Source of the DNA: Ascidia mentula | Taxonomy: Eukaryota; Chordata; Ascidiacea; Phlebobranchia; Ascidiidae | Length of the DNA: 64,000 nt | Reading direction: 5' to 3' | Assembly: GCA_947561715.1 (NCBI GenBank) | Contig: OX387204.1 | Location: forward strand, 14,513,001 to 14,577,000 | In this document: in pieces, positions 1-64,000 of the stretch | Position numbering within the stretch: the first letter of the stretch is position 1 | Layout of the letters: each line of letters starts with the position of its first letter | The notes under the pieces: generated by a model | What the model was told of the DNA's origin: nothing | The model's input: only the letters and a program-made list of their open reading frames with translations | Databases searched by the model: none | Program-made: the position numbers and the translations under genes

Positions 1-211
1 TTTAAATTGCTTATAAGTGAAGCAGGCTGACCGTGGAAGCGTTTCCAACTCAACAACATTTGATATTTTTGCTCCTGGATATTTTTCTCACAATCGACTT
101 CAATGTTGTCGATTACATCTTCGGGAAGGTTGAGCTTCACACGAGCAAATTCTTTCCAACGTTTGTTGGGAATTTTTCGAACTACCTCATAAAATTCACC
201 AGCATTGGAAC
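1..211 (-). CDS. Death domain exon of a host adaptor-like gene (partial, runs off window)
   Basis: Read on the minus strand from an AG acceptor at 213-212, the frame is open to the window edge. It encodes about 70 residues with the helix pattern of a Death domain: a W-K-E-F-A-R helix (RWKEFARVKLNLPEDVIDNI), an acidic I-D-N-I-E-V-D segment, E-Q-K-Y-Q-M-L-L-S-W and a closing G-Q-P-A-S-L helix. Death domains form homotypic complexes in apoptotic and innate-immune signalling in the cytoplasm. The frame (G split after its first base) continues exactly from the exon ending at 6920, which is why both are assigned to one gene. The spacing of W, AR, ID, YQML and W most resembles RIPK1/IMD/FADD-type domains; that subfamily is an inference. 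The C-terminus lies outside the window. The BEL element at 233-6870 lies in the intron just upstream. Confidence 0.8.
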
Positions 212-227
212 CTAAACCAGCATAATA

Positions 228-232
228 GTCAT
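228..232. repeat. Target-site duplication of the BEL/Pao element, left copy (GTCAT)
   Basis: GTCAT at 228-232 directly precedes the 5' LTR and is repeated at 6871-6875 directly after the 3' LTR. A 5-bp duplication is usual for BEL/Pao integrases. It lies within the intron of the Death-domain gene. Confidence 0.9.
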
Positions 233-555
233 TGTAACGGACAGAACTGAGTATGATTTCTGTGGGTGCACTCATGCGCGGAAACTTATTTTGTGTTTGG
301 GTTGTGCGCGTGCTTGTAATGTTGAGTTAGTGTATCCATTGCAATCTAGTTATTTGTACGTTATTTTAATGCCTTCTTGGCTGTGATCAGTTGCATTCTA
401 TTTGAATAAGGTGGAGCCGTGTAGGCATTTAGTTTTAAATCGTGTTTATTCTAGTTTTATTTATCTGTTTGCTGTGAAACTGCAAATTGGAATAAAAGGT
501 TGAGAATTGCACGCATATAAAAAAGTACACGGCAATTAAGGATCTGTATCCTACA
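233..555 (+). repeat. 5' LTR of the BEL/Pao element, containing the Ciona spliced-leader sequence
   Basis: A 323-bp LTR bounded by TGTAAC...CTACA. It differs from the 3' LTR (6548-6870) at only three positions, so the insertion is young. Positions 395-410 read ATTCTATTTGAATAAG, the Ciona 16-nt spliced leader, immediately followed by GTGGAGCC, so that a GT donor abuts the leader. A poly(A) signal AATAAA lies at 491-496. If transcription starts at the leader, R would run from 395 to roughly 515. That layout is an inference. No TGG-type primer binding site is obvious after 555. Confidence 0.92.
395..410 (+). promoter_or_regulatory. Spliced-leader 16-mer inside the 5' LTR
   Basis: Exact 16/16 match to the published Ciona intestinalis trans-spliced leader, with GT as the next two bases. 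The copy in the 3' LTR is at 6710-6725, the same offset from the LTR start. A chance 16-mer match in 64 kb is very unlikely. Whether the following bases match the intron part of the SL RNA gene cannot be decided here. Confidence 0.85.
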
Positions 556-652
556 TTGAATTTAAAACTAAAGTCAAAACTGCATTGTTTTGAGTTACGT
601 CTGTGATCTGTTCACATTGTGACGTAATACGCAACGTGCATAGTTGATTGGA

Positions 653-2197
653 ATGGATGAAGCAGGCGAGGAGCCCAATGTTTCTAAGGAACTGTTTAAA
701 ATACTGAACGTTGTGCGCTCGGGAAATGGTTCTGTAGGGAGATCAAACGCTTCAACAAACTGTGGTTCCTTTGGAAAAAGTTTGCGTTCCAACAGCTCGC
801 GTGCACGTAGACTTGTTGATAAAAAATCACTGGCACTAAAGTATGCTCAGGAACAAGTTGCCATTGAGGAAGAAAAACTGCTTGTTGAAGCTGAACAACG
901 TCGTTTAACGTTGGAAGATGAACAACGTCGTTTAACGTTGGAAGATGAACAACGTCGTTTAACTATGGAATCTGAGCGTCGACGTATAGAACTTGAAGGT
1001 AAAATAAAGAGCTTTGAATTGAAAAAGCAAATGGCTAAAGCCAGGGAAGAGGTGGCACAGGCCACACTGGCTGCTGAACATGTCAGTGAAAGTTGCTCTT
1101 CATCAGAATCTTTGTCTGATATTGCGTTAGATGGTACACCAGCAAAAAGGTTGCCAATGAAACGTTTGACGTGCTTGACTAAGGCTTTCGATGAGCGGCG
1201 TGGCGGAAAAGTTTCGGTTCATGATGTTTCGCCAACATCACCTTTTCTACTAGGAAGACCACATGTTAATGCTGCATCTATAAATGTTCGTGCTGATCAC
1301 GAATCACCACTTGTTGCATCAAACTCGTTGGGTCCACTGTTAGAATTGGACGGGGCGCATAAAGATTTGCCGCCGTCTCGGAGGGAAACTGGTATTTTGC
1401 CTGCAACCGATACTGATATTCCAGGCAAAGGGAGAAACGCTGACGTGGAATATGGGACTCTTGATCAAAGCCCTATGAACCAACCTCTTGGACCTGCAGT
1501 ATCAGGTACTAGACCGACTTCAGATATGGTGTTTTTTGCTGAAATGATCAAACAAAGTTTTAATTTGCCACGCTTGACCATAGAGAAGTTTGATGGTGAC
1601 CCGTACAACTATCACAAATTTCTAAATGACTTTGATCGTCAGATCAATCAAACGAACCTAAGTAACTCTGAAAAACTTAGTTACCTTTGTGAATTTTGCA
1701 CTGGACTTGCAAGGTCTAACATTGTGGAATGCAAAAGTTTGCCATCTGATATGGGCTATTCTGAAGCATTGAAAATACTACACCATCGTCATGGACGAAT
1801 TGAATTGGTGGTTCGTGCACATATGGACAAACTGATTGGAAGGAACCAGCTGCGAGAAAATGACTTTCGAGGTTTGCAAATGTTTCGTGCGCAGGCAGCC
1901 GAAAGTTACAAATTGTTTGGAAGATGGAGTTGTCGCTACACGCTGGACTTGCCACAGAATTTGGAGGCTATGGCTCAGAGAATGCCACCGGATTATATTG
2001 CACAGTTCATTACAAAGTGTTCGAAACTTAGACTCAAAGGAATATCTCCAACGTTCCAGACTTTGCTTAATTTCTTGGAAGTTAAGTGTGAAGACATTCT
2101 GTCGCCGATGATGAAATACCTTGTGCGGGATACTCAAAAGACAAAGGTTCGAACCAGTATGGTAAACAATCTCGAAGTGTGTTTAATACGGTTGTAG
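653..2197 (+). CDS. gag: BEL/Pao gag polyprotein region (DUF1759-like)
   Basis: The first ATG in frame is 653 (M-D-E-A-G-E-E-P); the frame extends a few codons upstream without a Met. The product is about 514 aa. Residues about 60-140 form a charged coiled coil that includes an in-frame 27-bp tandem repeat (Q-R-R-L-T-L-E-D-E, about 893-970) and is rich in E, R and Q. Residues about 300-500 (L-P-R-L-T-I-E-K-F-D-G-D-P, later L-L-N-F-L-E-V-K-C-E) match the gag core common to BEL/Pao, which assembles the cytoplasmic particle. The CCHC zinc knuckles expected next are in the following frame. The frame closes with TAG at 2195-2197, 19 nt into the annotated pol frame. Confidence 0.85.
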   Translation: MDEAGEEPNVSKELFKILNVVRSGNGSVGRSNASTNCGSFGKSLRSNSSRARRLVDKKSLALKYAQEQVAIEEEKLLVEAEQRRLTLEDEQRRLTLEDEQRRLTMESERRRIELEGKIKSFELKKQMAKAREEVAQATLAAEHVSESCSSSESLSDIALDGTPAKRLPMKRLTCLTKAFDERRGGKVSVHDVSPTSPFLLGRPHVNAASINVRADHESPLVASNSLGPLLELDGAHKDLPPSRRETGILPATDTDIPGKGRNADVEYGTLDQSPMNQPLGPAVSGTRPTSDMVFFAEMIKQSFNLPRLTIEKFDGDPYNYHKFLNDFDRQINQTNLSNSEKLSYLCEFCTGLARSNIVECKSLPSDMGYSEALKILHHRHGRIELVVRAHMDKLIGRNQLRENDFRGLQMFRAQAAESYKLFGRWSCRYTLDLPQNLEAMAQRMPPDYIAQFITKCSKLRLKGISPTFQTLLNFLEVKCEDILSPMMKYLVRDTQKTKVRTSMVNNLEVCLIRL

Positions 2198-5100
2198 CGA
2201 ACACGGAGTCTGATGGACATCATTGTAAAGGGTTGGTGGAATGTCGAGATTGCGGTGGACGACATAGCTTAAAGGATTGCAAGTCATTTATAGGACGATC
2301 CCTCAAGGAGAAATACCAGTTGGCCCGTCGTTGCAGACTGTGTTTTAAGTGCCTTGGGGCTGGACACTACATTGATGCATGTCCATCTGAGGAGACATGC
2401 CAAGTAAAAGGTTGTAGCAAGTCGCATCATACACTGCTACATTGGAGCAAGATTAACAATGCATTGGGACAGTCACGTAAGCGGCGAAGCTCAAGTGCCG
2501 CCATTGACCCAGATACGGTAAATGGGGTCGGTGTTGTTGCTTCAACGTCTACTGCTCGATCATTTAATGTGCGATTGAAAGTTGTGCCCGTCAAGGTACG
2601 TACTGTTACATCGGATAAATGTGTACTTACATATGCATTTTTGGATAATGGTGCGAATACGACCCTGTGCTCTTCTCGTCTAATGGATAAGCTTGGGCTT
2701 AGTGGCAGGTTGAATCCTTTGTCTATTGAAACTATAGCGGGGACGCATAAGATTGATAGTTATTGTGCGACTCTTTCTGTTCATGGTGTGGGACAACATG
2801 CTGATGTCGTCTATGACCTAACTGATGTTAGGGTTGTTCCAAAATTACCCAGCTTGGCTGGGAGCATTCCTGTTGGCGAAGACAGTTTAAGATACCCACA
2901 TATTAGCCATTTAGACTTACCCGTGGTTCGAGATGGTGTGGTTGATTTATTGCTGGCAGCTGATCTGCCTGAAGTTCATGAATATACAGAGATTATCCGT
3001 GGAGGTCATGGAGAACCTGATGCATTACATACACCGCTTGGATGGTGTCTGTTTGGTACAGAACGCAACAGGGGAGAGCCTCAAGCATCAGTAAATTTTG
3101 TACAGACTAGCTGTGATCAGTGTGGTCAACTTGATGAAATATTTGGACGAGACTTCATGGATCAGGGAGGTCATAAGCCCACATACTCATTGGAGGACAA
3201 GCGGGCTCTTGCTGTGATGGAAAGCACGGCCACTTTGGTGGATGGACATTACCAAATGAGCCTGCCCTGGAAGTCTGATAACCTAAAGCTGCCGTACAAT
3301 AGAAATATGGCAGAGAGAAGACTAAAGAACCTTATGCGTCGCTTACAGAATGACGAGAAGCTTTGTGAGCAATATAAGAAGAAGATTGCCAAATCCATTG
3401 AAAACGGATTTGCTCGTCGGATTCCGGATGAATGTCTGAAGCGTACTGATAAAACGTGGTATATTCCTCATCATGCCACTGGGAAGAAGTTTCGCATTGT
3501 ATTTGACTGTGCAGCAACGTTCAAAGGAACATCTCTTAATGACAATCTGTTTCACGGCCCTGATTTGACCAACTCTCTTGTTGGTGTGCTTTTACGCTTT
3601 CGCCAAGACCCTGTGGCAATTATAGCGGATATTAAAGCCATGTTTCATCAGGTTAGAGTCCTGCCTGTGGATTGTGACTCTTTGCGGTTTCTTTGGTGGC
3701 CTGCAGGTGATTTCACAAAGCCACCAGTTGATTATCAAATGATGGTCCACCTGTTTGGAGCAACAAGTTCTCCCAGCTGTGCAAGTTTTGCATTGAAAAA
3801 GACCGTGTCGGATAACAGCCATCTTGTTGGTGAAGATGCTGCAAAGAGTGTTTCAAACAATTTTTATGTGGATGATTGGCTGGTGTCAGTCGCTTCTACG
3901 AAGCAAGCAATTACCTTGGTAAGGGACGTTACCACAATATTGGATATGGGGGGTTTTCATTTGACTAAATTTGTGAGCAATTCTTCAGAGGTTCTTGAGT
4001 CACTTCCTGGCTCAAACCACAATATTTCCTTCCTTGATTTAGACTTTGAACACCAGTTAGTTGGTCGTACACTGGGTGTCCGATGGGACATAGTTAAGGA
4101 TTCTTTTGGGTTTAGAGTAAACATATCACCCAAGCCATATACCCGTAGAGGGGTTTTGTCAATGATGAGTCAAGTGTACGGCCCCTTAGGTTTCATGCAG
4201 CCTTTTCTTCTGCCCATGCGGTGCCTTCTGCAGGGTCTTTGTAACTTAAGTTTAGGATGGGATGACCCCCTTCCTTCAGATGCATTAGTGCACTGGGAAG
4301 AGTGGCTTAGACAATTGCCTCTGTTGGAGCACCTGCACATTCCTCGTTGTTTAAGGCCACCTTTAGGGTTTACTTCTGTACAATTACATTGCTTTGGGGA
4401 TGCTAGTAATTTAGGATATGGTGCAGTGTGCTACCTTCGATTTGTTGACTCGGTTGGTCATGTCAGTATTTCATTAGTTTGCGGCAAAAGCCGAGTCACT
4501 CCCTTAAAGCCCGTTACCGTTCCGCGGCTGGAGTTGGTAGCTGCTGTTATTACAGCGAAGCTCGGTGCTATGGTGGTGCGCGAGTTGGATTACGTCATCG
4601 ACAACATGATGTTTTGGACCGATTCGTTGACCGTGTTGCACTATATCCACAACACTTCAACAAGATTTCAGACATTTGTCGCCAACCGTCTTGCTGTGAT
4701 TCATGACTTGTCGAAGCCTTCACAGTGGCATCACGTTGGTACCAAGGATAACCCGGCGGATATTGCTTCGCGTGGTGTAATGCCGAAGGAATACAGTAAT
4801 GTACGGACGTGGTTTGAAGGACCGGAGTTCTTGCAGAAGGAGGCGAAATTTTGGCCAAGCCGGCCGAATTTGGAAATTGGTTTATTCCAGGACGATTTGG
4901 AGATAAAGAGGCAGCGGCGTGTGTATGTCACGATTGCGTCTCCCGATGTGCTGCATCTTTTGCTGCTTCGCTATTCGTGTTTCAAAAGGCTACAGAAGGC
5001 GGTCGCGTGGTTGCTGCGTTTTAAACGGTGGATAATTTGGAAATTCTCTCGCCGAGAGGATAGAAGACCAACATTTGAAGTTGAGGGACTTACAACCCAC

Positions 5101-6468
5101 GAGATAACAAATGCGACACTGAGCATTGTTCGACTTGTGCAACGAAAGTCATTTCCGGAGGATGTAAGATGTTTGTTGAACTATGAGAGTTTTGCAGAAG
5201 CTTTGCACCATACTACTACTACACCCAATTACAAATCTAATTTGTGTCCTCTCAACCCGTGTCGCGTTAAGGATGTACTGTATGTTGGAGGACGACTGCA
5301 ACGAGCGAATTTGGACCACGAACGTATGCATCAAATCATCATGCCGTATCGGCACCATGTCACCGAATTGCTAGTCATGGACTGCCACATTAGAGAAGGA
5401 CATTGTGGGGTGCTACATGTTCTTGCTTCTCTAAGACTCAAGTACTGGATAATTAAAGGACATTCCGCGGTGAGAAGTGTTTTGCGGAAATGCCTTTTGT
5501 GCAAATTAAGGAGCGCCAAACCCGGGACGCAGATATTGGGGCAGGTGACTCTGGAGCGAGTTACAATTGGAAAACCTCCGTTTTCAAGTACTGGTGTAGA
5601 TTATATGGGGCCTCTCTTTGTGAAGCTTGGAAGAAGTCAAGTTAAACGCTACGTTTGTGTTTTTACGTGTTTATGCACAAGGGCAGTGCATTTGGAAGTG
5701 TCTCCGTTACTGGATACCTCGGCGTTTATTAACGCATATCGTCGTTTCACTTGTCGCCGTGGTGTCCCGACTGATATGTTTAGCGACAATGGAACAAATT
5801 TTGTCGGCGCAGAGCAGGAGCTTCGGGAAAGAATCAGTCAATGGAACCAACATCATGTCCATTCAAGTTTGCTGCAAGTTGGGACGAATTGGCATTTTAA
5901 CCCACCAGCGGCCAGTCATCAGGGAGGAATATGGGAGAGAATCATCCGGTCAGTTCGACGGGTTCTGTGCGCTTTGCTTGGGAGCACTTCTTTGACCGAT
6001 GATACCTTAACGACCTTAATAAGTGAGGTAGAACGTATACTGAACAATCGTCCGCTAACATCAGTTAGTGACGATGCCAAGGATTTAAAGGCTCTCACAC
6101 CAAATGGGTTGTTGATCAATTCGCTTCATCCTTCCCTCTCTCCTGGAGTTTTTTGCAAGGCAGATGGTTATCGTCGATCCTGGCGTATGGCGCAGATGTT
6201 GGCTGATCGGTTTTGGGAGCGCTGGATGCGCGAATATATGCCTTTGCTCCAGGTGCGTCAGAAGTGGATGCATCCTTCGCGAAACCTTGCTGTTGGAGAT
6301 TTAGTTTTAATTGCTGATAACCAGACACCACGCGGTGATTGGCCAAAAGGAATGATTGAAGAGGTCTTCCCCGACAAGGAAGGATCTGTTCGCAGAGTGT
6401 GTGTTCGTACTGCGCGTGCTGTATTCAAACGCGATGTACGTAAGATTTGTCTCCTGGAGGCAGCATGA
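2179..6468 (+). CDS. pol: BEL/Pao pol polyprotein: zinc knuckles, A17 protease, RT, RNase H, integrase
   Basis: The frame is open from about 2071 and has no convincing ATG at its start, so it is probably made as a gag-pol fusion. Numbering from 2179: Cys-rich zinc knuckles lie at about 24-80; the retropepsin site F-L-D-N-G has D156; RT carries F-Y-V-D-D with YVDD at 563-566; RNase H has C-F-G-D-A-S with D741; the H2C2 zinc motif precedes the integrase core. The integrase triad is D1141 (G-V-D-Y-M-G), D1203 (F-S-D-N-G-T) and E1253 (G-I-W-E-R). A DUF5641-type tail ends R-K-I-C-L-L-E-A-A. It is about 1,429 aa with no internal stop. Pol sits one base back (-1) from gag. I saw no clear slippery heptamer, so this may be a disabling indel, an assembly error or an unusual recoding site. 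Confidence 0.93.
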   Translation: MFNTVVANTESDGHHCKGLVECRDCGGRHSLKDCKSFIGRSLKEKYQLARRCRLCFKCLGAGHYIDACPSEETCQVKGCSKSHHTLLHWSKINNALGQSRKRRSSSAAIDPDTVNGVGVVASTSTARSFNVRLKVVPVKVRTVTSDKCVLTYAFLDNGANTTLCSSRLMDKLGLSGRLNPLSIETIAGTHKIDSYCATLSVHGVGQHADVVYDLTDVRVVPKLPSLAGSIPVGEDSLRYPHISHLDLPVVRDGVVDLLLAADLPEVHEYTEIIRGGHGEPDALHTPLGWCLFGTERNRGEPQASVNFVQTSCDQCGQLDEIFGRDFMDQGGHKPTYSLEDKRALAVMESTATLVDGHYQMSLPWKSDNLKLPYNRNMAERRLKNLMRRLQNDEKLCEQYKKKIAKSIENGFARRIPDECLKRTDKTWYIPHHATGKKFRIVFDCAATFKGTSLNDNLFHGPDLTNSLVGVLLRFRQDPVAIIADIKAMFHQVRVLPVDCDSLRFLWWPAGDFTKPPVDYQMMVHLFGATSSPSCASFALKKTVSDNSHLVGEDAAKSVSNNFYVDDWLVSVASTKQAITLVRDVTTILDMGGFHLTKFVSNSSEVLESLPGSNHNISFLDLDFEHQLVGRTLGVRWDIVKDSFGFRVNISPKPYTRRGVLSMMSQVYGPLGFMQPFLLPMRCLLQGLCNLSLGWDDPLPSDALVHWEEWLRQLPLLEHLHIPRCLRPPLGFTSVQLHCFGDASNLGYGAVCYLRFVDSVGHVSISLVCGKSRVTPLKPVTVPRLELVAAVITAKLGAMVVRELDYVIDNMMFWTDSLTVLHYIHNTSTRFQTFVANRLAVIHDLSKPSQWHHVGTKDNPADIASRGVMPKEYSNVRTWFEGPEFLQKEAKFWPSRPNLEIGLFQDDLEIKRQRRVYVTIASPDVLHLLLLRYSCFKRLQKAVAWLLRFKRWIIWKFSRREDRRPTFEVEGLTTHEITNATLSIVRLVQRKSFPEDVRCLLNYESFAEALHHTTTTPNYKSNLCPLNPCRVKDVLYVGGRLQRANLDHERMHQIIMPYRHHVTELLVMDCHIREGHCGVLHVLASLRLKYWIIKGHSAVRSVLRKCLLCKLRSAKPGTQILGQVTLERVTIGKPPFSSTGVDYMGPLFVKLGRSQVKRYVCVFTCLCTRAVHLEVSPLLDTSAFINAYRRFTCRRGVPTDMFSDNGTNFVGAEQELRERISQWNQHHVHSSLLQVGTNWHFNPPAASHQGGIWERIIRSVRRVLCALLGSTSLTDDTLTTLISEVERILNNRPLTSVSDDAKDLKALTPNGLLINSLHPSLSPGVFCKADGYRRSWRMAQMLADRFWERWMREYMPLLQVRQKWMHPSRNLAVGDLVLIADNQTPRGDWPKGMIEEVFPDKEGSVRRVCVRTARAVFKRDVRKICLLEAA

Positions 6469-6547
6469 CTTGTGTGTGGTGTTGTTTAGTGTTTGTTCTG
6501 CCGTTTTATTGATAAATAATTATGTGGTCATTATTTAGGGGTCGGAA

Positions 6548-6870
6548 TGTAACGGACAGAACTGAGTATGATTTCTGTGGGTGCACTCATGCGCGGAAAC
6601 TTATTTTGTGTTTGGGTTGTGCGCGTGCTTGTAATGTGGAGTTAGTGTATCCATTGCAATCTAGTTATTTCTACGTTATTTTAATGCCTTCTTGGCTGTG
6701 ATAAGTTGCATTCTATTTGAATAAGGTGGAGCCGTGTAGGCATTTAGTTTTAAATCGTGTTTATTCTAGTTTTATTTATCTGTTTGCTGTGAAACTGCAA
6801 ATTGGAATAAAAGGTTGAGAATTGCACGCATATAAAAAAGTACACGGCAATTAAGGATCTGTATCCTACA
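6548..6870 (+). repeat. 3' LTR of the BEL/Pao element
   Basis: 323 bp, same ends as the 5' LTR. It is preceded by a short purine-rich stretch (AGGGGTCGGAA) that could serve as the polypurine tract. The spliced-leader 16-mer is at 6710-6725 and AATAAA at the position equivalent to 491. Three substitutions relative to the 5' LTR were counted by eye. The GTCAT duplication follows at 6871-6875. Confidence 0.92.
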
Positions 6871-6919
6871 GTCATTATCTAGCCACTAAATTAAATTATA
6901 ATCATAAAACAATCGATAC

Positions 6920-7064
6920 CTTGTTGATATCCGGACTTGGAGGTTGTAGGAGCATCTGATTCAGTGTCAACTGGCGATGCTTCTTGTTGACGGTGATGGT
7001 GTTGGTGTACCACAACTGTCTGGTGTTGCACGACTTGGTGTTGAACGTCACCAATGTGAAGGTT
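6920..7064 (-). CDS. Upstream linker exon of the Death-domain gene
   Basis: The exon runs from an acceptor (TCCCAG, 7070-7065) to a strong donor AAG|GTATCG whose GT is 6919-6918. It encodes a His/Gln-rich linker that begins NLHIGDVQHQVVQHQ, continues through an H-Q-H-H-H-R-Q-Q stretch and an acidic, Ser/Thr-rich segment, and ends S-G-Y-Q-Q-G. It ends in phase 1, and the Death-domain exon starts in the matching phase. An alternative acceptor at 7077-7076 would add 11 nt in another phase. The opening L-H-I-G-D-V-Q resembles a RHIM tetrad (I/V-Q-I/L/V-G) with His in place of Gln. The exon boundary and coding status are supported mainly by phase and by the downstream domain; no transcript evidence is available. 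Confidence 0.6.
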
Positions 7065-7316
7065 CTGGGATGAAACTAATATTAATAAAAGTAACATTCA
7101 TCTTTTTTTATTTATTTTTTTATAGAAACGGCTTATAAAAGGTATAATAATTTCCATCTGGAGTTTCAGGGTCTTTTTTCGTGAAGTAAAATTATGCGCG
7201 TTGAAAGTGACTGAATTGTCGACAAAGGTTAACTTGTAATTGTCGGTTGCTGCGACATCAAGTGCGCATGCAAGAGAATTTTGTGACTTTAAATTGGACG
7301 TAGTTTAAATTGTGTT

Positions 7317-7682
7317 TTGTCCGTTCAATTAATGTTTGATTTGCCAAATCTTTGTTTTAAATGTGCGTTTGTTTGTGTACAGAAAACTACGTTGAAAAGA
7401 ATCCGTTTCTCTAACAGGCGAGAGGATAATGTGTCAGTGCGTGATTTATTGCCTTGTCCACCTGCGAACGAGTCGAATCGTGATTTGTTGTTAAGTAATT
7501 CCAATATGGACGAATCGGGTGATATTGGTGGGCTCGACATTGAGCCTAACTGTGACCCTGCTATGAATATAGTTTTTGTCCATATTGACGACGCGAGTCG
7601 TTTGTCACTAAAACCTGTTCCTCGTCGTTCTTCACGTTCCAATTTTGGTGTTCCACCTCCGAGCTATGGCAACAATTTATAG
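7317..7682 (+). pseudogene. Possible LTR-retrotransposon pol C-terminal fragment
   Basis: An open frame of about 120 codons ends R-R-S-S-R-S-N-F-G-V-P-P-P-S-Y-G and a stop, a motif often seen at the C-terminus of Gypsy-type polyproteins. It is followed by a purine-rich CTGGGGAGAA and then TGTG, as at a polypurine tract and LTR start. No partner LTR was found in the window. Identification is weak; it could be an unrelated exon. Confidence 0.3.
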
Positions 7683-8091
7683 CTGGGGAGAACGTTGTGA
7701 AATAAAGACAAGACTCGGTATGTGTCAACTGCGGTACGCAAGTTGCCCTGAGCCTTGCGAGCTTTACGCTTGCGTAATTAACTATGTGCTACCGCGCACG
7801 TGCTTTGTTACAGTGTAGTTTCTTGTTCTAATCCAAACGTGATGAACTGTTTTTTTTACCTTTATGTTTTACAGTTGCTCCTAAGTTACAGTGTCTTAAA
7901 ACCGCATGTACGGCCAAATAAGCGATTAATGTCATAACAATGACAATTTTGGACACGAAACAAATCAGTAGCCTACAGCAAGAACACGCATAGCAGACTT
8001 AGTTTTAGTTGCAGCAGCCAACGAAACACATCTGTACGCTGCAGGAGTCTCCAAAAGGACTAAAACCAAACTTTTAACAGAGCACGAGCGT

Positions 8092-8340
8092 GTGTACCTC
8101 TCTTCGTGGCCCGAACTGTTGAAACGAGCTCCTGCTTACCTCGATATTGTACCTGTACGCGTACGAAGCTGCTGGAAACGTCTCGATTCGGGAGCTAATC
8201 AGACGTTTTGTGAACGGCAGCTGGCTGAGCAGCTACAGGCACCACCGGAATCAGGTGTAGGCTTTAAAATGAGCATAATGGCGACTACTGAACCGGTGGA
8301 TGTCGGTAGAGTGCCACGCCACACCATGCCCTCTAAATGA
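8092..8340 (+). pseudogene. Decayed BEL/Pao protease fragment
   Basis: The frame contains L-D-I-V-P-V-R-V-R followed by R-L-D-S-G-A-N-Q-T-F-C-E, which matches the retropepsin active-site region (D-S-G) of BEL/Pao pol, then A-E-Q-L. Neither the knuckles nor the RT continue on either side. It is clearly older than, and different from, the intact element at 233-6870. It lies in the proposed first intron of the Death-domain gene. Confidence 0.6.
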
Positions 8341-8894
8341 CAAAAGAAAGGTAGACTTGTGTGTTCATGAATGGCGACAAAGTCCGGAATATGGCAACGG
8401 GCCGTCGCCATTTATGCTCATTTTAAAGCGTACATTACAATTACAAGTTAAAAATGAGCAGGAGAAACGGATTTTCGTCGCTTGGATTCTGCGTGTTTGT
8501 ACCTACATTCTTTAAAATTGCAAAACGAAGTATGTCAGTTACAAGCACTCCAGTGACTGCAGAATAGATACAAGACGCAGAAAACGCGCTTGTAACAAAC
8601 GTACGACGCAGAATGGATGAAGGCAATTGAAAAGAAATCGCATCATATCCCGCAATCGCACTCATCTGGTAGATCAGCTGGTTAACTAACACCGCAACCA
8701 GATAGGCCAGCATTCAGGCGCTAACCCCACGCTGAATTCTATTAAGTGGGTCACGCGTGTTGTCATGCACGTGAATATGCAGCTATAACGCTTGTTGTCG
8801 CTACAACACACTCATAGAGTAAAGGGCCAACTCCAGTATAAGTAAACAAGTCAACAACAAGCTCCACGCAACAAACTAACGACTTGCTCAGGAG

Positions 8895-9000
8895 TCGCGT
8901 TGCTACCCGGGCGTTTAATGGTTGCACCGGTTCCTTCAACGGATGCATTTGTCAACGCCATGCGACGCTTAAATGCTCGTCGTGGTTCCCCGTTTTTCTG
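8895..9000 (+). pseudogene. Decayed BEL/Pao integrase fragment
   Basis: The frame through 8915-8990 encodes V-P-S-T-D-A-F-V-N-A-M-R-R-L-N-A-R-R-G-S-P. This matches the integrase-core segment between the first two catalytic aspartates of BEL/Pao elements (compare T-S-A-F-I-N-A-Y-R-R in the intact copy). Homology stops abruptly on both sides. It probably comes from the same dead element as the protease fragment 0.6 kb upstream, with the RT region deleted. Confidence 0.55.
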
Positions 9001-9149
9001 GCATCACCTGAACTTGCAGAGACCCCTATTTTTTGGTCTCTTTATCAGCATTGTTTTTTATCAAACCCTGTTTAAGCTCGGACATAGAGCCTCTGCATCC
9101 AAAGCTTTGACCACTAGATTTTGTGTTGCCTTGTTTCTTGTCTGATTTT

Positions 9150-10960
9150 CAAGTCACGAGTTCTAGTAAGTAATGTTTGCTGTCTTTGTAGTATTCGTCC
9201 ACAGTAACTCGGTGACCAACAGTTATTATGTACACCGTAGGTTCCTTGACCAGATTCCAAACAGGCCACCACTAATTAAATGCCTGTCATTAGTAATAAC
9301 ACGAATTTGGTAGAACAAAGATTTCATAAATTGTGTAATCTGCATACAGATGGCCACTGTTTAGGTCTCATCAGTGCAGCTGGTGTGACTATCAGACGAC
9401 TTTGCTGACCAAACGGCCAAGCAAAGACTTCTACTTTGTGGTAACTATTGTATGGGAACTATACAATCACAGTCATCCGTTGGGCACCAAACTAGGTGCA
9501 ACCTACGAAAAAAACAAGGTGGAAACACTAGAGCCAATCAATGTTCAACCAATAGCGCCGTCAGGCCCGTGTTACAATAATTATTCAAAGTAGAGCCAGT
9601 TATTGGCAAGATCAGGTTCACACTATCCAAAACTATACGAACCTTGTCTGGTTTACGGGAAAGAAGAACAGGGTGATGAGGTAAATACCAACAAACTACA
9701 TCACATTAATCGATCTTTTTGTGTCCTTGGTAATATAGAATTCCATGGTATAGCAACGAACCTTTCATTTCTATTCAATTTCCTGTAGCCTCTCATGGAT
9801 ATAAAGTTTGATGTCATACGATAGTAGCATGATATTAGATTATTATATTACAGTTTGATTGGGGTAGGAGTTGCAAAACGATACACACCGATAACAGTAT
9901 GTGCCAATATTTGTTACGTATTCAAGCACAATGTACGAGACTATTACTGACTGAACATGTCCTATACTGACAATAGTGGACAGTACTTATAAACATGTCA
10001 GAATATCAGGTGGTTGACAATGGTCAAACAATACAACTTTGCAAATGAAAACACCAAGCAAGGAGGTTGCCGAATATTCGACGTCGGGATCTACAAAATC
10101 TTTAGGCTGACCACGTACAAACGATAACCGGGTAAAAATGATCAACACCCTGCAATCAATATATCACTTTTGCTTGTTTGTGTGTCCATTTCATCTTTTT
10201 TTGTGAAATCCTAATCATTTTTGTCGCACGTTTAATTTTTGGGATACATACGGTATAAGTTCTTTTAAACCAACTTGTCTATCTATGACTTGAATGCAAG
10301 GACAAATCCAAACTGTTTGTGTATTGTTTTTTTTATATATTCGTTTCTTGTTATATTTTTGTAATTCATTTGTATCACCGGAATGTGATGTCACTGGACG
10401 CTAAGTAGCCATAAACTTAATCAATGTATTTCAAGGTACATGCACAGTTAGCCCATAAGAACATCTTTTACAGCTGGATTTAAGGCTGAAGAGTAATTCG
10501 TTCGTTTATGTTGGTAATACCCATGTAAAACGACAAAAACCGAATTTTCATCTGAAACAAATGAACTCAAAATAGAACGCAAGGAACATTTGCAGTTTTA
10601 CCATGTTTATATGCGAACAACTCGCTTGAATATTGCATCTTTTCTCTCATGACCTACAAAACGTCTAACATTTGTTAATCTACAAGTGCAAGTTTTGAAA
10701 TAGTCCAATTGTGTACATCCGTTTACCGCTGTCGATACTCCCATCAAATGCGTTAAAAATAGAATCAAGATTGATTGACATTCCTTCTTGTATGTGAGGT
10801 ATATTTTATAAAACAACAATCCTTTGGTGGGTTTACAAGTTATACACTTTAAACATTAATAAACAATAACCATCTAGCGCCCCACACACGTATAATTTTT
10901 CTGTAGCTAGTTCAAACCAGTTGTACAAAACCTATTACACAAAATTGTCTCTATTCAATA
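9150..10960. other. No gene recognised; probable intron of the Death-domain gene
   Basis: AT-rich sequence with no convincing coding frame. A short stretch at about 9784-9825 (TAGCCTCTCATGGATAT...) recurs at about 13157-13200, so some of it is dispersed repeat. Confidence 0.5.
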
Positions 10961-10976
10961 TTAAGAACAAACTTAC

Positions 10977-11030
10977 CTTGGCAGTAACATTGTAGGAATT
11001 ATTTTCGTTTTCTGTTTGTCGTTCGGCCAT
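10977..11030 (-). CDS. Possible first coding exon of the Death-domain gene
   Basis: On the minus strand an ATG at 11030-11028 opens 18 codons (MAERQTENENNSYNVTAK) that end at a consensus donor AAG|GTAAGT in phase 0. The nearest downstream exon that fits, 7064-6920, also starts in phase 0. Joined, they would place N-S-Y-N-V-T-A-K directly before N-L-H-I-G-D, which strengthens the likeness to a RHIM-type amyloid motif. A TATA-like stretch lies about 60 bp upstream of the ATG (around 11080-11095). The intron would be 3.9 kb and contain decayed retroelements. Other exons could lie between, and this could instead belong to a different gene, so the assignment is tentative. Confidence 0.4.
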
Positions 11031-11459
11031 TGTTGTATTAGAAGGAGGCGATGTAAAGAAGGCGATGCTTTGTATTGCGTGCAGTATATAAATATAATAC
11101 ATACACACAACCTATACAAACATAAAGTTTAAAAAATCCACGTTACGACCACACCCTTCGCATGATCGCACTTTATAACAACGTATCTTGGAAATCACCA
11201 TATTTGTATTTTCTTAGACAATGTCCTTTTTCAAAGAACAAATCTTCAAAATAAACACGGAATTGCAACTAATAGTATAGAGGTCAACTATTTATGTCGT
11301 TTATTTGCGCTCAACAAACAGCAAGAATGCAATTTAACTTCAGTTATTTATGGTTCCGACTTCGCGTCTAATGCTGCAGATAAATATTGGCGGAAAATGC
11401 ATTGGTTTAGATGAAAGTTATTTGCTAAAACGCGTGTAGCGCAGCCCTAAATCCATTTT

Positions 11460-12740
11460 GGGAAAAATTTACGTTTACGCAAAGCAGAAATTGTCGAAGA
11501 ATATAACCACCAAGCACCAAAAACGAAAATTAGGTGAAGAAAAACTTCTTGTATTAACGGCAACTAGCTCATCTGGCAGGAACTCAGCTGTTTTGAGCGT
11601 TTTTATTGCGGCGAATATGTCTTGATCGTATCCAAACTGACAGCAGACGGACACTAAAGCTTATGACAGCAGACGGACACTAAAGCTTATCTCATACTAA
11701 TGGGAGCAGAAATACCAATATGCGTCCTTCAGTAGTCTACAGTAAAGAACACGCAAGAAGACTTAGTTTCAGTCATAGCACCGAGCAAACTCGTTTAAAG
11801 CTGCAATATTTTTTTGGACAGTAAATTAGAAAATGATATAGACACTATATGTGCGCATGACACAAAAAATTGTGTTGCAGTAGACCAAATGAATCGGCAA
11901 TTTCCTAAATATTCTATATTGTCACAAACGCGCTACCGCGTATGCATCGGTGCTTATTCTATCGTCAAATAGACCATAGATCACTGCTACGACATGCTTT
12001 GAACCATTTTGACTTCGCTCTGTGCAACCTCATTGAAGGGAAAAAATAATGTGAATAAATAATCAACGTTTTACTCTATCGTTGAAATGTAACCTCCACG
12101 TATTTGCTGGAAAACTAACTAATTCGTTGTGGGTAAAAATACAACCAATCAGATAGTCACAAGCGTTTCGAACTAACAGCAATTAGCGCGCCTGACAGCA
12201 ACTTGCGTGCGATTTTATTGCGGCGAATAAGTCTTGCTCGTGTCCAAACTGACAGCAGACGGATGCTAAAGCTTATCTCTTACTATTGGAAGCAGATGTT
12301 ACTAAAACTGCTTGCAATCAATCTTATGCCTTCTGTGAATCGAAAACAGTTTTATTGAGCCTTAACCCCAGTTCTCACGGTTTCAGTCAATCCAGCTTGG
12401 TATTGCGCGAGTGCTGTCTCAAACAGGTACAGGTAGTTCCGCCACAGCTTTCATGATCAGAGTCAATATTTGTCTGAAAGCTTCGCCAAACATTCCGGAT
12501 CGAACAAGGGTCTCAACGGATGAGTTTCGTTGAAGGCGGGTTAAACAGTATTAACCATGCACGTATTTAAAAAAAAAGGTATAAAACTTACGAAGATTGT
12601 TATTGCAACCTTTTGGGGGATAAATTTTACGTTTAGATAAATTTAAGAATATATTAACCAAACAGCAAAAACGAAAATTGAAGCTTAGGTAAAGAAAACA
12701 TCTGGAATTAACATCAACCATCGCGCTTGATGGCATAACC
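11460..12740. repeat. Diverged repeat pairs upstream of the GPCR gene
   Basis: Segments at 11510-11710 recur in part at 12176-12310 and 12660-12720 (for example TTTATTGCGGCGAATA, and CAAACTGACAGCAGACGG). A 26-bp unit (GACAGCAGACGGACACTAAA...) is duplicated in tandem at 11639-11690. The segment at 11735-11810 resembles 7969-8045. These look like old transposon pieces of unknown class. Confidence 0.6.
12280..12612. repeat. Left arm of a large inverted repeat
   Basis: Reading 12280-12612 forward matches the reverse complement of 14030-14372 over roughly 330 bp with a few small indels, for example GCTTTCATGATCAGAGTCAA on this arm. The arms are about 1.4 kb apart. The right arm ends at the start codon of the GPCR gene. 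Confidence 0.85.
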
Positions 12741-14029
12741 TATTAATATTCCATTGAATTTGTCGCTTATTGTGTTACTTAACAACCACTTTGACTTTCT
12801 CGTTGCAAACATTTCACTAATTAAAAAATCCTACAAAATATTTGTACTAAAAAATGTAGTCAACTTATAATACATTTCCTGAAAGCCGACAAAAAAGTCA
12901 TCTGTTCTTTAGGACGTCGCGTGTTTTGTTGCCTGCGATCTGAAAACTTTGATTAACCCCTAAAGAGTCCTTTTATTTAGAAAGATTTTAATTTAAATAC
13001 GTAGCAATAATGACGCGTAACTAATCTAACATTTTGCTGGAAGATATTAACCTGCGTATATTGTGTTTTGTGCTTTGCTTCTGCGTTACCGAGTCTGTAC
13101 ATAAACGTGGATCAGTGATGCTTAAAATTGCATTTTACATTTCCGTCTAATTTTCTGTAGCCTCTCATGGATATTAAGTTAAAGTTTGATTTCATTTGAT
13201 GGATGGATGGATGGTTTTAGAATGTTTGTAGAAAAGGTACAGCTTGTTACGGAATTCATGAGACGTTATGAAAGAAAAGGCTGTTAAATACACGCCGGAT
13301 GGTATTTAAACAGTGTTCATGTTCATAATTGGGGTACGAGTTGAATGTTCTTTTGTTTGCAGTGTTCCGAAAGGTATCACTTCAACATCAGAGCAACACA
13401 ACCGGAAGGCCGCCTGCCACAGGTGATAAATAAAAAAATCACTGCTTCCAATCAAATGCAGTCTGCTTCTTAACGCATAAATGTCTTTTTATCAATGATT
13501 TGTATTCGTGAGAAATAGGAGAAATGAAATAAAGATGAAAAGGTCGCGTTTGTATAGCCAGACGTTGCCCTTGAAAATGAAAAACTATAGAAATAATAAT
13601 ACAAAAGTAATGAAGCGGAACAAATGACAGGTGATGCGTAAAATAGAATAAGGGCAATAAAAGAAAGTTGCACTGCAGCAACAACGATCCGGTGCCAAAG
13701 TGATACTTACATCTTACATCTTACAAATGTAATGCTGTCAGGCATTGTAAATTTGAAAATGACGGGCTTTACGAGCTTTTTTTTGCAATCAACGCTCTGG
13801 AACGCTCCACATCCATAAGAGCAATCATAGTATTAAAGACAAGGAGCAATGTATGTACTTTCCAGCGGTTTATAACAATTTGTTGTATTTGTTGCACCTG
13901 GTCACGTGACGCTACAACTGATGGCAATGTTATGTATTCCCACTTTTTTCTTGCGTTTTTAATGTGCACATGATATTTTGTTTCCGCATAATCCTAAACA
14001 GTTAGTTGTGCTAAATGATAGATGAAACG
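12741..14029. other. Intergenic spacer between the inverted-repeat arms
   Basis: No gene recognised. It contains a short GGAT microsatellite near 13198-13214 and a small tandem CTTACAT repeat near 13707-13727. Weak ORFs here have no recognisable protein features. Confidence 0.5.
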
Positions 14030-14372
14030 TTGGTTGCAATAAATATCTCGTAACCTTTATACCAGGAGAACAGTTTTATAAAGTACGTGCATGGTTAAAA
14101 TACTGTTTAACGAAACCCCTCTGTTGAGACCCATGTTCGATCCGGAATGTTTGGCGAAGCTTTCAGACAAATATTGACTCTGATCATGAAAGCTGTGGCG
14201 GAACTACCTGTACCAGTTTGAGACAGCACTAGCGCAATACCAAGCTGGATTAACTGCAACCGTGAGAAGTGGGGTTAAGGCTCAATAAACAACTTTTTCG
14301 ATTCACAGAAAGCACAAGATTGAAAGCAAGCAGTTTTTAGTAACATCTGCTTCCATTAGTATGAACGAATCA
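14030..14372. repeat. Right arm of the inverted repeat, reaching the GPCR start codon
   Basis: Reverse complement of 12280-12612. The arm edge TACTAATGGAAGCAG, read inverted, coincides with CTTCCATTAGTATG at the GPCR ATG (14361). A third copy of that edge (ATACTAATGGGAGCAG) is at about 11694. The 5' flank of the receptor gene therefore seems to be built from a dispersed repeat. Confidence 0.85.
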
Positions 14373-17255
14373 ACTACCCCAAATTTTTTGGCCAACAACA
14401 CCATTGACTGCAAGCCTAATGAAGGAAAGGTACTTTACGCTGTTGTCGGTTAGTACATAAATTCCTTTTCATTTTCTGTAACTTCATCGTAAAGTGCAAA
14501 ATGTTGAAAATTAATAAAGTTATTCCTCGAAAAAGGCAACGTTTTTTAGTAAATGTTATTATAACGTTGACGACCTCGTAAACAATGTTGATATCAAACA
14601 TATAATTTTAAAGGAATTTAGTTTGCGTTAATTTTCTTCCAAGTTTAAATCTTTGCCTATTTTAACATCCAGGAACCTTCGTCTCACTTGTAATTATTGT
14701 TGAAAATGTTTTGGTTTTTGCTGCAATCGGCGCTAGACCACAGGGAATAAACAAATTTACAAATATTTTTTTCCGAAGTGTGGCCGCAAGTGACCTTCTG
14801 AGGTAACGTGTAAAACAGCGAGTGTATGCAAGCAACATACGTTGTAATGATGGTGTTGTATTGACAAAAATGTTTGAGTTAACCATAACTTGTGTAACAG
14901 GCACTTAATTATAATAATGTGTTCACAGTGGTTTGCTTTTTCTGTATTCGTTCCTGTTCAACAAACTCCTTTCTCTTGATGGAGGAACTGCAACCTGGAT
15001 TTTTATAAAATCGTCCATCATCGCGTCACGGGTTGTTTCAATAGGAAGCATTCTGTTTTTTGAAATCACTTTGTTTGTGGCAGCAACCTAGTAAGCAACA
15101 TTTTTAGTAGATTTTTCTTGCATTGAACGTGATTGTAGGGAATCTTAGCTTGAAATTGTCTAAATTCTGGATGATCCGAAAACTATCAAAGCAGATATTT
15201 GTGATGTTAGTAAACCGTAAAGACTTTTTCATTGATACATTACAAATGTTTTTTTAGTCCACTTTACATCAGAGGTATATTGAGAAAGATACGGGAGGCG
15301 ATATTGTTTGTATTGTTGTTGTGGATTGCAGGATCCGTGTTTGTAATTACCCCTATGTGTGGATGGAATTGCTTGCAACACTGTGTTTGCAAAACAGCTA
15401 CTTTTAGTAAGTGGGCCATTACTCTGACATTCCTTATTCTTACTTGCTATTTTTCTGGTCTTACTATAGTGATTTAACTCAAAACTACATTTAATAAAAA
15501 ACAAGCATGGCCTAAAAATGTGTTAATGCAATACAAACTAATCATTGTGAACTGATTAAATACCAAACGTGATATTGTGTTTAGACGGCACTCCAAACTG
15601 TCCTGAAAGCGGCTGTTCACGACTTTTTCCACCATTCACCAACAGTTACGTCATCACCTTTATCGTGGTGCTTATTGTCTTTACATGCGGAATCACGTTT
15701 TGCTGTGTTGCAGTTTTTGCTACTTGGAAAAAGGTGAACAAGTAAGTGATTCGGAAGGTTCCAAAAAACGTTCTCACAACGACAAGAAACTTACAGATCT
15801 CGGCCCCCGTAAAATTTGTAATATATTGTATAAGATCTTGCTATGTGCAAAAGTGATATTTCTTTCTACTTAACTTGAAACAAATACAGCTCAAAAGCTA
15901 TACAAATATTTTTATTCAGGTGGAGGTTCCACATAAAATTAAAACCAAAATAGCGTTTGTTTAAGTAACCCCAAATCACATTGAATAGAAGAGCCAAAGC
16001 TAATATGCTACCCATTAAGCAGGTGTTTTAAACACCATTGTGTTCATCATTATTGCTATGTGAGAATGAGTTGCAGCAATTAGGGCGGGCACACAAGTGG
16101 GCAGACAGGCAAATGAACAGACATAAACAACAACACATTTGAAACACATCACTTGACAGCAACTGTACTCGGGTCTACTGCAGTGACGTCATTATTTGAA
16201 ATGTGTCGGACTGCAGTGAGGTCCTAGGGGTTGAAGAGGTAGCACTGATAATGAACACAGAGGTGTTTGAAACGTCTGCTAATTAAGTAGCATATTAACT
16301 TTGGCATTTTTATTCAAACTAAGTAACTCCAAGTTTCTGGCGCCTAAACTAATTGTTTGTCAAACACAAAAATAACTTTTATGTGCATATTCAACAAACT
16401 AACTTTAAGTAAACGTAGTTCTGTCGATTTTATTTGAAACGCACGTTTTTCCCCCACTGATTTGAGTTTCCCTCACGACACAATACATTTCTAGTCAACA
16501 GCGTGAAGAAGACATGTCCAAGCAAGTAATATACAACGAAAGAGAAATGGCAATTTATCTGGCATCGCTTTCCTTCACACATTTCATCTGCTGGCTGCCA
16601 TCAGTCATTGTCCTTGGGTAACTTTAGCGAAAACAGTGTTTTTCCTTTTACTACAAGTAAAGTGAAGATGCAATTAAACATATGATGGGTATTTCTTTAA
16701 ATAACTTGATGTGATAATTCGATTTTAAACTTACAACAAGCGTTTATTGTTTCCTTTTTGAAAGTGTGTTAAATCGTTTTGGATCCATTATGGTCCAATT
16801 GGTCAACGCGAACAGAGCTCACAACAAATCTTACTTCTCTTCGCAGGATCGATTTAACGCAACCCGGAGTGACAATTTCAATGGATGTGATTAACATATG
16901 TTCGGTGCTAGTTTTACTTAATGTGCTGATAAACCCATGGCCGTACGTCATAAAAACGCATCTTTGGCACGATGTACTTGTTAGGTGGTTTTGCAAGTAA
17001 GTACGTTTTGTGCAGTGCACTGGATTTTTGGTCAGATTAATAATATCGAAATTCTGTTCTATAATTTCCTTGGGACCAACACCAAAGAACTATACACGCA
17101 AATTTAAAAAAGGGAATTCACCTTCGAGCTCAATGAATAACATATACGCTAGATATAAAAATGAACTAAACGGCAATGCAGGTAGCAATTCTATTAAAAA
17201 CCTTGATTTGAAAAGGTATACTGACGATATAGGACCACTTTATTTTTTGTATTAG
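14361..17255 (+). CDS. Eight-exon class A GPCR, lysophospholipid/MECA-like
   Basis: Exons by splice sites: 14361-14448, 14673-14802, 14929-15090, 15258-15406, 15585-15741, 16495-16617, 16847-16996, 17036-17255. All junctions are GT-AG and keep frame; total 1,179 nt, 392 aa. The N-terminus is extracellular with N-E-S and N-N-T sequons. TM1 has E-N-V-L-V; TM2 A-A-S-D-L-L; exon 3 carries ECL1 W and TM3; TM4 ends W-I-A-G-S-V-F-V-I-T-P; ECL2 has G-W-N-C-L and six more Cys plus an N-G-T sequon; TM6 C-W-L-P; TM7 N-P-W-P-Y. The G-W-N-C-L loop and lack of a Cys at the top of TM3 fit the EDG/LPA/cannabinoid group. The DRY/ERH triad reads T-L-F. A TTCCATTAG acceptor just before the ATG allows an upstream exon or trans-splicing. 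The receptor class is firm; the ligand is unknown. Confidence 0.88.
15975..16319. mobile_element. MITE with about 65-bp terminal inverted repeats in GPCR intron 5
   Basis: The left end (GCCAAAGCTAATATGCTAC from 15993) is the inverted match of the right end (GTAGCATATTAACTTTGGC ending 16305). Similarity continues inward for about 65 bp and outward by a few bases. A 12/13 direct repeat (TAAGTAACCCCAA at 15962-15974; TAAGTAACTCCAA at 16320-16332) flanks the element. There is no coding capacity and the superfamily is not assigned. Confidence 0.7.
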
Positions 17256-17281
17256 GTGCCGAGGTTGAGAAGTGCAACTGA
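17182..17281 (+). other. Possible alternative 3' splice giving a different GPCR C-terminus
   Basis: Within the last exon, GCAG|GTAGCA (donor 17182) and a pyrimidine-rich TTTTTTGTATTAG (acceptor ending 17255) could remove 74 nt. The product would end in G-A-E-V-E-K-C-N (stop 17279-17281) instead of L-Y-F-L-Y at 17255. The frame is kept, giving about 376 aa. Which form is used cannot be told from sequence. Confidence 0.35.
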
Positions 17282-17760
17282 TGTTCAATCTACTACCAAC
17301 CCAGCAATGTGATCTGCCTTTAACGAACCCGCCGTATCCAAATTTAAAATTGGCTTGTAAAGATACAGCTGACCAAGGACATTTTGCAGTCCATGTAAAG
17401 TTGGACATTGGAACCCTTTTCTGTAGAAATTGCAAATTTCGTGCATATTTTGTGTTTTTATTAAAAATCCTGTAAAAAAGTGATTGTTCAATACATTAAT
17501 GTTAACAGATCACTCCAAATATGTGAAATGGCATAATGAGGCTTAAGCTTTCTTATCACAGGCGCGAGGGCAAAATATTGACATTAACTCGTTAGTTAGA
17601 CAAAAAATAGACTTGTCAAAGAAAGAAGCTTGGTCTGAAATGTTTAATAGCGGCTGACACGAGGTTTGATGGCAGTTGATCGACCGTGATTCGCAGAACA
17701 ATTCAAAACCGATAAATACAGGAAATCATGATCAAACCTCTCTTCTTTCATTTTAACGAA
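17282..17760. other. 3' flank of the GPCR gene
   Basis: No gene recognised. A 67-codon open frame starting at 17272 has no homology I can name and overlaps the probable 3' UTR. Confidence 0.4.
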
Positions 17761-17772
17761 CAAAGTGTGACA
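17761..17772. repeat. Left flanking direct repeat of the Penelope array
   Basis: CAAAGTGTGACA at 17761-17772 matches CAAAGTGTAACA at 28229-28240 at 11 of 12 positions. It brackets the whole four-element block, consistent with a target duplication from one insertion event. Confidence 0.7.
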
Positions 17773-17773
17773 T

Positions 17774-20490
17774 AGGAACACAACTTACGGGTTTTCTCAT
17801 AATGCTGAGTATAAATAGACCGGCCCATATTGCTATTAACACTGTCATGTTAAAGACGTTTCGACAAAAACTTTTGTCATCATCAGTTTGACTGACGCGA
17901 TTGGCAGAGCTCCATCAATATAAGGAGCTGACCTGACCGACGTCACAGATAAGGCTCGCGCGGGTGGTGACGTCGTTTTGCTATCGGCCACACACCACTG
18001 AGAGGCGGAAAATGCGCAGAAAGCGACGCAAAACGCAAAACGCAAAATACACAATAAACGGCATAAAACGCAACAAACACATTACACATTAAATAAAAAT
18101 AGTGGTGCAGAAGTGCCGTCCACGTTGAGTTGTGGTTGTTGCTGTTGTATGGACAGCGACTCCATCAGCAGGAGACGGTACCTGTCTCTCGCCAGCGCAA
18201 GGATTTGTGGCTCACTAAACTTAACCTTGTGAGTCGGGTGGTCAAGTAGGTGTTTGCACACCTCCGATTTTGGGGATCGTTTGTGCTCATCGATCCGCGT
18301 GCACAAGTTTCGAGATGTTTGTCCGATGTATGTTTGTCCACATGAACAGGAAAGCTTGTATACCACGGACGAGAGGTGCAGGGTCTTCTGGCGATCTTTA
18401 AATGGGAACTGCTGCGCAAGTTTGCATGGTTCATGCACGAAACGCAAGACAGTTTTCTGGTTGGTGCAACGGTCGACAAACCGTGACAGTTCCCTACGAA
18501 TTCGGTGCTTAATAGGGCCTAGGTATGGTAACCTCATCACACAGTTCTTGGTGCTTTCTTGTGTGGGTTTTATGGTGTCCACCTGATATTGTTTGCGTAG
18601 CACCGAACGTACACAGTTCGCTATGAACTTGAGTGGGTACCCATTTTTCCTTAGCATGTTTTTTATGCACTCGAATTCTTCGTGCATGATTTTGTACGTG
18701 CTGCTGATCCTGTAGGCACGGTGAAGGAGTGAGCGCACAAGGTTGACCTTGTAGTGCCGTGGCACAAAGCTGGACCATTTGCTATAGAGACCAGTGTTGG
18801 TTGGCTTCCTGTAGGTAGTTGTAGTAATCGAATCTCCCCGACGTCGAGAAACGAAATCCGTTCCTTACATTCAACGCTTTTTGTGAACTTGATGTTACGA
18901 TGAATGCTATTAATGTTCGAGTAAAACGCGTCCAAGGCACGTTCATCGCGTACGGCAACAAACAGGTCGTCCACGTAACGACACAGAACCAGGGGGCGAT
19001 CGTTTGTGGATGTGGCCTTAAGTGCCTCGTCTATGATGTGGTTCATCAGAATGTCTGCCAGTAGTGGGGCAATGGGAGACCCCATGGTGACACCATCTAC
19101 TTGAGTGTAAATGTTTCCATTAAACTGGAAGGTAGTGCTCTTCGCTGCCCATTGGAGCAGTTTCTTTAGCCTGGATTTGTTGAGGTCTTGTATTCCACTT
19201 ATGCTGTCTTTGCTGACCAGGGACAGGATGAGGTTGATGGTAAAGTCCAATGGAATATTCGTAAAAAGACTCGACACATCGAGTGTGGCCCAGGTGGAAT
19301 TCACTGGCAGCGTTTTAATTCTGTCAATGAATTCGAAAGTGTCCTTCACGGTGTTTGGGTGTTCCCGTAAACTCGCGAGATTCGCAGATAACCACTTACC
19401 GCATTTGTAGTTAAAACTGCCGATTGAGTTTAAGATTGGTCGAAGGGGAATGGAGGCTTTATGCATTTTTGGAAGGCCATAAAGTGTCGGTGTTCTGGCA
19501 GATGTTGGGTGCATGGCATTGTAGTCTTCCTCCGAGAGTGCTTTTTTGGTCTTTAAATACCGCAGGCAGTTTTGAAATTTTCCTAGATTTTTGATGTTGG
19601 TATCATCGTTGGATGATAGACGAAACTTTGTGGTGTCAATTAAGATTTTGAGCATTTTCTCAATGTAATCACATTTGTCCATGACTACTACGCCATTGCC
19701 CTTGTCAGGCTTAGTGATAACTATATTGCTGCTTTTCAATTTCTTCACAGTGCACTTTTCCTCTGCCGTCATTGCATCATTGTGACTTCTGCGTTGGCAG
19801 AAGGAGGTTGATATGTACGAGCTGTAGAGATGCATGAGTTTTTGTTTCAACTGTATGCGCCGTAGGTGTGGCAGACTGTGACGCAGTTCGTGAAACAAAT
19901 GTTCAAACTCTGCTTGAATGCTCATTACTTTCAGACGCGATGGAAAGTAGGCAAAGTCCAAGCCCTTGTTCAGTAGCTGTAGGTCCAACGAGTTTAAAGG
20001 TAGTTTGGAGAGGTTTGTCACCACGAAAGGGTCATCATCACTGTTTTGAACACCTAAAGCGTTTAGTTTGTGGTTGATTTTCGACATATAGAAAATCCGC
20101 TTTTGTTCTGTACTGGCGTGAAGAAACCGCTTAATAAAGTATGCAGTAACAAAACCAACTTCTGCCAACAGAGGTCTTAGCTGCATTTGTACTTGGGTGG
20201 TACATCGTCGAAGCTCCTTTTGGTGCATCACCAATTCACCATTAAGCATGCTTTGGCGAAAGCGCTTGACTTTCTTGGCGTGTTGGAGATCCTGTCTGTA
20301 CAGTTTGAACTGTAATAACCTTGGTGTAACCTTGTAAAGCAGACACTTCTGAAGAAATTGTGTACCCGCCTCATGGCGTACTGCTTTGTGCTGCATATTC
20401 TCGATCTTTCTGAGCCTTTTCTTTGTTAGTTTACCGTAATGGTTGCCCACAAACTTAGGAACACAACTCACGGGTTTTCTCATAATGCTG
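17774..20490 (-). mobile_element. Penelope-like element, unit 1 (frame-broken)
   Basis: The unit includes its downstream spacer (17774-18081), which holds a hammerhead-like motif at 17842-17895. The coding frame runs from ATG 20483 through the reverse transcriptase, then is broken near 18835. There about 13 bp present in the other copies (around 21525-21537 in unit 2) are missing. The endonuclease frame resumes at 18765-18082. Motif B reads G-V-T-M-G-S-P where the other copies have G-V-A-M-G-S-P. The catalytic Y-V-D-D is intact. This copy is not expected to make a full-length protein. Confidence 0.9.
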
Positions 20491-23190
20491 AGTATAAATA
20501 GACCGGCCCATATTGCTATTAACACTGTCATGTTAAAGACGTTTCGACAAAAACTTTTGTCATCATCAGTTTGACTGACGCGATTGGCAGAGCTCCATCA
20601 ATATAAGGAGCTGACCTGACCGACGTCACAGATAAGGCTCGCGCGGGTGGTGACGTCATTTTGCTATCGGCCACACACCACTGAGAGGCGGAAAATGCGC
20701 AGAAAGCGACGCAAAACGCAAAACGCAAAATACACAATAAACGGCATAAAACGCAACAACCACATTACACATTAAATAAAAATAGTGGTGCAGAAGTGCC
20801 GTCCACGTTGAGTTGTGGTTGTTGCTGTTGTATGGACAGCGACTCCATCAGCAGGAGACGGTACCTGTCTCTCGCCAGCGCAAGGATTTGTGGCTCACTA
20901 AACTTAACCTTGTGAGTCGGGTGGTCAAGTAGGTGTTTGCACACCTCCGATTTTGGGGATCGTTTGTGCTCATCGATCCGCGTGCACAAGTTTCGAGATG
21001 TTTGTCCGATGTATGTTTGTCCACATGAACAGGAAAGCTTGTATACCACGGACGAGAGGTGCAGGGTCTTCTGGCGATCTTTACATGGGAACTGCTGCGC
21101 AAGTTTGCATGGTTCATGCACGAAACGCAAGACAGTTTTCTGGTTGGTGCAACGGTCGACAAACCGTGACAGTTCCCTACGAATTCGGTGGTTAATAGGG
21201 CCTAGGTATGGTAACCTCATCACACAGTTCTTGGTGCTTTCTTGTGTGGGTTTTATGGTGTCCACCTGATATTGTTTGCGTGTAGCACCGAACGTACACA
21301 GTTCGCTATGAACTTGAGTGGGTAGCCATTTTTCCTTAGCATGTTTTTTATGCACTCGAATTCTTCGTGCATGATTTTGTACGTGCTGCTGATCCTGTAG
21401 GCACGGTGAAGGAGTGAGCGCACAAGGTTGACCTTGTAGTGCCGTGGCACAAAGCTGGACCATTTGCTATGGAGACCAGTGTTGGTTGGCTTCCTGTAGG
21501 TAGTTGTAGTAATTGAATCTCCCGCTCGTTCGACGAGGACGTCGAGAAACGAAATCCGTTCCTTACATTCAACGCTTTTTGTGAACTTGATGTTACGATG
21601 AATGCTATTAATGTTCGAGTAAAACGCGTCCAAGGCACGTTCATCGCGTACGGCAACAAACAGGTCGTCCATGTAACGACACAGAACCAGGGGGCGATCG
21701 TTTGTGGATGTGGCCTTAAGTGCCTCGTCTATGATGTGGTTCATCAGAATGTCTGCCAGTAGTGGGGCAATGGGAGACCCCATGGCGACACCATCTACTT
21801 GAGTGTAAATGTTTCCATTAAACTGGAAGGTAGTGCTCTTCGCTGCCCATTGGAGCAGTTTCTTTAGCCTGGATTTGTTGAGGTCTTGTATTCCACTTAT
21901 GCTGTCTTTGCTGACCAGGGAGAGGATGAGGTTGATGGTAAAGTCCAATGGAATATTCGTAAAAAGACTCGACACATCGAGTGTGGCCCAGGTGGAATTC
22001 ACTGGCAGCGTTTTAATTCTGTCAATGAATTCGAAAGTGTCCTTCACGGTGTTTGGGTGTTCCCGTAAACTCGCGAGATTCGCAGATAACCACTTAGCGC
22101 ATTTGTAGTTAAAACTGCCGATTGAGTTTAAGATTGGTCGAAGGGGAATGGAGGCTTTATGCATTTTTGGAAGGCCATAAAGTGTCGGTGTTCTGGCAGA
22201 TGTTGGGTGCATGGCATTGTAGTCTTCCTCCGAGAGTGCTTTTTTGGTCTTTAAATACCGCAGGCAGTTTTGAAATTTTCCTAGATTTTTGATGTTGGTA
22301 TCATCGTTGGATGATAGACGAAACTTTGTGGTGTCAATTAAGATTTTGAGCATTTTCTCAATGTAATCACATTTGTCCATGACTACTACGCCATTGCCCT
22401 TGTCAGGCTTAGTGATAACTATATTGCTGCTTTTCAATTTCTTCACAGTGCACTTTTCCTCTGCCGTCATTGCATCATTGTGACTTCTGCGTTGGCAGAA
22501 GAAGGTTGATATGTACGAGCTGTAGAGATACATGAGTTTTTGTTTCAACTGTATGCGCCGTAGGTGTGGCAGACTGTGACGCAGTTCGTGAAACAAATGT
22601 TCAAACTCTGCTTGAATGCTCATTACTTTCAGAGACGCGATGGAAAGTAGGCAAAGTCCAAGCCCTTGTTCAGTAGCTGTAGGTCCAACGGGTTTAAAGG
22701 TAGTTTGGAGAGGTTTGTCACCACGAAAGGGTCATCATCACTGTTTTGAACGCCTAAAGCGTTTAGTTTGTGGTTGATTTTCGACATATAGAAAATCCGC
22801 TTTTGTTCTGTACTGGCGTGAAGAAACCGCTTAATGAAGTATGCAGTAACAAAACCAACTTCTGCCAACAGAGGTCTTAGCTGCATTTGTACTTGGGTGG
22901 TACATCGTCGAAGCTCCTTTTGGTGCATCACCAATTCACCATTAAGCATGCTTTGGCGAAAGCGCTTGACTTTCTTGGCGTGTTGGAGGTCCTGTCTGTA
23001 CAGTTTGAACTGTAAAAACCTTGGTGTAACCTTGTAAAGCAGACACTTCTGAAGAAATTGTGTACCCGCCTCATGGCGTACTGCTTTGTGCTGCATATTC
23101 TCGATCTTTCTGAGCCTTTTCTTTGTTAGTTTACCGTAATGGTTGCCCATAAACTTAGGAACACAACTCACGGGTTTTCTCATAATGCTG
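20491..23190 (-). mobile_element. Penelope-like element, unit 2 (two frameshifts)
   Basis: Head-to-tail with units 1 and 3. Two small insertions break the frame relative to the intact copy. One is a 2-bp duplication near 22630 (CAGAGACGC against CAGACGC) between the N-terminal 200 codons and the RT. The other is a 2-bp insertion near 21282 (GCGTGTAGC against GCGTAGC) between RT and endonuclease. The RT active site reads Y-M-D-D instead of Y-V-D-D. Spacer with hammerhead-like motif at 20525-20578. Confidence 0.9.
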
Positions 23191-25535
23191 AGTATAAATA
23201 GACCGGCCCATATTGCTATTAACACTGTCATGTTAAAGACGTTTCGACAAAAACTTTTGTCATCATCAGTTTGACTGACGCGATTGGCAGAGCTCCATCA
23301 ATATAAGGAGCTGACCTGACCGACGTCACAGATAAGGCTCGCGCGGGTGGTGACGTCATTTTGCTATCGGCCACACACCACTGAGAGGCGGAAAATGCGC
23401 AGAAAGCGACGCAAAACGCAAAACGCAAAATACACAATAAACGGCATAAAACGCAACAAACACATTACACATTAAATAAAAATAGTGGTGCAGAAGTGCC
23501 GTCCACGTTGAGTTGTGGTTGTTGCTGTTGTATGGACAGCGACTCCATCAGCAGGAGACGGTACCTGTCTCTCGCCAGCGCAAGGATTTGTGGCTCACTA
23601 AACTTAACCTTGTGAGTCGGGTGGTCAAGTAGGTGTTTGCACACCTCCGATTTTGGGGATCGTTTGTGCTCATCGATCCGCGTGCACAAGTTTCGAGATG
23701 TTTGTCCGATGTATGTTTGTCCACATGAACAGGAAAGCTTGTATACCACGGACGAGAGGTGCAGGGTCTTCTGGCGATCTTTAAATGGGAACTGCTGCGC
23801 AAGTTTGCATGGTTCATGCACGAAACGCAAGACAGTTTTCTGGTTGGTGCAACGGTCGACAAACCGTGACAGTTCCCTACGAATTCGGTGGTTAATAGGG
23901 CCTAGGTATGGTAACCTCATTACCAAGTTCTTGGTGCTTTCTTGTGTGGGTTTTATGGTGTCCACCTGATATTGTTTGCGTAGCACCGAACGTACACAGT
24001 TCGCTATGAACTTGAGTGGGTAGCCATTTTTCCTTAGCATGTTTTTTATGCACTCGAATTCTTCGTGCATGATTTTGTACGTGCTGCTGATCCTGTAGGC
24101 ACGGTGAAGGAGTGAGCGCACAAGGTTGACCTTGTAGTGCCGTGGCACAAAGCTGGACCATTTGCTATAGAGACCAGTGTTGGTTGGCTTCCTGTAGGTA
24201 GCTGTAGTAATCGAATCTCCCGCTCGTTCGACGAGGACGTCGAGAAACGAAATCCGTTCCTTACATTCAACGCTTTTTGTGAACTTGATGTTACGATGAA
24301 TGCTATTAATGTTCGAGTAAAACGCGTCCAAGGCACGTTCATCGCGTACGGCAACAAACAGGTCGTCCACGTAACGACACAGAACCAGGGGGCGATCGTT
24401 TGTGGATGTGGCCTTAAGTGCCTCGTCTATGATGTGGTTCATCAGAATGTCTGCCAGTAGTGGGGCAATGGGAGACCCCATGGCGACACCATCTACTTGA
24501 GTGTAAATGTTTCCATTAAACTGGAAGGTAGTGCTCTTCGCTGCCCATTGGAGCAGTTTCTTTAGCCTGGATTTGTTGAGGTCTTGTATTCCACTTATGC
24601 TGTCTTTGCTGACCAGGGACAGGATGAGGTTGATGGTAAAGTCCAATGGAATATTCGTAAAAAGACTCGACACATCGAGTGTGGCCCAGGTGGAATTCAC
24701 TGGCAGCGTTTTAATTCTGTCAATGAATTCGAAAGTGTCCTTCACGGTGTTTGGGTGTTCCCGTAAACTCGCGAGATTCGCAGATAACCACTTAGCGCAT
24801 TTGTAGTTAAAACTGCCGATTGAGTTTAAGATTGGTCGAAGGGGAATGGAGGCTTTATGCATTTTTGGAAGGCCATAAAGTGTCGGTGTTCTGGCAGATG
24901 TTGGGTGCATGGCATTGTAGTCTTCCTCCGAGAGTGCTTTTTTGGTCTTTAAATACCACAGGCAGTTTTGAAATTTTCCTAGATTTTTGATGTTGGTATC
25001 ATCGTTGGATGATAGACGAAACTTTGTGGTGTCAATTAAGATTTTGAGCATTTTCTCAATGTAATCACATTTGTCCATGACTACTACGCCATTGCCCTTG
25101 TCAGGCTTAGTGATAACTATATTGCTGCTTTTCAATTTCTTCACAGTGCACTTTTCCTCTGCCGTCATTGCATCATTGTGACTTCTGCGTTGGCAGAAGA
25201 AGGTTGATATGTACGAGCTGTAGAGATGCATGAGTTTTTGTTTCAACTGTATGCGCCGTAGGTGTGGCAGACTGTGACGCAGTTCGTGAAACAAATGTTC
25301 AAACTCTGCTTGAATGCTCATTACTTTCAGACGCGATGGAAAGTAGGCAAAGTCCAAGCCCTTGTTCAGTAGCTGTAGGTCCAACGAGTTTAAAGGTAGT
25401 TTGGAGAGGTTTGTCACCACGAAAGGGTCATCATCACTGTTTTGAACACCTAAAGCGTTTAGTTTGTGGTTGATTTTCGACATATAGAAAATCCGCTTTT
25501 GTTCTGTACTGGCGTGAAGAAACCGCTTAATAAAG
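23191..25535 (-). mobile_element. Penelope-like element, unit 3 (5'-truncated, frame open)
   Basis: The frame is open from near the right edge to the stop at 23465 (672 codons counted from the Met at 25483). It covers the RT (Y-V-D-D) and the GIY-YIG domain. The N-terminal part is missing because the unit stops at 25535, where it abuts the inverted fourth copy head to head. Its spacer carries the hammerhead-like motif at 23225-23278. Confidence 0.9.
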
Positions 25536-25539
25536 CATT

Positions 25540-27954
25540 ATGAGAAAACCCGTGAGTTGTGTTCCTAAGTTTGTGGGCAACCATTACGGTAAACTAACAA
25601 AGAAAAGGCTCAGAAAGATCGAGAATATGCAGCACAAAGCAGTACGCCATGAGGCGGGTACACAATTTCTTCAGAAGTGTTTGCTTTACAAGGTTACACC
25701 AAGGTTTTTACAGTTCAAACTGTACAGACAGGACCTCCAACACGCCAAGAAAGTCAAGCGCTTTCACCAAAGCATGCTTAATGGTGAATTGGTGATGCAC
25801 CAAAAGGAGCTTCGACGATGTACCACCCAAGTACAAATGCAGCTAAGACCTCTGTTGGCAGAAGTTGGTTTTGTTACTGCATACTTTATTAAGCGGTTTC
25901 TTCACGCCAGTACAGAACAAAAGCGGATTTTCTATATGTCGAAAATCAACCACAAACTAAACGCTTTAGGCGTTCAAAACAGTGATGATGACCCTTTCGT
26001 GGTGACAAACCTCTCCAAACTACCTTTAAACCCGTTGGACCTGCAGCTACTAAACAAGGGCTTGGACTTTGCCTACTTTCCATCGCGTCTGAAAGTAATG
26101 AGCATTCAAGCAGAGTTTGAACATTTGTTTCACGAACTGCGTCACAGTCTGCCACACCTACGGCGCATACAGTTGAAACAAAAACTCATGCATCTCTACA
26201 GCTCGTACATATCAACCTTCTTCTGCCAACGCAGAAGTCACAATGATGCAATGACGGCAGAGGAAAAGTGCACTGTGAAGAAATTGAAAAGCAGCAATAT
26301 AGTTATCACTAAGCCTGACAAGGGCAATGGCGTAGTAGTCATGGACAAATGTGATTACATTGAGAAAATGCTCAAAATCTTAATTGACACCACAAAGTTT
26401 CGTCTATCATCCAACGATGATACCAACATCAAAAATCTAGGAAAATTTCAAAACTGCCTGCGGTATTTAAAGACCAAAAAAGCACTCTCGGAGGAAGACT
26501 ACAATGCCATGCACCCAACATCTGCCAGAACACCGACACTTTATGGCCTTCCAAAAATGCATAAAGCCTCCATTCCCCTTCGACCAATCTTAAACTCAAT
26601 CGGCAGTTTTAACTACAAATGCGCTAAGTGGTTATCTGCGAATCTCGCGAGTTTACGGGAACACCCAAACACCGTGAAGGACACTTTCGAATTCATTGAC
26701 AGAATTAAAACGCTGCCAGTGAATTCCACCTGGGCCACACTCGATGTGTCGAGTCTTTTTACGAATATTCCATTGGACTTTACCATCAACCTCATCCTCT
26801 CCCTGGTCAGCAAAGACAGCATAAGTGGAATACAAGACCTCAACAAATCCAGGCTAAAGAAACTGCTCCAATGGGCAGCGAAGAGCACTACCTTCCAGTT
26901 TAATGGAAACATTTACACTCAAGTAGATGGTGTCGCCATGGGGTCTCCCATTGCCCCACTACTGGCAGACATTCTGATGAACCACATCATAGACGAGGCA
27001 CTTAAGGCCACATCCACAAACGATCGCCCCCTGGTTCTGTGTCGTTACGTGGACGACCTGTTTGTTGCCGTACGCGATGAACGTGCCTTGGACGCGTTTT
27101 ACTCGAACATTAATAGCATTCATCGTAACATCAAGTTCACAAAAAGCGTTGAATGTAAGGAACGGATTTCGTTTCTCGACGTCCTCGTCGAACGAGCGGG
27201 AGATTCGATTACTACAACTACCTACAGGAAGCCAACTAACACTGGTCTCTATAGCAAATGGTCCAGCTTTGTGCCACGGCACTACAAGGTCAACCTTGTG
27301 CGCTCACTCCTTCACCGTGCCTACAGGATCAGCAGCACGTACAAAATCATGCACGAAGAATTCGAGTGCATAAAAAACATGCTAAGGAAAAATGGCTACC
27401 CACTCAAGTTCATAGCGAACTGTGTACGTTCGGTGCTACACAAACAATATCAGGTAGACACCATAAAACCCACACAAGAAAGCACCAAGAACTTGGTGAT
27501 GAGGTTACCATACCTAGGCCCTATTAACCACCGAATTCGTAGGGAACTGTCACGGTTTGTCGACCGTTGCACCAACCAGAAAACTGTCTTGCGTTTCGTG
27601 CATGAACCATGCAAACTTGCGCAGCAGTTCCCATTTAAAGATCGCCAGAAGACCCTGCACCTCTCGTCCGTGGTATACAAGCTTTCCTGTTCATGTGGAC
27701 AAACATACATCGGACAAACATCTCGAAACCTGTGCACGCGGATCGATGAGCACAAACGATCCCCAAAATCGGAGGTGTGCAAACACCTACTTGACCACCC
27801 GACTCACAAGGTTAAGTTTAGTGAGCCACAAATCCTTGCGCTGGCGAGAGACAGGTACCGTCTCCTGCTGATGGAGTCGCTGTCCATACAACAGCAACAA
27901 CCACAACTCAACGTGGACGGCACTTCTGCACCACTATTTTTATTTAATGTGTAA
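25540..27954 (+). CDS. Penelope-like element RT/GIY-YIG endonuclease, intact ORF
   Basis: An uninterrupted 804-aa ORF beginning M-R-K-P-V-S-C-V-P-K. Residues 1-200 are the basic N-terminal region. The RT spans about 260-540: I-T-K-P-D-K-G-N-G, motif A L-D-V-S-S-L-F-T-N-I-P (D402), motif B G-V-A-M-G-S-P, motif C R-Y-V-D-D (503-506). The C-terminal endonuclease (about 700-790) has V-Y-K-L-S-C-S-C-G followed by T-Y-I-G-Q-T (Y723) and R-N-L-C-T-R-I-D-E-H-K-R, the GIY-YIG fold with R and E/H in place. Penelope elements use this pair for target-primed reverse transcription in the nucleus. It is the only complete frame among the four copies. Confidence 0.95.
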   Translation: MRKPVSCVPKFVGNHYGKLTKKRLRKIENMQHKAVRHEAGTQFLQKCLLYKVTPRFLQFKLYRQDLQHAKKVKRFHQSMLNGELVMHQKELRRCTTQVQMQLRPLLAEVGFVTAYFIKRFLHASTEQKRIFYMSKINHKLNALGVQNSDDDPFVVTNLSKLPLNPLDLQLLNKGLDFAYFPSRLKVMSIQAEFEHLFHELRHSLPHLRRIQLKQKLMHLYSSYISTFFCQRRSHNDAMTAEEKCTVKKLKSSNIVITKPDKGNGVVVMDKCDYIEKMLKILIDTTKFRLSSNDDTNIKNLGKFQNCLRYLKTKKALSEEDYNAMHPTSARTPTLYGLPKMHKASIPLRPILNSIGSFNYKCAKWLSANLASLREHPNTVKDTFEFIDRIKTLPVNSTWATLDVSSLFTNIPLDFTINLILSLVSKDSISGIQDLNKSRLKKLLQWAAKSTTFQFNGNIYTQVDGVAMGSPIAPLLADILMNHIIDEALKATSTNDRPLVLCRYVDDLFVAVRDERALDAFYSNINSIHRNIKFTKSVECKERISFLDVLVERAGDSITTTTYRKPTNTGLYSKWSSFVPRHYKVNLVRSLLHRAYRISSTYKIMHEEFECIKNMLRKNGYPLKFIANCVRSVLHKQYQVDTIKPTQESTKNLVMRLPYLGPINHRIRRELSRFVDRCTNQKTVLRFVHEPCKLAQQFPFKDRQKTLHLSSVVYKLSCSCGQTYIGQTSRNLCTRIDEHKRSPKSEVCKHLLDHPTHKVKFSEPQILALARDRYRLLLMESLSIQQQQPQLNVDGTSAPLFLFNV

Positions 27955-28140
27955 TGTGGTTGTTGCGTTTTATGCCGTTTATTGTGTATTTTGCGTTTTG
28001 CGTTTTGCGTCGCTTTCTGCGCATTTTCCGCCTCTCAGTGGTGTGTGGCCGATAGCAAAATGACGTCACCACCCGCGCGAGCCTTATCTGTGACGTCGGT
28101 CAGGTCAGCTCCTTATATTGATGGAGCTCTGCCAATCGCG

Positions 28141-28194
28141 TCAGTCAAACTGATGATGACAAAAGTTTTTGTCGAAACGTCTTTAACATGACAG
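28141..28194 (+). ncRNA. Hammerhead-ribozyme-like motif in the Penelope spacer
   Basis: CTGATGA at 28150-28156 is followed by a perfect 6-bp stem II (GACAAA...TTTGTC), then GAAAC and GTC. The flanks GTCA-AAA and TTT-AACA-TGAC can pair as stem I with an internal bulge. Stem III is almost absent, as reported for minimal type I hammerheads of Penelope elements. Same motif on the minus strand at 17842-17895, 20525-20578 and 23225-23278. Confidence 0.65.
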
Positions 28195-28279
28195 TGTTAA
28201 TAGCAATATGGGCCGGTCTATTTATACTCAAAGTGTAACACTCTGTGGCAATATGATAAGTTTATGTTCATTGAGGTTG

Positions 28280-28476
28280 TCACTTTCTGCTTCGTCGTTT
28301 AATTTTGTAGCACCATTCATCTTCGAAAACGTCTAAACGATGGAATGAGGGCTGTTCTGCGCAAATAAACTTACAACATTTTGCGATGTCCGTATTACTG
28401 CGGACTTTATGTTGCATTATGTAGTGGTCCAGCAACGCGGTTCGCTCGGTGTTTCCATCATATTTTCCTTGGCCAC
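28280..28476 (-). other. Possible unrecognised exon next to the Penelope array
   Basis: From an AG acceptor at 28478-28477 the minus strand is open for about 65 codons (Y-D-G-N-T-E-R-T-A-L-L-D-H-Y-I-M-Q-H, later F-H-R-L-D-V-F-E-D-E-W-C-Y) to a stop at 28282. An internal GTAAGT could end the exon earlier. The composition is protein-like but I recognise no family. It lies 50 bp from the array insertion point. Confidence 0.22.
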
Positions 28477-28479
28477 CTG

Positions 28480-29283
28480 AATGTCATGTTCGAAGATATT
28501 TTTAGCTGGGATACCTTTGTGTTTCCTCTCACTGTGTTGCAAGGATGATAACCTCCAGCATTGTGACGTCAGACCCATTGATGGCGCGAAATCAAAACCA
28601 TGAATTATTAGTCCTTGTTTTCATTATTTTGTGAATAAATATTTGTATAAATCCATGATATTTTTAAAAATATTACTTTTGTCAAATAAAAGTGAAAACA
28701 TGAAACTTGCACCAGATCGTCTAACTTTGGCGACAATTGACCTAAAAATGTTTTTCTTCTCCTTGATGTTGTCAGTTGGTTTTGATGGGAAAACATGATG
28801 CAATATGAAGTGCGTACGTCGTTGGAATAAGCTTGAGTGCCAACAGCTTTGTTGCAGACCTAAAGTAATATATAAATATTCTATCCGTACAACGATACAG
28901 GAAATTAGGAAAAAACTATGTTTATGTGTATACGAAATTGTTTACCTTGTACGTGTATTCACAAAAGCAAAAGACAAGAAAATAAATACAAGCACCACCA
29001 GACACTTTTATTCTTACAACCATTGTTGATGAACGACGGACTGTATACATAGGGACAAATTTTCGTTTTTGTTTCGTTTAAGTATACATTTATTAACAAA
29101 GAGTACAAAACCAGAGTTTAAAAGTGATGTGTTCGGCTTTTCTGAGATTGCCTCAGGTTTGGTTCGATATTGACATGTTCAGTCGTTTAATTGCTTGTAG
29201 GATTTATTGCATAATGTGCATTTAGGATTCACAACAATACGGATTCGTCTGTATACAATCAAACTTGAGCTTTTTCCAACAGA
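28480..29283. other. No gene recognised
   Basis: AT-rich. The right part (about 29040-29283) is probably the 3' UTR of the minus-strand zinc-finger gene, with TTTATT (AATAAA on the minus strand) near 29088. Confidence 0.4.
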
Positions 29284-29643
29284 TTATTCGCAAATGTCAC
29301 AACCGAATGGCATGTCTCGTATGTGGACTTGTCTGTGCTCTTTTAAGTTGGTACTGGTTGGAAATGTTTTTTCACAAACTTCACATCTGTAAGGTTTTTC
29401 TCCAGTGTGCGTTCTTCCGTGATTTTCGAGTCCTTGTTTAGTAGTAAAACCCCGACCGCAATCGTTGCACTTGTAAGGTTTCTCCCCAGTATGTGTTCTT
29501 ATGTGACTTTGTTGAACACCTTTCTGACGGAAAACTTTCTCACAATAATTGCACTTGTAAGGTTTCACCCCAATGTGAATTCCAGTATGTTTCTTCAGTG
29601 CATCTTTACATTTTTCACAGATGTTGCAGCGAAATGATTTCAT
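29284..29643 (-). CDS. C2H2 zinc-finger gene A1 (short, first finger damaged)
   Basis: From ATG 29643 the product is about 119 aa. It opens K-S-F-R-C-N-I-C like the other family A genes, but the first finger has only nine residues between its second Cys and first His instead of twelve, as if 9 bp were lost in frame. Three canonical fingers follow (C-N-Y-C, C-N-D-C, C-E-V-C) with T-G-E-K-P linkers. It ends I-R-D-M-P-F-G-C-D-I-C-E. The other family A genes stop earlier, at L-R-D-K-L/S, and their downstream bases still contain the TGTGACATTTGCGAATA seen here, so this copy keeps the longer ending. Acceptor ATTTACAG lies just upstream as in the other copies. Probably nuclear DNA binding if functional. 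Confidence 0.6.
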   Translation of the reverse strand: MKSFRCNICEKCKDALKKHTGIHIGVKPYKCNYCEKVFRQKGVQQSHIRTHTGEKPYKCNDCGRGFTTKQGLENHGRTHTGEKPYRCEVCEKTFPTSTNLKEHRQVHIRDMPFGCDICE

Positions 29644-29661
29644 TAGTGCTTCAATGTACAA

Positions 29662-31560
29662 TGTACTACAATTTTCAATTTTCCATTGCTTCTGTAAATT
29701 AGAAATTAAAATTTAATTGATATCTTCGCGGATTTTTTTTATAATTCGTGGTATACATTGAGATAGATAATTATGGTTTCTGTGAGATCAACACAACTAT
29801 ACACTATCCCCGAAGGCCACTTTTACGTAGCACACGCACAAACAACAATTAAGTTAGATGGATTGTGGCACATTCCATAAATCGTGCGGATTATGCAAGC
29901 ACTTCTTTGCTGTTATGCGAATGCAGTTTATTTGATTCCAAACAAGGTCATCGCGTCACGATAGTTTTTTCTGTCCAGTGACCTGTGTACCCGGTGTATG
30001 ACTGATGGCAGCTCACAAAGTTTAATTGCTGCAAAATTACGATTCATATGGTGCGAGGTCGTATTAATACTCAACAATTGAATAAAGTAATACATAGTCG
30101 TAAGGATGAACAGATTAAAACCGTAATATTTGCGAAGTACATGAAAAGAAATCGAATTATCTGATCCTTTAGCGAACTAATCTCTCTAGGCCCAATGCCT
30201 ATGCCTTATTTGGAATTTACTCATTGTTTCAGGTTTCATTGTTTCAAATTGCAACTGAATGGGAAACGATTCCCAGAATCAATTCTCAAGCATTGTTTCA
30301 GGTAATAGAAATTTGATTGCATCACCATTTTTTTGAATATTTGGAAAGACTAGATTCTTGTGCTATACCAAGCTTGCTGCAATTTACAATGCCACTGATT
30401 TTCTGACAATAAATTAACATAGTTTATTTCTCCGACGTTAACTCTGCCATTCAGCAAGACTTCGTTAAGGTTTTGCAGCAATTCAAACGGAATACCAAAC
30501 AAGACTCAAAGGCGCCACAAAGAAAAAGGGGCACTCCAGAGCCGCCTGTCACGTGATGGAGAGAAATACAAAAAAAGCAGCTGGAGGCTTTTAGAGTGTA
30601 AGTGTTATTAATGTTAAATTGCTGGATTCAAAAAAATACGTTTGATATATAGGCAAGGTTACCATCGGTTTAGCTATTAAAACATCCTCGGTATTTATAT
30701 AATTTTTTTACAGCAACAAAACTATAAAATGTTACTAATAACCCCAGCGTAAGAGCTCGTTATGTGAAAAAATTGACTGCATTTTAACGTTATGTTGAAG
30801 GTGTATTGTGCTAATGACCGTTGAGTTTTGTTGGCAAGTAAACTCTAAGTGCATTCACATTTCGCAAGTATTTTGCGAAAAAGAATGGCAGAACGTAACG
30901 GGACAACCCAAGTGGTGAAAAAGCTATACTTTTAAATGAAATATGTTTAAAACATTGATTCGCAGTTACAAAATAGAAAGGGGTGTAACAAAACCAAACA
31001 CTTCTTCAAAACCAAACAAACTATTCACTGACTTTTAAATAACAACTGCATTTAATTTTCTGATGGTAACGTATGTTACTGTTTGAAAGTCGATACATAA
31101 ATCAACAACTACCTTTTTTATTATTGTCATATTTAATGTTTTCGTTTCTGTACATCCCCATGTATACCACTTGGTCTTAAAAATGTGTTTGCTAAATTTG
31201 TAAAAAAGACTCAATGCTTGACTGCGGGGTCGCACTGCGCAAGTAGGTCACTGGAGGTTACATGAACGTTGAAAACAACAGCTTGCAATGTAGGCCTATC
31301 AATCCTTTGTCTTAATCAGAACAATATAACAGCGTGAGACATAAGCATTTTATTTAGGATTAATTCCAGAGTTTGTTAATCGTTGTCAAGCAGAGAAGTG
31401 CTGTGAGAAAATTGATATTATATTTTGTAAAATCTAGCATTGTTAGGGTGTGAAATTTGCAACACAAACATTTTTAATTGGCAAATGACTGCGATTGTTT
31501 CGAAATGCTGATGAAATTTCACTGCGGTTGACCTTTTTTGCAGCAAGAATCTGTAGGGAA
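29662..31560 (-). repeat. Inverted copy of the family A upstream block
   Basis: Read on the minus strand, 30410-30600 matches about 42470-42660. Likewise 31040-31560 matches about 41690-42120 (for example TGCTGATGAAATTTCACTGC). It is more diverged than the other copies, so it is older. No gene recognised apart from the leader of A1. Confidence 0.7.
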
Positions 31561-33261
31561 TTCGGCTTGTCATGATTCGAAACACTTTAATATTTTGTTT
31601 TAACTTGGTCTTCTGAAACTGCTTTCTACTCTTTTACATTTACACCCGTCTTTCTGACGCCATCGCTGTTTATCTCGCTTGCGTTACGTCTTTCAACTTG
31701 CGCATACTTCTTCTAAGTCCCCTTTGTCGCGTAATCGCAGCAATTATCTCTTTGTTTCTCTCTCGTCTTTGATGTATCCCTATATATTTGCGACTGTTTC
31801 CACAAATAAACAGATCTTGGTTCTCGGTCTAACAGATCGCAATGTGATCTCTCCGAGATCATGGTTTTCGATCTCTCAGATCATGGCTTTTAGTCTCATT
31901 TTGTTTTGTCGGGATCTGCTGCCAATATGGTGTCGAAAGGTTTGATGTTGGGTTCTCGCCCATGCGACCCTTCAAATCAAAGTTGTTACAATATGGCGCT
32001 TTCGAATGGAACAAAAGGAATGTGTAAGACCTTCGCATTGGAGGCACTGAGGTGTTTTATGAGAGCCAAATGTTTTTTTGACTAGTCTAACCACAACATT
32101 GTTTTGTGCTATATACTGCATTTCGATATTCCCTTTGAACTGAAAGCAATGAACTGAAGTGAAAAACCAATTCATAATCTTTTAATTGAAATTCTTTTTT
32201 ACAAGCACAGTAACACAAAAAAATAAATAAGGAAATTGTGTTACAGTATTTGTTTTTATTTTCAGGGTGATTGATTTGCTGATTTTGAGTAGTTTTCTGT
32301 CGCTATAGCAGAAACACTGAGATGCTCAAGCACCCAATGAACAGATAAATATTAATGTAGAAAGCAAACCTTTAGTGTAACGCTTTTTTTTGTTCTCGTT
32401 AGATTACGTTTCAATTTGATATAATAAGGCTATGCTGAATGGGCAGCACTGTAGCTGTATCTGATACTGTTTAATCTTGCGTAAATCGAATTGGTCTACC
32501 TTCGAGTTTTGCATTAAAAGCGCACAATCCCACTGGAAAAGCGCAGTCTTTTAAAACAATATTCATGCCTTAGCAGCTGACAATGTGGAAATATTATACA
32601 ATGTTTGAAATAAGGGAAAAAATAATAATTTATTTTCTTCATGAGACAGAAAGCTTGTTTTGTCGAAGTTATTTATTTCTGAGACTGTCTTTGGATTCAA
32701 ACGTGACGTAATTTGACGTCAGAAGGTTTTATGACATATAGTGCCCTTCGACACAACACCAAGCTTTTTTCCACCGTGGAACAATTTTGGATACGAAATT
32801 AACATACGCAATTATACCAACGCCAAACTGAGTGAATTTACGAACTGGGAGAGCACAGTACAGCTGCGCTGCTCCGCCTCAGCTAAACGCACACGGAAAG
32901 TCACATTATTTGAAAGCGGAGAGAAACAAAGCGATCGAAGGGTTTTGAAGGAAGGACTAACGGTCAGCGAACAGTTAACAAAAGACGGCCACTTAACAAA
33001 AACCATGAAAGACTTTTCTAAGGCGACACATTTAAGCTGGCCAATAAAATCACTTGAAAACACAGCTGTTGCGTAGAAACTAGAAAACTATTTGTGGTTA
33101 CAGTTATATTTTGAGGTTTCAAAATTATCGCTTTTTTACACATTGTTGTGTTTCATATAATATATCATACATTCAAGCCCATTTCATGCTTTTTCCCAAT
33201 GGAACAATCACAAACAAATACAATGCGGAATGAAAAAATATGTTTTTACGTATTTTTAAGC
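31561..33261. repeat. Old, rearranged copy of the B-unit leader region
   Basis: 31560-31990 resembles 44875-45350 on the plus strand. About 32770-32870 matches 34810-34890 inverted (AATTTCGTATCCAAAATTGT read on the minus strand). The ORF at 32741-33076 lies across this and shows no recognised domain. Confidence 0.6.
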
Positions 33262-33440
33262 CTTCTTTATGGTGTGATTGTGAGTACGAGTGTGACGTTT
33301 CAGGCCGATTGACTGCTGGTGGGCTTTATGGCATAATGTGCACTTGTAAGGTTTCTCTCCGGCGTGGACTCGTATGTGTTGAAGCAAGTTTGAACTACTT
33401 CTGAAAGTTTTATCGCAAATTTCACAACTGTGTGGTTTCT
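33262..33440 (-). pseudogene. Family B zinc-finger 3' fragment (two fingers)
   Basis: On the minus strand the frame gives [18 protein letters not shown], then a linker A-G-E-K-P-Y and a second finger [11 protein letters not shown], then H-N-H-T-I-K-K-A and a stop near 33262. These are the last two fingers of the 17-finger gene at 35724-37175. The rest of the gene is absent; at 33441 the sequence switches to the start of repeat unit U1. Confidence 0.75.
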
Positions 33441-34324
33441 CTCATCGACCAGCACAGATCTCGGTTTTATTCTGACATGACCTGCAGGCAGCATGTTGTC
33501 TCATCGGGACTTTCTGCTGGGCAAGTTTGATGTCGGGTCGTCGCCCATGCAACCCTTCAAAGTATTTACCAAATGTTTTAACAGCAGTTTCAACAGCCAT
33601 ATATACAACAAAATAATACGAGGAAAACGAGAAATATATACTGTAATTTCAACTCTTACTTTATAAAGGAAATTATTGTTTCACTATTACTTCTTGACGT
33701 ACACGTTGGTGTTGACTTGTGTTCAAATCCCATGAGGAGATTTCTATTGAACGTTTTTGCAGTTTACTGCTAATGGTCGTGCAACGATATATATGTGAGT
33801 GGCGCTGACCACACTTAAGTCGGCTGCATTATTGAGCCAGTCCAAAAAAGAATTCAACGTAAACTTTTCAAACTAAACATTTTGATTTTATGTGATGTGT
33901 GTGGTCAGCACTGGGTGCATTTTACAAGCAAATCTTACACAAAACATTTTTTTTGTTTGAAGAAATTGTTTAAAGCAAGACCATACAACAATGATATCAA
34001 TATATTTGAATATACAATATAATTTGTCAATGCCTGTGAGCGCAGCCTAAAATGTTTCCATTGAGCGAGCCCGACTAGCTGAAGAAAACTAGTGAGACGT
34101 GACGCCTCGATGGAGTCTTTTGATATTCAATGAAGTGTGACTGCCCGCATCGTGCGTTGTCTTCTGAGCTGACCTATATCTCTATCAAGGTAGCAGTATG
34201 CTGTGTACACTAGTTCGACCTAGCGATTCTAATCAATGCAATCGGCGATGGATTACAGTTGTTATTCTGAAAAGAAATCTGCAACAGAAAGTGTGCAAAG
34301 GATTAGATTTTTTCAAGTTTTTAG

Positions 34325-34465
34325 AGAAAGTGATATGATTGTAGTAAACTGCAGTACACACTGTTTCGACCTACCAGGTCTAATCAGTGCATTTGGTGAC
34401 TAAGGGCAGTTTTAATTCGGAAAGGTTTAGGTAAGCTTAACACAGAACAATAATAATAATAAGTA
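34325..34465 (+). repeat. Direct repeat within the B leader, first copy
   Basis: About 135 bp (AGTACACACTGTTTCGACCT... to AGGTTTAGGTAAGCTTAACA) recurs at 35455-35590 in the same unit, and both positions recur in U2 and U3. The second copy leads to the CCCTTTCAG acceptor before gene B. The shared TTTAGGTAAGC could be a donor, so these may be alternative 5' exons. Confidence 0.6.
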
Positions 34466-35009
34466 GGGTGTTTCATTTCAAAGTCTAGCGATAGCAACGG
34501 TTGTACATTCACGTGATTTGTGTCCTTTGTGTGATGTGGTTTCCCAGCGATTTTGGCGTCATTGTAATCTCAAGCGATTTAGTAAGCTAGTTGGAAAGTG
34601 TTTGGTTTGGGCGCTTGGAGACGTTAAGTTTTCCCATGTGACTGTCCTTTATCGTCTTTCAGGAACCGACTTTTCTTTTGATCTCCGCCGACCTTAGCAT
34701 TCTTTGATCTCCGTTGACTGTTAGGTTGCTTTGTTCTACGCTTTATATAATGTGTGTAGCTTGCTGTGAATTAGTAGTGATAATAGTAGTTCTTTTGGTT
34801 CTGTTCAACTCTGTCTGAGCGTTTGGGCGTAAATTCACTCAGTTCTTGCGGGGGTATCGTTGCTTGTGTTAATTTCGTATCCAAAATTGTTCATAGTAAA
34901 CAAATATTGATGGAGTGTTTGCATCAAGTTTCGACTTAATTCAGTTTACGAAAACACAACAATTAGAACTAACGTGCGATCTTATGTCAAACGAGTTAAT
35001 CGAATAGGA

Positions 35010-35382
35010 CAGTGCTTTTCAATCTGTGGGAGCACCCGCGCTGGTGCGGATGAGAAAATTTGTTGTGCGGATGGCAAACATGGTGCGGATGAGTGCGGAT
35101 GACAATCGCCCGATAAAAGACTATTTGGTCTAAGAATTTTTCATATTTGGTTACGTACACTAGCTTCAACGCTAATCCTTCCCCTTTAATCGTCGGTAGG
35201 TTTTCAATCGTTTAAATTTCGAAACGTCCAAGAAATTTATCATGAAGCCTGGCTGTTGGTATTAGTTATGTACATCCTTTACATCTGCAAACATTTCATG
35301 CGCGGTTTCGCTGCATCGTGGGGATGAAATTTTCGTGCCACAGAAAAGTGCGGATAGAATTTAAAAAGGTTGAAAAGCACTG
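35010..35382. mobile_element. hAT-type MITE, U1 copy
   Basis: Ends CAGTGCTTTTCAATCT...AGGTTGAAAAGCACTG form hAT-like terminal inverted repeats. The 8-bp sequence GAATAGGA flanks it on both sides (35002-35009 and 35383-35390), a perfect hAT-length target duplication. Inside, GTGCGGATG is repeated four times near the left end. There is no transposase frame. Confidence 0.88.
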
Positions 35383-35723
35383 GAATAGGATATCCCATTG
35401 ATCATAAATAATATTGTTAAGACCCAGCTTGAGTCTTATATTTGGCAAGTTTTTAAAGAAAGTGATATGATTGTATTAAACTGCAGTACACACTGTTTCG
35501 ACCTACCAGGTCTAATCGGTGCATTTGGTGACTAAGGGCAGTGTTAATTCGGAAAGGTTTAGGTAAGCTTAACACACAGCAACAATAATAAATACCCTTT
35601 CAGGTTGTCTCATGGGCATTTACTATTTCTGCGCTATGTTTTTTTTGTCACCATTTTCATCGTTGTTGCATTGCAGCAAAATAGGAAATTTTGCATAAAA
35701 GTTGAGATATATTGTGTGCTGAG

Positions 35724-37175
35724 ATGCAAAGTCCAAATGAAAATAAGTTATTTCGATGTAACATTTGTGAAAAAACATTTAGTAGGAGTTCAAGATTGAT
35801 TGCCCACAGAAGAACCCACACAGGAGAAAAGCCTTACAAGTGCAGTGTTTGTGATAAAGCATTTGCGCAAGCTCATACTTTGAAAGTTCATATGCGAACA
35901 CACACTGGAGAGAAGCCCCACAAGTGCAGTGTTTGTGACAAAAATTTTGGAAGTAGTTCAAAATTACTTCGACACATACGAGTCCACACCGGAGAGAAAC
36001 CTTACAAGTGCAGTGATTGTGATAAAGCGTTTGCGCAATCTCATGCTTTGAAAGTTCATATGCGAACACACACTGGAGAGAAGCCCCACAAGTGCAGTGT
36101 TTGTGATAAAAATTTTGAAAGTAGTTCAAAATTGCTTCGATACATACGAGTCCACACCGAAGAGAAACCTTACAAGTGTAGTGCTTGTGATAAAGCGTTT
36201 GCGCAAGCTCATACTTTGAAAGTTCATATGCGATTACACACTGGAGAGAAACCTTTCAGATGTGAAATTTGTGGAAAAACGTTTGTATCCAGACCTGCTT
36301 TAAATGTACACACAAGGTTGCATACTGGAGAGAAGCCATACAAATGTGATATTTGCGATGCAGCATTTGTTACCAGTTCAATACTAAAAACGCACAGACG
36401 AATTCACACAGGAGAAAAACCTTTCAGATGTGAAATTTGTGAAAAAACATTTGCAACCAGTCCTGCCTTAATTGAACACACGCGGATGCATACTGGAGAG
36501 AGGCCATACAAATGTGATATTTGCAATAAAGCATTAGTAACCAGTTATATACTAAAGCAGCACAGACGAATTCACACTGGAGAAAAACCTTTCACATGCA
36601 ATGTATGTGAAAAAACTTTTAGAACCAGTGCACAATTGCTTCGTCACGGGGTAACTCATTCTACAGAGAGAAATTGCAAGTGCAACATATGCGACAAAGC
36701 ATTTCGCGACAACGTCGATTTATCAAGGCACATCAGAACTCATAGTGAGTTAAGACCATTTAAATGCGAATTTTGTGAGAAGTGTTTTAAGACTAACGTA
36801 CATTTGAAACGACACAAAAGAACTCATACTGGAGAGAAGCTATTCCGATGTGACATTTGCGAAAAATATTTTTCAGACAGCACAGTTTTGCTTCGACACA
36901 AAAGAATCCATCTCGGAATGAAGCCTTACAAATGCAAGTTCTGCGATAAAACCTTCTTCACCCCAGGCGAACGAACAAGTCACATTCAAACTCATGTGAA
37001 ACCATACAGTTGTGAAATTTGTGATAAAACTTTTGGAAGTAGTTCAAAATTGCTTCAACACATACGAGTCCACACCGGAGAAAAACCTTACAAGTGTACA
37101 TTATGCCATAAAACCTACAAGCAATCAAACGGACTGAAACGTCACACTCGAACTCACACAAGAGGGAAGACTTAG
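35724..37175 (+). CDS. C2H2 zinc-finger protein B1, 17 fingers
   Basis: The first ATG in frame is 35724 (M-Q-S-P-N-E-N-K-L-F-R-C), giving 483 aa; upstream codons in frame have no Met. It consists almost wholly of C2H2 fingers: 17 units with C-x2-C-x12-H-x3-H spacing, joined mostly by T-G-E-K-P linkers. Finger 5 has Tyr in place of the first His and a T-E-E-K-P linker; the U2 and U3 copies keep His there. Fingers 2/4/6 and 3/5/16 are close internal repeats (F-A-Q-A/S-H, S-S-S-K-L-L). Fingers 11-17 vary more. There is no KRAB, BTB or SCAN domain. An acceptor CCCTTTCAG at about 35602-35610 marks the start of this last exon. It is probably a nuclear sequence-specific DNA-binding protein, target unknown. 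Confidence 0.92.
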   Translation: MQSPNENKLFRCNICEKTFSRSSRLIAHRRTHTGEKPYKCSVCDKAFAQAHTLKVHMRTHTGEKPHKCSVCDKNFGSSSKLLRHIRVHTGEKPYKCSDCDKAFAQSHALKVHMRTHTGEKPHKCSVCDKNFESSSKLLRYIRVHTEEKPYKCSACDKAFAQAHTLKVHMRLHTGEKPFRCEICGKTFVSRPALNVHTRLHTGEKPYKCDICDAAFVTSSILKTHRRIHTGEKPFRCEICEKTFATSPALIEHTRMHTGERPYKCDICNKALVTSYILKQHRRIHTGEKPFTCNVCEKTFRTSAQLLRHGVTHSTERNCKCNICDKAFRDNVDLSRHIRTHSELRPFKCEFCEKCFKTNVHLKRHKRTHTGEKLFRCDICEKYFSDSTVLLRHKRIHLGMKPYKCKFCDKTFFTPGERTSHIQTHVKPYSCEICDKTFGSSSKLLQHIRVHTGEKPYKCTLCHKTYKQSNGLKRHTRTHTRGKT

Positions 37176-37858
37176 AAAAATGTGAAAACTTTTTTTTATC
37201 CACTCCAACAAACTGTTTGAATGAAATGTTATAAATTGTGTTTGTAACTTGACCAAGACTTACATTGTGAGTAAAACTAACATCAAAATAAAAGAAGGTT
37301 ATTGTAACGTCCCCCGCTGCCACATTAGGCACAAAAACGTGAGAGTTACTTCAAAAATTAGAGTTTATCCAAACAATAAACTTGCAGAATTCAAGCGGAA
37401 TGAAATCAACCAACTTATTTCTGCATTTTCATGTTCATAACAGACGGTAGAAAATATGTCTCTGGGTTCCAATGGGCGCTAGACCGATGTAGGCTATATA
37501 CCATCTCACAAACACTTTATTGATATACATCATTAAAAGCGTTTTCTTGAAAAAAGATAAAGATCAACATGTTCAAAATTTGTGCAATATTTTCGAGTTA
37601 AAAAAACAGTAGTTTCAAATTGGCGATGCTTCTTTCGCAAATGTTAACCTCGTGTATAAGTGCATGTGACACGGTCATTGCAACTTAGCATAAAGTTTGA
37701 GGTAATAAAAATGTAGAAAACTTCATCGCAAGTAGCAGCGACCAATAATTGTAAACTTCTATCGCTGTACCGAATATGACGTCACATTCCCCCAAATTAC
37801 GTTATCGCAAAGGTCGGGGCTGGCTTTAACATAACACAAATTTACGTGATTGTGACGT
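37176..37858. other. 3' flank of B1, with junction to a LINE remnant
   Basis: No gene. At about 37835-37860 the sequence passes directly from ATAACACAAATTTACG to GTTGGTGCATCCGTTG. In U2 these two points are 1.58 kb apart (about 48625 and 50203), so U1 has lost that segment or U2 gained it. Confidence 0.6.
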
Positions 37859-38560
37859 GTTGGTGCATCCGTTGAAAACATTGGTGTTGTGGCAGTATCA
37901 GCCAACACGGTCTGCAGGATACTGCGACGTACCGCCTCTGGTGTCTTGTTGTTGTCACCAGTATTCAACGTTGGGGCGCTAAAGGGTGCTTGCGCCTCTG
38001 AAGACTTGTTGTTGGGCGTTGTAGCGGTGTCAGGCGACTCGGGCTGTGGTGTATCGCTTCTGGTGTCTTGACTTTGTTGCCCACATTGGGCGTTGCGGCA
38101 CTAGAGGGTGGAAGCGCCTTTGTAGACTTCGCCACGCTTCCCGTGACGTCAGCTGTCACGGTTGGAGGCGCACCTTCAGTCCTTTCTTATTCGCAGGTGT
38201 GACGTCACTTTTCACACCTGGAGTTGTAACGGCTTTATCAGCCGTCTCTGGAGCCTTCACAACTTGCGTCGGGACGGCCTTATCAGCCGCCTCTGGCGCC
38301 TTCATGTCGTTGCGATGAGCGCACCTGCGCCCACCACCACCGACTCGCTCTTATCTTTCATTTGCTGTTCTTCAGTACCTGCGTCTTTGGCAGCAGCTGC
38401 AGCCGCTGCTCGCTCTTCGATATGATTTGCGAAACTTGGGCATTCTCTCTTGACATGACCCATATCTTGACAAAAATTTTTCGCATTTTTTGGACTGCCC
38501 TTCATGCGTAAACTTCGATCATTTTTTTACGCCCTCTAAAGATCGAACACTTACTTTAAG
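37859..38560 (-). pseudogene. LINE ORF1 remnant, U1 copy
   Basis: The minus-strand frames encode a Thr/Pro/Ala/Lys-rich protein. It has a repeated K-A-P-E-A/T-A-D-K-A-V motif near 38230-38300, and upstream a zinc-knuckle-like C-Q-D-M-G-H-V-K-R-E-C near 38430-38470 that lacks its first Cys. It is broken by several frameshifts, including an 11-bp loss near 38045 relative to U2. The 37860-38264 part matches 50205-50622 in U2. Confidence 0.65.
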
Positions 38561-38879
38561 CTGTTTTAGCAGCTTATAAAGCTCTGGGTTCTTGATCGCT
38601 GGCACATTTCCGGCCGAAACAACAGGGGGGAAACTACAGCTTGCGCGTAGTTTAACGCTATAACTGCCATTTGTGCATCTTCAACAAGATCGCACGGGCT
38701 GGCCACTGGCCTTAGAAGGGCTGGGCTGGCTTTGCGCAGTGGCCTCAGATAGTCTAGAAGAGATCACTAACCAGAAAAACTAAGACGAAAACTTGTAAGA
38801 CTGGATGAAATCACTGCTTTAGATACACTCAAATAATTTGCTGTATAGCTGAATAGAGGTCAGGAGACGAATGCTTGCC

Positions 38880-39812
38880 TTATTGTATTACGCCTATAAG
38901 GCACCGAGTTATTTATTCATTTATTGTGTTGTATAAAAATGATTTGTTTCGGGTCCTATTAGCGTTAAACTATGGTAACCCTACTCATATATCATCAAAA
39001 GTATTTTGTAGAATCCAGCAATTCAACATTAATAAAACCGAGATACTAGAAGCACCAAAAAGAATAAAAAAGCTAACACAGCTTGTGAACGCAATAGAAA
39101 GTAGTTTTGTTGCGGCTCCCGCTGCGATTTTGTATTTTGCTCCAACACGTGACTTAACCAGCAGCGCTGGAGTGCCCCTTTTTCTTTGTGACGCGTTTGA
39201 GTGTTGTTTGGTATTCCGTTTAAAATGCTCTGAAAACAAAGCAAAGTCTTGCTAAATGCCTGAGTTTAAACTATGTTAATTTAATGCAAGAAGAGCAGTT
39301 GTATTGCAAATTGCAGCAAGCTTGGTAGCAACAGTGGCACAAGAATTGTACTAGAACTAAAAAAATTCGATTACTGTGCAATAATTCATTCAATTATTGA
39401 GAATTAATTAGACCTAGCACAATGTAAACTATGTAGCAATTAAACTTTGTATCAGGGCACTTGACAGAAAAATTACGCTGGTGCGATGAAATATTTAAGA
39501 TTAAATAAATTGTGCAATTTTAAAACCAATCCCCTTATTTTTAGGTAACCGTTGTGGTCATGTCTCTGCATACGCACAGCAGCATAGGAGCGCTTGCATG
39601 TTATATCAGCATGATTTAAGGAATGTAAAACAAAAAACCGTCTAGGTTTACTGTTGTTGTGTGTGTGCCATGCAGAAATGTGCCTAGGAATAGTGTATAG
39701 TTATATTGGTTTCACAGAAACCCTATCACGATTTATGCCAGAGAATTGAGTTTCATTTTTTATTTACAGTAGCAATAGAAAATTGAAAATTGTGGTACAT
39801 TGACAAGCACAT
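38880..39812 (+). repeat. Family A upstream block before A2
   Basis: Matches the blocks before A3 (42290-43356), A4 (53371-54247) and A5 (57180-58242). It ends in the conserved TTTTTATTTACAG acceptor about 40 bp before the ATG. It probably holds the intron and 5' UTR of the A genes. The antisense ORFs here are not supported. Confidence 0.7.
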
Positions 39813-40319
39813 ATGGAAAGTCCAAAAGATGTAAAATCATTTCGCTGCAACATCTGTGAAAAAGTATTTAAATCTAAGACTCACTGAAGAGTCATACTGA
39901 AATTCACACTGGTGAGACACCTTACAAGTACAACTATTGTGAGAAGGCTTTCCGTCACCAATGTCGTTTACAAATTCACATAAGAACACATACTGGGGAG
40001 AAACCTTACAAGTGCAACTATTGTGACAAATCTTTCAGGCTAAGAAATACTCAACAAAAACACTTCCGAACTCACACCGGGGAGAAACCTTACAAGTGCT
40101 ACTATTGTGACAAATCCTTTCGCCAAAGAAGTACTCAACAAAAACACCTCCGAACTCACACCGGGGAGAGGCCTTACATGTGCAACTTTTGTATTGGAAA
40201 ATCACATAAGAACGCATACTGGAGAAAAGCCTTACAGATGTGAAGTTTGTGAAAAAACATTTACAACCAGCACCAACTTGAAACGGCACAGACAAGTCCA
40301 CTTACGAGACAAGTTGTGA
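39813..40319 (+). pseudogene. Family A zinc-finger pseudogene A2
   Basis: Starts M-E-S-P-K-D-V-K-S-F-R-C-N-I-C like A4. Loss of one A (TCTAAGACTC against TCTAAAGACTC) shifts the frame to a stop at about 39885, in the first finger. Later fingers are still recognisable. Near 40185 an internal deletion joins C-N-F-C directly to the tail G-K-S-H-K-N of a later finger. The last part (C-E-V-C...L-R-D-K-L) is intact. Not expected to give a working protein. Confidence 0.85.
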
Positions 40320-41034
40320 CATTTGCGAATAATCTTTGTTGATAATTTTTTTATTAAATGCGCCCCTTTTCCTACGACAGGGTATTATTTCATGTTGTTG
40401 TATATTTGTCTAAAATATGTGCTCTTGTTTCTTCGCGACTGGCAGTGAAAATACATTGGGTGTGAGTGAGGACGCCGATGTTTTTTTTGCGCGAGCCAAA
40501 AGATTCACTCTCTGTGTGAAAACCAATGCACTAGCGCGGGGGCGGACGCTGCGCTCGCGACAGTTTCTGTGTGGACCCCTTAGAGGTTAATATAGGGTGA
40601 CCAAAATTGATTGTGATAAAATAAATATTTGTGTAGTGTTTGGTTTTTAATTAAAGTCTTTTTTCAATTAAGGTTTTCAATTAAAGTCAGATCAACATGG
40701 CTAACAGTTATAGATTAATTGAGCGCCGAATGTCCATAAATTTGTTGATCAAAGAATTTCGCCACAAATTCTAAAATATAGACCCATTACTTTTTAAATA
40801 CACAAAAAACAAGTTTATTACATTCCAACATAATAGCATTCATTTGTAGTGAACTTTTCTTTAAGCGGCGGAAATTTTCCAATTAGAGCATTGCAAACAT
40901 CATGATATATCCAGCTTTCAGAGTACCTTTCAATAAAAACATACATTAGAAACTTTATGCACCTAAAATGTGCTGTGAAATTACAACCCTACGTATACGT
41001 CACAATACAAAATGTCTATACCACGAAGCCAAAC

Positions 41035-41465
41035 TAACACGACGAGGGGAAATCGGTTTTGTTGAGGCATCACCACTTAGAATTGTGGCCTTAATATCCA
41101 CAGAAAAGGCTGGAAGTTTATAAACAATAGGCCACCTTCCACTCTCGTCAGTGAAAGTATCATGAGAATCAGTTGATAATTTAATAGTGTTAACGAAATA
41201 CTGCTGGCTGAATCATTGAGAACATCACTCAGTGCTGAACTTTCCTCCAGTATTGCTGCAAGTAAAAGTATGTTATATAGATTTTTGATATAAATGTTGA
41301 AAAAACAACTCGTACCATCATAATGCAATATTACATTCAGAGTTTTGAAGGTGGGGGGTGCGTATGATTCCTCCCAGTCCACCCAGTCTTCAAATTCATT
41401 ACTAGAATATTGCTGTTTTTCTTTGGTTGTGAAACAAAATAAATTTTCAATTTCTTCACATCGAC
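41035..41465 (-). other. Coding-like fragment of an unrecognised gene, U1 copy
   Basis: Minus-strand frames give F-E-D-W-V-D-W-E-E-S-Y-A-P-P-T-F-K-T up to a GTACGAG donor near 41318. After a TTACTTGCAG acceptor (near 41262) a second segment contains H-D-T-F-T-D-E-S-G-R-W-P-I-V-Y-K-L-P-A-F-S-V-D. The U2 copy (55930-56390) keeps this frame through a 3-bp difference. It resembles a host gene fragment carried in the duplication; I do not recognise the family firmly. Confidence 0.4.
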
Positions 41466-41499
41466 CATTGATGCAACCAGTAAGAGTCAGTTGGCAAAG

Positions 41500-43356
41500 C
41501 TATACAAAACTGATGGTTTGAACTAACGCGTAATTAATTAGTTCACTGTAATTATCTAGCTACTTTCAAATCAACCGTGCTTAGCCTATAGAATTGCTGA
41601 TTGGCTCGTGCGCTTTCGAAAGAGTGACGTAACAAAGTAAACTCCCAAAATTTTTCGAAATTCACATTTTCAGTTTACAGTGTAACAACTTTGATTCTTG
41701 CTGCAAAATATTTCAACTGCAGTGAAGTTTCATCAGCATTTCGAAATAATCGCAGTCATTTGCCAATTGAAAATGTTTGTGTTGCAAATTTCACACCCCA
41801 AAAACGCTAGATTTTGCAAAATATAATATCAGTTATCTCACAGCACTTCTCTGCTTGACAACGATTAACAAACTCTGGAATTAATCCTAAATAAAATGCT
41901 TATGTCCTACGCTGATTATTCTGATTAAGACAATGGATTTATAGTAAATAATCTGTCCCACATTGCAAGCTGTTGTTGTCAACGATCAGGTAACCTCCAG
42001 TGACTTGCTTACGCAGTGTGACACCACAGTCAAGTCTTTTCACAAATTAGGCAAACACATTTTTGTCATACGTGGTAATACGTGGGTGGTAATACGTGGG
42101 AATGTACGAAAGTGTTAAATATCAATAATGACAATATTGAAGCAGTAATTCATTCATCTATCTGCTTTCAAACACTACCATACATTCCCATAGGTAGGAC
42201 AGAAAACTAAATGCAGCGGCCCTTTACAAGGATTTCAGCAGTTCAGAATTGAAATGTGTTGTTGTGTTGTTTATATCATACGGGCGAAAATGATTTGTTT
42301 CGGGTCCTGTATGCGCTAAACCGATAGTAGCCCTGCTCATTTATCATCAAAAGTATTTTATAGAATCAAGCAATTCAAAAGTAATAACACTGACATCCTG
42401 GAAGCACCTAAAATAAAATAAAAATGGACTCTCTAACACAGCTTGTGAATGCAATAGAAAATAGTTTTGTCGCGCCTCCCGCTGTGATTTTGTATTTTGC
42501 TCCATCACGTGACTTGACAAGCAGCGCTGGAGTGCATTTTTTTCTTTTTTGTCGCTTTTGTGTGTTGTTTGGTATTCCGTTTAAATTGTTCTGAAACCAA
42601 ATGAAGTCTTGCTGAATGGCAGAGTTAAGGTCGGAGACATAAACTATGTTAATTTAATGCCAGAAGAGCAGTTGTATTGCAAATTGCATCAAGCTTGGTA
42701 GCAACAGTGGCACATGAATCGTTTCAAAATCAAAAAAAATGATTTTCCAAATACTTAAACAAATTGAGATGCAACGAAAATTCGATTACCTGAAAAAAGT
42801 GAGCACAGAAATTCTAATCGAGGCGTTATACCAGAGAATAATTGACTGAAGAACAAGATTCGATTTCTTTTTGTGCATTTTGCAACTGTAAAAATGAGTT
42901 TACCCTAAAGACTATGCAATATTTTATTAAATTATTGAGAATTAATACGATTTGGCACAATATAAACTTTGTAGCAATTAAACTATGACTTGTGCGATGA
43001 CTTATTCAAGATTAAATAAATTAATAAATTGTGCAATTTTATCACAAATACCTTAATTTTTAGGTAACCGTTGTGGTCACGCATCACTGCATACGCACAG
43101 CAGCATAGGAGCGCTTGCATGTTATATCCGCATGATTTATGGAATGTGCAACAATCCGTATAAGTTTACTGTTGTTGTGTGTGTGCTATGAAGAAATGTG
43201 GCCTGGAATGGTGTATAGTTATGTTGATCTTACATAAACCGTATCACGATTTATACCATAAAATTAGAGAAAATACGTGACGATATAAATTAAGTTTCAT
43301 TTTTTATTTACAGTAGCAATAGAAAATTGAAAATTGTGGTACATTGACAAGCACAT
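41500..43356 (+). repeat. Upstream block of gene A3
   Basis: Colinear with 56400-58242 at very high identity. It contains an inverted partner of 31040-31560. No gene recognised. The acceptor TTTTTATTTACAG at about 43301-43313 precedes A3. Confidence 0.6.
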
Positions 43357-44058
43357 ATGGAAATTCCAAAAGAAATACAATCATTTCGCTGCAACATCTG
43401 TGAAAAAGTATTTAAATCTAAAGCTTCACTGAAGCAACATACTGGAATTCACACTGGTGAGAAACCTTACAAGTGCAATTATTGTGACAAATCCTTTCGC
43501 CAAAGAAGTACTCAACAAAAACACCTCCGAATTCACACTGGTGAGAAACCTTACAAGTGCATCCATTGTGAGAAATCTTTCAGTCAAGCAGGAGCTTTAC
43601 GAAGTCACATAACAACACACACTGGAGAGAAACCCTTCAAGTGCATCTATTGTGACAAATCTTTCATGCAAAGAAGTCATCAACACATGCACATCCGAAC
43701 TCACACTGGAGAGAAACCCTTCAAGTGCAACTTTTGTGTCAAAGCTTTTAACAACCAAAGTGATTTACAAAATCACATAAGAACACATACTGGAGAAAAG
43801 CCTTACAGATGTGAAGTTTGTGAAAAAACCTTTAGAACTAACACAAACTTAAATAAACACAGACGTGTCCATACTGGAGAGAAACCCTACAAGTGCAACG
43901 ATTGCGGCCGGGATTTTAGTAGCAAACAAGTATTGGAAAATCACATAAGAACGCACAATGGGGAAAAGCCTTACAGATGTGAAGTTTGTGAAAAAACATT
44001 TGCAGTCAGTACCAACTTGAAACGGCACAGACAAGTCCACTTACGAGACAAGTTGTAA
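43357..44058 (+). CDS. C2H2 zinc-finger protein A3, 8 fingers
   Basis: 233 aa starting M-E-I-P-K-E-I-Q-S-F-R-C. Eight canonical C2H2 fingers follow one another with T-G-E-K-P linkers (one N-G-E-K-P before finger 8). It ends R-Q-V-H-L-R-D-K-L. Finger cores differ at the DNA-contacting helix: S-K-A-S-L-K-Q, R-Q-R-S-T-Q-Q, S-Q-A-G-A-L-R and so on. There is no effector domain. The U2 counterpart A5 differs at only two residues, so the pair duplicated very recently. The coding exon follows a TTTTTATTTACAG acceptor by about 40 bp, so a 5' exon or trans-splicing is expected. Confidence 0.9.
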   Translation: MEIPKEIQSFRCNICEKVFKSKASLKQHTGIHTGEKPYKCNYCDKSFRQRSTQQKHLRIHTGEKPYKCIHCEKSFSQAGALRSHITTHTGEKPFKCIYCDKSFMQRSHQHMHIRTHTGEKPFKCNFCVKAFNNQSDLQNHIRTHTGEKPYRCEVCEKTFRTNTNLNKHRRVHTGEKPYKCNDCGRDFSSKQVLENHIRTHNGEKPYRCEVCEKTFAVSTNLKRHRQVHLRDKL

Positions 44059-45222
44059 CATTTGCGAATATTCTTTGTTGATTATTTTTTGATTAAATAC
44101 GCCCCTTTTCCTACGACATGGTATTATTTCATGTTGTTGTATATTTGTCTAAAATATGTGCTCTTGTTTCTTCGCGACTGGCAGTGAAAATACACCGGGT
44201 GTGAGTGAGGACGCCGATGTTTTCTTTCCGCCAGCCCAAAGATTCTCTCTCTGTGTGAAAGCCAATGCACTAGCGCGGGGGCGCTCGCGACAGTTTCTGT
44301 GTGGACCCCTTATAGGTTAATAGGGTGACCAAAATTGATTGTGATAAAATAAATATTTGTGTAGTGTTTGGTTTTTAATTCAAGTTTATTTTCAATTTAG
44401 GTTTTCAATTAAAGTCAGATCAACATGGCTAACAGTTATAGATTAATTGAGCGCCGAATGTCCATGAATTTGTTGATCAAAGAATTTCGCCACAAATTCT
44501 AAAATATAGACCCATTACTTTTTAAATACACAAAAAACAAATTTATTACATTCCAACATAATAGCATTCATTTGTAGTGAACTTTTCTTTAAGCAAAGGA
44601 AATTTTCCAATTAGAACATTGGAAACATGATGATATATCCAGCGTTCAGGGTACCTTTTAATAGAAAGCATACATTAGAAACTTTGTGCACCTAAAACGT
44701 GCTGTGAAAGTACAACCCTACATGGTATATGTCACAATACAAAATGTCTATAACACGACGCCAAACTAACACGACGAGGGGAAACCAGTTTTGTTGAGCC
44801 GACTAATGTACAATCAGTCAATATTAACACATTTCACATGAGATCGGAAAACACTTGTTCGGTGGGGAAGCTATGTAGGGATTTTGACTTGTCATAATTC
44901 GAATATTCATTGATATTTTGTTCAAACTTGGTCTTTTCAAAAAGCTTTCTACTCATTTACATTTAAACTCCGTCTTTCTGACATCTTCACTAGTTATCTC
45001 TCTTGCGTTACGTCTTTTAACTTGCGCTACTTCTTGCAGCAAAGTCACCTTTGTCGCGTTATCGCAGCGATTATCTCTCTGTTTCTGCCTCGTCTTTAAT
45101 GTATCCCTATATATTTGCGACTCTTTCCACAAATAAACAGATCATGATTTTTGGTCTTACAGATCACAATGTGATCTCTCAGTTCATGGTTTTCGATCAA
45201 TCAGATCATGAATTTTGGTCTT
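44059..45222. other. 3' flank of A3 and start of the next leader block
   Basis: Matches 58945-60106 almost base for base. No gene recognised. The ORF at 44918-45136 is conserved in U2 but has no protein-like features. Confidence 0.5.
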
Positions 45223-45271
45223 ATCGACCAGAACAGATCTTGGTTTTGTTCTGACAGGACCTGCAGGCAGC

Positions 45272-45445
45272 ATGTTGTCTCACCGGGACTTTCTGCTGGG
45301 CAAGTTTGATGTCGGGTCGTCGCCCATGGGACCCTTCAAAGTGTTTATAAAATGTTTTAACTGGCGTTTCAAAAGCGATATATACAACAAAATAATACGA
45401 GGTAAACGAGAAATATTTCCTGTAATTTCAACTGTTACTTTATAA
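45272..45445 (+). other. Short frame conserved in all three leader blocks
   Basis: Begins M-L-S-H-R-D-F-L-L-G-K-F-D-V-G-S-S-P-M at 45272. The same frame occurs at 33493 in U1 and 60158 in U2/U3. A possible donor (AAA|GTGTTT or AAA|GTATTT) follows the first 23 codons. It might be a small 5' exon of the B genes; it may equally be noncoding. Confidence 0.25.
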
Positions 45446-46404
45446 AGGAAATAATTGGTTCACTATTACTTCTTGACGTACACGTTGGTGTTGACTTGTG
45501 TGCAATTCCCATGAGGGGATTTCTATTGAACGTTTTTGCAGAGCACTGCTTATGGTCGTGCAACGATATATATGTGAGTGGCGCTAACCACACTTAAGTC
45601 GGCTGCATTATTGAGCCAGTCCAAAAAAGAATTCAACGTGAACTTTCCAAACTAAATATTTTGATTTAATGTGATGTGTGTGGTCAGCACTGGGTGCATT
45701 TTACAAGCAGATCTTACACAGAACATTTTTTTTGTTTTTTGTTTGAAGAAATTGTTTAAAGCAAGACCATACGACAATGATATCAATATATTTAAATATA
45801 CAATATAATTTGTCAATGCCAGTGAGCGCAGCCTAAAATGTTTCCATTGAGCGAGTCCGACTAGCTGATGAAAACTAGTGAGACGTGACGCCTCGATGGA
45901 GACTTTTGATATTCAATGAAGTGTGACTGCCCGCATCGTGCGTTGTCTTCTGAGCTGACCTATATCTCTATCAAGGTAGCAGTGTACTGTGTACACTAGT
46001 TCGACCTAGCAATTCTAATCAATGCAATCGGCGATGGATAACAGTTTTTATTCTGAAAAGAAATCTGCAACAGAAAGTGTGCAGAGGATTAGATTTTTTC
46101 AAGTTTTAAAGAAAGTGATATGATTGTAGTAAACTGCAGTACACACTGTTTCGACCTACCAGGTATAATCAGTGCATTTGGTGACTAAGGGCAGTGTTAA
46201 TTCGGAAAGGTTTAGGTAAGCTTAACACAGAACAATAATAATAAATAAGGTGTTTCATTTCAAAATCTAGCGATAGCAACGGTTATACAATCACGTGATT
46301 TGTGTCCTTTGTGTGATATGGTTTCCCAGCGATTTTGGCGTCACTGTAATCTCAAGCGATTTAGTAGCTATTTGGAAAGTCTTTGGTTTGGGCGCGTGGC
46401 GACG

Positions 46405-47054
46405 TAAAGCGGGATTCACACCAGCAATTGACGGCGCGGTTTCGAAGCGGCGGGGCATTCACACCAGCTGGCGTCATGCCGTGACGGCGTGACTTTCTTG
46501 CTCGAAGCGTCTGACGGCGGAGTTAAATCTGATTTAACTTTTCCGTCAGCCGCGTTGATCTGAAGTTTGTTTTCGCAGGGTTTTTGGCTTGTCACGATTA
46601 ATTTTAGGTGGTTTTAGGAAATTGAATTTGTATATGGAGTGTTTGGTGATAAAATATCAGAAATTAATTAATGGATTACAATAATTACTGGATTTGCGGT
46701 AATTTATTTTTGGACTTTGTAAAAACGTTTTTTTAACGAAATATTGTAGATCTGTTTCACTAACATGGTAATTTGGTGCCCTTACAGTAAAAGCGAACCA
46801 AGTAATATATAAGTCGTGAGTAAACGCTCCGTACGTGAATATTATATAGATTATTAAGTTAATTGTCTTATAATAAAACTAAATGAAGTTTTCCATGAAC
46901 GTTTTTACGACACAAAGACGCTCAAGGTATTTTAGATTGTGAAATGTTTTATCGCGTTGCCGCCAACCGCACTGCAGGTGTGAATCCCCTTGCCGCTTCA
47001 AAAAGCGCGAGAAAAATACGCGACCGATACGCATCGCCAACCGCAACCGTCAGC
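46405..47054. mobile_element. MITE-like insertion, U2 copy
   Basis: Absent from U1, where 34626 passes straight from GACGTTAAG to CCCATGTGACTG. Ends carry imperfect inverted repeats: GAAGCGGC then GGGGCATTCACACC on the left, and the inverse of GGTGTGAATCCCCTTGCCGC on the right. The U3 copy (61303-61783) is shorter by about 185 bp. No coding capacity. Confidence 0.65.
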
Positions 47055-47429
47055 CACATGTGACTGTTCTTTATCGTCTTTCAGCAACCGACTTTTCTTT
47101 GATCTCCGCCGACCTTACCATTCTTTGATCTTCGTTGACTGTTAGTTTGCTTTGTTCTACGCTTTATATAATGTGTGTAGCTTGCTGTGAATTAGTAGCG
47201 ATAATAGTAGTTCTTTTGGTTTGTTCAACTCTGTCTGAGCGTTTGGGCGTAAATTCACTCAGTTCTGGCGGTGGTATCATTGCTTGTGTTAATTTCGTAT
47301 CCAAAATTGTTCATAGTAAGTAAATATTGATGGAGTGTTTGCATCAAGTTTCGACTTAATTCAGTTTACGAAAACACAACAATTAGAACTAACGTGCGAT
47401 CTTATGTCAAACGCGTTAATCGAATAGGA

Positions 47430-47809
47430 CAGTGCTTTTCAATCTGTGGGAGCACCCGCGCTGGTGCGGATGAGAAAATTTGTTGTGCGGATGGCAAACA
47501 TGGTGCGGATGAGTGCGGATGACAATCGCCCGATAAAAGACTATTTTAGTCTAAGAATTTTTCATATTTGGTTACTTACTCTAGCTTCAACGCTAATCCT
47601 TCCCCTGTAATCGTCGGTACGTTTTCAATCGTTTAAATTTCGAAACGTTCAAGAAAGGGCAATTTATCATGAAACCTGGCTGTTGGTATTAGTTATGTAC
47701 ATCCTTTACATCTGCAAACATTTCATGCGCGGTTTCGCTGCATCGTGCGGATGAAATTTTCGTGCCACAGAAAAGTGCGGATAGAATTTAAAAAGGTTGA
47801 AAAGCACTG
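47430..47809. mobile_element. hAT-type MITE, U2 copy
   Basis: Same ends and same GAATAGGA flanks as at 35010-35382, so the insertion predates the duplications. Confidence 0.88.
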
Positions 47810-48150
47810 GAATAGGATATCCCATTGATCATAAATAATATTGTTAAGACCCAGCTTGAGGCTTTTATTTGGCAAGTTTTTAAAGAAAGTGATATGATTG
47901 TATTAAACTGCAGTACACACTGTTTCGACCTACCAGGTCTAATCGGTGCATTTGGTGACTAAGGGCAGTGTTAATTCGGAAAGGTTTAGGTAAGCTTAAC
48001 ACACAGCAACAATAATAAATACCCTTTCAGGTTGTCTCATGGGCATTTACTATTTCTGCGCTATGTTTTTTTTGTCACCATTTTCATCGTTGTTGCATTG
48101 CAGCAAAATAGGAAATTTTGCATAAAAGTTGAGATATATTGTGTGCTGAG

Positions 48151-48603
48151 ATGCAAAGTCCAAATGAAAATAAGTTATTTCGATGTAACATTTGTGAAAA
48201 AACATTTAGTAGGAGTTCAAGATTGATTGCCCACAGAAGAACCCACACAGGAGAAAAGCCTTACAAGTGCAGTGTTTGTGATAAAGCATTTGCGCAAGCT
48301 CATACTTTGAAAGTTCATATGCGAACACACACTGGAGAGAAGCCCCACAAGTGCAGTGTTTGTGACAAAAATTTTGGAAGTAGTTCAAAATTGCTTCGAC
48401 ACATACGAGTCCACACCGGAGAGAAACCTTACAAGTGCAGTGATTGTGATAAAGCGTTTGCGCAATCTCATGCTTTGAAAGTTCATATGCGAACACACAC
48501 TGGAGAGAAGCCCCACAAATGCAGTGTTTGTGATAAAAATTTTGAAAGTAGTTCAAAATTGCTTCGACACATACGAGTCCGCAAAGGTCGGGGCTGGCTT
48601 TAA
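48151..48603 (+). pseudogene. Family B zinc-finger gene B2, truncated to five fingers
   Basis: From ATG 48151 it encodes about 150 aa. Fingers 1-5 are nearly identical to B1, with His retained in finger 5. At about 48580 the sequence jumps from the end of finger 5 (CGAGTCC) to GCAAAGGTCGGGG, which in U1 lies 0.6 kb beyond the B1 stop. The frame then ends R-K-G-R-G-W-L and a stop. A simple 1.65-kb deletion with at most one base of microhomology explains it. A five-finger protein could still be made. Confidence 0.8.
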
Positions 48604-48625
48604 CATAACACAAATTTACGTCATT

Positions 48626-49320
48626 GTGACGTCACAAACCAATGGGTGATTTGTTTCTGCTTATCGGTAAACCAAAAGGTAAAGCAACAACGACATATTT
48701 TTGTACTGCAATAAGACGGGGATGGTGCGTTTCACCGCTTAATGTTTTGGTAACATCATTCGACGTGTTTTGGGTGTGATGTCAAAACTTTAACCTCACC
48801 TTTCTGGTAACGTAATCTGACTTTTCTAACATTTCCTTGCAAAAAATATTGCGACAAAGAAGTTACCTGAGCGGTTGATTGTGGCGAAACTTGGTAAAAA
48901 TTAAGCCAACAACAACTATTGGAACACCGCATGGTTTAACCACGTTATAATGTCGTCAAAAATTTAATTACTCTCCTTTAGTCGGGATGGACAAATAAAG
49001 ACTAATTTACTTGTCCAATAAATAAATACTAATTAACGCGATAAATAAACCAATAGCGGTTTGTCTCTGTCGTGTTTTTGTAAATTTTATGCATGAAGCT
49101 AGTATTTTATGCATGAAGCTAGTTCTATTCCATTCCAGGCTTGCTAACAGCTCTTACTAAAAAGCCTTCTATGACGTAAGGCAACAACGATTGTTTAAAC
49201 GTAAATTTGATCAGCTGTATCTCAGCGACAAAGGGAGGGATAAAGAGTGCGGAAGGGGTCTTGGAGGTTGAAGGTGGATTATAAATTAATCAGGGTAGAG
49301 GGGATAATCAAAGGTTGGGT
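48626..49320. other. Spacer with degenerate LINE endonuclease continuation
   Basis: The minus strand at about 49200-49280 still reads S-T-F-N-L-Q-D-P-F-R-T-L-Y-P, like the end of an L1-type endonuclease, between stops. A 20-bp sequence (ATTTTATGCATGAAGCTAGT) is repeated in tandem near 49086-49125. Otherwise nothing recognised. Confidence 0.45.
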
Positions 49321-49806
49321 TTAGGGCACTTTAAGTCGCCGGCCAGAGTTAAGGGGGTGGGGTGAAGTTAAATAAGGGTAGAGGGAGTCAAAGAAATTAT
49401 TACGTAGGGTTATTATATCATTTCCAGAGGGGGCGTAAACATTAACTAAATTGAAGAAATGGGTTAGGGTTGGGATGTCGGCCGCAATAATGCGACCGGC
49501 AGAGTCAGAAAATGAATTGAGAATTTGAAGGGTAGAGGAGTTTAGAAGAACTGTGACACCACCTTGGACATAGCCTTTCGGAGGTGCCGAGTTTAAGAGG
49601 ATGGGGCCGGAAGTCCATTCAGACTTCCACAGGGATTCGGTTTGGGGACTAGAGTGAGTTTCTTGTAAGCAAAAAAGGTCAAAGTTCAAAGAGGAAAGGT
49701 ACCGGAACAAGGCTTTTCTCTTAGGTGCCTTGCCTAGGCCGTTAACATTCAAAGTGTAAATACCTAAAAAGGACGCCATTTTATTCATACCAAGTAAACA
49801 AAACAC
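49321..49806 (-). pseudogene. LINE ORF2 endonuclease fragment (copy 1)
   Basis: About 160 codons starting near M-N-K-M-A-S-F-L-G-I-Y-T-L-N-V-N-G-L. The apurinic-type endonuclease motifs N (L-N-V-N-G-L), E (C-L-Q-E-T-H) and N-V-Y-A-P are present. Frame and homology break at N-S-G-R-R-L-K-V-P, where a G-D-F-N motif would be expected. It follows the ORF1 remnant at 49971-50516 in the same direction, so both are one dead LINE. Confidence 0.8.
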
Positions 49807-49970
49807 AAATGGGGGGTAATGGTGGGAGGGTGGCTTATTTAATAAAAGGTTGAGTTGAAGTCATTGGAAATTATAGCTTAACAGGTACATACTACTTTTT
49901 CCCCGGGCATTAGGTTGTACGTAACGCCACAAGTGCAGCTTATTAGCAAGCGTTGGCACTTCTTGTTTGT

Positions 49971-50617
49971 TCAACGGGATGGGCAAATATAAGCTAGGTC
50001 CGCAGCCCAATTGCCACAGCGACATTTGAATTGTGCTGTGCCGCATAAACATTTAATTTGCTCGCCTGCATATGCTGTGTGGCAGCACGACGTATTATTC
50101 TTCGGTGAAGGTTTTACACTAGTCTTTCGTTTCCGGGATCGCACCGTGGTAAAACCTTCGTCGTCCCGCTTGTTTGGTTTGGGTGTGGATGCCGCCATTG
50201 GTTGTGTTGGTGCATCCGTTGAAAACATTGGTGTTGTGGCAGTATCAGCCAACACGGTCTGCAGGATACTGCGACGTACCGCCTCTGGTGTCTTGTTATT
50301 GTCACCAGTATTCAACGTTGGGGCGCTAAAGGGTGCTTGCGCCTCTGAAGACTTGTTGTTGGGCGTTGTAGCGGTGTCAGCCGACTCGGGCTGCTGCATA
50401 CTGTGGTGTATCGCCTCTGGTGTCTTGACTTTGTTGCCCACATTGGGCGTTGCGGCCCTAGAGGGTGGAAGCGCCTTTGTAGACTTCGCCACGCTTCCCG
50501 TGACGTCAGCTGTCACGGTTGGAGGCGCACCTTCAGTCCTTTCTTATTCGAAGGTGTGACGTCACTTTTCACACCTGGAGTTGTAACGGCTTTATCAGCC
50601 GTCTCTGGAGCCTTCAC

Positions 50618-50620
<3 letters not shown>
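49971..50620 (-). pseudogene. LINE ORF1 remnant, U2 copy
   Basis: A 181-codon frame (49971-50516) is rich in T, P, A and K, with repeated T-P-E-A segments and a D-E-G-F-T-T-V-R-S-R-K-R-K motif typical of LINE ORF1 proteins, then a Cys-rich tail. The 5' part is cut at 50620 by the poly(T) end of a second LINE. Homologous to 37859-38264 in U1. Confidence 0.7.
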
Positions 50621-50652
<32 letters not shown>

Positions 50653-53370
50653 CAGTGACATTTATTTTACACAATTACGCTACCACAATACACATAAGAA
50701 GCAGAGCCAAAGGGAGCATAGCGAAAAGTTAAAAAAAACACGACAAATTACGTTGAGTACTTTAGACAGTATGCGACCATTTACTTTTATGCAAATATAA
50801 AGTATTTCTTTTTTTTGCTAGGTTAAATTCACAGTTACGTAGATTCTTCAAAAAAAGCACAAATTTCGTTAAGGTCGGATTCGTTTCCGCGTATTTGCTA
50901 CTGTAAATCACATATCTGGCGCATAACAACGCACAATTCATAAAAAGTTGACTTGGCAAATCAGAATGCATTCCAAAAAGTTTTTCTGCATCTGTTAAAA
51001 TTAAATTTTGTCTTATTCTAGCACTTAAATATGAAATTACATCCTCCCAGTATACATTTACAATGGGGCATGAACAAAAAAGATGACACACAGTTTCCAC
51101 TTGCTTCTTACAGAAAACGCACATGTTACTAATTACTTTCCCAAAAGAATGTAGTTGTTTGTTGGTTGTAACGGCATTGAGATTTAATTTAATTTGGAAG
51201 CTTCTTAATTTGGTTTCTATGGTTGATTTGTAGACGTTCTTGTAAACAAGGGGCCATGGGGTGTCTTCCCCTAACCTTTTGTCCCAGATGTCTTGTGCTT
51301 TTGGTTTAGAGGCTTTATTTTTCAGAATGGAATATATATCTTTTGTTTTGTTCAATGCATGCAACGTCTGAATTAAAGTTTTGACAATGGAATTGTGCGG
51401 TGGGACACACTCCATGTCCCACTCGGGGGGAAATTTTGAGACAAGCTTGATAAATTCCACGAAATCCTTATTATTGGGCGTTAAGCCGTAATTTTTTGCA
51501 ATCGTATCATATGCAAGATACTCTCCGTTTGTGTTAAGTATGTCTATTTGAAATAAAATTCCCGCTTTAATACATGTATTCATGAACCCGGGTTTTGCGT
51601 GGTATTTAACTTTGGCATTGAACCATAATGGACGATTGTTCTGTTGTAAGCCTAGCGTTGTAAAGAGGTTTTTGCAAGCTCCCACGGTGGCTCGTAGGGA
51701 ACGTAGGGGTAAAATTCGCTTTAACCGTGAAGACTCAACTTTTGCATTTCCATTTAAAATTGCCTCCAACCAATTTTCGTTGCAAAGCGGCTTTTCTATC
51801 ACCTTCCAAGTTTCATTAATGTTGTCGTCATGGAGTTTCCTAAACCATTTTAAGTTTAGTGCAAGGAGGTAGTTTTCAACATCGATTACGCCGAGGCCGC
51901 CTTCGTCTACATCCAAACATATTGTCTCTCTTTTAACTCTTTCCCACTTCGACCCCCAAAGAAATTTAAATATTGGTCGCTTGATTTTTGAAATAAGATC
52001 GTTGGTTAAGATTATCGGTAATACACTGAATTTATACGTTAAAATTGGAATTACCAGAGATTTAATAATTGTTGTCTTTCCGAGTAGTGTCAAGCTTCTT
52101 GACGACCAGAGATTTAATACCACTTGGATTTGTTTAAGAGTGGGATTAAAGTTCCTGTTTATCATAACATTGTTGTCATTTGTTTTGATTGGTATTTCTA
52201 CCCCAAGATATTTTATTACATTCTCGGGCCATGACAATCCTTCATTTTCCATAGGTTTGAAACGTTCATTTCTTTTTGAACCTATGAAAAAGGCGACGGA
52301 CTTATTCATGTTTAATTTGCACCCTGACAATTCTCCAAACTCTTCTATTACTTTAAATACCTTATGAAAGTCGTCCTCATCTCCCTTTAAAAAAACGATC
52401 GTATCATCTGCAAACATTGAGATTTTAAATTCGTGTTGATTAATTGGAATGCCTTGAAAGTTGGCCTTTTTAAGTGCGCTCGCAAGACATTCTATGCATA
52501 AAACAAAAAGGGTAGGAGAAAGTGGATCTCCTTGCCTTACACCTCGTTTTATTGTGAATTCCGGCGACAAGTGGTTGTTGTTTACTATAATACCGGTCGG
52601 TTTCCTGTAAAGGCATTTGATCCAGGATAAAATTTTATTGCCAAACCCAAATATTTTGAGCACCTCGTAGATGAAGTCCCAGCTTATGGTATCAAATGCC
52701 TTGTATATGTCCAAGGACAGTACCGCACCAGGGATATTACGAAAATCTGCGAAATCGATTACGTCGAACAAGAGGCGAATGTTCGTACCAATATATCTAC
52801 CAGGTATAAAACCGTTTTGACTGGGAGAAATTAGTTGGTTCAAAACCGATTTTAATCGCGTATTTATGACTTTGGAGGCAATTTTATAATCTACGTTCAG
52901 TAGTGTTATCGGCCTGTAACTTGCCGGTAGGAGAGAGTCTTTTCCAGGTTTTGGTATTAATGTTACCACCCCCTGCACTTGCGTGTTAGAGAGCGCTCCA
53001 GTTGCCGTTGTATATTTCCAAGCTGCCATAAACATGTTTTTCAAGTTACTCCAAAAGGTTAAATAAAATTCTGCAGGAAAACCATCTAATCCGGGAGATT
53101 TATTTTTTGCCATTTGCATAAGCGCCATGTAAAACTCTTTTTCCGTAATTTCTGCATCTAATTCGATGGCTTGTTCATTTGTTAATTTTGGTAGATCAAG
53201 GTTTGCTAATTTAGCAGCGGTGGCACTACTATCCAGATTGTTTGGGTTTTGTTTGTACAGCTCTTCGTAAAAATTAACAAGATCGGACAAAATAAGCTTC
53301 TGGTCTGTTATAATCCCGTTTCCCGACCTTAATTTATCGATGGTTTTCTTTTGGTTGTGCCGTTTCTCTA
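50621..53370 (-). mobile_element. 5'-truncated LINE insertion with 29-nt poly(A) tail
   Basis: T29 at 50621-50649 is the poly(A) tail on the minus strand, followed by a short 3' UTR and ORF2. It sits inside the ORF1 remnant of an older LINE in the same orientation. No target duplication is found. The flanks correspond to 38264 and 38958 in U1, so about 690 bp are missing at the insertion site. Confidence 0.88.
50762..53370 (-). CDS. L1-superfamily LINE ORF2 (5'-truncated): reverse transcriptase and zinc-binding tail
   Basis: The frame is open from the truncation point near 53370 to the stop at 50762, about 869 codons. Numbering from 53290: R-P-I-T-L-L-N-V-D-Y-K at about 120; motif A S-L-D-I-Y-K-A-F-D at about 195; motif B G-V-R-Q-G-D-P-L-S-P; motif C F-A-D-D at 293-296. 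The C-terminus carries an RVT-type zinc-binding motif, C-V-F-C...C-H-L-F-C-S-C, at about 720. The endonuclease and ORF1 are missing. The RT family is clear; L1/Tx1-like placement rests on motif appearance. The frame has no stops, so the insertion is young, but no start or promoter remains. Confidence 0.9.
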
Positions 53371-54247
53371 ATTAGCGTTAAACTATGGTAACCCTACTCA
53401 TATATCATCAAAAGTATTTTGTAGAATCCAGCAATTCAACATTAATAAAACTGAGATCCTAGAAGCACCAAAAAGAAAAAAAAGCTAACACAGCTTGTGA
53501 ACGCAATAGGAAGTAGTTTTGTTGCGTTTCCCGCTGCGATTTTGTATTTTGCTCCAAAACGTGACTTAACCAGCAGCGCTGGAGTGCCCTTTTTTCTTTG
53601 TGACGCGTTTGCCTGTTGTTTGGTATTCCGTTTAAAATGCTCTGAAAACAAAACAAAGTTTTGCTAAATGCCTGAGTTTAAACTATGTTAATTTAATGCA
53701 AGAAGAGCAGTTGTATTGCAAATTGCAGCAAGTTTGGTAGCAACAGTGGCACAAGAATTGTACTAAAACTAAAAAAATTCGATTACTGTGCAATAATTCA
53801 TTCAATTATTGAGAATTAATTAGACCTAGCACTATGTAAACTATGTAGCAATTAAACTTTGTATCAGGGCACTTGACAGAAAAATTATGCTGGTGCGATG
53901 AAATATTTAAGATTAAATCAATTGTGCAATTTTAAAACCAATCCCCTTATTTTTAGGTAACCGTTGTGTTCATGTCTCTGCATACGCACAGCAGCAAAGG
54001 AGCGCTTGCATGTTATATCAGCATGATTTAAGGAATGTAAAACAATCCGTCTAGGTTTACTGTTGTTGTGTGTGTGCTATGCAGAAATGTGCCTAGGAAT
54101 AGTGTATAGTTATGTTGGTTTCACAGAAACCCTATCACGATTTATGCCAGAGAATTAGAAAAATATCGTGACGATATTGATTGAGTTTCATTTTTTATTT
54201 ACAGTAGCAATAGAAAATTGAAAATTGTAGTATATTGACAAGCACAT
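53371..54247 (+). repeat. Family A upstream block before A4
   Basis: Begins exactly at the LINE junction (ATTAGCGTTAAACTATGG) and matches 38958-39812. The two minus-strand ORFs at 53442-53656 are not supported. Confidence 0.7.
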
Positions 54248-55201
54248 ATGGAAAGTCCAAAAGAAGTAAAATCATTTCGCTGCAACATCTGTGAAAAAGT
54301 ATTTAAATCTAAAGACTCACTGAAGCAACATACTGGAATTCACACTGGTGAGAAACCTTACAAGTGCAATTATTGTGAGAAAGCTTTCCGTCACCAATGT
54401 CGTTTACAAACTCACATCACAACACATACTGGGGAGAAACCTTACAAGTGCAACTATTGTGAGAAGGCTTTCCGTCACCAATGTCGTTTACAAAATCACA
54501 TAAGAACACATACTGGGGAGAAACCTTACAAGTGCAACTTTTGTGACAAATCTTTCAGGCTAAGAAATACTCAACAAATACACATCCGAACTCACACCGG
54601 GGAGAAACCTTACAAGTGCAACTATTGTGACAAATCCTTTCGCCAAAGAAGTACTCAACAAATGCACATCCGAACTCACACTGGAGAGAGGCCTTACAAG
54701 TGCATCCATTGTGAGAAGTCTTTCAGTCAAGCAGGTGTTTTACGAAGTCACATAACAACACATACTGGGGAGAAGCCTTACAAGTGCAACTATTGTGACA
54801 AACCTTTCAGTCAAGCAGGTGCTTTACGTAGTCACATAACAACACATACTGGGGAGAAGCCTTGCAAGTGCAACTTTTGTGTCAAAGCTTTCAACAACAA
54901 ACGTGATCTACAAAATCACACCAGAACACATACTGGAGAAAAGCCATTCAGATGCGAAGTTTGTGAAAAAACCTTTAGAACTAATACAAACTTACATATA
55001 CACAGACGTGTCCATACTGGAGAGAAACCCAACAAGTGCAACGATTGCGGCCGGGATTTTAGTAGCAAACAAGGATTGGAAAATCACATAAGAACGCATA
55101 CTGGAGAAAAGCATTACAGATGTGAAGTTTGTGAAAAAACATTTACAACCAGCACCAACTTGAAACAGCACAGACAAGTCCACTTACGAGACAAGTCGTG
55201 A
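54248..55201 (+). CDS. C2H2 zinc-finger protein A4, 11 fingers
   Basis: 317 aa starting M-E-S-P-K-E-V-K-S-F-R-C. Eleven canonical C2H2 fingers are joined by T-G-E-K/R-P linkers. Fingers 2 and 3 (R-H-Q-C-R-L-Q) and 6 and 7 (S-Q-A-G-V/A-L-R) are near-identical neighbours, so finger number changes by unequal exchange. Finger 8 and finger 10 carry Cys or Asn in place of the usual aromatic before the first Cys, which does not affect the zinc ligands. It ends L-R-D-K-S. It is the intact counterpart of pseudogene A2 in U1. Preceded by a TTTATTTACAG acceptor and leader identical to A3. Confidence 0.92.
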   Translation: MESPKEVKSFRCNICEKVFKSKDSLKQHTGIHTGEKPYKCNYCEKAFRHQCRLQTHITTHTGEKPYKCNYCEKAFRHQCRLQNHIRTHTGEKPYKCNFCDKSFRLRNTQQIHIRTHTGEKPYKCNYCDKSFRQRSTQQMHIRTHTGERPYKCIHCEKSFSQAGVLRSHITTHTGEKPYKCNYCDKPFSQAGALRSHITTHTGEKPCKCNFCVKAFNNKRDLQNHTRTHTGEKPFRCEVCEKTFRTNTNLHIHRRVHTGEKPNKCNDCGRDFSSKQGLENHIRTHTGEKHYRCEVCEKTFTTSTNLKQHRQVHLRDKS

Positions 55202-56400
55202 CATTTGCGAAATATCTTTGTTGATTATTTTTTGATTAAATGCGCCCCTTTTCCAACGACAGGATATTTTTTCATGTTGTTGTATATTTGTCTAAAATAT
55301 GTGCTCTTGTTTCTTCGCGACTGGCACTGAAAATACACCGGGTGTGAGTGAGGACGCCGATGTTTTCTTTCCGCCAGCCCAAAGATTCTCTCTCTGTGTG
55401 AAAGCCAATGCACTAGCGCGGGGGCGCTCGCGACAGTTTCTGTGTGGACCCCTTAGAGGTTAATAGGGTGACCAAAATTGATTGTGATAAAATACATATT
55501 TGTGCAGTGTTTGGTTTTTAATTAAAGTCTTTTTTCAATCAAGGTTTTTAATTAAAGTCAGATCAACATGGCTAACAGTTATAGATTAATTGAGCGCCGA
55601 ATGTCCATAAATTTGTTGATCAAACAATTTCGCCACAAATTCTAAAATATAGACCCATTACTTTTTAAATACACAAAAAACAAATTTATTACATTCCAAA
55701 AACTAACATAATAGCATTCATATGTAGTGAACTTTTCTTTAAGAGAAGGAAATTTTCCAATTAGAGCATTGCAAACATCATGATATATCCAGCTTTCAGA
55801 GTACCTTTCGATAAAAAGCATACATTAAAAAACTTTATGCACCTAAAATGTGCTGTGAAAGTACAACCCTACATGGTATATGTCACAATACAAAATGTCT
55901 ATAACACGACGCCAAACTAACACGACGAAGGGAAATCAGTTTTGTTGAGGCATCACCACTTAGAATTGTGTCCTTAATATCCACAGGAAAGGCTGGAAGT
56001 TTATAAACAATAGGCCACCTTCCAGTCTCGTCAGTGAAAGTATCATGAGACTCATCAGTTGATAATTTAATAATGTTAACGAAATACTGCTGGCTGAATC
56101 ATTAAGAACATCACTCAGTGCTGAACTGTCCTCCAGTATTACTGCAAGTAAAAGTATGTTTTTTAGATTTTTATTATACTTGCTGAAAAAACAAATCGTA
56201 CCATCATAATGTAATATTACATTCAGAGTTTTAAAGGTGGGGGGTGCGTATTATTTCTCCCAGTCCACCCAGTCTTCAAATTCATCACTCTAATATTGCT
56301 GTTTTTCTTTGGTTGTGAAACAAAGTGAATTTTCAATTTCATCGCATCGACCATTGATGCAACCAGCAAAAGTCATTTGGCAAAGCTATACAAAACTGAT
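55202..56400. other. 3' flank of A4 with second copy of the minus-strand gene fragment
   Basis: Minus-strand 55930-56390 repeats the coding-like fragment seen at 41035-41465, including the R-W-P-I-V-Y-K-L-P-A-F segment, with conservative changes and a 3-bp insertion. Otherwise no gene. Confidence 0.45.
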
Positions 56401-58242
56401 GGTTTGAACTAACGCGTAATTAATTAGTTCACTGTAATTATCTAGCTACTTTCAAATCAACCGTGCTTAGCCTATAGAATTGCTGATTGGCTCGTGCGCT
56501 TTCGAAAGAGTGACGTAACAAAGTAAACTCCCAAAATTTTTCGAAATTCACATTTTCAGTTTACAGTGTAACAACTTTGATTCTTGCTGCAAAATATTTC
56601 AACTGCAGTGAAGTTTCATCAGCATTTCGAAATAATCGCAGTCATTTGCCAATTGAAAATGTTTGTGTTGCAAATTTCACACCCCAAAAACGCTAGATTT
56701 TGTAAAATATAATATCAGTTATCTCACAGCACTTCTCTGCTTGACAACGATTAACAAACTCTGGAATTAATCCTAAATAAAATGCTTATGTCCTACGCTG
56801 ATTGTTCTGATTAAGACAATGGATTTATAGTAAATAATCTGTCCCACATTGCAAGCTGTTGTTGTCAACGATCAGGTAACCTCCAGTGACTTGCTTACGC
56901 AGTGTGACACCACAGTCAAGTCTTTTCACAAATTAGGCAAACACATTTTTGTCATACGTGGTAATACGTGGGTGGTAATACGTGGGAATGTACGAAAGTG
57001 TTAAATATCAATAATGACAATATTGAAGCAGTAATTCATTCATATATCTGCTTTCAAACACTACCATACATTCCCATAGGTAGGACAGAAAACTAAATGC
57101 AGCGGCCCTTTACAAGGATTTCAGCAGTTCAGAATTGAAATGTGTTGTTGTGTTGTTTATATCATACGGGCGAAAATGATTTGTTTCGGGTCCTGTATGC
57201 GCTAAACCGATAGTAGCCCTGCTCATTTATCATCAAAAGTATTTTATAGAATCAAGCAATTCAAAAGTAATAACACTGACATCCTGGAAGCACCTAAAAT
57301 AAAATAAAAATGGACTCTCTAACACAGCTTGTGAATGCAATAGAAAATAGTTTTGTCGCGCCTCCCGCTGTGATTTTGTATTTTGCTCCATCACGTGACT
57401 TGACAAGCAGCGCTGGAGTGCATTTTTTTCTTTTTTGTCGCTTTTGTGTGTTGTTTGGTATTCCGTTTAAATTGTTCTGAAACCAAATGAAGTCTTGCTG
57501 AATGGCAGAGTTAAGGTCGGAGACATAAACTATGTTAATTTAATGCCAGAAGAGCAGTTGTATTGCAAATTGCATCAAGCTTGGTAGCAACAGTGGCACA
57601 TGAATCGTTTCAAAATCAAAAAAAATGATTTTCCAAATACTTAAACAAATTGAGATGCAACGAAAATTCGATTACCTGAAAAAAGTGAGCACAGAAATTC
57701 TAATCGAGGCGTTAGACCAGAGAATAATTGACTGAAGAACAAGATTCGATTTCTTTTTGTGCATTTTGCAACTGTAAAAATGAGTTTACCCTAAAGACTA
57801 TGCAATATTTTATTAAATTATTGAGAATTAATACGATTTGGCACAATATAAACTTTGTAGCAATTAAACTATGACTTGTGCGATGACTTATTCAAGATTA
57901 AATAAATTAATAAATTGTGCAATTTTATCACAAATACCTTAATTTTTAGGTAACCGTTGTGGTCACGCATCACTGCATACGCACAGCAGCATAGGAGCGC
58001 TTGCATGTTATATCCGCATGATTTATGGAATGTGCAACAATCCGTATAAGTTTACTGTTGTTGTGTGTGTGCTATGAAGAAATGTGGCCTGGAATGGTGT
58101 ATAGTTATGTTGATCTTACATAAACCCTATCACGATTTATACCATAAAATTAGAGAAAATACGTGACGATATAAATTAAGTTTCATTTTTTATTTACAGT
58201 AGCAATAGAAAATTGAAAATTGTGGTACATTGACAAGCACAT
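56401..58242 (+). repeat. Upstream block of gene A5
   Basis: Near-identical to 41500-43356. No gene recognised. Confidence 0.6.
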
Positions 58243-58944
58243 ATGGAAATTCCAAAAGAAATACAATCATTTCGCTGCAACATCTGTGAAAAAGTATTTA
58301 AATCTAAAGACTCACTGAAGCAACATACTGGAATTCACACTGGTGAGAAACCTTACAAGTGCAATTATTGTGACAAATCCTTTCGCCAAAGAAGTACTCA
58401 ACAAAAACACCTCCGAATTCACACTGGTGAGAAACCTTACAAGTGCATCCATTGTGAGAAATCTTTCAGTCAAGCAGGAGCTTTACGAAGTCACATAACA
58501 ACACACACTGGAGAGAAACCCTTCAAGTGCATCTATTGTGACAAATCTTTCATGCAAAGAAGTCATCAACACATGCACATCCGAACTCACACTGGAGAGA
58601 AACCCTTCAAGTGCAACTTTTGTGTCAAAGCTTTTAACAACCAAAGTGATTTACAAAATCACATAAGAACACATACTGGAGAAAAGCCTTACAGATGTGA
58701 AGTTTGTGAAAAAACCTTTAGAACTAACACAAACTTAAATAAACACAGACGTGTCCATACTGGAGAGAAACCCTACAAGTGCAACGATTGTGGCCGGGAT
58801 TTCAGTAGCAAACAAGTATTGGAAAATCACATAAGAACGCACAATGGGGAAAAGCCTTGCAGATGTGAAGTTTGTGAAAAAACATTTGCAGTCAGTACCA
58901 ACTTGAAACGGCACAGACAAGTCCACTTACGAGACAAGTTGTAA
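58243..58944 (+). CDS. C2H2 zinc-finger protein A5, 8 fingers
   Basis: 233 aa, same length and finger order as A3. The two differences seen are Asp for Ala in finger 1 (S-K-D-S-L-K-Q) and Cys for Tyr just before finger 8 (E-K-P-C-R-C). Zinc ligands are complete in all eight fingers. Same splice acceptor and leader upstream. It is the U2 paralogue of A3 from the tandem duplication. Confidence 0.9.
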   Translation: MEIPKEIQSFRCNICEKVFKSKDSLKQHTGIHTGEKPYKCNYCDKSFRQRSTQQKHLRIHTGEKPYKCIHCEKSFSQAGALRSHITTHTGEKPFKCIYCDKSFMQRSHQHMHIRTHTGEKPFKCNFCVKAFNNQSDLQNHIRTHTGEKPYRCEVCEKTFRTNTNLNKHRRVHTGEKPYKCNDCGRDFSSKQVLENHIRTHNGEKPCRCEVCEKTFAVSTNLKRHRQVHLRDKL

Positions 58945-60106
58945 CATTTGCGAATATTCTTTGTTGATTATTTTTTGATTAAATACGCCCCTTTTCCTAC
59001 GACATGGTATTATTTCATGTTGTTGTATATTTGTCTAAAATATGTGCTCTTGTTTCTTCGCGACTGGTAGTGAAAATACACCGGGTGTGAGTGAGGACGC
59101 CGATGTTTTCTTTCCGCCAGCCCAAAGATTCTCTCTCTGTGTGAAAGCCAATGCACTAGCGCGGGGGCACTCGCGACAGTTTCTGTGTGGACCCCTTATA
59201 GGTTAATAGGGTGACCAAAATTGATTGTGATAAAATAAATATTTGTGTAGTGTTTGGTTTTTAATTAAAGTTTATTTTCAATTTAGGTTTTCAATTAAAG
59301 TCAGATCAACATGGCTAACAGTTATAGATTAATTGAGCGCCGAATGTCCATAAATTTGTTGATCAAAGAATTTCGCCACAAATTCTAAAATATAGACCCA
59401 TTACTTTTTAAATACACAAAAAACAAGTTTATTACATTCCAACATAATAGCATTCATTTGTAGTGAACTTTTCTTTAAGCGAAGGAAATTTTCCAATTAG
59501 AACATTGGAAACATGATGATATATCCAGCGTTCAGGGTACCTTTTAATAGAAAGCATACATTAGAAACTTTGTGCACCTAAAACGTGCTGTGAAATTACA
59601 ACCCTACATGGTATATGTCACAATACAAAATGTCTACAACACGACGCCAAACTAACACGACGAGGGGAAACCAGTTTTGTTGAGCCGACTAATGTACAAT
59701 CAGTCAATATTAACACATTTCACATAAGATCGGAAAACACTTATTCGGTGGGGAAGCTATGTAGGGATTTTGACTTGTCATAATTCGAATATTCATTGAT
59801 ATTTTGTTCAAACTTGGTCTTTTCAAAAAGCTTTCTACTCATTTACATTTAAACTCCGTCTTTCTGACATCTTCGCTAGTTATCTCGCTTGCGTTACGTC
59901 TTTTAACTTGCGCTACTTCTTGCAGCAAAGTCACCTTTGTCGCGTTATCGCAGCGATTATCTCTCTGTTTCTGCCTCGTCTTTAATGTATCCCTATATAT
60001 TTGCGACTCTTTCCACAAATAAACAGATCATGATTTTTGGTCTTACAGATCACAATGTGATCTCTCAGTTCATGGTTTTCGATCAATCAGATCATGAATT
60101 TTGATC
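58945..60106. other. 3' flank of A5
   Basis: Near-identical to 44059-45222. No gene recognised. Confidence 0.5.
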
Positions 60107-61302
60107 TTATCGACCAGAACAGATCTTGGTTTTGTTCTGACAGGACCTGCAGGCAGCATGTTGTCTCACCGGGACTTTCTGCTGGGCAAGTTTGATGTCG
60201 GGTCGTCGCCCATGGGACCCTTCAAAGTGTTTATAAAATGTTTTAACTGGCGTTTCAAAAGCGATATATACAACAAAATAATACGAGGTAAACGAGAAAT
60301 ATTTCCTGTAATTTCAACTGTTACTTTATAAAGGAAATAATTGGTTCACTATTACTTCTTGACGTACACGTTGGTGTTGACTTGTGTGCAATTCCCATGA
60401 GGGGATTTCTATTGAACGTTTTTGCAGAGCACTGCTTATGGTCGTGCAACGATATATACGTGAGTGGCGCTAACCACACTTAAGTCGGCTGCATTATTGA
60501 GCCAGTCAAAAAAAGAATTCAACGTGAACTTTCCAAACTAAATATTTTGATTTAATGTGATGTGTGTGGTCAGCACTGGGTGCATTTTTCAAGCAGATCT
60601 TACACAGAACATTTTTTTTGTTTTTTGTTTGAAGAAATTGTTTAAAGCAAGACCATACGACAATGATATCAATATATTTAAATATACAATATAATTTGTC
60701 AATGCCAGTGAGCGCAGCCTAAAATGTTTCCATTGAGCGAGTGCGACTAGCTGATGAAAACTAGTGAGACGTGACGCCTCGATGGAGACTTTTGATATTC
60801 AATGAAGTGTGACTGCCCGCATCGTGCGTTGTCTTCTGAGCTGACCTATATCTCTATCAAAGTAGCAGTGTACTGTGTACCTTGATTGTGTACACTAGTT
60901 CGACCTAGCAATTCTAATCAATGCAATCGGCGATGGATAACAGTTTTTATTCTGAAAAGAAATCTGCAACAGAAAGTTACAGAGGATTAGATTTTTTCAA
61001 GTTTTAAAGAAAGTGATATGATTGTAGTAAACTGCAGTACACACTGTTTCGACCTACCAGGTATAATCAGTGCATTTGGTGACTAAGGGCAGTGTTAATT
61101 CGGAAAGGTTTAGGTAAGCTTAACACAGAACAATAATAATAAATAAGGTGTTTCATTACAAAATCTAGCGATAGCAACGGTTATACAATCACGTGATTTG
61201 TGTCCTTTGTGTGATATGGTTTCCCAGCGATTTTGGCGTCACTGTAATCTCAAGCGATTTGGTAGCTAGTTGGAAAGTCTTTGGTTTGGGCGCGTGGCGA
61301 CG

Positions 61303-61783
61303 TAAAGCGGGATTCACACCAGCAATTGACGGCGCGGTTTCGAAGCGGCGGGGCATTCACACCAGCTGGCGTCATGCCGTGACGGCGTGACTTTCTTGCT
61401 CGAAGCGTCTGACGGCGGAGTTAAATCTGATTTAACTTTTCCGTCAGCCGCGTTGATCTGAAGTTTGTTTTCGCAGGGTTTTTGGCTTGTCACGATTAAT
61501 TTTAGGTGGTTTTAGGAAATTGAATTTGTATATGGAGTGTTTGGTGATAAAATATCAGAAATTAATTAATGGATTACAATAATTACTGGATTTGCGGTAA
61601 TTTATTTTTTTGGACTTTGTAAAAACGTTTTTTTAACGAAGTATTGTAGATCAGTTTCACTAACATAGTAATTTGGTGCCCTTACAGTAAAAGCCGCACT
61701 GCAGGTGTGAATCCCCTTGCCGCTTCAAAAGGCGCGAGAAAAATACGCGACCGATACGCATCGCCAACCGCAACCGTCAGCCA
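61303..61783. mobile_element. MITE-like insertion, U3 copy with internal deletion
   Basis: Same ends as 46405-47054, but the interior jumps at about 61692 (CAGTAAAAGC to CGCACTGCAGG), losing about 185 bp. Confidence 0.65.
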
Positions 61784-62156
61784 CATGTGACTGTTCTTTA
61801 TCGTCTTTCAGCAACCGACTTTTCTTTGATCTCCGCCGACCTTACCATTCTTTGATCTTCGTTGACTGTTAGTTTGCTTTGTTCTACGCTTTATATAATG
61901 TGTGTAGCTTGCTGTGAATTAGTAGCGATAATAGTAGTTCTTTTGGTTTGTTCAACTCTGTCTGAGCGTTTGGGCGTAAATTCACTCAGTTCTGGCGGTG
62001 GTATCATTGCTTGTGTTAATTTCGTATCCAAAACTGTTCATAGTAAATAAATATTGATGGAGTGTTTGCATCAAGTTTCGACTTAATTCAGTTTACGAAA
62101 ACACAACAATTAGAACTAACGTGCGATCTTATGTCAAACGCGTTAATCGAATAGGA

Positions 62157-62535
62157 CAGTGCTTTTCAATCTGTAGGAGAACCCGCGCTGGTGCGGATGA
62201 GAAAATTTGTTGTGCGGATGGCAAACATGGTGCGGATGAGTGCGGATGACAATCGCCCGATAAAAGACTATTTAGTCTAAGAATTTTTCATATTTGGTTA
62301 CGTAATCTAGCTTCAACGCTAATCCTTCCCCTTTAATCGTCGGTACGTTTTCAATCGTTTAAATTTCGAAACGTTCAAGGAAGGGCAATTTATCATGAAA
62401 CCTGGCTGTTGGTATTAGTTATGTACATCCTTTACATCTGCAAACATTTCATGCGCGGTTTCGCTGCATCGTGCGGATGAAATTTTCGTGCCACAGAAAA
62501 GTGCGGATAGAATTTAAAAAGGTTGAAAAGCACTG
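62157..62535. mobile_element. hAT-type MITE, U3 copy
   Basis: Same terminal repeats and GAATAGGA flanks (62149-62156, 62536-62543) as the other two copies. Confidence 0.87.
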
Positions 62536-62876
62536 GAATAGGATATCCCATTGATCATAAATAATATTGTTAAGACCCAGCTTGAAGCTTATATTTGGCA
62601 AGTTTTTAAAGAAAGTGATATGATTGTATTAAACTGCAGTACACACTGTTTCGACCTACCAGGTCTAATCGGTGCATTTGGTGACTAAGGGCAGTGTTAA
62701 TTCGGAAAGGTTTAGGTAAGCTTAACACACAGCAACAATAATAAATACCCTTTCAGGTTGTCTCATGGGCATTTACTATTTCTGCGCTATGTTTTTTTTG
62801 TCACCATTTTCATCGTTGTTGCATTGCAGCAAAATAGAAAATTTTGCATAAAAGTTGAGATATATTGTGTGCTGAG

Positions 62877-64000
62877 ATGCAAAGTCCAAATGAAAATAAG
62901 TTATTTCGCTGTAACATTTGTGAAAAAACATTTAGTAGGAGTTCAAGATTGATTGCCCACCGAAGAACCCACACAGGAGAAAAGCCTTACAAGTGCAGTG
63001 TTTGTGATAAAGCATTTGCGCAAGCTCATACTTTGAAAGTTCATATGCGAACACACACTGGAGAGAAGCCCCACAAGTGCAGTGTTTGTGACAAAAATTT
63101 TGGAAGTAGTTCAAAATTACTTCGACACATACGAGTCCACACCGGAGAGAAACCTTACAAGTGCAGTGATTGTGATAAAGCGTTTGCGCAATCTCATGCT
63201 TTGAAAGTTCATATGCGAACACACACTGGAGAGAAGCCCCACAAGTGCAGTGTTTGTGATAAAAATTTTGAAAGTAGTTCAAAATTGCTTCGACACATAC
63301 GAGTCCACACCGGAGAGAAACCTTACAAGTGTAGTGCTTGTGATAAAGCGTTTGCGCAAGCTCATACTTTGAAAGTTCATATGCGATTACACACTGGAGA
63401 GAAACCTTTCAGATGTGAAATTTGTGGAAAAACGTTTGTATCCAGTCCTGCTTTAAATGTACACACAAGGTTGCATACTGGAGAGAAGCCATACAAATGT
63501 GATATTTGCGATGCAGCATTTGTTACCAGTTCAATGCTAAAAACGCACAGACGAATTCACACAGGAGAAAAACCTTTCAGATGTGAAATTTGTGAAAAAA
63601 CATTTGCAACCAGTCCTGCCTTAATTGAACACACGCGGATGCATACTGGAGAGAGGCCATACAAATGTGATATTTGCGATAAAGCATTAGTAACCAGTTA
63701 TATACTAAAGCAGCACAGACGAATTCACACTGGAGAAAAACCTTTCACATGCAATATATGTGAAAAAACTTTTAGAACCAGTGCACAATTGCTTCGTCAC
63801 GGGGTAACTCATTCTACAGAGAGAAATTGCAAGTGCAACATATGCGACAAAGCATTTCGTGACAACGTCGATTTATCAAGGCACATCAGAACTCATAGTG
63901 AGTTAAGACCCTTTAAATGCGAATTTTGTGAGAAGTGTTTTAAGACTAACGTCCATTTGAAACGACACAAAAGAACTCATACTGGAGAGAAGCTATTCCG
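62877..64000 (+). CDS. C2H2 zinc-finger protein B3 (partial, runs off window)
   Basis: From ATG 62877 the frame is open to the window end, 374 codons. It matches B1 through finger 13 and into finger 14. Finger 5 has the canonical His and T-G-E-K-P linker, unlike B1. Other differences from B1 are scattered single substitutions (for example S-P for R-P in finger 7 and D for N in finger 10). It is likely a full-length 17-finger gene if it continues as B1 does. Same acceptor and leader as B1. Confidence 0.9.
   Translation, partial: MQSPNENKLFRCNICEKTFSRSSRLIAHRRTHTGEKPYKCSVCDKAFAQAHTLKVHMRTHTGEKPHKCSVCDKNFGSSSKLLRHIRVHTGEKPYKCSDCDKAFAQSHALKVHMRTHTGEKPHKCSVCDKNFESSSKLLRHIRVHTGEKPYKCSACDKAFAQAHTLKVHMRLHTGEKPFRCEICGKTFVSSPALNVHTRLHTGEKPYKCDICDAAFVTSSMLKTHRRIHTGEKPFRCEICEKTFATSPALIEHTRMHTGERPYKCDICDKALVTSYILKQHRRIHTGEKPFTCNICEKTFRTSAQLLRHGVTHSTERNCKCNICDKAFRDNVDLSRHIRTHSELRPFKCEFCEKCFKTNVHLKRHKRTHTGEKLF

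Follow-up and report, generated by a model that had tools for sequence, protein, structure and literature searches.

Both long terminal repeats (LTRs) of a BEL/Pao retrotransposon of the ascidian Ascidia mentula carry the 16-nucleotide spliced leader (SL) of their host. Judged from sequence, this 16-mer is probably an exon of the host SL RNA that was gained via reverse transcription of trans-spliced element RNA and has since been inherited as element DNA, a reading to which we assign a probability of roughly 0.6. Retrotransposons of two very dissimilar kinds bear this leader, suggesting that such elements were copied from RNAs already tagged by the host.

The leader in both LTRs of a BEL/Pao element

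The features of the element in the window, i.e. the whole stretch of 64,000 nucleotides that was analysed, are collected in Table 1. Its assignment to BEL/Pao, made in an earlier sequence-only reading of this DNA, was borne out by the Pao-type domains of the pol frame, where Pfam matches to Peptidase_A17 (E 5.2e-45), DUF5641 (E 4.4e-29) and Integrase_H2C2 (E 7.7e-06) were obtained, together with the paired LTRs and their target-site duplication. No Pfam RVT match was found in this frame at E 0.001, and a related element (L036) gave an RVT_1 match with a score under the cut-off. The first open frame contains 27-base tandem repeats (860-994). The two LTRs differ at three positions (LTR positions 91, 124 and 156, which are 323, 356 and 388 in the 5' LTR), all of them sites that vary in other copies too, which suggests that elements exchanged sequence by conversion or recombination and not that the differences are private mutations.

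Table 1. Positions of the element's parts in the window
Feature	Position	Strand	Remark
Target-site duplication GTCAT, left	228..232		pairs with 6871-6875
5' LTR, 323 bp, TG...CA	233..555	+	3 differences from 6548-6870
SL 16-mer in 5' LTR, LTR position 163; putative U3/R boundary	395..410	+	identical to leader of host SL RNA genes
GT 3' of leader, 5' LTR	411..412	+	GTGGA next to leader in 40/40 copies counted
AATAAA, poly(A)-signal-like, 5' LTR	491..496	+	96 nt from first SL base
First open frame, 517 aa, gag position	644..2197	+	open reading frame
pol open frame, 1429 aa	2179..6468	+	Peptidase_A17, Integrase_H2C2, DUF5641
3' LTR, 323 bp	6548..6870	+	pairs with 5' LTR
SL 16-mer in 3' LTR	6710..6725	+	exact match
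GT 3' of leader, 3' LTR	6726..6727	+	read from sequence
AATAAA, 3' LTR	6806..6811	+	read from sequence
Target-site duplication GTCAT, right	6871..6875		pairs with 228-232

As the sequence-only reading had stated, each LTR holds one copy of the 16-mer, ATTCTATTTGAATAAG, with GT directly 3' of it both times. These two copies are the only matches in the window when up to two mismatches are allowed, against a mean of 0.07 in 100 shuffled sequences. The 16-mer had been called the Ciona trans-spliced leader, and its sequence is indeed the one given for Ciona in the available text of PMC7986045, but the host here is Ascidia mentula. A difference between the leader of this host and the 16-mer was looked for and none was found, as the tandem SL RNA genes of A. 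mentula read ATTCTATTTGAATAAG followed directly by GTAAGCATCACGCCC, with a leader exactly that of the LTRs. An AATAAA about 80 bp downstream had been taken to mark R; this spacing holds for the window LTR, counted from the last leader base, but four of the seven LTRs measured (L035, L036, L038 and L044) have neither AATAAA nor ATTAAA. The leader of the window element would nevertheless sit at the U3/R boundary.

In the whole genome the exact 16-mer occurs in 2157 copies (1091 + 1066), against 0 for the reversed control, and at 1672 places (841 + 831) it is followed by GTAAG, as in the SL RNA genes. This leaves about 485 perfect copies outside these genes (2157 minus 1672), spread over several BEL/Pao LTR families and a separate class of elements that bear hammerhead-like motifs. 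SL pseudogenes are said in the available text of PMC7986045 to be rife in Ciona, and the source cited there may include similar sites. Comparison of 108 non-gene sites over 100 bases on each side gave 25 downstream classes, 44 upstream classes and 47 pairs, a set in which two places are counted twice (L003 = L079 and L014 = L068, as second copies) and which is no random sample, since about 62 of the sites were collected via the window LTR or by the base preceding the SL.

The SL RNA genes themselves lie in tandem arrays at L031 and L032 (C1:15.24-15.33 Mb) and at L106 (C71:13.39-13.45 Mb), with spacings of ~720 and 711/1273 bp, and the gene unit of C1 also has a variant leader, ATTCTGTTTGAATAAG, ahead of GTAAG. 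A short repeat at L112, L114 and L120 opens with the SL, continues with GCAAGCATACG, and is similar over ~200 bases within three unrelated flanks. Its first bases resemble the SL RNA body (GTAAGCATC). The repeat may represent a retroposon headed by SL RNA, or else a trans-spliced non-coding RNA that was retrocopied.

Leaders joined at a splice acceptor in the hammerhead-bearing class

Many of the leaders outside the SL genes are followed, a few bases 3', by CUGANGA...GAAA with a short helix II. Among 33 hammerhead-like sites picked out by eye, 19 distinct ones fit the pattern, two are repeats of one and 12 do not fit; helix III is a 6-base palindrome in 15 of the 19 and changes as a unit (AUAUAU, AUCGAU, AUUAAU, ACAUGU). 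A custom hammerhead pattern was used because an Rfam scan of 20 loci gave no hammerhead match beside the SL, the sole hammerhead-type matches lying below the gathering cut-off elsewhere in L025, and the name "hammerhead" is therefore a statement about this pattern. The class is probably Penelope-like, with a unit of ~3.5 kb such as that at C2:19803739-19807239.

One hammerhead family, with a core that begins TTTTGG, has this core, TTTTGGTAAATGGAGAAACTGATGATG, at 81 + 93 places with at most one mismatch. We compared 20 stretches of this family, 10 from closely spaced copies and 10 from other places without a perfect SL. Unspliced copies, which make up 13 of the 20, read cctttttggcag directly before TTTTGG, a strong-looking 3' splice site, while in four stretches a 5'-truncated SL ends exactly at the acceptor point; the remainder are one truncated SL with gcag, one head-to-head pair and one other sequence. 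Both lists are complete for C1, C2, C52 and C67, and there a perfect SL abuts 11 of the 79 core places. Where the unspliced copies have TTTTTGGCAG before TTTTGG, the SL-bearing ones have the leader, and the junction falls at the same nucleotide. The SL has been swapped in precisely at the 3' splice site, and therefore trans-spliced RNA was reverse transcribed and then inserted, fixing leaders in the genome. The SL insertions of this family are accordingly best described as retrocopies of trans-spliced RNA, and we see no other good account of them.

An inverted copy lies upstream of some SL insertions (L090, L091, L097, L103, L115 and L117), and those at L097, L115 and L117 end in part of the SL. 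Head-to-head TTTTGG pairs, a few to tens of bases apart, are present at C1:11816548-11816606, C52:4337742-4337828 and C67:17671088-17671166, and some such pairs have the SL on one or both arms.

The base that precedes the leader bears on the state of the copied RNA. Leaders that are not followed by G, a set of 241 genomic copies from which the SL genes and many LTR copies are absent, have a G directly 5' in 118 cases, where base composition leads one to expect ~19% (p ~6e-25 under an assumption of full independence, which the sites partly lack). The corresponding base in the SL genes L031, L032 and L106 is C or T. All perfect SLs on C1 up to 15.05 Mb were read, and G precedes the SL at 7 of the 10 hammerhead-like sites picked out by eye among them. 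A reverse transcriptase that copies a cap would add such a G, as at L1 5' ends, and the excess is apparently the mark of RNA copied with its cap still on.

Inheritance and origin of the LTR leader

The window family was used to follow the conservation of the leader, in 40 copies (41 matches minus one 69-bp fragment, with L003 and L014, the second copies of L079 and L068, excluded), drawn from the 40 scored among 88 candidates. It is perfect in 27 copies, has an inserted T in eight (the +T form, ATTTCTATTTGAATAAG) and carries substitutions in five; GTGGA follows it in every copy. Of the two features to which the sequence-only reading drew attention, the 16-mer is thus kept in most of the copies examined and the GT in all 40. 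A sister LTR free of the SL, with a bare acceptor, was not seen among these 40 copies (of 88 candidates), all of which carry the leader or something close to it. Stronger conservation of the SL than of the rest of the LTR was not borne out, as the adjacent R bases are equally well kept in this family and in that of L036. The base preceding the SL is C in the window family, G in L064 and L096, and T in L081 and L122. Of these, L096 and L122 are relatives of the window LTR that have other U3 bases 5' of the SL and the same or a similar start, SL and then GTG, 3'.

The +T leader is present at three insertion sites with different flanks, at C70 20.2-20.8 Mb, at C71 19.27 Mb and at C52 15.15 and 15.23 Mb; the two C52 copies have an identical flank, and the C70 copies represent a segmental duplication, since their flanks are near-identical. 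A genome-wide search for SL RNA genes with the +T leader gave 0 matches. With the variant at three sites and no SL gene to match it, renewal by host SL RNA at each cycle is not required, and the +T leader seems to have spread as element DNA, uncorrected by the host SL RNA: the leader is inherited with the element. Three elements of the window family (L063/L059 and L067/L062 on C70, L065/L061 on C71) are mixed, with the +T leader in the 5' LTR and a perfect leader in the 3' LTR; despite this mismatch, the two LTRs of each C70 element are alike at the other compared sites.

The window family is one of at least three SL-bearing LTR families with Pao-type domains, the others being L036/L044 and L035/L038, in which the identity of the LTR pairs is 100% (L035 and L044), 98% (L038) and 96% (L036). 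The SL starts at LTR position 163 in the window element, 177 in L036 and L044, 182 in L038 (where the LTR start is approximate) and 217 in L035. For the L036 family, from which 42 matches were obtained with 40 scored of 184 candidates, the leader is perfect in 31 of the 36 stretches retrieved. A further BEL element, L182/L183 (C52:2957619), has identical 496-bp LTRs, both of which hold the 13-of-16 form TTTCTATTTGAATAGC at LTR position 176. The dinucleotide 3' of the SL depends on the type of LTR, being GT in some and GA, GC, CA, CT, TT or AT in others.

The number of leaders also varies. Sister LTRs of one related group have one (L043, L039), two (L030, L037) or three (L022), the later SLs of the tandems carrying substitutions; a different family includes L029, with a single SL, and L035, where a shortened SL comes after the first. 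The bases that resume after the SL differ between L036, L020 and L044. Such variation among sister LTRs has the look of leaders added repeatedly at the 5' end of the RNA, or of slippage there, and is reminiscent of the SL relicts that dinoflagellates have (PMC6616646). The SL-bearing LTRs of L035 and L034 lie in or beside tandem arrays of ~138-bp units.

The SL list for C1 is complete up to 15.24 Mb, and in that part 6 of 22 Peptidase_A17 loci have a perfect SL on the same strand within 7 kb, against 2% expected per locus, with 150 of the 363 A17 candidates scored. The other 16 of the 22 have no same-strand perfect SL within this distance; a family that is free of the SL by perfect match may hold a decayed form, as the BEL family at C52:2957619 turned out to do.

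We propose that the RNA of an ancestral BEL/Pao element started upstream in the LTR and that trans-splicing swapped its first part for the SL. In reverse transcription of this capped RNA the minus-strand strong-stop DNA would end in the SL, which would then be fixed by strand transfer at the U3/R boundary of both LTRs, a step for which we lean on the hammerhead class because the product of the same reaction, with the SL exactly at the acceptor, is seen there. From then on the SL would pass on as element DNA, as is shown by the +T variant, which occupies three insertion sites and is matched by no SL gene. A trans-spliced genomic RNA would have a shortened, SL-tipped 5' R, and a minus strand copied from it could extend cleanly on the 3' end of the RNA only if the 3' LTR encodes the SL. 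With the leader in both LTRs, an SL-tipped RNA, whether initiated there or spliced again, would keep the redundancy needed for first-strand transfer, and several BEL families may keep the SL because the encoded copy preserves this terminal redundancy. The sequences themselves establish that the leader is that of the host, that it occupies both LTRs, that it is inherited and that leaders were retro-fixed elsewhere in this genome. That the RNA would start at the SL, that LTR elements would first have captured it in this way and that they would benefit from it are parts of the proposal that we put forward conditionally.

Two origins had been offered in the sequence-only reading, a fixed trans-spliced 5' end or a captured SL RNA gene with promoter, leader and donor that could act as a mobile SL donor. 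The former is the better of the two, as an unrelated class of elements joins the SL exactly at the acceptor, although for the window family itself we infer the capture from that other class, from the absence of SL-gene flanks and from the anatomy of the LTR. One detail runs counter to it: the window leader is preceded by C and not by a cap-derived G, and the GC before it and GT after it match the SL genes of C1 as well. These same bases, and the GT kept in all 40 window-family copies, speak for a captured gene piece of leader and donor, serving as a mobile SL donor or mimicking trans-splicing by cis-splicing from the GT. Alignment beyond the leader tells against it, since the window LTR matches the SL gene at just 10 of 40 bases upstream and 10 of 40 downstream, three other SL-bearing LTRs match its flanks at 4 to 12 of 40, the window LTR continues after the GT with GGAGCC and not AAGCAT, and the GT is absent from other SL-bearing LTR types. 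Because the likeness ends near the leader, with GC and GT agreeing directly beside it, capture of an SL gene is improbable, and the window LTR, which has the leader without the SL RNA body, was rejected as an SL RNA gene. Chance or convergence on an A+T-rich 16-mer has its A+T richness in its favour and nothing else; the 2157 copies against 0 for the reversed control refute it for the genome as a whole, and with the many unrelated neighbours of the SL and the exact joining at the acceptor we regard it as hardly credible.

The remaining alternatives concern what the leader does now. Transcription may begin at the first A of an encoded SL that is kept because a 5' SL aids translation or stability, with no further trans-splicing; this allows an origin by capture, and the present role may be that of an encoded 5' end. 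The similar position of the leader in the LTRs of several BEL families and its inheritance as DNA agree with such mimicry, but no common upstream promoter element was established and one BEL family has just the 13-of-16 form in its two identical LTRs, which leaves it a possible but rather unlikely account. We consider it unlikely, and slightly more so, that the SL functions as part of R, with the genomic RNA trans-spliced and the host leader annealing to the SL of the 3' LTR in first-strand transfer, in which case host SL RNA would supply, and often though not every time renew, one end of the element. Another account has host SL RNA re-template the LTR leader at most cycles, with the encoded AAG as acceptor. 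The perfect leader in 27/40 copies of the window family and 31/36 of the L036 family fits this, as does the finding that in the tandem LTRs seen the downstream SLs are the decayed ones, but the +T leader has no SL gene as template at any of its three sites, the 13-of-16 form persists in identical LTRs, and the encoded SL is, by inspection, a weak acceptor beside the pyrimidine-rich one of the hammerhead family. Re-templating of this kind is improbable, and both the +T lineage and the 13-of-16 variant tell against strict renewal at every cycle.

Comparison with known systems

A retrovirus-like RNA should lose its 5' R to trans-splicing and so be harder to copy, a difficulty for which LTRs that encode the leader would offer a simple remedy. 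In an animal, moreover, the SL serves as a natural tag for RNA that was retrotransposed: the insertions of a single genome tell which RNAs of its elements were trans-spliced and at which acceptors, apparently with the cap retained. In the open-access literature, among the matches listed (titles and abstracts), we found no report of LTRs that contain an SL or of Penelope-like elements with one at their 5' ends, in agreement with the earlier remark that no described LTR element does this.

The element shares with other BEL/Pao elements the TG...CA LTRs, the 5-bp target-site duplication, Peptidase_A17, the H2C2 integrase and DUF5641, and differs in having the host SL within its LTRs at the putative U3/R boundary. 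Cer1 of C. elegans is likewise an LTR element whose RNA meets SL trans-splicing, but according to the available text of PMC3315495 it is a spliced subgenomic RNA that takes SL1 and not the 8-kb genomic RNA, and that text mentions no leader in the LTR. The ta-TRIM elements of Echinococcus also have LTRs that interact with SL acceptor sites; as described in the available text of PMC4558846, the LTR there competes with the SL for host acceptors and carries no leader. With Penelope-like elements and retrozymes, as presented in the accessible parts of PMC6155905 and PMC7229834, the hammerhead class has in common a putative minimal hammerhead with hardly any helix III and copies in tandem and inverted arrangement, and the A. 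mentula elements differ in the SL fused 5' at a splice acceptor. A parallel in mechanism is offered by the SL-tagged retrogenes and SL relicts of dinoflagellates (accessible parts of PMC6050394, PMC12014239 and PMC6616646), where the leader is likewise encoded in DNA after reverse transcription of trans-spliced RNA and decayed leaders stand in tandem; in dinoflagellates the tag is on host genes, whereas in A. mentula it is on retroelements, in LTRs and at the 5' ends of hammerhead-bearing elements, and in an animal.
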